Assembly (NCBI GenBank): GCA_022702935.2
Contig: JAKIML020000056.1
Span: 1-49,065, forward strand
Direction of reading: 5' to 3'
DNA from: Bacillota bacterium
GTDB lineage: Bacteria > Bacillota > Clostridia > DSM-8532
DNA length: 49,065 nucleotides
Both the position numbers and the translations under genes were made by a program. The notes beneath the pieces are model-generated. The model searched no databases. It had not been told where the DNA came from and saw only the letters and a list, made by a program, of their open reading frames with translations. Below are positions 1-49,065 of the stretch, one piece after another. Numbering within the stretch: the stretch's first letter is position 1; each line of letters begins with the position of its first letter.

Positions 1-70
1 ATCTTTATTTTCATCCATTTTATCCCATCCATCAACCATGCGGGTTTGCGGAGTTGGGGAGGGAATGAGT

Positions 71-958
71 TTATTTTATATTCACAGGATTATCTGCGCA
101 GGGAAATTTTTCTAAAAGGATCTTATTGGCGGCCCTAAGCTTTTGATCATACTCCCGATATGATTCGCTCAATATTTTGAGATTTTCAATAAAAACATCA
201 TAATAACCGCTTTCCTGCTGGAACTTTACAAACATTTGCTTCATTTGACAGGCGGGTGAATTTTTATACGCCTCGGAGTCTACATATTCCAAATACTTTT
301 GGATGGTCTCTCTATGCTCTTCCAAATATCTTTCGGGGTTGTCTACGGCGTCCATGACTGCCCCATTCAAGCTCTGGATCTGCTCCTCCTCCATATGGCC
401 CAAACCCTGCTCCAAAAATTCCTCCAGCTCTCTGGGGAACTCCATTTGCTGAACGCTGTCCAGATACTCGATAATCTGGTTATAGGCCCTTTCTTTCTCC
501 GGGGTATCGATGCTTCCATGGAGAAACGGCCCAAAATGCATGCACAGGTACAGTCCATAGCCTCCCGGAAAGGCCTGCAGCAGCTTTTCCTTGATGGTAA
601 ACTGCTGTTCCATTTCTTCATCAATAAAGCGGCTGGCCTCATCTACATCATAGTCCTTTGCCAAATGCTCCAGGCACCTTTTTCTGGCCTCGGCCTTTTC
701 AACCTCCAGCTCCATCCTGTATTTGCATTTGGCCAGGGTACTGGGTTTATGGGGGCTTGCAAGAATTTCTTTAATTTCGCTGATGCTGAGTCCCAGCTTT
801 CTTAGAACACGGATCTCTTTAAGCACTGCAATATCGTCAGGGCTGTAGTTCCGATAGCCATTCTCCCCGACCTTCGGTGCTATGAGTCCCTGTGCTTCAT
901 AATATTCAACGGCCTTCCTGGTCAGACGGCATTCTCTTAACACCTCGTTAATAAGCAT
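71..958 (-). CDS. MerR-family transcriptional regulator
   Basis: DNA-binding regulator, 295 aa. Residues 1-70 form a MerR winged helix-turn-helix: a start of the form MLINEVLRECRLTRKAVEYY, then the wing (GYRNYSPDD) and the helix LRKLGLSISEIKEIL. The remaining 220 residues are mostly helical, rich in Glu, Tyr and Lys, and match no effector domain I can name; they probably bind a ligand or mediate dimerisation. I start at the ATG at 958 because GAGGTG lies six bases upstream; a GTG at 967 is also in frame but would sit on that ribosome binding site. The gene stands alone. Its own promoter has the 19-bp spacer typical of MerR-controlled promoters, so autoregulation is likely. The family is certain, the signal is unknown. 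Confidence 0.88.
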   Translation of the reverse strand: MLINEVLRECRLTRKAVEYYEAQGLIAPKVGENGYRNYSPDDIAVLKEIRVLRKLGLSISEIKEILASPHKPSTLAKCKYRMELEVEKAEARKRCLEHLAKDYDVDEASRFIDEEMEQQFTIKEKLLQAFPGGYGLYLCMHFGPFLHGSIDTPEKERAYNQIIEYLDSVQQMEFPRELEEFLEQGLGHMEEEQIQSLNGAVMDAVDNPERYLEEHRETIQKYLEYVDSEAYKNSPACQMKQMFVKFQQESGYYDVFIENLKILSESYREYDQKLRAANKILLEKFPCADNPVNIK

Positions 959-976
959 TCCTATCACCTCAGCATC

Positions 977-1007
977 ATCATAAGCCAGCCCCCAAGGTGA
1001 TAGTCAA
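977..1007 (-). promoter_or_regulatory. MerR-type promoter with 19-bp spacer
   Basis: Read on the minus strand, TTGACT (1007-1002) and TATGAT (982-977) are separated by 19 bases. Ordinary sigma-A promoters have 17; a 19-20 bp spacer is the hallmark of promoters that MerR proteins untwist. It drives the regulator itself with a leader of only about a dozen bases. I do not see a clean dyad in the spacer, so the operator is inferred from spacing only. Confidence 0.5.
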
Positions 1008-1061
1008 TACCCATGATGTTTTTTAATTCAACATGGAGGCCGGTGCGTCCAAATAGTGAAA

Positions 1062-1089
1062 CTGCCGCACCCTTTGCGGGATACGGCAG
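1062..1089 (-). terminator. Probable terminator of the transketolase operon
   Basis: CTGCCG (1062-1067) pairs with CGGCAG (1084-1089), and CCC/GGG pairs continue inward. It lies 18 bases past the stop of the transketolase C-terminal subunit. The following minus-strand sequence is only moderately T-rich (TTTCACTATTT), so it may be a weak terminator. Confidence 0.5.
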
Positions 1090-1106
1090 CTTGTTTATTC
1101 CCTATA

Positions 1107-2045
1107 TTACTTTTTTCTAGACAAAACCTTCTTGGCTTTTTCCACAATGGTTTCGGGGGTGAGCTTATACATGGCCAGCAGGTCAGCCGGCTTGCCTGAT
1201 TTTCCGAAGACATCCTCAATACCTACCATTTCCATGGCCACGGGATGATTCTTAACCACCACTTCGGCAACGGCACTGCCGAAGCCGCCCATCACATTAT
1301 GCTCCTCGCAGGTCACAATCGCACCCGTCTCCTGGGCTGCCTTGATGATGATCTCCTCATCAATGGGCTTGATGGTGTGAATATCGATAACTCTTACCGA
1401 CAGGCCTTCCGCTTCCAGCTTGGAAGCAGCCTGCACGGCCATATCCACCATAAGACCATTGGCAATGAGGGTGATGTTCTTGCCATCCTTAACGGTGACA
1501 CCCTTGCCAATCTGGAACTGGGTATCGTTTGAATAGATGACCGGAACATCCAGTCTGCCCAGTCTTAAGTACACAGGTCCAACCATCTCAGCGGCCTGCT
1601 TGACCAATGCCATGGTGGACACGCCATCGGCCGGTGAGATCACGGTCATTCCGGGAATGGAACGCATTAAAGCAATGTCCTCAATGGCCTGGTGGGATGC
1701 GCCGTCCTCGCCAACGGTAATACCGGCATGGGTAGCACCAATCTTTACATTAAGATGGGGATAGCCAATGGAGTTTCTCACCTGGTCAAAGGCCCGCCCT
1801 GCCGCAAACATGGCGAAGGTGCTGGCAAAGACTGTTTTCCCGCAGCTTGCCAATCCGGCCGCCACGGCCATCATATTGGATTCGGCAATTCCCATATTGA
1901 TATGTCTTTCGGGGTATTTCTTCTGGAATAAGTCGGTTCGGGTTGATTTGGAAAGGTCGGCATCCAAAACAACAATATTTTCATTATGGCCAATTTCAGC
2001 AAGTGCTGTTCCGTAGGCCACACGCGTCGCTATCTTTTCTGACAT
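1107..2045 (-). CDS. Transketolase, C-terminal subunit
   Basis: Second half of a split transketolase, 312 aa. It supplies the pyrimidine-binding domain (about 3-165) and the C-terminal domain (about 180-305). The motif INMGIAESNMMAVAAGLA carries the conserved glutamate that activates the thiamine diphosphate cofactor in this family. With the N-terminal subunit it forms the enzyme that moves two-carbon ketol units between sugar phosphates in the non-oxidative pentose phosphate pathway. The two genes are 61 bases apart in the order N then C. Two-gene transketolases are usual in Clostridia and archaea, so the split is not a frameshift. DXS-like enzymes share these folds, but separate subunits of this size argue for transketolase. 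Confidence 0.93.
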   Translation of the reverse strand: MSEKIATRVAYGTALAEIGHNENIVVLDADLSKSTRTDLFQKKYPERHINMGIAESNMMAVAAGLASCGKTVFASTFAMFAAGRAFDQVRNSIGYPHLNVKIGATHAGITVGEDGASHQAIEDIALMRSIPGMTVISPADGVSTMALVKQAAEMVGPVYLRLGRLDVPVIYSNDTQFQIGKGVTVKDGKNITLIANGLMVDMAVQAASKLEAEGLSVRVIDIHTIKPIDEEIIIKAAQETGAIVTCEEHNVMGGFGSAVAEVVVKNHPVAMEMVGIEDVFGKSGKPADLLAMYKLTPETIVEKAKKVLSRKK

Positions 2046-2106
2046 GGGTCATCCCTCCACGTTTCCTTTGAAATTCGTTTTCTTTCAATTAAGCGCTAAC
2101 GCGATA

Positions 2107-2943
2107 TTAAAGGCTGTTCAGGAGCGCGTCCAACTCAGCCAGAGCCTGTTCGGCCTGCTCCTTTTTAGGGGCGCTGCCGTGCCATGAGGCTTGATTTTCC
2201 ATATAGGAGACGCCTTTACCCTTCACCGAATGGGCGATAATCACCGTCGGCTTGCCCTTGGTAGCCTTGGCCTCCTCTACCCCTTTTTCGATGGCATCAA
2301 AGTCATGGGCATCAATATTAACCACATGCCACCCGAAAGCGAGGAACTTGTCCGCAATGGGCTCGGGATTCATAACATCAATAATTTTTCCGTCAATCTG
2401 CAATCCATTGTAATCCACAAAGGCTGTAAGATTGTCAAGCTTGTAATGGGCCGCTGCCATGGCTGCCTCCCAAACCTGTCCTTCCTCCAGCTCACCGTCG
2501 CCCAGAACGGTAAAGACACGATAGTCCTTCTTATCCAGCTTTCCGGCCAGAGCCATGCCTACCGCCGCAGAAACGCCCTGCCCCAGTGAACCTGTGGACA
2601 TATCCACGCCGGGCACCTTATCCATGTTGGGATGTCCTTCAAGGTAGCTTCCGGCCTGTCTGAAGCTTTTAAGATCCTCTACGGGGAAAAAGCCGCGATG
2701 GGCCAGGGTTGAATAAAGCCCGGGTGAGCAGTGTCCTTTTGAAAGGACGAAACGATCCCGATCAGGGTTCTTAGGGGATTTCGGGTCAACCCTCATTTCT
2801 TTAAAATAGAGGAAGGTCATAATGTCCGCCACTGATAGGGACCCGCCCGGATGACCGCTGCCTGCCGATGCAACTGCTGTAATGATACCTTTTCTTATCT
2901 GTGTTGCTGTTCTTTGAAGCTCCAATTTGGTTTTTGCATCCAT
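2107..2943 (-). CDS. Transketolase, N-terminal subunit
   Basis: First half of the split transketolase, 278 aa, carrying the thiamine diphosphate-binding domain. The cofactor motif starts at GDGELEEGQVWEAAMAA and ends at VDYNGLQIDG (GDG-x(about 25)-N), and the SAGSGHPGGSLS segment near residues 25-36 is the usual N-terminal signature with its catalytic His. The start ATG follows AGAAGGAGAG at a good distance. It is the first gene of a two-gene operon, with the C-terminal subunit downstream. The upstream gap to the YitT-family gene is 190 bases and must hold the promoter, but I cannot choose one with confidence. Confidence 0.94.
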   Translation of the reverse strand: MDAKTKLELQRTATQIRKGIITAVASAGSGHPGGSLSVADIMTFLYFKEMRVDPKSPKNPDRDRFVLSKGHCSPGLYSTLAHRGFFPVEDLKSFRQAGSYLEGHPNMDKVPGVDMSTGSLGQGVSAAVGMALAGKLDKKDYRVFTVLGDGELEEGQVWEAAMAAAHYKLDNLTAFVDYNGLQIDGKIIDVMNPEPIADKFLAFGWHVVNIDAHDFDAIEKGVEEAKATKGKPTVIIAHSVKGKGVSYMENQASWHGSAPKKEQAEQALAELDALLNSL

Positions 2944-3133
2944 CTTGAACTCTCCTTCTATCCCAATGTAATCATTGACATGTTATCCTTGAGACGCTGT
3001 TCCGAAATGCTTTTGTGCACAGGCTAAATTTGCTATGTACAAAAGTTGTATATTTATCCGCCTTAACAGACCAAGTATACATGATTACTATTTTAAAATC
3101 CAGAAAAAAATCATATCAAAAATGGGAGAAATT

Positions 3134-4042
3134 TTACTTTTTTTCATGCAGGGGCAGGAATCCTTCACCTAATACCTCCCTGGCATCAATGAGCAGAACA
3201 AAGGCATTGGCATCGCAATCCTTGACAATCTCCTTGACCATGCTGATTTCCTCACGCTTGACCACACAGAGCAGAACGGTCTTGTCCTGCCTGCTGTACA
3301 TGCCCATGCCCTTAAGACCCGTAACCCCCCGCTCCACATCGTGCATGAGCCTTTGGGCGATATCCTCCGATCGATTGGAGATGATGAGCAGGCTCTTGGC
3401 AAAATTCAGACCCTCCAGATAGGCGTCAACCGTTTTGGTGGATATATAAAGGCTGAGAGCAGCATAAAGCCCCAGCTTAACGCTTCTAAAGGCGATGGTG
3501 GCAAACAGAAGGACACAGCCGTCCAAAAAGAGCAGGTATTGCCCCACCGAGAATTTGGGGAAAAATTTCTTGAGAATGGCCGCAGCCAGGTCTGTTCCGC
3601 CGGTGGTAGCATCCTCCTTGAGAATGATGCCCAGGCCAAAGCCCATGATCAAACCGCCCATCACAGCGTTCAAAAGCAAATCAGGCACGGCCATGGAGGC
3701 ATCAAATCGGACCAGATACTCATGAATGAGCTTATTAAAAAAGGGCCAGGTGCCGTCAATCAACAGGGACAGGACCACAGCACCATAGAGGGAACGAACA
3801 AGGAATAGTCGGCCCTTGCTTTTATAGCCGGTGAGAAAAAGAGGGACATTAAAGAAAAGCATCAGCATACCTACGGGTATGGCATTGCCGATGACATAAA
3901 AGATGACGGTTGAGAGCCCCGAAACACCTCCAGGAGCAAGTTTGTAGGGTATCAAAAACAAATTCATGGAGACGGCCATAATCAGGCAGCCCAGTGTAAT
4001 GACGAGATAGGGGCGGAAGACTTCCTTAAAACGCTTAGACAT
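3134..4042 (-). CDS. YitT-family (DUF161/DUF2179) membrane protein
   Basis: Integral membrane protein of 302 aa from the ATG at 4042, which follows AAGGAGGAAAAGCA; an upstream in-frame ATG at 4090 lies inside the rpmE terminator and is less likely. About five hydrophobic helices fill residues 12-190. A conserved family segment (MGFGLGIILKEDATTGGTDLAAAIL) sits near residue 140. The cytoplasmic DUF2179 domain is at about 220-290 (SLLIISNRSEDIAQRLMHDV onward). YitT proteins are widespread in Firmicutes, several copies per genome, and their function is not established. Here the gene is monocistronic, between rpmE and the transketolase operon. Confidence 0.85.
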   Translation of the reverse strand: MSKRFKEVFRPYLVITLGCLIMAVSMNLFLIPYKLAPGGVSGLSTVIFYVIGNAIPVGMLMLFFNVPLFLTGYKSKGRLFLVRSLYGAVVLSLLIDGTWPFFNKLIHEYLVRFDASMAVPDLLLNAVMGGLIMGFGLGIILKEDATTGGTDLAAAILKKFFPKFSVGQYLLFLDGCVLLFATIAFRSVKLGLYAALSLYISTKTVDAYLEGLNFAKSLLIISNRSEDIAQRLMHDVERGVTGLKGMGMYSRQDKTVLLCVVKREEISMVKEIVKDCDANAFVLLIDAREVLGEGFLPLHEKK

Positions 4043-4088
4043 TGCTTTTCCTCCTTCATTACGTTTACTTAGTATATGAAAATGGGAC

Positions 4089-4114
4089 AAAAAAAACCGG
4101 GATAATACCCGGTT
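4089..4114 (-). terminator. Rho-independent terminator after rpmE
   Basis: AACCGGG (4095-4101) and CCCGGTT (4108-4114) form a 7-bp stem with a 6-base loop, followed on the minus strand by eight T residues. It is about 100 bases past the rpmE stop and probably ends the rho-rpmE transcript. A second small hairpin, ATTTCAC/GTGAAAT, lies just before it at 4126-4145. Confidence 0.85.
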
Positions 4115-4212
4115 CTTCGTCGTGCTATTTCACCTGGAAGTGAAATCATCAGGGGCTCGGGGCAAAAACCCACGAGTATGGACGCCAAGAAAAAGTATTC
4201 TCTTATGAAAAA

Positions 4213-4422
4213 TTACTTCATACCATACTTCTTCTTGAACTTATCTACGCGACCACCCATGTCAACAAGCTTTTGCTTGCCAGTGAAAAAAGGATGGCAC
4301 TGTGAACAAATTTCAACGCGCAATTCGGGCTTTGTAGAACCTGTTTCAAAGGTCTCGCCGCATGCGCAACGAACTACTGCTTTAGTATAATTGGGATGGA
4401 TACCTTCCTGCATGGTTTTCAC
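4213..4422 (-). CDS. rpmE: 50S ribosomal protein L31, zinc-binding form
   Basis: Small protein of the large ribosomal subunit, 69 aa, full length. The segment [13 protein letters not shown] plus [18 protein letters not shown] contains the CxC and CxxC cysteines that bind zinc in the C+ form of L31; the ending [11 protein letters not shown] is typical. The ribosome binding site AGCGAGGTG precedes the ATG. The gene lies 111 bases after rho with no convincing terminator between, so co-transcription with rho is likely; rho-rpmE linkage is common in Firmicutes. No second, zinc-free L31 is seen in this window. Confidence 0.97.
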
Positions 4423-4440
4423 CTCGCTTAAAATGGCATT

Positions 4441-4457
4441 GTTTCTATAGTAGAAAC
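4441..4457. repeat. Small inverted repeat in the rpmE leader
   Basis: GTTTCTA-TAG-TAGAAAC is a perfect 7-bp inverted repeat with a 3-base loop, 19 bases upstream of the rpmE start. It could be an operator or a small mRNA hairpin. It does not match the Zur box known from Bacillus. Confidence 0.35.
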
Positions 4458-4533
4458 TTCATTATTTCAATTTAGGACTTAAAAAGTGCCGAATGGTATT
4501 GTATCACACCATGGACTTTAATGCAAGTACAAA

Positions 4534-6750
4534 CTATTTATAGATAGTATCGTAGTTGTTCTTTTCGCGCTGCATGAACGCCGTATTAATCCCGTTCACA
4601 AATTCCTCATTATTCTTGGTGTTCATGAGCCGGTTAATGATCATCTCGGTAACATCGGCCGTACCCACATTGCTCATCGCCTTTCTGATGGTCCAGATGC
4701 CTTCCAGCTCGCGCTGTGTCAGCAGCAGTTCCTCTCTTCTAGTACCTGAGCGGTTGATATCAATGGCCGGGAAGATGCGCTTTTCAGACAGCTTTCTGTC
4801 CAGATGAAGCTCCATGTTGCCCGTTCCCTTGAATTCCTCGTAAATGACATCATCCATACGGCTTCCCGTATCAATAAGGGCTGTGGCTATAATGGTCAGG
4901 CTTCCGCCGTTTTCAATATTACGGGCTGCACCAAAGAAACGCTTGGGCTTGTGCAGGGCACCCGGATCCAGACCGCCCGACAAGGTACGCCCCGTAGGAG
5001 GAATGGTCAGGTTATAGGCTCTGGCCAAACGGGTGATGCTGTCAAGGAGGATAACCACGTCTTTTTTATGTTCAACCAATCTCTGCGCTCTTTCCAGCAC
5101 CATTTCGGCCACCTTGATATGGTGCTCGGGCACCTCATCAAAGGTGGAGTAAATGACATCGCCTCTGATGGAGCGCTGCATATCGGTAACTTCCTCAGGA
5201 CGTTCGTCAATGAGGAGTACAATAACCTCGATTTCGGGGTGCTTGGCCGTAATTGCATTGGCAATCTTCTTTAAGAGAATGGTTTTACCGGCCTTAGGGG
5301 GTGAAACAATCAAGCCGCGCTGGCCCTTGCCAATGGGAGCAATGAGGTCAATGAGTCGGGTAGAGAGCTCCTTGGTATCCTGCTCCAGGGTAATCCGTTC
5401 ATTGGGGTAAATGGGAGTCAACTGCTCAAAGGGACGCCGTCTCTGGGCCACCTCAGGCGAATCGCCGTTAATGGAGGACACATAGAGCAGGGCCTGGAAT
5501 TTCTCGCCTTCCTTCTGGATTCTGCCCTTGCCCACAATCTTATCCCCGGTTTTCATATTGAATCTGCGAATCTGCGAAGGGGAGACATAGATATCCCGGG
5601 TACCCGATAAATAATTATGACCGCGCAGGAAGCCATAACCATCGGGGAGTACCTCAAGAATACCCGTTACCGGATTATCGCTTTCGAGCCGTGACAGATC
5701 CTTGTTCTTGGGATATTTAAAGCTGCGGTTATCAGCATCGGAAGTGGTCTCTTCCTTTTCCTTTTCATCCTTTGGGGCCTCATCCGCAGGCTTTTCAGGT
5801 ATGGTCTCAGCAACTACATCCTGCTTTTCTGGCAGAGCCTCAGCCACTACATCCTGATTCTCAGCAGAAGGCTTTGTCTCCTCCTGAACAGCTTCTGACT
5901 TAGCTATCGTCGGAAGGACGGGAAGCTGAACATCGCCAGCGGGTTTCGCCTCAACAGCCTCCACCTTTTGAGGCTCCTTATCCGCTTTGACTTTCTGGGG
6001 CGGAATGGAATCCCTGGCCTCGGACACTTTCTCGGAGGCTTTGCCGTCCTTCGCCTCAGTCTTTCGGGAGGTCTTTCCTTTCTTTGCCTTGGATGCTTCC
6101 CTGGAATCCTTTTGAGTCTCGGGCTCGTCCTTTGCCTCGGTTTTGGCGTCTTTTATAGTCTCGACCTTGGCTTCGTTCCTGGTCTCAGCCTTAGGCTCAT
6201 TGCTGGCCTCAGTCTTGGATTCGGTCTTTGCCTCAGTCTTAGCCTCACTCTTTGCCTCGGTCTTAGGCTCACTCTTGGACTCCTGGCTCTCCTTCTTTTT
6301 GGGACGGCCGCGTCCGCTCTTTTTATCGGCAGACTTGGATTGGTCCTGGTCGGCTTGAGCAGGTTGTGCCGAGGGTTCTTCCTTTTGAGGCGCCAAAGTC
6401 TCTTTTCCAGCTTTGGCATCACTGGGCTCTTCCTTCTTCAAAGCATCCTGCTTTGTTGATTCAGAGGCAGCCTTTGGTCTTCCTCTTTTCTTTTTCCCAT
6501 CCTTGCTCTCCTCTGAGTCATCAGGCTTTTCAGAGACAGCCGAAGAAGCAGCGTCAGCCTTTGCTTTGGGAGCTACTGCAATGGATTCTTCATCTTTCTT
6601 TGTGACTTGGGTCGGGACATTACCCGAAGAGGTAATGAGCTCAATAAGGTCCGATTTTTTCATCCTTGAGAGTTTTGTGTGGCCAAGCATCTTTGCAATA
6701 TACTTTAGATCCTCAAGCGATTTTCCCTCAAGATTGGGCCTGTCGTTCAT
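4534..6750 (-). CDS. rho: Transcription termination factor Rho with long low-complexity N-terminal insert
   Basis: Hexameric RNA-dependent ATPase that ends transcription. The start ATG at 6750 follows AAGGCGGTG, giving 738 aa against about 420 for a standard Rho. Residues 5-45 are the Rho N-terminal helical domain. About residues 46-345 are a disordered stretch of Lys, Glu, Ala, Ser and Thr with repeated KTEAK-like units. The cold-shock-like RNA-binding domain follows at about 355-425 ([14 protein letters not shown]). The motor has Walker A at SPPKAGKT, Walker B at [16 protein letters not shown], and the secondary RNA-binding loop near [11 protein letters not shown]. All catalytic motifs are intact. 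Rho proteins with extra N-terminal regions are known in several phyla, where they can alter RNA binding or drive aggregation. Confidence 0.96.
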
Positions 6751-7252
6751 AATACACCGCCTTGTGTTCAATTAACTTTGTGAAATGTAGAAAAAGATTT
6801 GCTTTTACCATAAAACTATAAGGGTAATCCCAAAAATAGATTCCATCATAACACCGACTTTAAGTACCATTGTCGTGCCTTAATAAGATAAACAATACCA
6901 TATTTATTCATATTCCATTATTAAGATTCTTTGTGGGAAATATCTTATCTATAGAGATGCCTACCTCTTGACTGATATAATATACCAATTCAACCTGTCC
7001 TTTGTCAAGTATAAACCTTTCTGACTAATGCTATTCAAAATAGATAGAAGGATCAAAGCGTCGATAAATAGCTCTTAAATACAACAAAATCAGCCTTCGG
7101 ATTTTGCCAACATTTGTAGGGGGGTTCTCCGAGGTTTTTCCATGGGATGATTTACCGCTATCCGTTATTATGGGATTGTAAGATAACCCTTATTGCTGAT
7201 ATCCATAACATCCATTAATGTTAGCCTTCAGTTTTGGTATTTTGGGGTAAAT
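6751..7252. other. Intergenic region between divergent rho and Spo0E-like genes
   Basis: About 500 AT-rich bases. The left part is an unusually long rho leader of some 220 bases below the promoter at 6979-7008. I looked for riboswitch cores and found none that I recognise. A short stem, AAAATC/GATTTT around AGCCTTCG, is present near 7086-7104. Nothing else is supported. Confidence 0.4.
6979..7008 (-). promoter_or_regulatory. Probable sigma-A promoter of rho
   Basis: On the minus strand TTGACA (7008-7003) is followed after 18 bases by TATATT (6984-6979), with more A/T around it. It would start a transcript about 220 bases upstream of the rho start codon. No other candidate in the gap is as good. 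Confidence 0.5.
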
Positions 7253-7414
7253 ATGTTGGAAAAACAGATAGAGAACATGAAGCTTCAATTGGATCATTTG
7301 ATACTGACTGAACCATTTAGCAGCCCGACAATTTTATCATACAGTCAGGCATTGGATGAGTTGATTGTTGAATTTATGAAACGCAAGGCAAGCCAAAAAA
7401 CCAGCGGGATATGA
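7253..7414 (+). CDS. Spo0E-like sporulation regulator
   Basis: Short protein of 53 aa from the ATG at 7253; an earlier in-frame start at 7193 would add 20 residues unlike the family. The sequence is two helices: MLEKQIENMKLQLDHLI, a short turn, then SYSQALDELIVEFMKRK. The SQxLDxLI pattern is the signature of the Spo0E family, small phosphatases that remove phosphate from Spo0A~P and so delay sporulation. Length fits the short members of the family. The gene is alone, divergent from rho, and weakly led by a GGGG stretch. Its target could equally be another response regulator. Confidence 0.75.
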   Translation: MLEKQIENMKLQLDHLILTEPFSSPTILSYSQALDELIVEFMKRKASQKTSGI

Positions 7415-7502
7415 CAGAGAAAATGGATGGGGGTAACATCAATAACGGTTTATCTTTCAAATATATGACATCCGGACCACAGCGATGGGGGGACACCAGG
7501 GC

Positions 7503-7790
7503 GGCCGCTTAGGTCGACAGCTTAGAGCAACAACATGACGGCAGCATCTGGTGACCGTGTGGGACGGTGTCATCCACAGCTTAGGCGACATCGTGGACGA
7601 CATCTTAGGCAGCAGCATTGACGACAACTTTGACAGCAGCTTAGGCAACAACTTAGGCAGCAACTTAGGCAGCAACTTAGACGACATCTTTGGCAGCATC
7701 TATGGCGACATCCTAGACCACATCTTTGACGACAGCTTAGGCGACAACTTAGACGACATCTTAGGCCACAGCTTAGACGACTTATATCTA
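7503..7790. repeat. 12-bp-period degenerate tandem repeat array
   Basis: From about 7503, and without break from 7575 to 7790, the sequence repeats a 12-base unit of the form NCTTAGGCGACA with A/C/G/T substitutions, about 18 units in the regular part. Because the period is a multiple of three, each open frame gives a tetrapeptide repeat. The plus strand reads x-Leu/Ile/Phe-Gly/Asp-Asp/Ser/Asn (7551-7799, GTG start, no ribosome binding site). The minus strand reads Cys-rich LSCR units in one frame (7797-7570) and LLPK units in another. A terminator follows at 7834. Whether any frame is translated cannot be decided here. NotI- and SalI-like sites at 7503-7519 are part of the first degenerate units. 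Confidence 0.85.
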
Positions 7791-7833
7791 CATCCATGAA
7801 CCATCATTGAGCAGAGCATTTGAACACATATAA

Positions 7834-7868
7834 AAAACCTGAGAACTAAATGTCTCAGGTTTTCTTTT
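7834..7868. terminator. Bidirectional terminator
   Basis: AAAACCTGAGA (7834-7844) and TCTCAGGTTTT (7853-7863) form an 11-bp stem with an 8-base loop. Plus-strand transcripts meet TTTTCTTTTT after it, minus-strand transcripts meet a T-run as well. It ends the ABC transporter operon on the minus strand and anything transcribed through the repeat array on the plus strand. Confidence 0.88.
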
Positions 7869-7901
7869 TACCCTTTTCCCCTTCTTAAATGGATACAGCG
7901 T

Positions 7902-8741
7902 TTATCCCTTCACCGCTCCTGCAACAACACCCTTGATGATGTACTTCTGACAGGCCAGATAGAAGATGATAATGGGTGTAATGGCCAGAACCAGCATGGC
8001 CATCATGGCCCCCATGTCGATGGAGCCATAGCCGGCCTTAAGATACTGTATGGCGATGGGAATGGTTTTGAACTTATTGCCTATAACAAGGTTGGGCAGC
8101 AGATAGTCATTCCAGATCCACATGGCATTGAGAATGGCCACAGTAATGGCTGTGGGACGTAGTATGGGCAGAATGATGCTGAAAAAGGTTTGAACGGGTT
8201 TACAGCCGTCCATCATAGCCGCTTCCTCAATCTCAAGCGGAATGGATTTGACGAACCCGCAGAAGGTAAACACCGACAACCCGGCTCCAAAGCCTAAGTA
8301 AATCACAATGAGCCCGGCAGGGTGACTATCCAGGTGCAGGGTATTGGCCACCTTGGACATGGTGAACATAACCATCTGGAAGGGCACTATCATGGAAAAG
8401 GCAAAGGACAGGTAAAGGATTTCGGAGGTCCTTGTTTTTACCCGTGTAATATACCATGCGGTCATGGAGGTACACAGCACAATGACCAGCACAGAGCTCA
8501 CCGTGACAAAGACGGACCATCCGAAGGACTGCAGAAAGTTAGTCTTGGCAAGGCCTTCAACGTAATTGACCAATCCTGCGAAGGTCTTGGCGTTGGGCAA
8601 TTCAAAGGGCGCATTGGAAATATAAAGCTTCCCTTTGAAGGAGTTCATGAGAATGATGAATATGGGAGCAAGGTAGACAACGGATAATACACACATAACA
8701 CAGAATATAATGTTGCCGAATACTTTATTTTTTTTACGCAT
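7902..8741 (-). CDS. Sugar ABC transporter permease, MalG type
   Basis: Inner-membrane permease of a CUT1-type carbohydrate importer, 279 aa. Six hydrophobic segments are visible. The EAA loop that docks the ATPase reads EIEEAAMMDGCKPVQTFFSIILPILRP near residue 180. The C-terminus, IKGVVAGAVKG, is typical of MalG homologues. It overlaps the preceding permease gene by one base in a TAATG junction, so the two are translationally coupled. It is the last gene of the operon and is followed by a strong terminator. The substrate is not visible in a permease; the family covers maltose, other oligosaccharides and glycerol phosphate. Confidence 0.93.
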   Translation of the reverse strand: MRKKNKVFGNIIFCVMCVLSVVYLAPIFIILMNSFKGKLYISNAPFELPNAKTFAGLVNYVEGLAKTNFLQSFGWSVFVTVSSVLVIVLCTSMTAWYITRVKTRTSEILYLSFAFSMIVPFQMVMFTMSKVANTLHLDSHPAGLIVIYLGFGAGLSVFTFCGFVKSIPLEIEEAAMMDGCKPVQTFFSIILPILRPTAITVAILNAMWIWNDYLLPNLVIGNKFKTIPIAIQYLKAGYGSIDMGAMMAMLVLAITPIIIFYLACQKYIIKGVVAGAVKG

Positions 8742-9586
8742 TATCCTTCAACCTCCTTGCTGCGTGTCAGGAAAAGCTGTCCGGCGGCAATGACGGCCAC
8801 CAGAATGGAAAAGATAACGGCCTTGGCCTGGCCAACACCCTCCCAGTTGGTCTTGCCATAGAAGGTATTATAGATATCCAGTGCCAGCATGGCCGTCTTT
8901 CTGGACGGCGCACCAGCAGTGAGCGCCAGGTTCTGATCAAAGAGTCTGAAGGAGTTGGTCAGTGTCAGGAAAAGACATATGGTAAAGGAAGGCATGACCA
9001 CGGGAATGGTCACATGACGCAGAACCTGCAGCGGCGTGGCACCATCCACACAGGCTGAATCTATCAATTCAACGGGAATGCTTTGTATGCCTGCGATGTA
9101 AATGATCATCATATACCCGATTAATTGCCAGTTCATTAACAGCACTAACCCCCAGAATCCATAGCGGGGATCTGTGGTTAAGGTCGCTTCCATTTTATAA
9201 AGGAAGCCGTTTATAATAATCTGCCATATGTAACCAAGAACAATACCACCAATGAGGTTGGGCATAAAGAAAACCGTTCTGAAGATATTGGTGGCCTTGA
9301 TGCCCGAAGTAAGGATGCTTGCCAGGGTAAAGGCAAGAAGATTAATGGATATTACCGAAACAACAGTAAATTTAACGGTGAACCAGAGTGCATTCACAAA
9401 TTCGTTATTCGCTGAAAAGGCCTTAATGTAATTGCTGAAGCCCACCCATCTGGCATCAATGACAGTGGTAAATTCGGTAAACGAGAGATAGATGCCCATA
9501 AAGAACGGAATAACAAAGGCAATGAGAAAGGCCAGTACGGTTGGCAGTGCAAAAAGGAAAAAATACTTTTTATATGATTCCTGCAT
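8741..9586 (-). CDS. Sugar ABC transporter permease, MalF/UgpA type
   Basis: Partner permease of the same importer, 281 aa from the ATG at 9586, which follows AAAGGAGAG; an in-frame ATG at 9616 lacks a ribosome binding site. Six membrane segments are predicted. The EAA loop is ELIDSACVDGATPLQVLRHVTIPVVMP near residue 185, with Ser-Ala in place of Glu-Ala in the core, a common variant. The segment MNWQLIGYMMIIYIAGIQSIP just before it is typical for the family. It lies 174 bases after the binding-protein gene and overlaps the next permease by one base. Confidence 0.93.
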   Translation of the reverse strand: MQESYKKYFFLFALPTVLAFLIAFVIPFFMGIYLSFTEFTTVIDARWVGFSNYIKAFSANNEFVNALWFTVKFTVVSVISINLLAFTLASILTSGIKATNIFRTVFFMPNLIGGIVLGYIWQIIINGFLYKMEATLTTDPRYGFWGLVLLMNWQLIGYMMIIYIAGIQSIPVELIDSACVDGATPLQVLRHVTIPVVMPSFTICLFLTLTNSFRLFDQNLALTAGAPSRKTAMLALDIYNTFYGKTNWEGVGQAKAVIFSILVAVIAAGQLFLTRSKEVEG

Positions 9587-9706
9587 AAGATCTCTCCTTT
9601 TATGAATAAAAAACATATCCCTGTTTCCTATTCATGGTCGCAGTTGGGCCGGCTATAACTGCCCTGACATAAAGCTCCGGCCTTCTGCTGTCCCCCCTGA
9701 ATATTA

Positions 9707-9740
9707 GCATCACTCCGCACCCAAGGGTACGGAGTGACGC
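9707..9740 (-). promoter_or_regulatory. Intercistronic stem-loop between binding protein and permeases
   Basis: A near-perfect 16-bp inverted repeat, GCATCACTCCGCACCC (9707-9722) and GGGTACGGAGTGACGC (9725-9740), with no T-run after it on the minus strand. Such hairpins behind binding-protein genes usually protect the upstream mRNA and lower permease expression, so that binding protein is in excess. Confidence 0.7.
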
Positions 9741-9760
9741 TCTGATATTATGTCTATGTA

Positions 9761-11119
9761 TTATTTTGCTTTCTCGGACTTCCAGGAATCCTTAACAACG
9801 GTCTCAACTTCTTCCCAGGACTTTCCGCCCTGTGCATACTCAAGAAGCGCGTCGCCAAAGTAGTTCTTGAAATCCTCGCTGGGGAAGGCTGCAAAGGTCC
9901 ATGCCACAGAGGTCACACCCGACTTCTCCATCCAGGCCAGAACTTCTTTCGCCAGAGGATCGGAGGGCTTCTCATCATCTGTGAAGGTTGTGAAAGGAGC
10001 AATGAAGCCAAGATCCTTTGTTACATAGCTCTTACCCTTCTCGCTGCTGAACAGCCATTCAAGGAAGGCGATGGACGCATCCTGCTTCTCTTTGGAAACC
10101 TTGCTGTTGATGGCGAAGTAGTTCTCGGTACCTACGCAAAGTCCCTGATTTTCTTCGCCGGCTACACCGGTGTAGATAGGCATGAACTTGATGTCCTCAG
10201 CCTTAACGGTGTTGCCTTCAACACCGGCAATCTGGCTCCATGCCCAGTTGCCGTTCTGCACCATGGCAACCTGACCGAGTGCGAACTCAGCCATGGAATC
10301 GTTGACCGATTTGCTGCCCAGCAATCCTTTGGCAGTGATGGAATTGTTAATATAGAGATCGAAGATGTTTCTGTAATTGCTTCCGTACTTGAAGGTAATT
10401 TCCTTGGCATCAAGTCCGGCCAAAACAGTGTTGTCGAAAGCGGTATTGTCCTTGAACTCATAGTATAAAGGCAGGTTAGCCAAATGGGTCTGCCATCTCC
10501 ACTGTTCACCCTGATTCAAAGAGGTGGAAGCAAAGACGCCCTGGATTCCCAATTGGTCCTTCTTGGCGGTCATGTCTTCAACAACGGCTTTGAGGGTAGC
10601 AAAGTTCTTGATTTCAGATGCGCTGTTGATGGATACCGCTTTGTCTGAGAGGGCGAAATACTTCTCCATAATGGCATTGTTATAGATAATTCCATAGCCT
10701 TCTACAACATAAGGAATGCCATAAACCCCTTTACCCTCAGAGACAGCAAGGCTCTTGTCGGACAGATAGCCGTAAAGCTTGGTTCCGGAAAGATCCAGGC
10801 AGTAATCCTTCCAGGATTGGAAGCCCACGGGACCATTAATCTGGAAAATGGTGGGGGGCTCGGCCTTGGCGATTTCAGCCTTCAGGGTTGTCTCATAGGT
10901 TCCGCTGGCGGCAGTGACAACATTGACCTTAACCCCGGTCTCAGCCTCATAATCAGCCGCGATTTTGGTATAGACCTCAGCAATCTCGGGTTTGAAGTTT
11001 AAGAAGTAAATCTCTGTTCCCGATGCTTTGCCACCGTTGCCGCCGGCAGGTGTCCCTCCGCAGGCTGCCATAGAAATGGCCATAACCATGACGAGTAAAA
11101 GTGCGACTAGCTTTTTCAT
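9761..11119 (-). CDS. Sugar ABC transporter substrate-binding lipoprotein
   Basis: Extracytoplasmic binding protein of the CUT1 importer, 452 aa. The ATG at 11119 follows AGGAGGACAAAA and begins a lipoprotein signal peptide, MKKLVALLLVMVMAISMAAC, so Cys20 would be lipidated and anchor the protein outside the membrane. A Gly/Thr/Ala linker follows, then a two-lobed solute-binding family 1 fold (EIYFLNFKPEIAEVYTKIAADYEAETG onward). It heads the operon with two permeases. The control region carries LacI-type palindromes, which fits repression until the cognate sugar appears. Substrate not deducible with confidence. Confidence 0.93.
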   Translation of the reverse strand: MKKLVALLLVMVMAISMAACGGTPAGGNGGKASGTEIYFLNFKPEIAEVYTKIAADYEAETGVKVNVVTAASGTYETTLKAEIAKAEPPTIFQINGPVGFQSWKDYCLDLSGTKLYGYLSDKSLAVSEGKGVYGIPYVVEGYGIIYNNAIMEKYFALSDKAVSINSASEIKNFATLKAVVEDMTAKKDQLGIQGVFASTSLNQGEQWRWQTHLANLPLYYEFKDNTAFDNTVLAGLDAKEITFKYGSNYRNIFDLYINNSITAKGLLGSKSVNDSMAEFALGQVAMVQNGNWAWSQIAGVEGNTVKAEDIKFMPIYTGVAGEENQGLCVGTENYFAINSKVSKEKQDASIAFLEWLFSSEKGKSYVTKDLGFIAPFTTFTDDEKPSDPLAKEVLAWMEKSGVTSVAWTFAAFPSEDFKNYFGDALLEYAQGGKSWEEVETVVKDSWKSEKAK

Positions 11120-11263
11120 TTTTGTCCTCCTTATTTCTGTGGTTATTTTAATCAAACCGTGCTTATGCACAATTTGTTTGATTTCCAATGAAGAATCGGC
11201 TGACAAAACCAAGGAGTGCGTAAAGTTTTTCAAATCGGGAAGCATATTAATCTCAATAATAGC

Positions 11264-11303
11264 GATTGCGCAAACATCTCAATTCATTTGCGCAATCGAT
11301 TGC
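11264..11303. promoter_or_regulatory. LacI-family operators in front of the sugar ABC operon
   Basis: Two linked dyads. GATTGCGCAAA (11264-11274) and TTTGCGCAATC (11287-11297) are an inverted pair 12 bases apart. GCAATCGATTGC (11292-11303) is a perfect 12-bp palindrome with the central CG seen in LacI/GalR-family and CcpA operators. They lie just downstream of the -10 box, over the expected start of transcription, where a repressor would block initiation. No LacI-type regulator is encoded in the window. Confidence 0.7.
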
Positions 11304-11309
11304 ATTAAC

Positions 11310-11338
11310 ATATTATCACAATCCATTTTTGAAAGCAA
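11310..11338 (-). promoter_or_regulatory. Promoter of the sugar ABC operon
   Basis: On the minus strand TTGCTT (11338-11333) and TAATAT (11315-11310) are 17 bases apart. The LacI-type operators begin about seven bases downstream. This leaves a leader of about 180 bases before the binding-protein gene. Confidence 0.6.
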
Positions 11339-11453
11339 TACAGAACCATTAATTTTTTCAGTTACTTTGCTTTATTATTTCTCTATTTTATGCAAACTTT
11401 TTATCGAATTTGCACAGAAGTAATCCTATCATTATCATCATCATTTTTAAGCC

Positions 11454-11496
11454 GAAAAAATAAAAAAGCAGATCGTTTGGATTTATCGATCTGCTT
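11454..11496 (-). terminator. Rho-independent terminator of dnaX
   Basis: AAGCAGATCG (11466-11475) and CGATCTGCTT (11487-11496) form a 10-bp stem with an 11-base loop, followed on the minus strand by a long T-rich run. It lies 33 bases past the dnaX stop. The usual downstream partners of dnaX (the YbaB-type nucleoid protein and recR) are therefore not in this transcript. Confidence 0.88.
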
Positions 11497-11528
11497 ATGA
11501 CAGTATTTGCGCAAATTTTTGCACTAAC

Positions 11529-13172
11529 TTATTCTTTGATATCCAGAGGTATATGATTGGCCTCAGCAAAGGCTTTAATTTTCTCCAGCTCAGGATCACT
11601 GCCCTGCGGGGCACTGGTCATGGACTTTTCATCGACAATCTTCACCTTGTACTCTCCGCCCAGTACATGGCTTAAGGCTTCCCTTAAGACTTCCAGGCTT
11701 TCATTTCTGCTTAAGACCGTCTTTTTAAGCCCATCCTCACTGGAAACCACCACATTTGCCACCCCATCCTCTGCAAGGATGCATTGGGTATCCATAAGAT
11801 AGGCATAAACTTTCATCTTTCCTGTTGAACGGACATAGTCCACCACCTGGGGCCATTGCACGAGAAGCTGCTTATCCAAAATCCCGCTTTGGGAATCTTC
11901 GGACTTTTCCTTTACAGGTTCCTGTTTTTTCGGAGTGGGTTGTGACACGCCTGACGGCGCCTTGTTGGGTACAGTCCTTGGTACACCAGCCCCGGTGGAA
12001 AGCTCGGATAAACGCCTTTCCAAGGCCCCTATTCTGGATTCAAGGGAGGCGAGCCTGTCATCGGAAACCCCTCCGGTATTGCCGCCGCTTTGAGTACAGA
12101 GCTTAACAGCGGCAACTTCAAAAAGGATTCTGGGATTCTCAGCCCATTTGAGCCTTGCCTCAGTCTCCGAAAGCTCCCGAATGACCGACAGGGTTCTGTC
12201 AAGGCTGATTTTCTCCTTCATTTCAATCAGCGGCTTTTGCTCCTCCTCTCCCAGGTCAATCAGGGAAAGGGCCTCTCCCCCTGTCTTTATGAGCATAAGG
12301 TTACGGAACCAATCAATGAGCTGGGAGCACAGGGGCTGAAGATCCTTGCCCTGGTCCATGGCCGTTTTTATAGCCTGAAGGGCACGTTGAACATCCCCTT
12401 CAATAATGGCCTCTGCAAACCAATCCACCGTCTCGGTGGCCGTAAGTCCCGAAACTTCCACCACATCGTTCCGGGTGACAGGAGAGCTGCCCCGGGAGAC
12501 GCATTGATCCAAAAGGCTGATAGCATCCCGCATTCCGCCTGCCGCAAGACGGGCAATGAGCTGCAGGGCGCTGTCCTCCACCTGGACCCCGCTGTCCTCA
12601 GCAATGACCCTGAGCCGGGAGACAAGGCCCGGAAGGGTAATGCGTTTAAAATCAAACCGTTGACAACGAGAAAGGATGGTGGCCGGAAGCTTGTGAGGCT
12701 CTGTGGTGGCCAGAATGAAGACCACATTCTCGGGCGGCTCCTCCAGGGTTTTCAAAAGAGCATTGAAGGCCCCCGTCGAGAGCATGTGAACCTCGTCGAT
12801 GATATAGACCTTATAGCGGGTCACCGCAGGGACATACATGACCGCTTCCTTAATCTCGCGGACATCATCCACACCGTTGTTGGAGGCGGCGTCAATTTCT
12901 ATGACATCAATGATGGAACCGTCCAGGATGCCCGTACACACCGAGCATTGATTACAGGGACTGCCGTCCCTGGGTTCCAGGCAGTTAACTGCGCGGGAGA
13001 AGATTTTAGCCAGTGTGGTCTTCCCCGTACCCCGGGTTCCGCAGAAAAGATAGGCATGGCTGATGGTGTTATTCTTGATGCTGTTCTTCAAGGTTGTGAC
13101 AATATGACGCTGTTCCACCACATCCTCAAAGGTGAGGGGTCTCCATTTCCGATAAAGCGCCATATGAGCCAT
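11529..13172 (-). CDS. dnaX: DNA polymerase III subunit gamma/tau
   Basis: ATPase of the clamp loader that opens the sliding clamp during replication, 547 aa. I start at the ATG at 13172 (MAHMALYRKWRPLTFEDVV), preceded by GAAAGGAATG. Walker A is LFCGTRGTGKTTLAKIF at about residues 41-57. The four zinc cysteines lie in NCLEPRDGSPCNQCSVC, and the DExx box is IIDEVHMLS. The sensor region follows at LATTEPHKLPATILSRCQRF. The tail after about residue 365 is the variable tau region. No gene for a separate short gamma form is needed; I did not find a clear frameshift site. Confidence 0.96.
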   Translation of the reverse strand: MAHMALYRKWRPLTFEDVVEQRHIVTTLKNSIKNNTISHAYLFCGTRGTGKTTLAKIFSRAVNCLEPRDGSPCNQCSVCTGILDGSIIDVIEIDAASNNGVDDVREIKEAVMYVPAVTRYKVYIIDEVHMLSTGAFNALLKTLEEPPENVVFILATTEPHKLPATILSRCQRFDFKRITLPGLVSRLRVIAEDSGVQVEDSALQLIARLAAGGMRDAISLLDQCVSRGSSPVTRNDVVEVSGLTATETVDWFAEAIIEGDVQRALQAIKTAMDQGKDLQPLCSQLIDWFRNLMLIKTGGEALSLIDLGEEEQKPLIEMKEKISLDRTLSVIRELSETEARLKWAENPRILFEVAAVKLCTQSGGNTGGVSDDRLASLESRIGALERRLSELSTGAGVPRTVPNKAPSGVSQPTPKKQEPVKEKSEDSQSGILDKQLLVQWPQVVDYVRSTGKMKVYAYLMDTQCILAEDGVANVVVSSEDGLKKTVLSRNESLEVLREALSHVLGGEYKVKIVDEKSMTSAPQGSDPELEKIKAFAEANHIPLDIKE

Positions 13173-13217
13173 AGCTACCACATTCCTTTCTTGCACAGCC
13201 TTACGAGTTCATTGTAT

Positions 13218-13246
13218 CTTATAAGTTTAGCAGTTCATTTCTTCAA
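13218..13246 (-). promoter_or_regulatory. Promoter of dnaX
   Basis: On the minus strand TTGAAG (13246-13241) and TATAAG (13223-13218) are separated by 17 bases, about 45 bases before the dnaX start. Confidence 0.55.
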
Positions 13247-13279
13247 TCGCAAGGGATGGGACAGTAAGTCTTTTGGCTG

Positions 13280-13292
13280 AATGTGGTATAAT
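13280..13292 (+). promoter_or_regulatory. Extended -10 promoter of the ferritin-like gene
   Basis: TGGTATAAT (13284-13292) is a perfect -10 box with the TGn extension; the -35 region is poor. It sits about 40 bases before the ferritin-like start codon. No PerR or Fur box is recognisable around it. Confidence 0.5.
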
Positions 13293-13332
13293 AAGATCAA
13301 ACCCAGAAAACAATGGCAAGGAGAGACATCAA

Positions 13333-13809
13333 ATGGCTTACACCATGGCAGATCTGTTGGACAAGCTCATTTTCATTGAAGAAAAGGGCTATGAAATGTT
13401 TATGAATATTGCAGAGACCCACAGCAGCAACGAGAAGGTGCGGACTCTGGTCAAGGTTTTTGCCAATGAAGAGAAACGACATGCGGCTATTTATGAAGCG
13501 CTTAGAGACAATATTAAGAACAGCCCCACCCGCCCCTTAGACGTCGCCCTCTATGATAAGGCCGTCAAGTTCATCTATGAATTTTCCAAGGCCGAACGGA
13601 AACCTCGCATGGAAAACATTCAGGATGTTTTAGAGTATTGCCTGGACTTCGAAAAAGAGAATCTGGCCCTGGTGACGGTAATCCAGGGAACCTTATTCAA
13701 CGAGGAGGATAAGGAAAGACAGCAAATCTTTACCCGTATCATAGCCGAAGAAAAGAAGCATGTTAAGAATATCAAGGAGATTATCAGCAATAACAGCAAA
13801 AGAGAGTAA
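13333..13809 (+). CDS. Ferritin-like / rubrerythrin-type diiron protein
   Basis: Four-helix-bundle protein of 158 aa, starting at the ATG at 13333 behind AAGGAG. Two ExxH pairs of the ferritin-like superfamily are visible: FANEEKRHAAIYEAL near residue 45 and IIAEEKKHVKNIKEII near residue 140; further ligand candidates are Glu16-17 (FIEEKGYEMF) and the DFEKENLAL segment near residue 102. Such proteins bind two irons and act in peroxide defence or iron handling in anaerobes. There is no C-terminal rubredoxin domain, so it is not a full rubrerythrin. It is a single gene between divergent dnaX and the SRP RNA gene, with its own terminator. Confidence 0.75.
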   Translation: MAYTMADLLDKLIFIEEKGYEMFMNIAETHSSNEKVRTLVKVFANEEKRHAAIYEALRDNIKNSPTRPLDVALYDKAVKFIYEFSKAERKPRMENIQDVLEYCLDFEKENLALVTVIQGTLFNEEDKERQQIFTRIIAEEKKHVKNIKEIISNNSKRE

Positions 13810-13814
13810 AGAAA

Positions 13815-13845
13815 AGAGGACTTCAAAGAAGTCCTCTCATTTTTT
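13815..13845. terminator. Bidirectional terminator between ferritin-like gene and SRP RNA
   Basis: AGAGGACTTC (13815-13824) and GAAGTCCTCT (13828-13837) form a 10-bp stem with a 3-base loop. Plus-strand transcripts meet CATTTTTT after it, minus-strand transcripts CTTTTCTTT. It ends the ferritin-like gene and the SRP RNA gene, which converge here. Confidence 0.9.
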
Positions 13846-13850
13846 AGTTA

Positions 13851-14126
13851 AAGCCGTGCACCTGTCTTTGACAAACAAATACAAACGTTTCATGCGCAGC
13901 ATACTCGGACCAGGCAGACTTGCGGCACACTCAGAGGTTCCGCTTACCGCTGCTTCCTCCCGGACCTGACGGGGTTCACGGTTCTGAATTGCGCAAGACC
14001 CAATCTTCATCGTACCTTGCAACATAACTGACTTTACATTTGTAGGCCTAGGACAGGAATTCAACTCCGCTACAGCGGATTGCGGATAAAGGGCACCGCT
14101 ACCTCCCCGTCTAGCACGGCAAGGCT
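13851..14126 (-). ncRNA. ffs: Signal recognition particle RNA, long Gram-positive type
   Basis: About 275-nt RNA of the signal recognition particle, which with Ffh targets membrane proteins. On the minus strand it begins near AGCCTTGCCGTGC and ends near GCACGGCTTT; GCCGTGC and GCACGGC pair to close the molecule. The Alu-domain start GGGGAGGTAGCGGTGCCC resembles the Bacillus scRNA. The conserved helix 8 tip reads CAGGTCCGGGAGGAAGCAGC, the Ffh-binding site. Ends are placed by pairing and are good to a few bases. Its location upstream of dnaX is common in Firmicutes, although here a ferritin-like gene is inserted between them. Confidence 0.95.
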
Positions 14127-14127
14127 A

Positions 14128-14156
14128 ATTATATAGTATTTTACAGTCCCGCGCAA
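14128..14156 (-). promoter_or_regulatory. Promoter of the SRP RNA gene
   Basis: On the minus strand TTGCGC (14156-14151) and a perfect TATAAT (14133-14128) are exactly 17 bases apart, and the RNA start follows within a few bases, as expected for a strong stable-RNA promoter. Confidence 0.8.
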
Positions 14157-14204
14157 GCCTAATAATTGGCTAGGCAAACTCTGCCAGTCCCTTATATTAG
14201 TTGC

Positions 14205-15869
14205 TTAATTCTGATTGGCGTTGTCCTTGGCCCGGATTTCGGTGCGGCGGATCTTGCCGCTGATGGTCTTGGGAAGCTCCGGAACAAACTCAATGACACG
14301 GGGATATTTGTATGGCGCCGTATGGGCCTTCACATATTCCTGAATCTCCTTCTTCAGTTCCTCGGAGGGCTCATATCCTCTGGCCAGCACAATGGTGGCC
14401 TTGACCACCTGGCCGCGGACAGGATCGGGAATACCGGTCACGGCACATTCCAGAACCGCTTTGTGCTCCATGATGACGCTTTCCACCTCGAAGGGCCCAA
14501 TGCGATAACCCGAGGACTTGATGATGTCATCCACTCTGCCCACATACCAGAAGAAGCCGTCCTCATCCCGCCATGCCGTATCGCCTGTATGATAGAGACC
14601 ATCGCGCATAGCCTGGCTGGTTCTCTCCTCATCACGATAATAGCCTATCATCAGACCCGTGGGTTTCTCTTTATCAATGCGGATAACGATCTCGCCCACC
14701 TGACCGGGTTCCACACTGTTTCCATTCTCGTCCACGATGTCCACATCATAAGCCGGAGAGGGTTTGCCCATGGCCCCGGGCTTGGGCTCCATCCAGGTGG
14801 CCGTCAACAGGCACAGGGTGGTTTCAGTCTGACCAAAGCCTTCAAAGATGCGTATTCCCGTAATCTCCTTAAAGCGGTTAAACACCTCAGGATTGAGGGC
14901 CTCACCGGCGGTGGTGCAGTATTTGATGGAGGACAGATCAAACCGGCTGAGATCCTCCTTGATCAAGAAGCGATAGATGGTGGGGGGCGCACAGAAAGTG
15001 GTCACCTTGTACTTTTCAATGCGCTTGAGCATTTCATCGGCATTGAATCTGTCAAAGTCGAAGACAAAGACTGCGGTTTCAGCAATCCATTGTCCATAGA
15101 GCTTGCCCCAAACAGCCTTGCCCCAGCCTGTTTCGGAAACAGTCAGATGTAAGCCGTCAGGGTCTACATTATGCCAATATACGGCCGTGGGAATATGGGC
15201 CAGCGAATAATAGTGGTTGTGGGCTACCATTTTGGGCATTCCCGTGGTTCCCGAAGAGAAGTACATGAGCATGATCTCATCGGCCTTGGGCCTGTCCTCC
15301 CCGGTGGGGGGCACAAAGGCGGGCGCGTTGGCCATGCCTTCCTCGAAGCTGAGCCAGCCTTCCTTCTTCTGTCTGACCATAATCTTGATCTTTAAGGTCT
15401 CAGTATCCTTCTGGGCTTCATCCACCAGATCCGAAACATGACCGTCGGGAGTGCAGACAATGGCCTTGACACTGGCCGCATTGACACGATAGATGATGTC
15501 CTTGGTCATGAGCTGGTTGGTGGCCGAAATGGCGATGGCACCAATTTTATGAAGGGCCATCATGCAATACCACCATTCATAGTGGCGCTTTAAAATCAGC
15601 ATGACCGCGTCACCCTTGCGGATGCCCAGGCTCATGAAATAAGCCGCGGCTTTATCGCTGTTTTCCTTCATATCGGCAAAGGTTATGTACTTTTCGTCCC
15701 CCGCCTCGTTGCACCAGACCATGGCCAGCTTCTGAGGGTTCTCCCGTGCGATTCTGTCCACAATATCATAAGCAAAATTATAGTAGGGGTCCTTCTTGAA
15801 AGTAACTCTTTGGACTTGACCCTTTTCATCCAGAACCTCATTGACAAATTCTTTGTATAACCTCGCCAT
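14205..15869 (-). CDS. AMP-dependent acyl-CoA ligase (acetyl/medium-chain acyl-CoA synthetase family)
   Basis: Adenylate-forming enzyme of 554 aa that activates a carboxylic acid with ATP and joins it to coenzyme A. Motifs in order: phosphate-binding loop MYFSSGTTGMPKMVAHNH near residue 205, FEGFGQTETTLCL near 340, YHTGDTAWRDEDGFFWYVGRVDDIIKSSGYRIGPFEVES from about 435, and the catalytic C-terminal lysine in PKTISGKIRRTEIR. All are intact. The acid substrate is not fixed by these motifs; the closest look is to the medium-chain/branched acyl-CoA synthetases of the MACS group. The gene overlaps the XRE-cupin regulator by one base (TAATG) and is controlled with it by an upstream T-box leader. 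Confidence 0.88.
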   Translation of the reverse strand: MARLYKEFVNEVLDEKGQVQRVTFKKDPYYNFAYDIVDRIARENPQKLAMVWCNEAGDEKYITFADMKENSDKAAAYFMSLGIRKGDAVMLILKRHYEWWYCMMALHKIGAIAISATNQLMTKDIIYRVNAASVKAIVCTPDGHVSDLVDEAQKDTETLKIKIMVRQKKEGWLSFEEGMANAPAFVPPTGEDRPKADEIMLMYFSSGTTGMPKMVAHNHYYSLAHIPTAVYWHNVDPDGLHLTVSETGWGKAVWGKLYGQWIAETAVFVFDFDRFNADEMLKRIEKYKVTTFCAPPTIYRFLIKEDLSRFDLSSIKYCTTAGEALNPEVFNRFKEITGIRIFEGFGQTETTLCLLTATWMEPKPGAMGKPSPAYDVDIVDENGNSVEPGQVGEIVIRIDKEKPTGLMIGYYRDEERTSQAMRDGLYHTGDTAWRDEDGFFWYVGRVDDIIKSSGYRIGPFEVESVIMEHKAVLECAVTGIPDPVRGQVVKATIVLARGYEPSEELKKEIQEYVKAHTAPYKYPRVIEFVPELPKTISGKIRRTEIRAKDNANQN

Positions 15870-16453
15870 TAGCCCATCCTCCCGTTATGATCCTTAATCA
15901 CTACAGCAAGGAAAACACAGGGTTTTCCGCCGGTTGCCACCATGCCGTGCTTATGGGATGCGTCATAATAGACCGAATCCCCTGCTTCCATAATGAACTC
16001 ATGATCGTCAATCTTCATTCTCAGCGAGCCGCTGACAATAAAGTCAAATTCCTGGCCTTCATGACTCCTTTGCAGTATGTCGGACTTGTCGGCCGCCTCA
16101 TCATAGGGGGCCTCAACCAGGAAGGGCTCAGCATTTCTGTTTCTGAACAGATAAGCGAGGCTTTGGTATTCCAGGCCCTTTCTTCTTTCGATTCTCAGAC
16201 CCTTGCCCTTCTTCACATGGGTGTATACCGAAAGTGTAGGACTGCTGCCCGTAATGAGCTCGCTGATATCCACCCCTAACCGTGCTGCCACCTTGTAGAG
16301 AAAGGTGAATGAAAAGTCCTGCTTGCCGGCCTCGCAGTTGAGGTACTCGGCCTCCGACATCTCAACCAGCTTGGCCATCTCGGAGACTGAAATGCCCAGG
16401 TCCGCTCTCAGACCTCTAATGCGCTCGGCAATCTCAATAATCCTGTCTTCCAT
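15869..16453 (-). CDS. XRE-family regulator with C-terminal cupin domain
   Basis: Transcription regulator of 194 aa, start ATG preceded by GGGAGGAATCTTGAA. Residues 5-65 form an XRE helix-turn-helix (LRADLGISVSEMAKLVEMS, then a recognition helix). Residues 115-190 are a small cupin barrel (EFDFIVSGSLRMKIDDHEFIMEAGDSVYYDASHKHGMVATG) that in this family senses a small ligand. The next gene, an acyl-CoA ligase, overlaps by one base. XRE-cupin proteins often control the enzyme gene beside them, so this one probably reports on the ligase substrate or product. The T-box leader upstream adds a second, tRNA-dependent control. Confidence 0.9.
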   Translation of the reverse strand: MEDRIIEIAERIRGLRADLGISVSEMAKLVEMSEAEYLNCEAGKQDFSFTFLYKVAARLGVDISELITGSSPTLSVYTHVKKGKGLRIERRKGLEYQSLAYLFRNRNAEPFLVEAPYDEAADKSDILQRSHEGQEFDFIVSGSLRMKIDDHEFIMEAGDSVYYDASHKHGMVATGGKPCVFLAVVIKDHNGRMG

Positions 16454-16533
16454 TTCAAGATTCCTCCCAACAATTTTTCATGGCTCTATGATGAATTTCA
16501 TTCAGAGCAAACAGCGGTTAATAGGTATACATC

Positions 16534-16578
16534 AAAAAAGCCCGCCCCAGTAACAAGTTTCTTGTTGCTGGGACGAGC
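16534..16578 (-). terminator. T-box regulatory terminator
   Basis: GCTCGTCCCAGCAACAAG pairs with CTTGTTACTGGGGCGGGC around a 3-base loop and is followed by six T residues on the minus strand. It overlaps the 3' half of the T-box antiterminator, so charged and uncharged tRNA decide which structure forms. Confidence 0.88.
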
Positions 16579-16808
16579 TTATCACCCGTGGTACCACCCA
16601 AATTCAGCTTAAAAAAAGCCCTCAAATCAGGTTCAAACAAACCCTAGCCTGTAACGCGGCTCACGCGGTATCTTACTGAAAATGCCTTCGGATACCGAAC
16701 TCCGGAATGATCCCTGCAAACCCCATCCTGTCTGTTTACACCAACCACAGACTCTCTTTGAGGATGTTCCTGATTTACAGAAGTTCCTTCATTGTCGTTC
16801 TCATATTA
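16534..16808 (-). promoter_or_regulatory. T-box riboswitch leader, probable isoleucine (AUC) specifier
   Basis: A tRNA-sensing leader of about 275 nt upstream of the XRE-cupin/ligase operon. Minus-strand landmarks: the AGAGAG-x-GGTTGGTG distal part of stem I (about 16759-16740); stem II GGTATC/GATACC; the T-box core GGGTGGTACCACGGG (16599-16585); and the terminator hairpin 16578-16541 followed by six T. In stem I, CTGTAAATC pairs with GGTTTGCAG, and GGAA with TTCC. The loop between these helices holds GGATCA, so the specifier codon is best read as ATC (16711-16709) followed by the usual A, i.e. tRNA-Ile. The codon reading depends on my hand-drawn stem I. T-box control of an acyl-CoA ligase is unusual. 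Confidence 0.9.
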
Positions 16809-16814
16809 TTAAAC

Positions 16815-16843
16815 ATCATAATCTTTCTGTATGAAATTGTCAA
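16815..16843 (-). promoter_or_regulatory. Promoter of the T-box transcript
   Basis: On the minus strand a consensus TTGACA (16843-16838) and TATGAT (16820-16815) are 17 bases apart. It begins only 20 bases past the last V-ATPase gene, for which no terminator is seen, so some readthrough into the leader is possible. Confidence 0.8.
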
Positions 16844-16862
16844 TAGCTTTCTATGGCATCCT

Positions 16863-17486
16863 TCAGCCCGCGCCCTTAACCCGTTTGATGACCTTGAGGC
16901 GGGAGAATTCCTCCCTTTCCTTTTCCTCCAGCACATTGGAAATGGTCGTTGTAATCTCCTCATACTTGGGGATCATAATATTCTTCAACGCGTTGGTACG
17001 CTTCATGGTACGGCGGATATTGGTGGCCAGCCGATAGACTCCGTTCTCTATCTCGGCCAACTGGGCGCAGAGCTTCTTAAGCTTTTCAAACTTCTGCCGG
17101 GCGATATCCAGATTGGAATTGGTCATGCGAAAGCCATACCGGGGCGCCATCTCCACGTCCTCCTCAAGGGTCACCGCGGGAATTTCCACCCCCATGACGC
17201 TCTGCTCCCGAATCCGAACCCCTTCCTCCTCAGGGATGGCATAGCCAATCTGCTGTACCGCTGAGATGCCCAGGCTCACATTGGCCTCCTGAAGGGCTCT
17301 GTAGGCCTCCTCAAAGACCACCAGGATCTCATCCTGGATAACCTTGGCCTTATCCACCAGGTTCATCATCTCCCGGACGAGAATATTCCTTTTTTTGTCC
17401 AGCAGCTCATAGCCCTGGCGGGACAGGGCCAAAGAGTTTTTGGCCACAATCAGATTGCCCTTGGTGGGGAACAGGGTCATGTCCAT
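16863..17486 (-). CDS. ntpD: V/A-type ATPase subunit D
   Basis: Central-stalk subunit, 207 aa, full length. It forms the long coiled coil that rotates inside the A3B3 head and links catalysis to ion movement. The N-terminus [36 protein letters not shown] and the C-terminal helix [28 protein letters not shown] match the family closely. The start overlaps the end of subunit B by 10 bases, which indicates translational coupling. It is the last gene of the nine-gene operon. Confidence 0.95.
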
Positions 17487-18880
17487 AATTTCGCCACCTC
17501 ATCTTCATCCATGGGAACATATCTGCTTTCAAGAAGCTCGGGTGAAATTCTGTCCAGTTCCTCCTTGGGAAGGAGGCCCAAAAGCATCCATCCTAAGTCC
17601 AGAGTCTGGTTAATATCCCGATCCTCATGGAAATCCTGAGCGATAAACTGCGCCTCAAAGAAGCGTCCAAAGCGCATATACTTCTTATCAATATCACTGA
17701 GCTCATCCTCGCCAATCACCGAGGCCAGGGCACGGATCTCCTGTACCTTGGCATAGGAGGCAAACAATTGGTTGGCTACCTGGGGATGATCCTCCCGAGT
17801 ATAGCCCTTGCCGATACCATCCTTCATCAGGCGGGACAGGGACGGAAGCACAATGACGGGCGGATAAATGCCCTTCTGATGCAAGCCCTTATCCAGAACA
17901 ATCTGACCTTCGGTAATATAGCCGGTCAGGTCGGGAATGGGGTGGGTAATGTCGTCATTGGGCATAGTAAGGATTGGAATCTGGGTAATGGAACCCTTGC
18001 AGCCCCGAACCAGACCCGCTCTTTCGTAAAGGGAGGCCAGATCGCTGTAGAGATAACCCGGATAACCCTTTCTGGACGGGATCTCTCCCTTGGAGGATGA
18101 AATCTCACGCAGGGCCTCGGCATAGGAGGTCATGTCGGTCAGAATAACCAGCACATGCATACCCCGTTCATAAGCCAGATACTCGGCAGTGGTCAAAGCA
18201 CAGCGCGGTGTGACAATACGTTCCACCACCGGGTCATTGGCCAGGTTCAGGAACATGACCACCCGGTCCAATACTCCGCCCTTTTCAAAGCTCTGCCTGA
18301 AATATTCAGCCACGTCATATTTAACGCCCATGGCGGCAAATACAATGGCAAAATTGTCCTCATTGGCTCCGGTGATCTTGGCCTGACGGACGATCTGCAC
18401 CGCAAGCTGGTTATGGGGAAGACCGCTCCCCGAAAACACCGGAAGCTTCTGCCCGCGAATGAGGGTGGTCAGACCATCTATGCTGGAGATACCTGTCTGA
18501 ATAAAGTTTCTCGGGTATTCCCGCATGACGGGATTAATGGGCTCACCGTTAATGTCCCAGCTCTTGTCGGGATAAATCTCACCCAGACCGTCCACGGGAC
18601 GGCCCATACCGTCCAGAACTCTTCCCAAAAGCTCCTTGGACAGGGGCATCATCAGCGGTTTCCCCTGGAGTCTGGTACGGGTATTGTCCAGGGAGATTCC
18701 CATGGTTCCCTCAAAGACCTGAACCACACAGGTTTCCCCTTCTATCTGAATAATCCGGCCCAAACGCTTTTGCTTACCGACGGTAATCTCCACCATTTCT
18801 TCAAAGGAGGCGTCCTTCACCCCGTCGATAATAACCAGGGGGCCCGATATTTCCTTTAACCCCATATATTCAATGCTCAT
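17477..18880 (-). CDS. ntpB: V/A-type ATPase subunit B
   Basis: Non-catalytic nucleotide-binding subunit of the A3B3 head, 467 aa. It lacks a Walker A loop: the corresponding place reads [22 protein letters not shown], as expected for B subunits. The arginine that completes the catalytic site of subunit A lies in the [15 protein letters not shown] segment. The start ATG overlaps the stop of subunit A by four bases (ATGA). Together with A it makes the headpiece that hydrolyses or makes ATP. Confidence 0.96.
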
Positions 18881-20670
18881 TGCACCTTCACCCTTTCTGA
18901 TGACCGATAATCGGCTTCAAGCGCATCAAGCCTTGCGGCTATGTCCTGATTCAGTGTCTCAAAGGCCCCCGGATCATCATTGGAAATGGTATATTTGATA
19001 CGGATCACATCCTCAAAGACACCGGTATTGCGAATGACCGACACGGGAATTCCCAGGGGCAGAAGCTTTAAAGCCCGGTCATACAACTTAAGCAGGGAAT
19101 CCATCATTAAATACTGCTTTTTGATGGGCACATAGGTATCCTGTTCATGGTAGGCATTTTGCTGCAAAAAGCCCTGACGAATGGCTCTGGCAATTTCCAG
19201 GATGAGCTTTTGTTCATCGGGAAGAATATCACTGCCAATAAGCTTTACAATATCCAGAAGCTTGCCCTCTTCCTGCAGAATACGGCTTAAGCGAATGCGC
19301 TTCTCCATAAAATCGGCATTGGCATTTTCTTCATACCAGGGAGCCAGATCCTCAAGATACTCGCTATAGCTGTTGATCCAGTTAATGGCGGGATAATGCC
19401 TCGTATAGGCCAGGGATTTATCCAGGGCCCAGAAGCAGCGAATAAAGCGTTTTGTGTTTTGGGTGACGGGTTCGGAGAAGTCACCGCCCTGAGGAGAAAC
19501 GGCGCCGATAATGGATACCGAACCCTCGGTACCGTTAAAGTTCTCCACACGTCCGGCCCGTTCATAGAACTCGGAAAGCCGGGAGGGCAGATAGGCCGGG
19601 AATCCTTCTTCGGCCGGCATTTCCTCCAAGCGTCCTGAAATCTCTCTTAAAGCCTCAGCCCAGCGGGAAGTGGAGTCGGCCATGATGGCCACATGATAAC
19701 CCATATCCCGATAATACTCGGCCAGGGTGATACCGGTATAGATGGAAGCCTCTCTGGCGGCCACCGGCATATTGGAGGTATTGCCGATGAGAACGGTTCT
19801 TTCCATCAAGGGTCTGCCATTGCGCGGGTCAATGAGCTTGGGGAAGTCCTCCAGAACCTCGGTAATCTCATTGCCCCGCTCCCCGCAGCCCACATATACA
19901 ATAATGTCGGCATCGGACCACTTGGCCAATTGATGCTGGGTCAGGGTTTTTCCGGTACCAAAGCCCCCGGGGATGGCTGCCGTCCCGCCCTTGGCAATGG
20001 GGAAAAGGGTGTCGATAACCCGTTGACCCGTGACCAGCGGTATATCCAGGGGCTGCCGTTTTTTATAGGGTCTGGCCTCGCGCACGGGCCATTCCTGAAC
20101 CAGGGTAAGATTATGTATGGTCTTACCCTCCTGAATGCGTACAATAACCTGATTAATGGTATATTGGCCGTCGGCTGCCACCTCGGCCACCTCCCCTTCC
20201 ATATTGGGGGGAACCATGATTTTATGAAGCACCGAGGACGTTTCCTGAACCTCGGCGATAACCTTGCCCGGCCCCACCTTTTCCCCGCGGCGCACAAGAA
20301 TCTTCACATCCCAAAGCTTGTCATGATCCAGATTGTCCATGACGCTGCCGCGTTTCAAAAAGGCGCCGGTGTTCTCGGCTATTCTGCTCAGGGGTCTTTC
20401 AATGCCATCGAAGATATTGCCGATTATCCCCGGCCCCAGCTTAATGGTCAGGGGTTTCCCCGTCGAGATCACGGGCTCCCCCACCTTGAGGCCGGTGGTG
20501 GTTTCATAGACCTGTACAATGGTCTCCTTATCAACAATTCTGATGACCTCACCAATAAGTCTGGCATGGCCTACCAGGACCATTTCCAGCATTTGAAAGG
20601 CATGCTCGCTGTGTACCTTGATGACAGGACCATTAATACCATATATCGTACCGTGAACTTGTTCCGCCAT
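18877..20670 (-). CDS. ntpA: V/A-type ATPase catalytic subunit A
   Basis: Catalytic subunit of the headpiece, 597 aa. Walker A is [20 protein letters not shown] at about residues 228-247, and the catalytic glutamate follows in [15 protein letters not shown]. The bulge (non-homologous) region lies at about 115-190, as in all V/A-type A subunits and not in F-type beta subunits. The end is typical. The gene follows subunit E by 29 bases and overlaps B by four. All catalytic residues are present. Confidence 0.97.
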
Positions 20671-20699
20671 TCTTTCACCTTCTGATCCTTACTATAACT

Positions 20700-21293
20700 T
20701 CATTCAATACTCAGTCCGTAGTTTTCCAAAAATGAGGCTCGTTCCTGATTCAATCGGCTTATCACAGAGCAATCACTCATGATATTCTTTGTTCTGTTGA
20801 TTAAAATGCAGCCTCCTAAAAGCAGCTCATCGCTTTCCTCGACCCGGGCTCTCAATCCGGTACTCTTAAGAATCTCTTGCATCAGGGAGATATCCTCGCC
20901 ATCCACCAATGCAACAATCTCTCCCTCACCGACCTGTGAAAGCCCTGCCTTGAGCTGCCCCTCAAGAAAAGTACGGTATTCATCCTGTTTTTTGAAGGCT
21001 TCGATCCGGTTCCGAACGTTTTTAAAGACACCGTCGATGATTTCATCCCGTCGGTTGAATAAGGCCTGCTTGCTTTCAACAACAGCCTTCGAAACCTCTT
21101 CATTAATACTCTTATCAATCTTCCTTATGGCATTCTGTATTTTATTGTAGGCCATCTTCAAATACTCGATCTCACTGGACTCAATAGTTTCATTGCGGGT
21201 CTGTTCAGCCTGAGTGATGATCTCCTTTTTCTTCTCCTGGGCCTCTTTCATAACCATATGGGAGAATTTGTTCAATTTTTCCGTGGTGTCCAT
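20700..21293 (-). CDS. ntpE: V/A-type ATPase subunit E
   Basis: Peripheral-stalk subunit, 197 aa. Residues 1-110 are a long charged helix (MVMKEAQEKKKEIITQAEQTR), which pairs with the small H/G subunit. The C-terminal globular part ends with ECNIMSDCSVISRLNQERASF-like sequence, here ILINRTKNIMSDCSVISRL, near the family signature. It holds the head still against rotation. It lies between F and A, as in many bacterial V-ATPase operons. Confidence 0.88.
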   Translation of the reverse strand: MDTTEKLNKFSHMVMKEAQEKKKEIITQAEQTRNETIESSEIEYLKMAYNKIQNAIRKIDKSINEEVSKAVVESKQALFNRRDEIIDGVFKNVRNRIEAFKKQDEYRTFLEGQLKAGLSQVGEGEIVALVDGEDISLMQEILKSTGLRARVEESDELLLGGCILINRTKNIMSDCSVISRLNQERASFLENYGLSIE

Positions 21294-21332
21294 AACACAA
21301 CCCCTTTACAGGCTAATAGCGCCATTAAGCAA

Positions 21333-21641
21333 TCAGAGCTTCAGTCCAATAGCCTCATTGATATAGTGCATGATATAATCCGGAGGGCGCCGGGTGCCAT
21401 GTCTGTCGGGTATCTCAACAATGAGCGGCCTGGAGCGGTTGAGCTTCATATCGGCAATGACCTCGGGGCACAGCTCCACCAGAAGCTCGGTAATAAGTAT
21501 GATACCGATGCTCCTGTCCTTCACGGCCGTAGAAAGTGCCTCCAGGACTTCTTCCCGGGTATGAACTACCACACCGTCAATCCCTGCAAGCCGCATTCCC
21601 GTTTTTGTATCCACATTATCGCTAATTAGAAATATTCTCAA
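21333..21641 (-). CDS. ntpF: V/A-type ATPase subunit F
   Basis: Small central-stalk subunit, 102 aa, which binds subunit D. I prefer the TTG at 21641 (MRIFLISDNVDTKTGMRLAGIDG) because AAGAAGG lies at a good distance; an in-frame TTG at 21650 would add three residues. The sequence has the alternating strand-helix pattern of the family, with GIILITELLVELCPEVIAD in the middle. It lies directly after subunit K. Note that the letter naming differs between Enterococcus and archaeal systems; this is the D-partner. Confidence 0.85.
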   Translation of the reverse strand: MRIFLISDNVDTKTGMRLAGIDGVVVHTREEVLEALSTAVKDRSIGIILITELLVELCPEVIADMKLNRSRPLIVEIPDRHGTRRPPDYIMHYINEAIGLKL

Positions 21642-21656
21642 GCTATGCAACCTTCT

Positions 21657-22085
21657 TTATGCATTCAGAATAAGGATGGAGATAATGAGCCCGTAAATGG
21701 CAATACCCTCGGCAAGACCCACGAACACAAACGCCTTACCAAAGATTTTGGGATCCTCACTCAAGGCTCCCAGAGCGGCAGCGCTGCTGGATGCCACGGC
21801 AATACCCGAGCCAATGGCCGAAATACCAATGGCCAATGCTGCGGCAATATACTTAAGTCCGCTGCTTGAAGCAACAGCCGCATCGGTGACTTCAGCGGCA
21901 GAGGCTGAAATACCACCCGAAAGCACAATGATGGTGGCTACCACAACAATGCCGATCAAAGCCGTCACATTCATACCAATAAGCTTTCTGGCATTCTTAC
22001 CCTTCACCTTTTTGTTAACAACGGCAAGGCCAATGCCCACGGTAGTTATAACCAGAATAATTGCTGCAATGAGAATGAGTTCCAT
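21657..22085 (-). CDS. ntpK: V/A-type ATPase membrane rotor subunit K
   Basis: Proteolipid that forms the rotor ring, 142 aa, start behind GGAGGTCATATT. Four hydrophobic helices are visible (about 2-24, 38-62, 76-100, 116-140). Only one membrane carboxylate is present, Glu in VGLAEGIAIYGL in the last helix, so this is a fused pair of hairpins with one ion site. The conserved glutamine that marks sodium-binding rings is not seen in the third helix (LAIGISAIGSGIAVA). This argues for protons, but only weakly. Confidence 0.92.
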   Translation of the reverse strand: MELILIAAIILVITTVGIGLAVVNKKVKGKNARKLIGMNVTALIGIVVVATIIVLSGGISASAAEVTDAAVASSSGLKYIAAALAIGISAIGSGIAVASSSAAALGALSEDPKIFGKAFVFVGLAEGIAIYGLIISILILNA

Positions 22086-22162
22086 AATATGACCTCCATG
22101 TTTTTCAAGTTTTATTTATCTGGCAGAATTCTGTCAGCTAAATCCATAAGTAAAGCAATGCA

Positions 22163-24088
22163 TCAGTCCTCGGTAACACGAACGGGCTTAAACTCCCGGC
22201 CCTCACCGATATAAAACCGTCCAAAGATTTCATAATACTCAAGACGCATACATTGGATGCCCACAATGAGACCTTCCAGACCAATGGTAATGGCATTACC
22301 GATAATGACAATGAACAGGCCTCCTATTCCCTCCATCATATGATACAGGGTCCATACAGCCAGGGAGAGACCTGCATGGTTAAGAGCAAAAGCTCCCACA
22401 CGGGCGAAGGACACCGTACCAGAGAAGAAGGACAGCAGGGTTTCAAACAGTTCAAAGAAGGACTCTACGATGAAAATGCCTTTTTCGTTGGGGAAGATGG
22501 GCCGTTTTTTCATGACAAGATGCTCCAGGGGCTCTTTGAAGAAGATCATCAAAGTGGGCAGAATGATGACCACCACCAGCACCAGCCCTGAGAACAGAAG
22601 CTCGCCTTTAAGCAGAGACAGCCCTGCAACAAGCGCCAGCCCGCCATAGAACAGGAGGCCTGCCAGGCCGTTCTTGTCAAAGAGCAGCTTTCCCCATCTT
22701 CGCATGCGCGTATTATTGATCATATTGGCGATAATGGCCACAAGATTAACCAGCACACCATAGCCCACGGCCAGGTATAAAAGGGTATTAATAGTATCCT
22801 TCCCATGAAGGGGACTTATCCAAATGGGTTGGATAATCTCTTCGCTGCCAAAGACACTGCCGTAGACAAACCCAAAGATGGTTGAGGAAATGCCCACATA
22901 GAACATAACGCCGCCCAAAGCACTCTTCCTGGCCTTGTACAGGTAGAGCCCTATCAGGGCAATGATGGCTCCCTGGCCCACATCCCCGAACATAAAGCCA
23001 AACATTAAGATATAGGTCAATGTCAAAAGGGGTGTGGGATCCATCTCGGTGGGTGATGGAAGTCCGTACATGGTGACCAGGGATTCGAAGGGCTTGAATA
23101 TGGATTTATTCTTCATCACCGTAGGCGGGGTGACTTTGGCTACACAGTCGGGATCCTCGCTGGAGAGCATAATCTCCCTCATGGTCTCCAGCTTGGCCGC
23201 AAAGGTCTTGTAGTCCTTTAAAGGAATCCAGCCCACCAGGAAGAAGGTTCCCTGGGTATGGGAGGAGAACTTCTTCACCTCATGCACCTTGGAGAGATAA
23301 AGGACTCTCTGATAGTATTTGTCAAAATTAGACTTCTTCTCCTCCAGATAACGGCTGAAGGCCTTTTCCTCTTCATCAATACGGCTCTGAAGGACTTGTA
23401 TCTCCCCTTTAAGCGCCTCAATGGAGCTTTCGGGCGTACCTTTGACCTTGTCGGATATTCTGACTCGGGTAAAGCCAAGGGCGCTGAACACATTGTCAAT
23501 GACCGGCGACACCGAGTCGGGCATGAAATAGGCCAGCCAGAGCGTCTCATTTTCCTCTGCCACAGGTACGGTCACCACATCCATGTCGACCAGGTATTCC
23601 TTCTGCTTCATGAAATTCTCCCTGGGGAGATAGCCGAAGCGGAATTTCATAAAGGCAAAGTGAAACATTTCATCAATATCGACCTTCAACCCGGCAATGG
23701 GCATAAGCTGGCTGATGATCTTCTCCCGCTCCTGAATATCGGCCTTCAGGTGCTCAATCCGCTTACGATGCTCGATGATTCTCTCTTCAAGCTCTGTGAT
23801 ATAGGATTCAATAACATGGGGCTCCATGGGCGACAATACCTCACGTTCAAGCGCCTGCTCATCATAGCGCTTCACATCCACATGGAATTTCTCATTCAGA
23901 ATCCTCATCCGCTTTTTGAGATTATCCAGGGAAGTATCGTCATCAAAAGGAATTAAGCCCGGCATATTGAGAGTTTTATGGGCAGGTTCCAACTGAACAT
24001 TGCTGTTGATGATATGTTTAAGGACAAACTCCTGAAACAATTCAACGGGTCCTAATATGCTCACATACTTCATCTGCTCGATTGCCAT
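22163..24088 (-). CDS. ntpI: V/A-type ATPase subunit I (membrane stator)
   Basis: Stator subunit that carries the ion half-channels, 641 aa from the ATG at 24088 behind AAAGGGGCGTG. Residues 1-325 form the soluble peripheral-stalk half with coiled coils (EKFHVDVKRYDEQALEREV and EEEKAFSRYLEEKKSNF). About seven to eight membrane helices fill residues 365-620. The segment MFGFMFGDVGQGAIIALIG and the RVGAFALNHAGLSLAVWTL helix are hallmarks; the arginine of the latter faces the rotor carboxylate. Full length, no frameshift. Confidence 0.95.
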   Translation of the reverse strand: MAIEQMKYVSILGPVELFQEFVLKHIINSNVQLEPAHKTLNMPGLIPFDDDTSLDNLKKRMRILNEKFHVDVKRYDEQALEREVLSPMEPHVIESYITELEERIIEHRKRIEHLKADIQEREKIISQLMPIAGLKVDIDEMFHFAFMKFRFGYLPRENFMKQKEYLVDMDVVTVPVAEENETLWLAYFMPDSVSPVIDNVFSALGFTRVRISDKVKGTPESSIEALKGEIQVLQSRIDEEEKAFSRYLEEKKSNFDKYYQRVLYLSKVHEVKKFSSHTQGTFFLVGWIPLKDYKTFAAKLETMREIMLSSEDPDCVAKVTPPTVMKNKSIFKPFESLVTMYGLPSPTEMDPTPLLTLTYILMFGFMFGDVGQGAIIALIGLYLYKARKSALGGVMFYVGISSTIFGFVYGSVFGSEEIIQPIWISPLHGKDTINTLLYLAVGYGVLVNLVAIIANMINNTRMRRWGKLLFDKNGLAGLLFYGGLALVAGLSLLKGELLFSGLVLVVVIILPTLMIFFKEPLEHLVMKKRPIFPNEKGIFIVESFFELFETLLSFFSGTVSFARVGAFALNHAGLSLAVWTLYHMMEGIGGLFIVIIGNAITIGLEGLIVGIQCMRLEYYEIFGRFYIGEGREFKPVRVTED

Positions 24089-24108
24089 GGTCATCACGCC
24101 CCTTTCTC

Positions 24109-25164
24109 TTATGAATTCATGCTGTTCAAGCCAATGATATATTTCTTGATGCTCTCCTCGGGAAGCTTGTACCGAATCCCTTCAATAATGGAGATGATAT
24201 TCGCCAGTTCGACTTCCTTCATGCGCAAAAAGGAAAGGACACAGGAAACCGAAAAGGGATCCTGTCTGAACTTTTTCTTATGAAGTCTGTATATAAACTC
24301 ACTATAGCGATGCTCCATGCTAATATCCTGTCCATCAAAAAGGAAACGGTATGGGGTCCTGCTGAGGATGGCTGCAAACTCTTCCGAATCCTTGGCATTT
24401 ATAAGCTCCTCCAGGGTGCTGCGCTTAATCTTATGGAAAATGGGCAGGATATAACTCTTTATCACTTCTGCATCGACCTTATAAAAGATCTTGCTCCGAT
24501 AAACCCAGAAGATATTGAAGATATCACATTCAATATGTGCAAAATCCAAAGCAATGGCAGCGTCTTTAGGGCTCAGCATCTTTTTAAAAAGGGAATCCTC
24601 GGTCCTGAGATAATAGAGGTCCAAGGCCATTTCCATGCTGAACAGACGCCTCTTGTTATCCTCCGACGAGAAAGGCTTCAGGACATCATAGTAATCGGTT
24701 CCCTTAAGCCCCTGAAGAAATTCCTCAATATTCCTGGACAGGGCCAGCTTGGGGATATTCAGTTTATCGTGGTTGGACAGAAATAAAAGCGAATCTTCCA
24801 AAAAGGCTTCATCGGCATGTCCTGCTTCAAAAACCCTGAATATGAGCTTCAGACTTTCAATCTCGATTTTAACGTAGAGGAGATCAATGAATTTATTGAT
24901 ATCGCCGTGGGTAAACCGCAGCAGCTTTTCGTAGTCCTTGACAAGATCATGCTTCAGCAGGTTCTCAAGCTGTCCCCTGTGGATGTTGTTCTCATCAACC
25001 TCGGAAAGGATAATACGGTAGTGGGTGTTATTCTTCAGGAAGGATACCACTTCATTAACACTTTTTTTATGAACCAGCTCTTCATAGTGCTCTCTTTTAA
25101 GGAGGCGACCGAACATGGCCCGTGTTTTACCCGATAATGCACCGTACTTGATTGTACTTAACAT
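24109..25164 (-). CDS. ntpC: V/A-type ATPase subunit C
   Basis: Socket subunit that joins the central stalk to the rotor ring, 351 aa. It is almost entirely helical; typical segments are YGALSGKTRAMFGRLLKREHYEEL at the start and FSVSCVLSFLRMKEVELANIISIIEGIRYKLP at the end. The latter is the most conserved part of the family. It follows the small H/G subunit by four bases and precedes I by 20, so the three are tightly coupled. Confidence 0.93.
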   Translation of the reverse strand: MLSTIKYGALSGKTRAMFGRLLKREHYEELVHKKSVNEVVSFLKNNTHYRIILSEVDENNIHRGQLENLLKHDLVKDYEKLLRFTHGDINKFIDLLYVKIEIESLKLIFRVFEAGHADEAFLEDSLLFLSNHDKLNIPKLALSRNIEEFLQGLKGTDYYDVLKPFSSEDNKRRLFSMEMALDLYYLRTEDSLFKKMLSPKDAAIALDFAHIECDIFNIFWVYRSKIFYKVDAEVIKSYILPIFHKIKRSTLEELINAKDSEEFAAILSRTPYRFLFDGQDISMEHRYSEFIYRLHKKKFRQDPFSVSCVLSFLRMKEVELANIISIIEGIRYKLPEESIKKYIIGLNSMNS

Positions 25165-25168
25165 TTAT

Positions 25169-25480
25169 TCACCTTCCGACAATCCGGTTAAATATCTGTT
25201 CTTCCCATTTAGCCTGGTTCTCTTCCGCATTTTCTTCCATGAGCCGCATTTTCAGGGCCGTGCTCTCATAGATGCGGATAATCTTATCGTCGGCCTCTTT
25301 CCTGCTCTTATTCTTAAGCTGCTCAATCTTATGCTCAGCCATCTCAAGAATATTGGCCTCCATGACCCGAAGCTCCTCCTGAGTGTCCCGCATAATCTTT
25401 TCTTTTTGGGCGAGGCCTTCTGAGACAATATTCTGGGCTTCATGCTCTATTTCAATAATTTTTTTGACGATGTCCTCCAA
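25169..25480 (-). CDS. V/A-type ATPase small peripheral-stalk subunit (H/G type)
   Basis: First gene of the operon, 103 aa, one continuous charged helix (IIEIEHEAQNIVSEGLAQKEKIMRDTQEELRVMEANI), as expected for the partner of subunit E in the peripheral stalk. The start is a TTG at 25480 preceded by GAGGTGG; no in-frame ATG gives a plausible protein. Names vary: subunit H in archaea, F or G in Enterococcus. Sequence is low in distinctive motifs, so the assignment rests on position and helical character. The operon promoter should lie in 25481-25635 but I cannot choose one. Confidence 0.78.
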   Translation of the reverse strand: MEDIVKKIIEIEHEAQNIVSEGLAQKEKIMRDTQEELRVMEANILEMAEHKIEQLKNKSRKEADDKIIRIYESTALKMRLMEENAEENQAKWEEQIFNRIVGR

Positions 25481-25635
25481 CTCATTCCACCTCGCATTGG
25501 TTTACAACTATCCATTGTAAAAAACTATAGCTTCTATTTTCTGTTATATACCAACCATTCCAATCAATCAATGAGTATCTTATGCAATTTATCAAATTAT
25601 TATGGAGCCCCTTTTAGCTAAATTTTCATCAGTGG

Positions 25636-25664
25636 TTGCATAAATATTCATCCTTATGTATAAT
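25636..25664 (+). promoter_or_regulatory. Promoter of argD
   Basis: TTGCAT (25636-25641) and a perfect TATAAT (25659-25664) are exactly 17 bases apart, placing the start of transcription about 15 bases before the start codon and just ahead of the ribosome binding site CGGAGGT. Confidence 0.75.
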
Positions 25665-25687
25665 TATGAAAAACGGAGGTGGTTACC

Positions 25688-26887
25688 ATGACATTGGATG
25701 AGATTATTGCGCTGGATAAGAAATACTATATGAATACCTTTGGAGACAGATTGCCAGTTTGCTTTGTCAAAGGACAGGGCATGAAACTCTGGGATACCGA
25801 GGGAAAGGTTTATACCGATTTCATTGCGGGGATTGCCGTCAGTGCCCTGGGCCATTCCCACCCTGCACTGGTTAATGCCATTGTTGAACAGGCACAGAAA
25901 TTTATACACTGCTCCAATTACTACTATGTTGAGTCCCAGGCTAAGCTGGCCCAACTGATTGTGGAAAATTCCTGCGCCGATAAGGTGTTCTTTGCCAACA
26001 GCGGCGCCGAAGCCAATGAGGGCGCCATAAAGCTTGCACGCCTCTATTTCAGGAAAAAGGGACAGCCCGAAAAGTTTGAAATCATTACCCTTGAAAAGTC
26101 CTTCCACGGCAGAACGCTGGCGACGCTGGCGGCCACCGGCCAGGAGAAGCATCAAAAGAATTACAGCCCATTGACGCCCAAGTTTATAAGTGTTCCCATC
26201 AATGATATTGAAGCCCTGGATCAGGCCATCAATGACAACACCTGTGCCGTCATGTTGGAGCCCATTCAGGGAGAAAGCGGGGTCAACCCCACCAAGGTGG
26301 ACTATATCCGTCAGGTTCGGGAGCTCTGCAATAAGCGGAACATCCTCCTTATCTTCGACGAGGTGCAATGTGGTCTGGGTCGGACAGGCAAGCTGTTTGG
26401 TTATGAGCATTACGGTGTGGAGCCCGATATCTTTACCCTGGCCAAAGCCTTAGGCGGCGGCTTCCCCATTGGTGCACTCTGCGCCAAGGAACCCTATGCC
26501 AGCACCTTTGAACCCGGGGACCACGGCTCCACCTTTGGCGGAAACCCCCTGGCCTGCAATACCGCTTATGCGGTTCTCTCCGCCATCATTAACGATAAGC
26601 TGTGTGAAAACTCAGCCGCCATGGGCCAATACCTGATGGAGAAGCTCAATGGCCTCAAGGAAAAATACCCCTTCATTGTTGAGGTTCGGGGCAAGGGCCT
26701 TATGGTGGGTATGGAGTTCTCCATCCCCAAGGCCAATGACATTAAGAAGCAGTGCCTGAAGGCCGGCTATCTTGTGGGCGCGGTGGGCGATAACATCATC
26801 CGCATGCTGCCTCCCCTCATTGTGAGCAAGGAGGACATCGACGGACTTGTGAATGCCTACGACCAAATCTTTTCCCGGCTTCAATAA
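25688..26887 (+). CDS. argD: Class III aminotransferase, probably acetylornithine aminotransferase
   Basis: PLP enzyme of 399 aa, start ATG at 25688 with GGAGGT seven bases upstream (a GTG at 25679 overlaps that site). Landmarks: FANSGAEANEGAIKLAR (cofactor phosphate), SFHGRTLATLAATGQEKH, the aspartate in LLIFDEVQCGLGRTGK, and the cofactor lysine in TLAKALGGGFPIGA. HGSTFGGNPLACNTAYAVL completes the site. These fit acetylornithine aminotransferase of arginine synthesis; ornithine and GABA aminotransferases are close relatives and cannot be fully ruled out. The other arginine genes are not adjacent. It ends in a 145-bp inverted-repeat element that may act as terminator. Confidence 0.85.
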   Translation: MTLDEIIALDKKYYMNTFGDRLPVCFVKGQGMKLWDTEGKVYTDFIAGIAVSALGHSHPALVNAIVEQAQKFIHCSNYYYVESQAKLAQLIVENSCADKVFFANSGAEANEGAIKLARLYFRKKGQPEKFEIITLEKSFHGRTLATLAATGQEKHQKNYSPLTPKFISVPINDIEALDQAINDNTCAVMLEPIQGESGVNPTKVDYIRQVRELCNKRNILLIFDEVQCGLGRTGKLFGYEHYGVEPDIFTLAKALGGGFPIGALCAKEPYASTFEPGDHGSTFGGNPLACNTAYAVLSAIINDKLCENSAAMGQYLMEKLNGLKEKYPFIVEVRGKGLMVGMEFSIPKANDIKKQCLKAGYLVGAVGDNIIRMLPPLIVSKEDIDGLVNAYDQIFSRLQ

Positions 26888-26898
26888 AACTTCATAAA

Positions 26899-27043
26899 GG
26901 GCCTGTCTCAAAGCATTTATTAGGCCATGGTGTTCTCATCTTCCAGCGGTCCAATTCGCAGGAAGTTGTTCATCTGCTCCTGCTTAAGGCTGCAGATGAG
27001 AACCCATGGTCTTGTATTGTCTGTTTTGCTTTGAGACAGCCCC
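26899..27043. mobile_element. 145-bp nested inverted-repeat element, MITE-like
   Basis: Outer arms GGGCCTGTCTCAAAGCA (26899-26915) and TGCTTTGAGACAGCCCC (27027-27043) are inverted with one mismatch in 17. Inside, CCATGGTGTTCTCATCT (26925-26941) pairs with AGATGAGAACCCATGG (26994-27009), and GCAGGA pairs with TCCTGC at the tip. Short elements with GGGGCTGTCTCAAA-like ends occur beside clostridial insertion sequences. I see no convincing target-site duplication. The minus strand has a short open frame through most of the element. The right arm is followed by TTCTTTTT, so the structure could also terminate argD. Confidence 0.6.
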
Positions 27044-27100
27044 TTCTTTTTATGGGAAAAGATATTTGTTGGTTTTTATGCAACAGAACAAGCCAAGACG

Positions 27101-27108
27101 CATACAAT
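27101..27108 (+). promoter_or_regulatory. Possible mother-cell sporulation promoter (-10 element)
   Basis: CATACAAT matches the -10 element used by sigma-E/sigma-K in sporulating Firmicutes, and lies 33 bases before the first of three small spore-like genes. The -35 region (ACAGAACAAG) is at best a sigma-K-like AC. Suggestive only. Confidence 0.35.
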
Positions 27109-27141
27109 TGAATGCAGATACTTTTATTGACGGGTGATGTC

Positions 27142-27447
27142 ATGTCTGACAGCTATAGTGTATTTGATAAACTTGGGGGACAAATTCAGAAGAAGAAACT
27201 TGAAAAGGCCATTGAGATGTTCAAAAACGAGAGCCCCCAGGAGCTTCGCAAGAGATTGGGACAAATGAACACCCAAGAAATCCTTGAAAAGATGGATGAA
27301 TACGATCCCAACAAATTGAGACAAATGGGTATCAATATCGATGAACTCAAAGGCAGAATCACCGACAGAGATTTTGAGAAGCTTATTCAAATACTGGGCC
27401 CGGATGGTGTGGTTATTGCCAAAAAGCTTAAATCCCTATTGAAATAA
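27142..27447 (+). CDS. Small helical protein of unknown function
   Basis: I do not recognise this 101-aa protein. It is soluble, helical and highly charged: KLEKAIEMFKNESPQELRKRLGQMNTQEILEKMDEYDPNKLRQMGINIDELKGRITDRDFEKL gives a series of short amphipathic helices, and the end is a basic IAKKLKSLLK. No cysteine, signal peptide or membrane segment. The start at 27142 is chosen over 27112 because the extra residues look non-coding. It is the first of three consecutive small genes (16 and 7 bases apart) that precede sleB, with a possible sporulation -10 element upstream, so a spore-related role is a reasonable guess. Confidence 0.7.
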   Translation: MSDSYSVFDKLGGQIQKKKLEKAIEMFKNESPQELRKRLGQMNTQEILEKMDEYDPNKLRQMGINIDELKGRITDRDFEKLIQILGPDGVVIAKKLKSLLK

Positions 27448-27463
27448 ACGGGAGGTGAACACC

Positions 27464-27871
27464 ATGGCTGATGATCTCGACAAGAAGATCAAGCAAATCG
27501 CCGATATGTTTGGGGTTTCGGATACCAGTGGCCTCAAGAACATTGTTGAGAATATAATGCCGTCGGGCGCATCTCAGGAACCTCCTTCAACCAGCAGTTC
27601 CAGTGATTCCTCCTCCGGGGATTACGACAATGCGATACCTGCTTCGAACTTCAGAAACAACGGGATCAACGCGGGAATCCTGAATCAGGCCCAGGAAATG
27701 ATGCGGATGCTCAACAATGTGACCGACTCGCGCATTACGCTCTTAAACTCGGTTCAGCCCTTTTTGGGACCTCAAAGGCAGCAGCGTCTTGGTGGGGCCA
27801 TTCAGCTTCTGAAGGTTATAAACATTATCAGTGCCATATCGCCTACAATCAACCGGAATCCGAAGGGGTGA
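27464..27871 (+). CDS. Small protein of unknown function with disordered Ser-rich middle
   Basis: 135 aa, not assigned to a family. The ATG at 27464 follows GGGAGGTG; a GTG at 27455 lies within that site. Residues 1-30 are a short helix pair, 35-55 a Ser/Asp/Pro-rich disordered stretch, and 75-125 a conserved-looking helical module (QEMMRMLNNVTDSRITLLNSVQPFLGPQRQQRLGGAIQLLKVINII). Modules of this last form, a few charged helices ending in a hydrophobic one, recur in small clostridial proteins near spore genes; that is a recollection, not a search. Second gene in the cluster. Confidence 0.72.
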   Translation: MADDLDKKIKQIADMFGVSDTSGLKNIVENIMPSGASQEPPSTSSSSDSSSGDYDNAIPASNFRNNGINAGILNQAQEMMRMLNNVTDSRITLLNSVQPFLGPQRQQRLGGAIQLLKVINIISAISPTINRNPKG

Positions 27872-27878
27872 TTCAATC

Positions 27879-28151
27879 ATGGAACCTCGCGGCCTGAAAG
27901 ACATCCCCCTGCCCTACGAGGTGGAGGAGAACTGTCAACACCAAAACAATAATGCACCGTATCATTATGGGCATTATGGGGCGAATAATCTGCCGGCCAT
28001 GTTTCGGAACCTGAAGGTTGAGGATCTCATTCTCCTCTTTCTGATCATTCTGCTGTTGGCTGAAGGAAGTGATTGCGATTATCTCCTTGTGGGCATCCTA
28101 GTGGTGATCTTCCTGGCAGGTTTCGATGGCAACCCTTTTGGCATCCTGTAA
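27879..28151 (+). CDS. Small membrane-associated protein of unknown function
   Basis: 90 aa, start ATG at 27879 behind GAAGGGGTG. The N-terminal half is polar and rich in Asn, His and Tyr (HQNNNAPYHYGHYGANN), reminiscent of spore coat proteins. The C-terminal half has two hydrophobic stretches, LILLFLIILLLAEG and LLVGILVVIFLAG, separated by the acidic SDCDY. Small proteins with this two-stretch acidic-turn design are frequent in spore-forming Clostridia. Third gene of the cluster, 62 bases before sleB. A role in the spore surface or its membrane is an inference from make-up and place. Confidence 0.7.
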   Translation: MEPRGLKDIPLPYEVEENCQHQNNNAPYHYGHYGANNLPAMFRNLKVEDLILLFLIILLLAEGSDCDYLLVGILVVIFLAGFDGNPFGIL

Positions 28152-28213
28152 TCTATGTATAATTTTTGACCTATTGCAAAAGCTTTTTGTGATTACTTTG
28201 TTTGGAGGTATTC

Positions 28214-28900
28214 ATGAAAAGGTATACAAAAATTGCATGGGTCTATTTTATTACCCTTGTCCTTCTTGCAGGGGCTTATTTACTCTCCAATCATGCCAAC
28301 AATCTCAACCAGTTCAGTAAGGCCGCCATTTCTTATTACGGCTCCAGCGGCAAAGAGGTTACCGAAATACAAAAAAGGCTGAAGGCTTGGGGATACTACA
28401 AAGGCGCAGTGGACGGAAAATATGGATACCAGACTTATCAGGCCGTGCGCTATTTTCAAAGTAAGAATGGACTTAAGGTAGACGGTATTGCCGGAAAACA
28501 AACCCTGGCCGCTCTGGGGTTGCCCACAGGCAGTACAAGCTCCACAGCCAACAGGGATCTGGATATTCTGGCCCGGATTATCTACGGAGAAGCCCGTGGT
28601 GAGCCTTACGAAGGCCAGGTAGCGGTAGGCGCCGTGGTACTCAACAGAGTGGCCGACAGTCGTTTTCCCAATACAGTGGCCGGGGTCATCTATCAATCAG
28701 GTGCTTTTGACGCAGTCACCGACGGACAAATCAACCTGACCCCTAATGACACGGCATATAAAGCCGCACGGGATGCCCTGAACGGATGGGATCCCACCTA
28801 TGGCTGCATTTATTACTACAATCCGGCCACGGCCACCAGCAAATGGATATGGAGCCGCCCCATCATTGTTAAAATAGGACGGCACAATTTCTGCAAATAG
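28214..28900 (+). CDS. sleB: Spore cortex-lytic enzyme SleB-like
   Basis: 228 aa, start ATG at 28214 behind TTTGGAGG. Residues 8-28 are a signal anchor. Residues 45-100 are a peptidoglycan-binding domain (GKEVTEIQKRLKAWGYYKGAVDG, then GLKVDGIAGKQTLAALG). Residues 115-228 are the SleB-type hydrolase domain, a lytic transglycosylase; the catalytic glutamate is in IIYGEARGEPYEGQVAVGAVVLNRV. This layout is that of SleB, which degrades cortex during germination; its usual partner gene ypeB is not adjacent. A vegetative SleB-like hydrolase remains possible. It converges on the next gene with only seven bases between stops. Confidence 0.88.
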   Translation: MKRYTKIAWVYFITLVLLAGAYLLSNHANNLNQFSKAAISYYGSSGKEVTEIQKRLKAWGYYKGAVDGKYGYQTYQAVRYFQSKNGLKVDGIAGKQTLAALGLPTGSTSSTANRDLDILARIIYGEARGEPYEGQVAVGAVVLNRVADSRFPNTVAGVIYQSGAFDAVTDGQINLTPNDTAYKAARDALNGWDPTYGCIYYYNPATATSKWIWSRPIIVKIGRHNFCK

Positions 28901-28907
28901 GCATTTT

Positions 28908-30206
28908 TTATTTGGACGAGGAGCGCACCGCTCCGTCCCCCGTCTCTACCATTTTACTGATGGGGTGGTACTTGTCCACGTATAGCTCAACACGCTCATC
29001 ATCAATAATACGGCTCACATAGACAGTATAACCGGGTGATCCTTCTGAAATGACACGGGTTTCACCCTTGGCCAAATCCTTATTGACGGTGGTAATGACC
29101 GACGGGGGAACCTCATCCCGCTTCTGCGCAATGAGGATGCCGCTTCTCAATTCACCGGTGGACACCCAATAGACGCTCAACTCCCCCTGGGAGACCTGGG
29201 TGAGCAGCATAAGACTGCGCTCGGTATTGTTTTTCAGGACAAGATTTGCACCCACGCCTTCAATGATGGCCTCCAAACCGGGCTCTGAATAGGGAACCGG
29301 ATGATTGGCTTGCTTTCTGTTGGCAACCTCTATGCCCTCAATGGAAAGCCCCGACTGATAAAGGGCTGTGGCCATGCGATTGAGCAGATCCTTTTCAACA
29401 TCGGAAGAAAAAGTATTAAAATCGATAAGTTGGGCCAGGTTCATCTCCTCGCCCTTTTTAATCACGCGGCCATACAGGGCTTGAAGGGCCTCGTTGGCCC
29501 TACCCTCAAGGCTGCTGTCAATGGGCATATTGCTTTTGGAAATCAGCACCGAAAAGAGTTCATCGTAGCGCTTTGGCCCCGGTGTGCTGACAAAAACGGT
29601 CCCCGGTTCCTGGGTATTCACCCGATAGGGCGCATCTCCAAGGGTGGCAATGACCTGCTTAAGCTCCTCTTCCAGACGCTGATAATCCACCGTCAATCCG
29701 GGCACCTGGGGAATATAACGAAGCACATCCCCTTCAATCTCATAGTATTCTGCGACGGGCTCCCGCTCCAGGGGCTTAAAGATGGCCTCACACTGGGCCA
29801 GGAGTTTGCCTGAGTTCAGCTTGATTACAGGAGTAAGGTTTATATCTTTCCCCATGCCGTTCAAGAGCTCATCAAGACTGTTGGAAGCCAGGACTGCCTG
29901 CAAATTCTCCAGGGTCTTGTCCATATCCACCGAGACATCCAGCTCTGTATAAGGAATTCGGTGGGTGGATTGGTCAACCTCCAGGGTTAACACCCCGTTT
30001 TTTATTTTCTCCTGTAAATAGGTTTCCAGGCTCTTTCTGGCATCGTCCATGGTCATACCGCCAACTGGCACGGTTCCAAGGGTTGTGCTTTCAGCAACTG
30101 TTTCCACCCTCATAAAGGATAGTGCGATAAAACCCGCTCCTACTCCCAGAAAGACCTGGAGCATCAGAACAAGCAACCAGGAAAAACGCTTGAAGCCCTT
30201 CATCAT
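28908..30206 (-). CDS. VanW/G5-type cell-envelope protein
   Basis: 432 aa; I prefer the ATG at 30206 (MKGFKRFSWLLVLML after a double Met), which lies nine bases past GGAG. A signal anchor spans about residues 5-30. The middle has two repeats of the peptidoglycan-binding-4 type (VPVGGMTMDDARKSLETYLQ; then LPQ-like VLRYIPQVPGLTVDYQRLEEEL). Residues 255-350 resemble a degenerate VanW domain, and 370-420 a G5-like beta domain (GETRVISEGSPGYTVYVSRII). The protein probably sits outside the membrane and contacts peptidoglycan. VanW itself has no known function, so no reaction is claimed. Confidence 0.75.
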   Translation of the reverse strand: MMKGFKRFSWLLVLMLQVFLGVGAGFIALSFMRVETVAESTTLGTVPVGGMTMDDARKSLETYLQEKIKNGVLTLEVDQSTHRIPYTELDVSVDMDKTLENLQAVLASNSLDELLNGMGKDINLTPVIKLNSGKLLAQCEAIFKPLEREPVAEYYEIEGDVLRYIPQVPGLTVDYQRLEEELKQVIATLGDAPYRVNTQEPGTVFVSTPGPKRYDELFSVLISKSNMPIDSSLEGRANEALQALYGRVIKKGEEMNLAQLIDFNTFSSDVEKDLLNRMATALYQSGLSIEGIEVANRKQANHPVPYSEPGLEAIIEGVGANLVLKNNTERSLMLLTQVSQGELSVYWVSTGELRSGILIAQKRDEVPPSVITTVNKDLAKGETRVISEGSPGYTVYVSRIIDDERVELYVDKYHPISKMVETGDGAVRSSSK

Positions 30207-30283
30207 TCGTATCATCTCCAACCAGAAAACTCAAGCAATTCATAGGCGCTAAACCGGCCCATTGGGATGAATATTACAAAAAG

Positions 30284-30303
30284 GGGTCAGGTTATCCTGA
30301 CCC
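30284..30303 (-). terminator. Terminator of the PRC-barrel gene
   Basis: GGGTCAGG (30284-30291) and CCTGACCC (30296-30303) form a perfect 8-bp stem with a 4-base loop, followed on the minus strand by CCTTTTT. It lies seven bases past the stop of the PRC-barrel gene. Confidence 0.88.
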
Positions 30304-30310
30304 GGTCTCT

Positions 30311-31237
30311 TTATTCTTCGTAGTTCATGACTAAATCTATCAGTTTCCCATTTTCTTTCACCAACTGAATCAAGTCCTCAGTGATGATGTCACCGGCATT
30401 GACCAGCACGTTGCCTGAGGCGTCATGGATGGTCTTGGTGACCTTCTTTCCTACAAGGAACTGGCGTTGACGATGCTCAAAGAGTTCAGCGGCACTCATG
30501 GAAGCATCCTCGGCCGGCTGGGAAAGCTCCGGTTCCTCGGGAAGGAGGTTCAAATCTGCCTCAGCAGGTTCCTCAGCCTGAACGGGATCCATGGTCTCTA
30601 TTCTGAAAAGATCATCCTTGAGCTCTTCCACCGGTACAGGGGGCACTTCAACTGCCGCCGGTTCCTGTGAGACCGCTATATCCGGTTCTGAATTATAATT
30701 TTTTTTTTCGTCTTCAGTGACTTCCTCTATGGCGCTGGGTGATTCGAGCAGCTTTTCCACAAAATCATCCTGGACAACCAGGAGGTTTTTACCAAAGGTG
30801 ATAATGCTGCTGCGAGGGATAATGCCCGAAGGCGTGGTGCTCTTAGCGGGAACAAATTCTACACCAATAATATTATAGGATGATTCCTCATCATTAAAGT
30901 AAATATCACCTGCTTCACCCAACAGGCTTCCCTTCTTAGTCAGTACGCGTGTACCTGTCACTGTAATATTCTTCTGCATCAGCTCGATGGCTGCGGGGAT
31001 TTTTACAATATCGCTGATGTCGTCAGGCTGTTGGATGGTAAGCGCATATTCACCAATACCTAATACTCTGTCAGCCGGTATAACGCCCCCTGCAAGAGAC
31101 CTGATGCCACTATCAATGATAAAAAAATCAATGGTGCCTTTCGAAGCATTAATGATCACGTTCTTGACCTTTCCGATCTCATTACCGTCAAAAATGCTCA
31201 CTACAGGCAGTCCTATAATCTGCTGAGCGGTTTTCAT
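30311..31237 (-). CDS. PRC-barrel domain protein
   Basis: 308 aa, cytoplasmic by sequence. Two PRC-barrels: residues 3-72 (QQIIGLPVVSIFDGNEIGKVKNVIINASKG) and 90-155 (TGTRVLTKKGSLLGEAGDIYFNDEE). A disordered Glu/Pro/Ala stretch spans about 170-255. The C-terminus, VGKKVTKTIHDASGNVLVNAGDIITEDLIQL, looks like a further small barrel. PRC-barrels occur in RimM, photosynthetic reaction centres and small clostridial sporulation proteins such as the YlmC group. No enzyme motif. Single gene with its own terminator. Confidence 0.82.
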   Translation of the reverse strand: MKTAQQIIGLPVVSIFDGNEIGKVKNVIINASKGTIDFFIIDSGIRSLAGGVIPADRVLGIGEYALTIQQPDDISDIVKIPAAIELMQKNITVTGTRVLTKKGSLLGEAGDIYFNDEESSYNIIGVEFVPAKSTTPSGIIPRSSIITFGKNLLVVQDDFVEKLLESPSAIEEVTEDEKKNYNSEPDIAVSQEPAAVEVPPVPVEELKDDLFRIETMDPVQAEEPAEADLNLLPEEPELSQPAEDASMSAAELFEHRQRQFLVGKKVTKTIHDASGNVLVNAGDIITEDLIQLVKENGKLIDLVMNYEE

Positions 31238-31364
31238 TCCTCAGCTACCCCCTTAATGGTTTCAAAAATATATCCAAACATTTATCCTTCGTAAAAATTA
31301 TGGCATATCACATATTATCATATCAGTTAAGCGAAAATATATCAATGACCATCCACTAAAACTT

Positions 31365-32252
31365 TCAAAGATTTCGTAAAATATTGTCCCTTGTTTCCCT
31401 ATCCAGCAGACCTTCATAGTCCTTAAGGATCTTGTGTACATGATCAATTTGCTGGGTGTGTTTATACAGTGCACACAGATCCACCACTACCCAGGTAAAG
31501 AGCTCTCCATCAATCATGCCACTGGCTAGAACGGCTTCATAGGCCAATATGGCATCCAGATTCTCATGGTTGGCTTTGCTGTCCAGAGCCTGGGCCAGCA
31601 GCCGCTCAACAAAGGGCTGATCGTATGTCTTATGCGCCAGTTCTGTGGCTGCCGCAGCCTCTTCAAAGGAAGCCTCAAGTTCCTCCTGGGGCTGTTGGGA
31701 CAGAGGTTCTTCATGGCATGGCCCTTCCTCGGGCTCCTGATAGGACTCCTGGTCAGATTCCTGCTCAGATTCCGCGTAGGTGTCCTCATAGGATTCCTGA
31801 TAGGACTCCTCATCGGATTCTTCTTCATCATCCTCGAGGGATTCTCCAAAGGGTTCCTCAAGCAGCTCATCATGCCCCTCAAATTCAAAGGCAGGCGCCT
31901 GCTGCTCGCCACTGAGCAGGGCTTCCACAAGGGAGGTCTCCGGGGTTTTCTCCTCGGCTCCCTGCTCCAGCTTCTTACGAACACTTGTCAGAATGAAGCC
32001 TGACAGGGCCAGAAGGATGAGGATTGAAACAATAACCGATAAAACAAGCGGAAAGTACAGCCATCTTGTCATAAGATTTGCAACCAAGGGAACCAGGGCT
32101 GAACAAATCATAGCAAGCACTGTACTTGTCGCCAGATAAACCTTATTTTTCTTATCAGCCATTTGAGCCTTTTTCATCAGGAAAAACACAATGACGGATG
32201 AAAGAAGGATGACGGCTAAAGCAATGAGTATGTATTTTAAATAGACCGGCAT
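31365..32252 (-). CDS. Membrane protein with acidic repeat linker, unknown function
   Basis: 295 aa, not recognised. Three membrane helices at about 5-27, 40-62 and 68-90. Then comes a very acidic linker (about 130-185) with repeated ESYQES/ESDQES units, encoded by a run of 15- and 30-base near-repeats at about 31725-31835. The C-terminal 80 residues are helical and TPR-like (AILAYEAVLASGMIDGELFTWVVVDLCALYKH). The layout suggests a membrane anchor, a flexible arm and a protein-binding domain in the cytoplasm. The gene lies between cwlD and the PRC-barrel gene on the same strand. Confidence 0.75.
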   Translation of the reverse strand: MPVYLKYILIALAVILLSSVIVFFLMKKAQMADKKNKVYLATSTVLAMICSALVPLVANLMTRWLYFPLVLSVIVSILILLALSGFILTSVRKKLEQGAEEKTPETSLVEALLSGEQQAPAFEFEGHDELLEEPFGESLEDDEEESDEESYQESYEDTYAESEQESDQESYQEPEEGPCHEEPLSQQPQEELEASFEEAAAATELAHKTYDQPFVERLLAQALDSKANHENLDAILAYEAVLASGMIDGELFTWVVVDLCALYKHTQQIDHVHKILKDYEGLLDRETRDNILRNL

Positions 32253-32328
32253 AGGTAAGGCTCACCCCATCTTTTGTAGAATAAACTCATGATATCTATA
32301 TCGGTTGCTCGGCATTCATGGCTTAAGC

Positions 32329-33039
32329 CTATTTGCCGAAATAGCTGTCGATGCCAAGCTTAATGGCCTTGGCCAACTGTTCCTGATATTCCAGGGTCCT
32401 CAGCTTTGCCTCCTCCTCCTTATTGGATAAGAACCCGCATTCAATAAGGGCTGTGGGCACTTTGATATCCCTGAATATAACAATCTTCTCTTTCTTCACT
32501 AAGGCCACCCGTTTGTTTTCCGGATCTACCGATAACAAGGAATTTTGAATGCTCTTGGCCAGCCTCTCGCTGTCGGTGGAGGAAGGCGGATAGAAGGTCT
32601 GGGCGCCCTTATACTGAGTATCAGAAAAACCATTCATATGGATGCTGACAGCGATATCGGCATTGCTCTCATCAATGATCTTTCTTCTTCTGGTCAGATC
32701 CTGCTTTCTCTTTTCATACATGGTGTTGGCGCCCTGGGAATACTGGAGGGTATCCTCGGTCCGGGTCATGATGACGGTATAGCCGTCCTGCTCCAGAAGG
32801 TCCTTCACCAGCTTGGCAATTCTTAAATTCAAATCCTTTTCGGCTATGCCTGAGTAATCACTGGTCACCCCGGGATCTTCACCACCATGACCTGCATCCA
32901 GTACCACAATAGGACTGCGATTGTTAAAGGAGGCCTCTGTGATAGGATTGGCACCACTGTCAATGCTGAATATGGCTATGGACAAGAAAAGAATCAATAG
33001 AATCAGAACAGCATTTTTTCTCTTAACTAAAACAATCAT
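32329..33039 (-). CDS. cwlD: N-acetylmuramoyl-L-alanine amidase, CwlD-like
   Basis: Zinc amidase of the Amidase_3 family, 236 aa. The ATG at 33039 is preferred; one at 33051 is also possible, but GGGATGGG fits the former better. A signal anchor covers about residues 8-27. Zinc ligands and catalytic sites: IVVLDAGHGGEDPG (His), the glutamate in IAEKDLNLRIAKLV, SIHMNGF (second His) and the glutamate in TALIECGFLSN. Length, with no binding repeats, fits CwlD, which removes peptide side chains to make muramic lactam in spore cortex. It occurs in the same spore-rich stretch as sleB. Confidence 0.85.
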   Translation of the reverse strand: MIVLVKRKNAVLILLILFLSIAIFSIDSGANPITEASFNNRSPIVVLDAGHGGEDPGVTSDYSGIAEKDLNLRIAKLVKDLLEQDGYTVIMTRTEDTLQYSQGANTMYEKRKQDLTRRRKIIDESNADIAVSIHMNGFSDTQYKGAQTFYPPSSTDSERLAKSIQNSLLSVDPENKRVALVKKEKIVIFRDIKVPTALIECGFLSNKEEEAKLRTLEYQEQLAKAIKLGIDSYFGK

Positions 33040-33125
33040 GTGATATCCCATCCCTGCGACTATCTTTGTACTAACATATTCACGGGAGGGTTGGCCATAT
33101 CACAAAAAAACGTGCCTGTCTTTCC

Positions 33126-33680
33126 TCATCGTTTTGGGGGTCTTTTTTTAGGCTTAATCCCCAGCAGTTTTCTTACATAGGCTGCCATATAGAATTCATA
33201 ATGGCCTGCAAAATAGCCAAGGCCTGCAATAATCACTATGAGAATAAAGGACAGGAGATAATGAAGGGGCTGGTTTCCGATAAGCCGGGTAAACCAATAG
33301 AGGGGGCCTCCTATCCCTTGATAGATTCTGCGCTGGAAGGTTTGCAGGGACTCAGGAAAGCCCAGGTTCATAACGATAATCTGCAGAATGATGAGGGGTA
33401 TAACGCCAATAAGGCCGTAAAACAGCCCTTTGAAGGGTGAGGGATTGATATTGTACTGGGGTCTCTTTTCCTTGAAGGCGATGTTCCTCATATCCACATA
33501 GATTGTATAGAAGGACAACAGAAACACGAGAAAGGAAAACAGGGGTACGAAGCCGGCAGAGCCCTCCTTGGCGAAATTCAGGGCCAGAAGCGCAAAGACG
33601 ACAAAGACAATGAGCATGATAAGATAGTCCGTAGTGACCTTCAAGCCTCTTTTAAGCTGTGAATACCATCGATTATCCAT
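33126..33680 (-). CDS. Multi-pass membrane protein of unknown function
   Basis: 184 aa from the ATG at 33680, preceded by ATAGGAATG; a TTG at 33716 is the only earlier start. Four hydrophobic segments at about 18-36, 43-60, 80-102 and 140-162. The tail, LLGIKPKKRPPKR, is strongly basic and should stay inside. I recognise no family. It lies between cwlD and the bactofilin-like gene on the same strand, with its own space on both sides. Confidence 0.72.
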   Translation of the reverse strand: MDNRWYSQLKRGLKVTTDYLIMLIVFVVFALLALNFAKEGSAGFVPLFSFLVFLLSFYTIYVDMRNIAFKEKRPQYNINPSPFKGLFYGLIGVIPLIILQIIVMNLGFPESLQTFQRRIYQGIGGPLYWFTRLIGNQPLHYLLSFILIVIIAGLGYFAGHYEFYMAAYVRKLLGIKPKKRPPKR

Positions 33681-33801
33681 AAAATCATTCCTATCGCTCG
33701 CTTGATAATAAGACAATTCTACACATTAACATACCAAAAGCGCCGGGATTTGTACAGAGAAAAACCAGCATAAACAGGCTCTCCCAGTATGTGGAAAACA
33801 C

Positions 33802-33837
33802 AGGCGCTGCTCACCCTCCACAGGACAAGCAGCGCCT
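33802..33837 (-). terminator. Terminator of the ECF sigma operon
   Basis: AGGCGCTGCT (33802-33811) and AGCAGCGCCT (33828-33837) form a 10-bp stem with a 16-base loop, then TGTGTTTTCC on the minus strand. It lies 38 bases past the bactofilin-like gene. Confidence 0.75.
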
Positions 33838-33874
33838 GGCAAAAGATAACGGCATTAAGACGTTAACTAATTCC

Positions 33875-35119
33875 TCAGAAATCAACGGGCTCAATCTCGT
33901 CAGCTTCTGCCTCAGCCTGGGCATTGGCCGACTTAAAGATTTCAAATATCACCCTCAGCAGTGCTCCGGTTCCCATTACCCAGATAAAGGCATTGACAAG
34001 GAACGCAATAATTCCTGCAAAGACCGACAGGGCCGGGACATAGCCCAGAAGATCCAGTGCGATCTTAACAGCGGTAATGGTGATAAGCCCAATGGCCAAC
34101 CGGTTGGGTATGGTGGTATTCTTTCTGGCCATAAGATTGCCCAGCCACAGAGAGACGGGAATATCCGCAAAAGCAATGGTCAGGGCGGCAAAGAATACAT
34201 AGGCCAGACCAGTATAGACAAATACTTTAATCTTCAGAATGAGTATGGTCAGAATAAACAGCAGTATCAGTAAAAGGCCTCCGCCGATAATGCTGCCCAG
34301 TGTGGCAATACCTATGCCTGCAGCAGTCAGGGGCTTGCCAGCAATAAATTCGCCAGAGCGGCCAAAGAATCTGGGGAAGAGCTTATAAAGCAGCAGTGCT
34401 ATCAAGTAATAGAAGACAACAGTAACAAGCTGTTTGATGATGCTGCGTATCGAGTACCCTGTTTGTGGGGTCTTGCTGACAGGATTAATCTTGACATATT
34501 CATAGTCGCCCACTTCCACATCCTGGGGCACCTGATAGGCCAAAACGCCTTCATAGGTCAGCTTACCCTTAATCACTGTTCCGGGAAGGATATTGATTTT
34601 AGAGTCCTCGGTCATATCATGGATGAAAACATCTCCCTCATAAAGACCGCCCAGGGTGATGTCCAGGCTATGAATATCGGTTCTGCCCTCTACCTTTCCC
34701 ATAACCATGACCTTGTTTCCCATGAGAGAGAGGTTGCGATGGATGACTGCATCCTGATTAATGGTGATGGATGTCGCTATGATCATAACATTTCGGGCTA
34801 CAGTGGCCGAGAGTTTAGCATCATAGGCTGCCAGTCTCACATTCCCGTCGATCTCTCCGTCGACTTGTGCATCATAGGAAAAACCCCAAATATCCCCGTC
34901 CACACGGCCCCTGGATTGAAGGGACTGGGTAAAGACCAGTATGTCCCCCAGCACATGGCCATCATTAATGGCGGAATCACCCGCCGCAATGAGATCCCCG
35001 CTGTAGGATTCACCGCCCTTGACGAGGGCCTTCTCCTCAACAGCAAAGGCCACCACGGCACCACAGCCTACAATGAGCACAAGCAGTATGGACAAAAATA
35101 CTCTGAACTTCTTTTTCAT
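33875..35119 (-). CDS. Bactofilin-like polymer-forming membrane protein
   Basis: 414 aa from the ATG at 35119, which follows CGGAGGATAATTCA. A signal peptide (LLVLIVGCGAVVAFA) leads to about 190 residues of beta-strand repeats (GRVDGDIWGFSYDAQVDGEIDGNVRLAAYDAKLSATV) that look like a bactofilin-type beta-helix facing outside. Then come six hydrophobic segments between about 240 and 395. The tail is acidic. It lies four bases after an anti-sigma gene and shares its operon. Proteins of this design are often the output or partner of ECF sigma systems responding to envelope stress; the job of this one is unknown. Confidence 0.75.
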   Translation of the reverse strand: MKKKFRVFLSILLVLIVGCGAVVAFAVEEKALVKGGESYSGDLIAAGDSAINDGHVLGDILVFTQSLQSRGRVDGDIWGFSYDAQVDGEIDGNVRLAAYDAKLSATVARNVMIIATSITINQDAVIHRNLSLMGNKVMVMGKVEGRTDIHSLDITLGGLYEGDVFIHDMTEDSKINILPGTVIKGKLTYEGVLAYQVPQDVEVGDYEYVKINPVSKTPQTGYSIRSIIKQLVTVVFYYLIALLLYKLFPRFFGRSGEFIAGKPLTAAGIGIATLGSIIGGGLLLILLFILTILILKIKVFVYTGLAYVFFAALTIAFADIPVSLWLGNLMARKNTTIPNRLAIGLITITAVKIALDLLGYVPALSVFAGIIAFLVNAFIWVMGTGALLRVIFEIFKSANAQAEAEADEIEPVDF

Positions 35120-35123
35120 TGAA

Positions 35124-35645
35124 TTATCCTCCGTTAAAACTCGTCTTGGCCTTTCGAATATTGCGTACAATATATATACCTGCGAAAATCGCGCTTAATA
35201 TGACCAGAACAGTGAGGGAAAGCCTCATGTAAAACGAATTGAACATCTGCTCTAAAAGAGCAATTGCGGCGCTGAAGGTCCTGTAGGAAATGGTCAGGAA
35301 CCGGATAGTCTGCGCCAGGAAGTCCGAAAGACCGCCCTGAGAAATCACATGGAGACCGAGGGCTGCAAGCGCCAGTAATATGATCAAGGGTGCTATGACA
35401 AGCGGAAGAATAATCTCCCCTTTTCTTGGCGCCTTTTTTATCCTCTTCATAATCTTCAGCTCCAGATACGGAGGAGCAGGCTCCTTCATATGCTCCATTT
35501 CAACGAAAGCCGATGAAAGGGCATCAAACTCACCCTTGCAGGCCGGACAATGCTTTAAATGTTCCATCAACTTCTGCTCCTGATCCGATGGCAGTTCCTT
35601 ATCGAAGTATTCCATTATCAGGTTCCATGCTTGACTGCAATCCAT
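35124..35645 (-). CDS. Anti-sigma factor with zinc-finger domain
   Basis: 173 aa, start ATG at 35645 behind AAAGGAGGAGATCTC, overlapping the end of the sigma gene by 28 bases. Residues 1-50 are an anti-sigma zinc finger: the ligand pattern HLKHCPACKGEF supplies His and two Cys. One membrane helix lies at about 85-107, a second at about 145-167. It should hold the ECF sigma at the membrane and release it on an outside signal. Gene order sigma, anti-sigma and target is standard for such systems. Confidence 0.88.
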   Translation of the reverse strand: MDCSQAWNLIMEYFDKELPSDQEQKLMEHLKHCPACKGEFDALSSAFVEMEHMKEPAPPYLELKIMKRIKKAPRKGEIILPLVIAPLIILLALAALGLHVISQGGLSDFLAQTIRFLTISYRTFSAAIALLEQMFNSFYMRLSLTVLVILSAIFAGIYIVRNIRKAKTSFNGG

Positions 35646-36208
35646 GAGATCTCCTCCTTTTCCAAAGATTTGCCGGTGTATTCTCTCAATTTCTCGGCAA
35701 GCATCTTTCTGGCGCGATACAGACGGTTTTTTACAATGGTCATGGGATTTCCCGTTATCGTGCAAATCTCCTCATAGGACAGGTTCTCCTGATGATAGAG
35801 GTTAATCATGATCCGGTACATCTCGGGCAGGGATTCTATGGCCTTGCGAACCATCAATCGCTTTTCACAGGCCAGAACAGCCTCCTCGGGTCCCTTCTCC
35901 TCGGAGACCACCCGCCCCATTTCTTCGTCATCCCAGGCCACCACCCGCTTATTCTTTTGGTTAATATTGATGCAATGATTGACGGTTATCCTCGCTATCC
36001 AGGTCTTAAAACTGAATTCAGGATTATACTTGGAGAGATTTGCCCATGCCTTAAGAAACACTTCCTGGGTGACGTCAGCCGCCTCATTTTTGTCCGAAAG
36101 TGTATTTAAAGCAATGCTATAAACCAAATTCTTATACTTTGCGATGAGAGGTTCGAACGCCTCACTTCGCCCAGCCAAGCACTTTCTGATTAGGACAAGG
36201 TCCTCCAT
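35618..36208 (-). CDS. ECF-type RNA polymerase sigma factor
   Basis: 196 aa, start ATG at 36208 behind AGGAGGTGTACTG. Region 2 (about 18-85) holds the -10 recognition helix: DVTQEVFLKAWANLSKYNPEFSFKTWIARITVNHC. Region 4 (about 120-180) holds the -35 helix: YHQENLSYEEICTITGNPMTIVKNRLYRARKML. The linker contains the usual low-conservation stretch. Followed by its anti-sigma factor and a bactofilin-like membrane protein. It starts 73 bases after the topoisomerase A-subunit gene. ECF sigma factors often transcribe their own operon, but I found no clear ECF promoter upstream. Confidence 0.93.
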   Translation of the reverse strand: MEDLVLIRKCLAGRSEAFEPLIAKYKNLVYSIALNTLSDKNEAADVTQEVFLKAWANLSKYNPEFSFKTWIARITVNHCININQKNKRVVAWDDEEMGRVVSEEKGPEEAVLACEKRLMVRKAIESLPEMYRIMINLYHQENLSYEEICTITGNPMTIVKNRLYRARKMLAEKLREYTGKSLEKEEISWIAVKHGT

Positions 36209-36281
36209 CAGTACACCTCCTGTACTCGTCAATGATTACAGGCAATCCGTCAAAATGTCTGAACGAAAAATAAACGAAAGA

Positions 36282-38456
36282 TCAGAACAATCCTATCTGT
36301 GCGTCTTCCTTGTCCTCATCCTTTAGATAGCAGCCTATGGCGGGTATATTGGCTCTGTAATATTCAGGATCTTTGAGATTGGCTTCCTCCAAGGGTTTAA
36401 CCTTGGTCAGCACACTTCCTTTTTTGGATTTGAGCACACTTACCCCCTGGGAGTCCCGGGTGGATTTGGGGTTAATCTGGGCAGTATTAAAGACCAGCAC
36501 CTTGTCGATGCTGCTGTAGGCCGCAAAGTCCCTATCCTCCTCCAAGAAGAAGATGTCCACCAAAGGGGATTCGGTATTATAGGCATTGGCAAGCTTTTTG
36601 CGGTTGGTCTTGGTGGCATAGCTCAGAACCGGAATCTTGGCCATTTTACCATTCTCATAGGCAAACAGGAAATGCCCCGAGTAATTATCGGTGGCATGCA
36701 TCCTGATAATCTTCTCATCGGGCTCCAGGCTTAAGATATTGTTCAAATAATCCCCCAGCATGCTCGCCTTGCTGTCGGGCAGTTCGTGAACCTTGATTTT
36801 ATAAGCCACCGCCTTATTGGAGAACAGAATTAAATCGGTCTTATTGCGTGTCTCCAGCTCCTGGATGATAAAGTCATCTTCCTTGAGCTTCTGCTCTCCG
36901 GAGGAGCGCAGGGAGACCAGGGTTATCTTCTTGATATAGCCATGATCAGTAAGGAAGAGCCGGACATTGTAATCCTCAATGAGATGATCCAAAGTCACTT
37001 CCTCCACATGCTTGTCACTGATAATCTCGGTGCGTCTTTCCTGACCATAGGTCCTGGCAATCTCGTCAAGCTGTTGGCAGATAATGTCCAGAACCCGCTC
37101 ATCATGCGCCACAATATGCTTAAGATCGTCAATCTCCTGGCGGAGCTTGTCCATGTCGGCGGTCTGCCTGAGGATATACTCCTTATTGAGATTTCTGAGC
37201 TTGATCTCTGCGATAAAATTGGCCTGAACCTCATCAATGGTGAAGCCCTCCATCAGGTTGGGAACCACCTGACTGTCCTGCTCGGTGTTTCGGATGATGC
37301 GGATGGCCTTATCGATATCTAAAAGGATATTGGCAAGGCCCTTCAAAAGATGGAGCCGCTCGCTCTTCTTTTCAATGTCAAACTGGCATTTTCTCCGGAT
37401 GCAATCCATGCGGAATTCAATCCAATGATCCAGTATGCCTGTAATACCCAGCACCATGGGCTTTTGATTGATGAGCAAATTAAAATTGCAGCCAAAACTG
37501 TCCTGGAGCGGAGTCATTTTGAACAGCCTGTTCATAATACTGTCCACATCGCTGTTCCGCTTGATATCAATGGTGATCTTCAAGCCCTCCAGGTCGGTTT
37601 CGTCCCGGATATCGGTTATATCCTTAATCTTGCCCTCTTTAATAATGGAAGCAACCGACTCAATGATGGCCTCAGTAGTGGTGGTGTAGGGGATCTCATA
37701 GATATCAATGCAACTGTTGGCCTTGTCATAGCGGTATTTGGCCCGCACCTTGAAGGAGCCCCGGCCTGTAGCATAGATCTTGCGCATCTCATGTTCATTG
37801 AGAATAAGCTGCCCGCCCGTTGAAAAATCAGGGGCCTTCAAATAATCCAGCAGATCAATGCTGTCGTTCTTTATGTAGGCAATGGTGGCTTGGCAAACCT
37901 CTTTGAGGTTGAAGCTGCAGATATTGCTAGCCATGCCTACCGCAATGCCCTGATTGGGATTGACTAATATATTGGGGAAGGCCGTAGGCAGAAGCACCGG
38001 CTCCTTCATGGTCCCGTCATAGTTATCCATAAAGTCCACCGTGTTCTTGTCAATATCCCGGAAAAGCTCTTCACAGATAGGTGCCAGCTTGGCCTCGGTA
38101 TAACGGGGTGCGGCATAGCGCATATCCCTGGAATAGGTGCGGCCAAAATTACCCTTGGAATCCACCAAAGGATGCAACAGGGCCATGTTTCCCGTGGTCA
38201 GGCGCACCATGGTTTCATAAATGGCCATATCCCCGTGGGGATTGAGCTTCATGGTCTGACCCACAATATTGGCCGATTTGGTTCTCTGGCCCTTTAAAAG
38301 GCCCATTTTATACATGGTGTAGAGAAGCTTTCGATGGGAAGGCTTGAGGCCATCAATCTCGGGAATGGCCCGGGAGACAATGACACTCATGGCATAGGGC
38401 ATATAATTTATTTTTAAGGTTTCAACAATGGGCTGTTCAGTAAACTTACCCTGCAT
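36282..38456 (-). CDS. Type IIA DNA topoisomerase subunit A (ParC/GyrA-like, divergent)
   Basis: DNA-cutting subunit, 724 aa. The catalytic tyrosine is Tyr119 in APRYTEAKLAP. The segment matching the quinolone-resistance region reads LNPHGDMAIYETMVRL, with Met77 where gyrase has Ser83 and Glu81 where it has Asp87. The N-terminal winged helix (EIDGLKPSHRKLLYTM), the coiled-coil gate (about 375-480) and a short C-terminal beta-pinwheel are present. It pairs with the B subunit upstream, 63 bases away. Clostridia commonly carry such a second, divergent topoisomerase pair besides gyrase. True gyrase genes are not in the window, so role (decatenation or other) is open. Confidence 0.88.
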   Translation of the reverse strand: MQGKFTEQPIVETLKINYMPYAMSVIVSRAIPEIDGLKPSHRKLLYTMYKMGLLKGQRTKSANIVGQTMKLNPHGDMAIYETMVRLTTGNMALLHPLVDSKGNFGRTYSRDMRYAAPRYTEAKLAPICEELFRDIDKNTVDFMDNYDGTMKEPVLLPTAFPNILVNPNQGIAVGMASNICSFNLKEVCQATIAYIKNDSIDLLDYLKAPDFSTGGQLILNEHEMRKIYATGRGSFKVRAKYRYDKANSCIDIYEIPYTTTTEAIIESVASIIKEGKIKDITDIRDETDLEGLKITIDIKRNSDVDSIMNRLFKMTPLQDSFGCNFNLLINQKPMVLGITGILDHWIEFRMDCIRRKCQFDIEKKSERLHLLKGLANILLDIDKAIRIIRNTEQDSQVVPNLMEGFTIDEVQANFIAEIKLRNLNKEYILRQTADMDKLRQEIDDLKHIVAHDERVLDIICQQLDEIARTYGQERRTEIISDKHVEEVTLDHLIEDYNVRLFLTDHGYIKKITLVSLRSSGEQKLKEDDFIIQELETRNKTDLILFSNKAVAYKIKVHELPDSKASMLGDYLNNILSLEPDEKIIRMHATDNYSGHFLFAYENGKMAKIPVLSYATKTNRKKLANAYNTESPLVDIFFLEEDRDFAAYSSIDKVLVFNTAQINPKSTRDSQGVSVLKSKKGSVLTKVKPLEEANLKDPEYYRANIPAIGCYLKDEDKEDAQIGLF

Positions 38457-38519
38457 ATACAGGCTCCTTTTCGTGTGAATTTAAGGATTGAACCAATCCG
38501 ATACAGGTTCACTCATGGC

Positions 38520-40499
38520 TTAGCTGATATCCAGGAGTTCCATATATTCATGACCATGCTCTGCGATATAGTCCTTTCGGCCCTGGAGATTGTCTCCCAA
38601 AAGCAGATCAAAAAATTCCTGGGTTTTTTCAATATCGCCGGGCATGACCTTGATAAGCCGTCGGGTTTCAGGATTCATGGTGGTTTTCCACATCATGTCG
38701 GGATCATTCTCACCCAAGCCCTTGGAGCGCTGGATGGTGACCTTCTGATCCTTGAGCTTTTCTAAAATCTCAATCTTTTCCTTCTCATTATAGGCAAAAT
38801 AGCTCTGGCCCTTGGAAGTAATCTCAAAGAGGGGGGATTCTGCTATGTAAACCTTGCCCCGTTCAATGAGGGTGGGCACCAGGCGGTACAGCATGGCCAG
38901 AATAAGGGTTCTGATTTGATAGCCATCCACATCGGCATCGGTGCAGATGATGATCTTATCCCATTTTAAGTTCTCAAAATCAAAGGCGCTTAAGTCCTTA
39001 TTATGCTTGGTGCGTATCTCCACGCCGCAGCCCAGCACCTTGATGAGATCCACAATGATTTCATTTTTGAATATGCTGTCATACTCGGCCTTCAGACAGT
39101 TGAGGATCTTTCCGCGGACGGGCATAATGGCCTGGAATTCGCTGTCCCGGCCCATTTTTACCGAGCCTAATGCCGAGTCGCCCTCAACGATGTACAGCTC
39201 GCGCTTGGTCACGTCCTTGCTGCGGCAGTCCACAAACTTCTTGACCCGGGAGGAAATATCCATGGTCCCGCCAAGCTTTTTCTTAACGTCAATCCTGGCT
39301 CTTTCGGCCGATTCCCGGCTGCGCTTGTTGATAAGCACCTGATTGGCGATTTTTTCGGCCTCTTCCTTGTTTTCTATAAGGTAGATCTCCAACTGCTGCT
39401 TTAAGAAATCAGTGAGGGCCTCCTGAATGAATTTATTGCTGATGGCCTTCTTGGTCTGATTTTCATAGCTGGTCATGGTGGAGAAGGTATTGGTGATCAG
39501 AATAAGGCTGTCCTCCACATCGGCGAAGGTCAGTTTACTCTCGTTCTTGTTGTATTTATTGTTATTTTTAAGATACTTGTCCAGCTCGGTGACAAAGGCT
39601 GCACGGACGGCCTTGTCGGGAGCGCCGCCATGCTCCAGAAAGCTTGAGTTATGATAGTACTCCAGAGCATTGACCTCATTGTTGAAGCAGAAGGCCACCT
39701 GCATTTTAACCTTGTACTCAGGCTTATCCTCCCTGTCCCGGCCCTTGGCCGAACCCTCAAAATAGCGAGGGGCCGTAAGGCCCTTCTCGCCATTGAGTTC
39801 CTGTACATAGTCCACAATGCCGTTTTCATAGAGAAAGGTTTCGGTGGTTCCGCTTTCCTCGTCGGTGAACTCGAAAACCAGACCGGCATTGACCACCGCC
39901 TGTCTTTTGAGCACATCCTTAAAATATTCCACGGGTATTCGGATATCGGTAAAGACCTCCCGATCAGGCTTCCAGGTCTGAATGGTCCCCGTATGGGCAT
40001 AATCACATTTGGTCTTTTTAAGGCCCCCGATATTGTTGCCTTTTTCAAAGTGCAGCTCATACTTGTAGCCATCCCTGAAAACCGTCACATCCATAAATTC
40101 GGAGCTGTATTGGGTAGCGCAGGCTCCCAAACCGTTAAGACCCAGGGCATATTCGTAATTCTCGCCCGTATTGTTGGAGTACTTGCCGCCGGCATAGAGC
40201 TCGCAATAGACCAGCTCCCAGTTATACCGTTCCTCCTTGGGATTGTACTCTACCGGGATACCCCGGCCCTGATCCTCCACCGTAAGGGAATAATCCCGGT
40301 GCCGGATGACACGGATGAGCTTGCCATAGCCTTCCCTCGCCTCATCAATGGAGTTGGACAGAATTTCAAAGAACGAATGCTGGCATCCTTCCAAACCGTC
40401 GGATCCAAAGATAACAGCGGGTCTTAAGCGGACGCGATCGGCTCCTTTTAAAGAGGTAATACTTTCATTTCCGTAGTTTTGCTTTTGCTTGGCTGACAT
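38520..40499 (-). CDS. Type IIA DNA topoisomerase subunit B (ParE/GyrB-like, divergent)
   Basis: ATPase subunit, 659 aa from the ATG at 40499, which follows CTAGGAGAGAAAAA. GHKL motifs: catalytic Glu45 and Asn49 in FFEILSNSIDEA, then VEDQGRGIPVEY, and GLNGLGACATQYS where gyrase has GLHGVGAS. The TOPRIM domain has EGDSALGSVKMG and DADVDGYQIRTLIL, with all metal-binding acids. PVRGKILN and KGLGE complete it. It is more divergent than canonical ParE but complete. The first 52 bases overlap the end of a secreted-protein gene in another frame. Confidence 0.88.
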   Translation of the reverse strand: MSAKQKQNYGNESITSLKGADRVRLRPAVIFGSDGLEGCQHSFFEILSNSIDEAREGYGKLIRVIRHRDYSLTVEDQGRGIPVEYNPKEERYNWELVYCELYAGGKYSNNTGENYEYALGLNGLGACATQYSSEFMDVTVFRDGYKYELHFEKGNNIGGLKKTKCDYAHTGTIQTWKPDREVFTDIRIPVEYFKDVLKRQAVVNAGLVFEFTDEESGTTETFLYENGIVDYVQELNGEKGLTAPRYFEGSAKGRDREDKPEYKVKMQVAFCFNNEVNALEYYHNSSFLEHGGAPDKAVRAAFVTELDKYLKNNNKYNKNESKLTFADVEDSLILITNTFSTMTSYENQTKKAISNKFIQEALTDFLKQQLEIYLIENKEEAEKIANQVLINKRSRESAERARIDVKKKLGGTMDISSRVKKFVDCRSKDVTKRELYIVEGDSALGSVKMGRDSEFQAIMPVRGKILNCLKAEYDSIFKNEIIVDLIKVLGCGVEIRTKHNKDLSAFDFENLKWDKIIICTDADVDGYQIRTLILAMLYRLVPTLIERGKVYIAESPLFEITSKGQSYFAYNEKEKIEILEKLKDQKVTIQRSKGLGENDPDMMWKTTMNPETRRLIKVMPGDIEKTQEFFDLLLGDNLQGRKDYIAEHGHEYMELLDIS

Positions 40500-41056
40500 T
40501 TTTTCTCTCCTAGTGCTCCTTTGAGGTTTACTGTGAGGGTTCCGGTCTGAACATTGCCGGAGCATTCAATGGTGAGTCCCTCAAACTCCTTTGTAATCTT
40601 TATCTTGGTATTGCCCTTTCTGTACTGGTTATAGGCGTCCCCAATGAGAAGACTGTACAGTGCCTTGGTCTGATCCTCAGTAAAGGCGGGCTTCATATAA
40701 TCCTTGATGATTTTGACAACCTTGCCGATGTCCTTGTAGTCCAGATTAGCAGGCAGCTTATTGGCATCGGCTTTAATGGTCACCAGAATATTATCACTAT
40801 CCTTTTTCACATCGATGACCACATTCCCGTCCTTGGAGGTATACTTGGCTTTTCCGTTTTTATCCAGCTTGGAGACCAGATCCTTAAGACCGGTCTTAAG
40901 GGTTTCCACAGCCTCATTCCTCGCCTTGTCCAGGGCAGAGCCATCAAGGCTTGACAGCCCCGCTGCCGCCATGACCATGCTGGGGTTTACGGTCACCACA
41001 GTCAATACCAATGCCAATGAAATACCTAATAATGATACCACAATTTTTTTACGCAT
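40448..41056 (-). CDS. Secreted protein of unknown function overlapping the topoisomerase B gene
   Basis: 202 aa from the ATG at 41056, which follows GGGAGGATGATTTG. Residues 1-32 are a clear signal peptide (LLGISLALVLTVVTV then MVMAAAG). The rest alternates charged strands and helices (GKAKYTSKDGNVVIDVKKDSDNILVTIKADANKL). I recognise no family. The last 17 codons overlap the topoisomerase B gene in another frame; the ending KKCQPSKSKTTEMKVLPL looks unlike the rest and may be an extension created by loss of an earlier stop. It shares a promoter and strand with topoisomerase B and A. Confidence 0.75.
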   Translation of the reverse strand: MRKKIVVSLLGISLALVLTVVTVNPSMVMAAAGLSSLDGSALDKARNEAVETLKTGLKDLVSKLDKNGKAKYTSKDGNVVIDVKKDSDNILVTIKADANKLPANLDYKDIGKVVKIIKDYMKPAFTEDQTKALYSLLIGDAYNQYRKGNTKIKITKEFEGLTIECSGNVQTGTLTVNLKGALGEKKCQPSKSKTTEMKVLPL

Positions 41057-41163
41057 CAAATCATCCTCCCTTGGTGAGTTTTCCAATTTATCATGTCCAA
41101 ACCAAGGGAAAACTTGCATCAAAAATTGGGTATCTTTTCACTTCTCATCATCCTGCTCCTATC

Positions 41164-41192
41164 ATTTTAACAAACATCTGTTCTTTTCGCAA
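41164..41192 (-). promoter_or_regulatory. Promoter of the secreted-protein / topoisomerase transcript
   Basis: On the minus strand TTGCGA (41192-41187) and TAAAAT (41169-41164) are separated by 17 bases, about 100 bases before the start codon of the secreted protein. Confidence 0.5.
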
Positions 41193-41220
41193 AGTATGAA
41201 GTTTTTTCCCAATGACCTCT

Positions 41221-41249
41221 TGACAGATTCGGGACTCAGTTGTACTATT
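41221..41249 (+). promoter_or_regulatory. Promoter of the GntR-ABC operon
   Basis: TTGACA (41221-41226) and TACTAT (41244-41249) are 17 bases apart. The -10 box lies inside the left arm of a 38-bp palindrome. AAGGAG then leads to the GntR start at 41289. Confidence 0.75.
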
Positions 41250-41278
41250 GTATTAAGCGCTTAATACAATAGTACAAG
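41241..41278. promoter_or_regulatory. Perfect 38-bp palindrome, probable GntR operator
   Basis: The left half TTGTACTATTGTATTAAGC (41241-41259) is exactly matched by its reverse complement at 41260-41278, without a spacer or mismatch. It covers the -10 box and start of transcription of the GntR-ABC operon. GntR proteins of the YtrA group bind such dyads and repress their own operon. The divergent secreted-protein promoter is only 50 bases away and might be affected as well. Confidence 0.85.
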
Positions 41279-41288
41279 GAGTGATACC

Positions 41289-41660
41289 ATGCCATGGGAC
41301 TTAAAGCCTGATCGTCCCATCTATACACAGCTTATAGAGCAGATCCAGCTTAACATATTTTCAGGGGTATACCCTTTGGGGTCCAAGCTTCCTTCGGTGA
41401 GGGATTTGGCCCAGGAGGCCGCAGTAAATCCCAACACCATGCAAAGAGCCCTTGCCAAGCTGGAAGAGGATGGACTTATCATTACTCACCGCACCAGCGG
41501 AAGATCAATCACGGAGGATGCCAATATGGTAAAGCTTGCTCGAAATCGTTTAGCCAAGGAGCAAATCGCCGAGTTTTTAGAAAAGATGAAGCTGATGGGG
41601 TTTGAAAAGCAGGAGACCCTGACTTTGATCACCACCATGCTGGAGGAGATGAAAAAATGA
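41289..41660 (+). CDS. GntR-family (YtrA-type) transcriptional repressor
   Basis: 123 aa, full length for the YtrA subfamily, which has a GntR winged helix and only a short C-terminal dimer helix. Residues 10-75 are the DNA-binding domain: PIYTQLIEQIQLNIFSGVYPLGSKLPSVRDLAQEAAVNPNTMQRALAKLEEDGLI. The tail, about 50 residues, is helical and has no ligand pocket. It overlaps the ABC ATPase gene by four bases (ATGA). Such repressors control an adjacent ABC exporter that is induced by cell-wall stress or antibiotics. Confidence 0.92.
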   Translation: MPWDLKPDRPIYTQLIEQIQLNIFSGVYPLGSKLPSVRDLAQEAAVNPNTMQRALAKLEEDGLIITHRTSGRSITEDANMVKLARNRLAKEQIAEFLEKMKLMGFEKQETLTLITTMLEEMKK

Positions 41661-42355
41661 ACGCAATATTGGAATGCAGACATCTGACCAAGACCTTTGG
41701 CAGCACCAATGCCTTATGGGATGTCAATCTCACCGTGGAACGCGGCCGCATTGTCGGGCTGCTGGGCCCCAACGGAAGCGGTAAGAGCACTCTTATTAAG
41801 CTGGCTAACGAGCTTCTGACACCCACCAGTGGGGAAATCCTCATTGACGGGAAAAAGCCAGGGGTGGAAACCAAGAAGATAGTTTCCTATCTGCCCGAAA
41901 GAACCTATTTGAATGATTGGATGCGCGTCCACCAGATCATTGAGTTCTTTAATGATTTCTATGAAAACTTCAATAAGCAGAAGGCCTATGACATGCTCAA
42001 GAGACTGCGCATCAATCCCAATGACCGACTCAAGACCATGTCCAAGGGAACCAAGGAAAAGGTCCAGCTCATTCTGGTTATGAGCCGGGAGGCCGACCTC
42101 TATCTTCTGGATGAGCCCATTGGCGGTGTGGATCCAGCAGCCCGGGACTATATCCTGGATACCATTATCAGCAATTACAGTGAACAGGCCACCATTATTC
42201 TCTCCACCCACCTTATCTCCGATGTGGAGAAAATCCTGGATGACGTGATATTTATCAAAGAAGGCTCCATTGTCAAATCGTCCTCGGTGGATGAGATCCG
42301 GGATCTGGAGGGCAAATCGGTGGATGCCTTGTTCAGGGAGGTATTCAAATGTTAA
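41657..42355 (+). CDS. ABC transporter ATP-binding protein
   Basis: ATPase of an exporter-type ABC system, 232 aa. Walker A is GPNGSGKST at residues 37-45. The signature is MSKGTKEKVQL, where LSGGQ is usual; this replaced signature is normal for the YtrB/CcmA-like group. Walker B is LYLLDEPIGGVD, and the switch histidine lies in IILSTHLISDVEK. The stop overlaps the permease start. Together with the GntR repressor and one permease it forms a three-gene operon. Confidence 0.93.
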   Translation: MNAILECRHLTKTFGSTNALWDVNLTVERGRIVGLLGPNGSGKSTLIKLANELLTPTSGEILIDGKKPGVETKKIVSYLPERTYLNDWMRVHQIIEFFNDFYENFNKQKAYDMLKRLRINPNDRLKTMSKGTKEKVQLILVMSREADLYLLDEPIGGVDPAARDYILDTIISNYSEQATIILSTHLISDVEKILDDVIFIKEGSIVKSSSVDEIRDLEGKSVDALFREVFKC

Positions 42356-43113
42356 GGAAGCTCTTGAAATATGAATTCAAAGCCACTGGAAGGACCCTCT
42401 TCCCCCTCTATATAGCCCTTGTGGTCCTTGCTGCTATCAGCCGGATTATCCTGGGAACCCCAGATAATAACATTGAAACACCGGGGGCTATCAGCATTAT
42501 GTCCTATATGTGCTTATTGGTGGGGACCGTGGTCACAACCTTCATTGTCATGTTGCAGCGGTTTCATAAGAACCTGCTGGGTGACGAGGGATATCTGATG
42601 TTCACCCTTCCCACGGTACCCTGGAAGCTCATTACTTCCAAACTTTTAGTTTCCCTGGTATGGAGCTTTGTGGGCGCCTTTATGGCCTTATCTTCCATTT
42701 TAATCCTTGCCGCTGATAATGTAACAATAACTGCCCTTTCTGATATTCTGACCCAGATAGTCAGATTCATCACTCAGGAAATGGATGTCTCCGGTGCCCT
42801 TCATATCGTGGAGTTTGTGCTGATGGTGCTCATTATGCCAATATCAGGAATACTGCTGATCTATGCCTCCATTGCCATTGGACATCAGGTAAGCAAGCAT
42901 AAGCTCTTAATTGCCCTGGGAGCATTTGTTGGACTATCCACCGTGTCCATGGCTCTCCTCGCAATGTTTACTGATTTTCTCATGGTTCGGATCTCTGTCC
43001 CGGCCACGGTTCATACCGCTTTGTGGATATTCATCGGCTTCCATACGCTGATGGCAGCGATCTATTTCTTTATCACCAACACCCTGTTAAGTAAGCGTCT
43101 CAACCTGGAGTAA
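42349..43113 (+). CDS. ABC transporter permease, ABC-2 like
   Basis: Membrane subunit of the GntR-controlled ABC system, 254 aa, starting seven bases inside the ATPase gene. Six hydrophobic segments at about 17-38, 52-72, 98-120, 150-178, 184-206 and 220-243. No substrate-binding protein is present, which fits export. The loop LLGDEGYLMFTLPTVPWKLITSKLLVSLVWSF is typical for permeases of this group. Substrate unknown. Confidence 0.88.
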   Translation: MLRKLLKYEFKATGRTLFPLYIALVVLAAISRIILGTPDNNIETPGAISIMSYMCLLVGTVVTTFIVMLQRFHKNLLGDEGYLMFTLPTVPWKLITSKLLVSLVWSFVGAFMALSSILILAADNVTITALSDILTQIVRFITQEMDVSGALHIVEFVLMVLIMPISGILLIYASIAIGHQVSKHKLLIALGAFVGLSTVSMALLAMFTDFLMVRISVPATVHTALWIFIGFHTLMAAIYFFITNTLLSKRLNLE

Positions 43114-43179
43114 TCCATGAAGGACACATAGTGAAAGCCTTGGTATGGCCGAGATTAGGGCCATCATGGACGGGCCGCA

Positions 43180-43293
43180 CACGGCGCTGCCCGTCAAAAC
43201 CAGGGGAATACGCGCTTCATCAATAAGAATGGCATCGGCCTCGTCCACCAGGGCAATGGGCGAGGAATAAAAAAGAAGCTTTTCCTTATCCAT
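43180..43293 (-). pseudogene. SecA-like gene relic
   Basis: A minus-strand stretch encodes SSPIALVDEADAILIDEAR followed by IPLVLTGSA. This matches the DEAD-box segment of SecA, whose usual form is [23 protein letters not shown]. Sequence on either side does not look like SecA and stops follow, so only about 35 codons survive. It lies between the ABC permease and the chemoreceptor. No other SecA part is present in the window. Confidence 0.7.
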
Positions 43294-43306
43294 GCCCCAT
43301 ATACAG

Positions 43307-43341
43307 CAAAACGGCACACGGTTGGAGTACCGGTGCCGTTT
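43307..43341. terminator. Hairpin between GntR-ABC operon and chemoreceptor
   Basis: AAACGGCAC and GTGCCGTTT close a hairpin with extra CGG/CCG pairs inside. It lies downstream of both converging units and may end both, although T-runs are short on either strand. Confidence 0.55.
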
Positions 43342-43373
43342 GCTTATAGGATCTATACTTATGGCTTATGCAT

Positions 43374-45488
43374 TTACACCTTGAACCGCTTAATGGACTC
43401 ATTAAGCTGCTTGGCCACATTCTCCAGCTCCTTGGCATAGCTGGACAACTCCTCTATGGAGCTTAACTGCTCCTGCGTGGAAGCGGCCACTTCTTCGGTA
43501 GATGCGGCAATCTGCTGGGAAACCGAGGAGATATTATGGATGGAGGTTAAGGTCTGTTCCTTGTTGTAATTCATATCCACAATACCGGCGGCGATTTCCT
43601 CAAGCCTGGTCACCAACTGCTCCATGGATCGGGTGATCTTGTCGAAGACCTCAGAAACGTTTGTTACGGCCTCATTCTGAGAATTAAGGATATTCTCCGA
43701 GGACTCGGCCCACTCCACAACCCTGGAGGTTTGCTTCAGGGTGTTGTCGATAATCCTGCCAATCTCCTGGGTGGCCGATGTGGCCTGTTCAGCCAGCTTA
43801 CGGATTTCGTCGGCAACAACGGCAAAGCCCCTGCCTGTCTCACCGGCGCGGGCTGCTTCAATGGCCGCATTCAGTGACAGCAGATTGGTTTGATCGGCAA
43901 TACCATGGATCACCTTCACAATATTGCGAATGGTCTGGGAATTTTCATCCAGCGCATGGGTATCGTTGATGATGGCGTGGATAATCTCGGTGGTCTGTTT
44001 GGCTTTGTTTTCCAGATCCTCCACCGATACCAGCCCTTCCTTGGTCAGGCTGATGGTCTGGCTGGAGTAATCCTCAATGGTCTTGGCCCGTTCTGAAACA
44101 GCCTGAATATTATTGGCCAGATCCCGCATCTTCAGAACGCCCTGTTCCGAGTCAGCAGCCTGGGCTGTAGCACCGCCCGAAATCTCCTGAATGGTCTTGG
44201 TAACCTCATGGGAAACCAGGGTGACCTGCTCCGAGGTATTGGCAACAGTCTTCGCCGTTTCGTCCACCTTGGCGGCTGTCACGGCTGTCTCCTTAATCAG
44301 ATTCCGCATATGACCAATCATCTGATTCAGGCTGAAGGACAGTATACCCAGCTCGTCCTTCCTTCTGGAACGGAACTCAATGGTCAGATCCCCTTCAATA
44401 ACCTTTTTGGAGGCATCGATAATGCGATTGATGGTTCTGCCCATGCTCATGGCCATAAAGAGGCCCATGCCAATGGCGAAGATGACAGCAATGATGGTAA
44501 AGACCAGAGTAATAATGCCAATGCTGGCTGCAGAGGCTGTAAAGTTGGCGGTAGGAACAAGCCCAACCACGGTATAACCGGATTCTCCTACACGGCTGTA
44601 GAGGACAATATGTTTACTGCCCTTATACTGTGCCGTTAAGGTTCCTTCCACATCCTCGGCATTGAGAATCTGGCCGAAGAAGTCTGTACTGAACACCTGA
44701 TTCTCGGCCAGCGAAGTATCCAGCGCCTCGGTCTGGTCATTGGTAACCCTGTAGGCAATATCCCTGTTATCAGGGCTGATTAAGTGAATCTCGCTGTTCT
44801 CACCCAGATTGACACTATCAATGACATTGTCAATAAAGCTATGATGGAGATTGATAATGAGCACACCGCAATCCTCGGCCATCACATAATTGCGGGCCAG
44901 TCTTATCTGGGAGAGCGCATAGTTGGGGTGGCCGCTGGACATTTGCTCGTCAATCTCGCTATGGTAGCCCACCCAAACTGCTGCCCCCATATTGGACTTA
45001 ACCTTCTTAACAAGATCGGTATCCTCCACCTTCTCATAGCTGCCGGGTTTGAATGTAATACCTGTGGTGGAAATGGTTTTGTTGTTCTTAAGAAGAAGCA
45101 CGATGCTGTGAATGGTTTTGTTGTTGTAAATGTAATTATAGATGGTGTTGGTCAGGTCGCTGTGGGCTGAGATACTGTCCCAGTTCATGTCGCCTGATAC
45201 AGTGGAGAGGTAATTGGAGTAGGACTTGTCGGAGATGAGCTGGCGGGAAATCACATCCACCGAATCAAACTTCATCTCCAGAAAGTTGGTCACCTGCTTA
45301 ATGGTTTCTATGGAGGTCTTTTGAGCGGTATCACTCAAAGAAGCCACCGAACTTTTGTAGGAGAATACCCCAAGCAGGATAATGGGTACCACCGTCACTA
45401 AAAAGGCCCCGATCAGCTTTGACTTAATACTGTACAGCTTCTCTTTAAACGTCGATCCTTTGTGATGAGATTGCGGCTGCTTTTTCAT
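43374..45488 (-). CDS. Methyl-accepting chemotaxis protein
   Basis: Transmembrane chemoreceptor, 704 aa. Membrane helices at about 24-46 and 325-348 enclose a large extracellular double-Cache-type sensor. A HAMP domain ([27 protein letters not shown]) follows at about 348-400. The signalling tip is [39 protein letters not shown] at about 555-595. Glu/Gln pairs for methylation lie in the flanking coiled coil. No C-terminal CheR-binding pentapeptide is seen. It is a single gene; no other chemotaxis genes are nearby, and its ligand is unknown. Confidence 0.95.
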
Positions 45489-45603
45489 GATATGGCTCCT
45501 TCCTTAGAATAGTAAAAGACATAATGCCTATCCGACCGTTTGCACACTTAGCGTATTAGTATATACCCACAAAAAAGCCCAGTTCAAACATGAAAATACA
45601 GTG

Positions 45604-45632
45604 CAAAAAAGTAAGGCGCCCTAAGGGCGCCT
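45604..45632 (-). terminator. Terminator of the clp operon
   Basis: AGGCGCCCT (45614-45622) and AGGGCGCCT (45624-45632) form a 9-bp GC-rich stem, followed on the minus strand by TACTTTTTTG. It lies 35 bases past the clpX stop. Confidence 0.9.
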
Positions 45633-45667
45633 CATATTTGCACAGTATTTTGCACAGACGATTCAGA

Positions 45668-46957
45668 TTATGATGCGGGGTCCACTTCCCGCTTTTTCTT
45701 TTTAACCGGTGGAAGGGTCTTGCGCTGCTCTCCCATGATAAGTATGGGCTGCTTATTCTCAAGGATGGTTTCACGGGTAATAACGCATTTTTCCACATTG
45801 TCCCGGGAAGGAATATCATACATCACATCCAGCATGATTTCTTCCATAATGGCTCTTAAGCCACGGGCACCGATTTTCCGTTCTATGGCCCTGTCAGCAA
45901 TGGCCTCCAGAGCGCCCTCCTCCACTTCAAGCTGTACGCCGTCCATTTCAAAGAGCTTCTTATATTGCTTAACCAAAGCATTTCTCGGCTTTGTCAGAAT
46001 ATCTACCAAAGCGGCTTTATCCAACTGATTGAGGGATACTGTCACCGGCAGTCTCCCTACAAACTCGGGAATCAAACCATACTTGAGCAGATCCTGGGGA
46101 TTGACCAGGGCAAACAATTCGCCCACATCCCGATCCTTGCGGCTTTCCACCTGGGCGCCGAAGCCAATGGACTTCTTGCCTATCCGGTTCTGGATAATCT
46201 TTTCAAGACCGTCGAAGGCACCGCCGCAGATAAAAAGGATATTGGAGGTGTCAATCTGAATAAACTCCTGATGGGGATGCTTGCGGCCGCCCTGGGGGGG
46301 AACCGAAGCTATCGTACCTTCAAGGATCTTCAAAAGTGCCTGCTGTACGCCCTCACCGCTCACATCACGAGTGATGGAGGGATTGTCGGACTTACGGGAG
46401 ATCTTATCCACCTCGTCGATATAAATAATGCCTTTCTCTGCACGTTCGATATCATAATCGGCTGCCTGGATGAGCTTAAGCAGGATATTTTCTACATCCT
46501 CACCCACATAGCCGGCCTCGGTCAGCGAAGTCGCATCTGCAATGGCAAAAGGCACATTGAGGATCTTGGCCAGGGTTTGGGCCAAATAGGTTTTTCCGCA
46601 GCCCGTAGGTCCCATCAAAAGGATATTGCTTTTTTGAAGCTCAATATCATGACGGGAGCTTTCGCTGCGTATACGTTTATAGTGGTTGTACACTGCCACG
46701 GCCAGAGTACGCTTTGCTTTGTCCTGACCGATTACATATTCGTCCAGAATTCTTTTAATTTCCTGGGGTTTGGGGATCTCATCCAGGGTCTGCTCCATAT
46801 GAGCATCCTCGAACTCCTCCTCGATAATCTCGGAACAGAGCTCGATGCACTCATTGCAAATATAGACACCCGGGCCGGCCACAATTCGGTTGACCTGTTC
46901 CTGCGTCTTCCCACAGAATGAGCATTTCACCTGCTTCTTGTCATCATAGCGCGCCAT
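45668..46957 (-). CDS. clpX: ATP-dependent Clp protease ATP-binding subunit ClpX
   Basis: Hexameric unfoldase that feeds proteins to ClpP, 429 aa. The N-terminal zinc domain has [30 protein letters not shown] (Cys4). Walker A is [18 protein letters not shown], Walker B is [12 protein letters not shown]. The pore loop RKHPHQEF and the ClpP-binding IGF loop (KKSIGFGAQ) are both present, so it can dock on ClpP. The C-terminus is typical. It follows the second clpP by four bases and is probably co-transcribed with tig and both clpP genes. Confidence 0.97.
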
Positions 46958-46961
46958 TACA

Positions 46962-47552
46962 TCACCCCGTCACTCTACGCTCCATCACCTGATCCACCAA
47001 TCCATAATCCTTGGCTTCATGGGCACTCATAAAGTAGTCTCTCTCCACATCCACCTCAATCTTGGAAAGGGGTTGACCTGTTTTCTCACTCAAAATTTTG
47101 TTTAAGCGATCCTTAATCTTCAGAATCCATTCGGCATGGATCTTAATGTCAGTGGCCTGACCCTTGAATCCGCCGAGGGGCTGATGAATCATGATCTCAC
47201 TGTTGGGAAGCGCAAAACGCTTGCCCTTGGCTCCGGCAGCAAGCAGGAATGCACCCATGCTGGCGGCCATACCAATACAAATGGTCGATACGTCACACTT
47301 TACATAATTCATAGTATCATAAATAGCCATACCGGCTGTAATGGAGCCTCCAGGACTATTTATGTAGAACTGGATGTCCTTATCAGGATCCTCAGCTTCC
47401 AAAAACAGCATTTGTGCAACGATAAGGCTTGCAGTAGCATCATTGACCTCATCACTTAAAACGATGATGCGATCCTTGAGCAATCGGGAGTATATATCAT
47501 AAGAGCGCTCGCCCCTACTCGTTTGTTCAACAACTATTGGAACCAATGACAT
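46962..47552 (-). CDS. clpP: ATP-dependent Clp protease proteolytic subunit (downstream copy)
   Basis: Serine peptidase of the ClpXP barrel, 196 aa. The triad is Ser98 ([11 protein letters not shown]), His123 (MIHQPLGG) and Asp172 (ERDYFMSA). The oxyanion segment reads [17 protein letters not shown], as in canonical ClpP. It is next to clpX (four bases). It is 182/196 identical to the upstream copy. The leader with its ribosome binding site (GAGGAGGTC) also resembles that of the other copy, so this is a tandem duplication rather than two old paralogues. Confidence 0.97.
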
Positions 47553-47599
47553 AGACAGACCTCCTCTTCTTGTGTTGATTAATACAGGATTCCACTACA

Positions 47600-48190
47600 T
47601 CATCCCGCTACTCTTCGATCCATCACCTGATCCACCAATCCGTAATCCTTGGCTTCCTGGGCACTCATAAAGAAGTCTCTTTCCACATCCACCTCAATCT
47701 TGGAAAGGGGCTGACCAGTTTTTTCACTCAGAATTTTGTTTAAACGATCCTTAATCTTCAGAATCCATTCGGCATGAATCTTGATGTCAGTAGCCTGACC
47801 TTTGAATCCGCCGAGGGGCTGATGAATCAAGACTGTACTGTGGGGAAGTGCAAAACGCTTGCCCTTGGCTCCGGCAGCAAGCAGGAATGCGCCCGCACTG
47901 GCAGCCATACCAATGCAGATGGTTGATACATCGCATTTCACATAATTCATGGTATCGTAAATTGCCATAGCGGATGTAATGGAACCTCCAGGACTATTTA
48001 TGTAGAACTGGATGTCCTTATCAGGATCTTCAGCTTCCAAAAATAGCAATTGGGCAACGATAAGACTAGCAGTAACATCATTGACTTCATCACTTAAAAA
48101 GATGATGCGATCCTTGAGCAATCTGGAGTAAATATCATAAGAGCGCTCGCCTCTACTCGTTTGTTCAACGACTATTGGAACCAATGACAT
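47600..48190 (-). CDS. clpP: ATP-dependent Clp protease proteolytic subunit (upstream copy)
   Basis: Second ClpP, also 196 aa from the ATG at 48190 behind AGGAGGTC; an in-frame ATG at 48253 would add 21 non-conserved residues. Ser98, His123 and Asp172 are intact. Fourteen residues differ from the downstream copy. The notable ones sit at the active site: Met99 becomes Ala ([11 protein letters not shown]), and Ala73-Gly74 in the oxyanion strand become Ser-Ala ([14 protein letters not shown]). Others are V31F, A39V, N117H, E119T and Y173F. These changes may alter substrate choice, or set up mixed rings. It lies 47 bases ahead of the other copy. Confidence 0.97.
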
Positions 48191-48268
48191 AAATAGACCT
48201 CCTTTTCTTGTGTTTAATGATAGGATTCCACTCGGGGACAGATTTAAATCCATTTCCCGACCTGGGGT

Positions 48269-49065
48269 TTAGGCCTTGGCATTCTCTACCAGCAAGGCAA
48301 TGGTCTTTCTGCGCTCAACAGAATTCTTAATATATTCTATATCGTCCTCATGTAAATGTTTCTTCATTTCCTCAGCAGGCTGACGATAGCGCTGAGCAAG
48401 CTGCTCCAGCTCTGCATCGTATTCCTCGGGTGTTACCTCGATATTTTCAACCTCGGCAATTTTATCCAGAACCAACTGGGTCTTCACATCATTATAGGCA
48501 TGCTCGCGATAATCGTTTCTGAGCTGGCTTTCCTCAATGCCCATCATGTTGAGATAGCCCTGAAGATTCAGGCCCTGATAGCGAAGCTGCATATCAAACT
48601 GGCGAAGCATATCATCCAGACGGCGGTTGACCATCACCTCGGGAATGTCCACGGTGGCATTGTCTACGGCCTTCTTAATCAGGTCGTCCTCAAACTTTCT
48701 GTCAGCCTGAGTCTGTGCCTGCTCGGTCAGCTTAGCCCGAATGTCGGCCTTGTATTCATCCAAAGTCTCAAACTCGCTGACATCGGATGCAAATTCATCG
48801 TTGATCTCAGGAAGCTGCTTAACCTTAATATCGTTAATCTTTACCTTGAATACGGCAGCCTTGCCCTTGAGGTCCTCAGCATGGTAGTCCTCGGGGAAGG
48901 TCACATTAACCTCTACCTCGCTGCCAACACTGGCGCCCACAAGCTGATCCTCAAATCCGGGAATGAAGGTTCCCGAACCCACAACCAGGGTATAGCCGGT
49001 GGCGGTTCCGCCGGGGAAGGGCACGCCGTCAACGCTTCCTTCAAAGTCAATATTCAATGTATCAC
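48269..49065 (-). CDS. tig: Trigger factor (partial, 5' end beyond the window)
   Basis: Ribosome-bound chaperone and peptidyl-prolyl isomerase. Only the last 265 codons are in the window; the frame is open to position 49065 and the first residues read DTLNIDFEGSVDGVPFPGG, the beginning of the FKBP-like isomerase domain (normally about residue 160 in a protein of about 430). The C-terminal chaperone arms follow (MVNRRLDDMLRQFDMQLRYQGLNLQGYL). The N-terminal ribosome-binding domain would be outside. tig-clpP-clpX is a standard order. Confidence 0.95.
   Translation of the reverse strand, partial: DTLNIDFEGSVDGVPFPGGTATGYTLVVGSGTFIPGFEDQLVGASVGSEVEVNVTFPEDYHAEDLKGKAAVFKVKINDIKVKQLPEINDEFASDVSEFETLDEYKADIRAKLTEQAQTQADRKFEDDLIKKAVDNATVDIPEVMVNRRLDDMLRQFDMQLRYQGLNLQGYLNMMGIEESQLRNDYREHAYNDVKTQLVLDKIAEVENIEVTPEEYDAELEQLAQRYRQPAEEMKKHLHEDDIEYIKNSVERRKTIALLVENAKA

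Follow-up and report, generated by a model that had tools for sequence, protein, structure and literature searches.

A perfect 38-bp palindrome over a GntR-ABC promoter as a probable four-box YtrA-type operator whose arms seem to vary in step

A perfect 38-bp palindrome lies across the promoter of a small GntR-family gene and the ABC transporter genes that follow it. We consider it very probably the operator of a YtrA-subfamily autorepressor, with an inner dimer site and additional outer boxes, at which the regulator would block transcription of its own ABC operon. The palindrome was found in a 49,065-nt stretch of Bacillota DNA (hereafter, the window), and the reading is built on sequence comparison across relatives. 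As such, it is a known kind of operator, though its four boxes are arranged with unusual regularity. What seems most worth following is the concerted evolution of its two arms.

Results

The palindrome, with letters TTGTACTATTGTATTAAGCGCTTAATACAATAGTACAA, is a spacerless inverted repeat of 2 × 19 bp in which 19/19 pairs match around an axis between 41258 and 41259 (Table 1). An earlier sequence-only reading had reported it as free of mismatch and spacer, and this description held; the span given there (41221-41278) also covers the promoter spacer and the greater part of the -35 box. No spacerless palindrome in the window is longer; the runner-up has arms of 10 bp, and when the window was simulated 30 times under a first-order Markov model, arms likewise reached 10 at most. 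By chance, ~2e-7 palindromes of 19 pairs would be expected per 49 kb. Genome-wide, the 38-mer occurs once, even with 3 mismatches permitted. The second-longest spacerless palindrome, CCTTAAGACCGGTCTTAAGG, is a perfect 20-bp repeat at 40882-40901 within a divergent gene of unknown function.

The palindrome is built from a single 8-bp box that occurs four times, twice in each arm, around a central AGCGCT, in the order TTGTACTA-TTGTATTA-AGCGCT-TAATACAA-TAGTACAA. Each outer box is a direct repeat of the neighbouring inner box at a distance of 8 bp, which matches the orientation (same) and spacing (7-12 nt) of additional GntR half-sites. The inner pair, TTGTATTA-N6-TAATACAA, places GT and AC 14 nt apart (GT-N14-AC). 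Because two extra half-boxes are included, the palindrome is longer than a single dimer site, as had been remarked from the letters. No pair of hexamers in the region looks more like a promoter than TTGACA and TACTAT, which are separated by 17 bp and match in 10 of 12 letters. Both the -10 hexamer (41243-41248) and the expected start (~41255) fall inside the palindrome, in agreement with the earlier claim that it covers them. It extends from 3 bases upstream of the -10 hexamer to the Shine-Dalgarno sequence AAGGAG and ends 11 bp upstream of the GntR start codon at 41289.

Table 1. Operator, promoter and operon features in the window
Feature	Position	Strand	Basis
Perfect 38-bp palindrome, proposed operator	41240..41277	.	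sequence, genome search, relatives
Left outer box TTGTACTA	41240..41247	.	sequence
Left inner box TTGTATTA	41248..41255	.	sequence
Central 6 bp AGCGCT, weakly conserved	41256..41261	.	sequence, 94 relatives
Right inner box TAATACAA	41262..41269	.	sequence
Right outer box TAGTACAA	41270..41277	.	sequence
-35 hexamer TTGACA	41220..41225	+	promoter scan
-10 hexamer TACTAT, mostly within left outer box	41243..41248	+	promoter scan
Expected transcription start, +/- 1-2 nt	41255	+	inferred from -10 position
Shine-Dalgarno AAGGAG, overlaps palindrome end	41276..41281	+	sequence
YtrA-type GntR regulator, 123 aa	41289..41660	+	domain and structure matches
ABC transporter ATPase, 232 aa	41657..42355	+	domain match; beside regulator in 100/102 loci
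Probable ABC permease, 254 aa	42349..43113	+	counterpart matched in 97/102 loci

The regulator, ATPase and permease genes overlap in succession. The regulator has an N-terminal GntR winged helix-turn-helix (PF00392, 50.7 bits vs a cut-off of 27) and three traits of the YtrA subfamily: its GntR domain ends at residue 71 of 123, leaving a very short C-terminal part of ~50 residues; it sits in an operon with ABC transporter genes; and it is preceded by a long palindrome whose GT and AC lie well away from the centre, here the conserved inner GT-N14-AC. Among solved structures, the chains closest to the regulator are Lmo0741 and Lin1836. The permease, with six hydrophobic stretches, matches nothing in Pfam or NCBIfam. 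Just downstream of the operon, a 76-aa reading frame on the minus strand (43087-43317) matches no more than 35 residues of a domain of the SecA DEAD-like kind (PF07517; E 7e-8) and is probably what remains of a secA-like gene.

Three further short YtrA-like paralogues in the genome have different upstream motifs, one of which is GGTGTA-13-TACACC, the simple Bacillus subtilis form. Upstream of the genome's most PmtR-like paralogue (L004, 1380-1460; G000:C19), 10-bp direct repeats (GTTATATGCT GTTATATACT) lie within an inverted repeat, and these may be repeated half-boxes with another period.

To compare the site across relatives, we gathered 110 loci, of which 102 remained after removal of 8 duplicates, and called a site in the 200 bp upstream of the regulator where 24 or more of the 32 consensus letters matched. 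The ATPase stands beside the regulator in 100 of the 102 loci and the permease in 97. A matching site precedes the orthologous regulator in 94/102; these 94 are the basis of the counts below, from which L021, L036, L038, L085, L088, L097, L109 and L118 were dropped (the L021 region was misplaced, with no coding sequence found by the script). The invariant columns of the 94 sites fall in the inner boxes, and both inner boxes are exactly TTGTATTA and TAATACAA in 67. The outer-box TGTA and TACA are both retained in 68 sites. Because one or the other was lost in the remaining 26, the outer boxes appear not to be essential everywhere. The distance from site end to start codon ranges from 10 to 112 nt, with a median of 12. 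The promoter layout is also shared: the best -35 hexamer was TTGACA in 75 of the 94 relatives, and the -10 falls largely within the left outer box, where it reads TATTAT in 65 relatives and TACTAT in 12.

Symmetry was perfect (19/19) in 15 of the 94 relatives, and the three central pairs were symmetric in 69, 46 and 45% of sites, so that symmetry at the centre is not maintained in the family, which is the observation here that bears on the cruciform also suggested from the letters. Within the genus, 10 sites could be scored, nine by site scan and the tenth (G011) by eye from its string; five were symmetric at 19/19, three at 18/19, one at 17/19 and one at 14/19. Loss of symmetry in close relatives, on which the sequence-only reading would have given up its proposal, was therefore not what we found. 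Two other species of the genus (L010 and L011) carry a 38-mer identical to that of the window.

We then asked how closely the site follows its regulator in a set of 32 family genomes, in which a GntR orthologue, defined by E ≤1e-40, was present in 24. The full four-box site occurred in 22/24 genomes with the regulator vs 0/8 without it (Fisher p 4e-6, ignoring kinship), and a reversed control pattern had 0 matches in the 32 genomes. The two regulator-bearing genomes that lack the full pattern, G017 and G029, have degenerate sites (L032 and L027). When the inner pair was searched for away from the locus with one mismatch, matches were about as frequent as those of the control. A second full site elsewhere in the genome was found in G003, where it precedes genes that look like those for a TolC-type protein and a MacB-type ATPase, and in G022, where the gene after it resembles one for an alpha/beta hydrolase, in both cases as judged from the translations.

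Some other occurrences were seen along the way. In L182 and L183 (G264 and G225), a four-box site precedes a small lipoprotein-like gene and then a frame resembling the start of GntR. At L204 ~240-290 (G011:C83), the sequence TAAAACCGGTTGTATTA-TTTTGC-TAATACAACCGGTTTTA includes the inner box pair with neither promoter nor outer boxes, and is a long hairpin separate from the operator. A relative's genome contains a perfect spacerless palindrome of 62 bp (L023 1955-2016, also L135), longer than the operator, with GGGGACAGG/CCTGTCCCC near its ends; it is perhaps a mobile or REP-like element.

Some relatives extend the row of boxes, mainly in steps that keep to the 8-bp register. To the right of the outer right box, extra boxes were found in 12/94 sites at offset 0, 4/35 at offset 8 and 2/21 at offset 16. 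At the other right offsets from 1 to 15 there were 0, except for 4/73 at offset 4, which we read as the Shine-Dalgarno region resembling a box, and 1/27 at offset 12. L027 has five extra right boxes, giving seven on the right in total, and L031 has four extra. On the left, a third box occurred at offset 0 in 4/94 and at no other left offset.

We tracked changes in the arms by parsimony on a quick GntR tree (~120 residues, 186 branches, long branches). Mirrored operator columns showed 43 same-branch changes, and in 26 of these the two letters changed as a complementary pair. In 12 slid registers, there were 0-15 same-branch changes and 0-3 complementary ones; these registers have fewer column pairs, which are rarely complementary at the start, so 43 vs 0-15 is the fairer comparison. 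With placement weighted by branch length, pair 6/33 co-changed 7 times vs 1.14 expected (0/5000 draws) and pair 7/32 co-changed 5 times vs 0.67 (0/5000 draws; p 0.0002 with empirical branch weights). The centre pairs were weak (p 0.12, 0.24 and 0.04; with empirical weights 0.21, 0.40 and 0.08), and the end pair showed no excess of co-change (p 0.50). Independent pairs on supported branches numbered 4 and 3, too few for a sign test; for this count, some of the control column pairs were covered. Mirror co-change, the mark expected of template switching, is strong at 6/33 and 7/32 and weak or absent at the centre and end, in species too distant for single events.

Beyond the 94, 28 further sites were found with a search pattern that fixed the left inner box and the outer TGTA and TACA, which leaves the free positions as independent evidence; here, variants were mirror-matched in 2/2 cases at 6/33 and 4/4 at 7/32. 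An outer-box tally combined the 94 loci with the 2 second sites and with those 6 new sites that have a variant outer box, and omitted the 22 other new sites, in which both outer boxes are consensus. In this tally, 24 sites vary on both outer boxes. Twenty-two are mirror-matched exactly, all with consensus inner boxes, and 2 are unmatched; variation on one side only was seen at 5 sites. The two genomes with second sites carry different outer boxes at each: those of G003 read CTA/CTA before the operon and CCA/CCA at the second site, and those of G022 read TTA/TTA and TAA/TAA, respectively.

Symmetry also extends past the 38 bp in some relatives. Symmetric flanking runs of at least 4 bp occurred at 6/115 sites, including 21 of the 28 new sites with flanks long enough, vs 1.05 in permutations (p 0.0005, ignoring kinship). 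With 17 loci set aside because they carry a third right box, the figures were 4/98 vs 0.43, and in the 94 loci alone they were 3 vs 0.78, which is marginal (p 0.04). The clearest example is L069, where a 56-bp perfect palindrome (22-80) covers the operator and Shine-Dalgarno sequence and its left flank repeats, in inverted orientation, the Shine-Dalgarno region typical of the family; with a contig end no more than 80 bp away, it could be an assembly fault. G264 and G225 have a common 6-bp symmetric flank in which one mirror pair differs, and as these are sister species, one event was possibly counted twice.

Discussion

From the anatomy of the site, its conservation and its link with the regulator gene, we infer a scheme of binding, binding order, stoichiometry, repression and signal. 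The inner pair would be the primary site for one repressor dimer, and the outer boxes would take further subunits as cooperative sites, a division that we propose because of the published YtrA-type precedents described below. Bound repressor would cover the -10 hexamer and the start point and so block RNA polymerase, and the regulator, ATPase and permease genes would stay off until a signal, perhaps the transported compound, removes it. The suggestion of a GntR operator over the promoter, already made from the letters, is supported as likely by the retention of the site in relatives and its co-occurrence with the regulator. A point against it is that 8/102 loci had no clear site in the 200 bp searched.

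The closest precedents differ from the window in instructive ways. YtrASa of Sulfolobus acidocaldarius needs a 14-bp core together with secondary half-sites, direct repeats of the adjacent half-site, in a 32-bp inverted repeat (PMC6746942). Like the proposed repressor here, it is a YtrA-subfamily autorepressor whose inverted repeat lies over the start and has a core pair with direct-repeat flanking half-sites. It is, however, archaeal and lacks an ABC ATPase operon, and the cited text describes 3-bp secondary motifs weaker than the core, whereas the window has four near-identical 8-bp boxes in 38 bp. Suvorova et al. (2015) described additional boxes 7-12 nt beside palindromic GntR-family sites, 6 YtrA groups among them, and proposed that they recruit more subunits (PMC4494728). 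In the account cited, those boxes reach about half the score of the true sites' own, whereas the window's are nearly equal, and in some relatives they form arrays.

In Staphylococcus aureus, PmtR protects 36 bp of the pmt promoter over a start mapped by 5' RACE (PMC5080381). As reported there, it too is a small YtrA-type repressor ahead of ABC genes, as we propose for the window, but the window regulator is not PmtR, as it scores 54.9 bits with the PmtR model NF047563 vs a curated cut-off of 200. The B. subtilis YtrA motif, AGTGTA-13-TACACT, belongs to a GntR repressor of an ABC operon (PMC8060467). Its GT and AC are 15 nt apart, near the 14 of the window's inner pair; the motif as cited is a single half-site pair, with no mention there of a nested second pair. 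StsR of Streptococcus mutans binds a 15-bp motif containing TTGTATTA (PMC6340165), the layout of which, as given in that source, differs from that of the window operator. Among the literature matches listed for the exact octamers together with GntR or YtrA, none concerned this motif, which is not proof of absence.

Two other accounts of the palindrome can be weighed against the operator. It could act as an RNA hairpin at the 5' end of the mRNA, as the sequence-only reading had suggested, and control translation or stability through the leader. If the whole palindrome were transcribed, it would fold at -23.8 kcal/mol (z -4.9), and it does end at the Shine-Dalgarno sequence. However, the left arm holds the -10 hexamer, a layout that relatives share, and because the start falls inside the palindrome, the expected transcript would have no hairpin: a start at 41255 leaves 1-4 nt of the left arm, and the 56-nt RNA from that point has an MFE of -7.3 kcal/mol (z +0.58), no better than shuffles. 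Rfam gave no match above the gathering score, only a sub-threshold match to a microRNA model that merely reflects the hairpin. With promoter position, folding and Rfam all pointing the same way, we reject an RNA leader or riboswitch and regard this account as very improbable. Even less probable is a functionless palindrome produced by recent repair-mediated duplication in the source species, which had also been raised from the letters. Spacerless perfect palindromes of this length are indeed rare in the window, but the site co-occurs with the regulator, and an event confined to the source species is refuted by the identical 38-mers of L010 and L011. Because two other species carry this 38-mer, the symmetry is, on this comparison, old rather than recent. 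Nor does its perfection in the window call for any special event, given conserved boxes, because 15/94 relatives are also perfect.

How the symmetry is kept up is a separate matter from what the site does. The oddity is that a single protein would be expected to read all four boxes in the same way, yet change is seen in the outer pair only, across the axis and in step. Drift in protein specificity behind the C/T change of the outer boxes is disfavoured, as the inner boxes do not follow, and so is homogenisation along an arm by slippage between neighbouring boxes, as the outer box differs from the inner in every matched variant. One plausible, though not proven, reading is that the operator arms are also homogenised by template switching (quasipalindrome correction), in which a stalled strand folds back and one arm is copied into the other, so that mutations would arise in mirror pairs. 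Such switching renders imperfect inverted repeats more perfect in Escherichia coli (PMC7202029); the process was demonstrated there, in the account cited, with lacZ reporters, whereas here it is suggested by species comparison. The excess of same-branch mirrored changes over slid registers, the co-change at 6/33 and 7/32, the 22/24 mirror-matched sites with consensus inner boxes, the internally matched but different outer boxes within G003 and within G022, and the flanking runs with the L069 palindrome are all consistent with it. Against it stand the weak or absent excess at the centre and end pairs, the 5 one-sided and 2 unmatched sites, the few supported independent pairs on a short-protein tree with long branches, the possible assembly fault in L069 and the possible double count in G264 and G225. 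Selection remains a real alternative, if the less likely of the two: the outer subunits would bind as a pair, and best on identical boxes. The same outer-box data would fit, and the central pairs, where contact is not expected, show little concerted change. Yet the inner boxes, read by the same protein, never follow the outer change, different outer boxes are tolerated within one genome (G003, G022), and symmetric runs outside the boxes are left unexplained.

If template switching does contribute, which we hold only tentatively, replication would copy mutations in the promoter-side outer box, where the -10 lies, to the leader-side box, so that symmetry would be kept in part by mutation and not by the base preference of the protein, and the ribosome-binding region would sometimes be copied across the axis (L069, L076). 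Among the literature matches listed, none concerned operator homogenisation by template switching, which again is not proof of absence.

The role of extra GntR half-sites was left open in the cited parts of both earlier studies (PMC4494728, PMC6746942). Together, the four-box operator and the relatives with up to seven right-hand boxes offer a natural dosage series for that role. Should template switching homogenise the arms, the perfect symmetry of an operator would not directly measure how strongly its regulator selects for it, and sites of this palindromic kind would be a place to watch that mutation process in nature.
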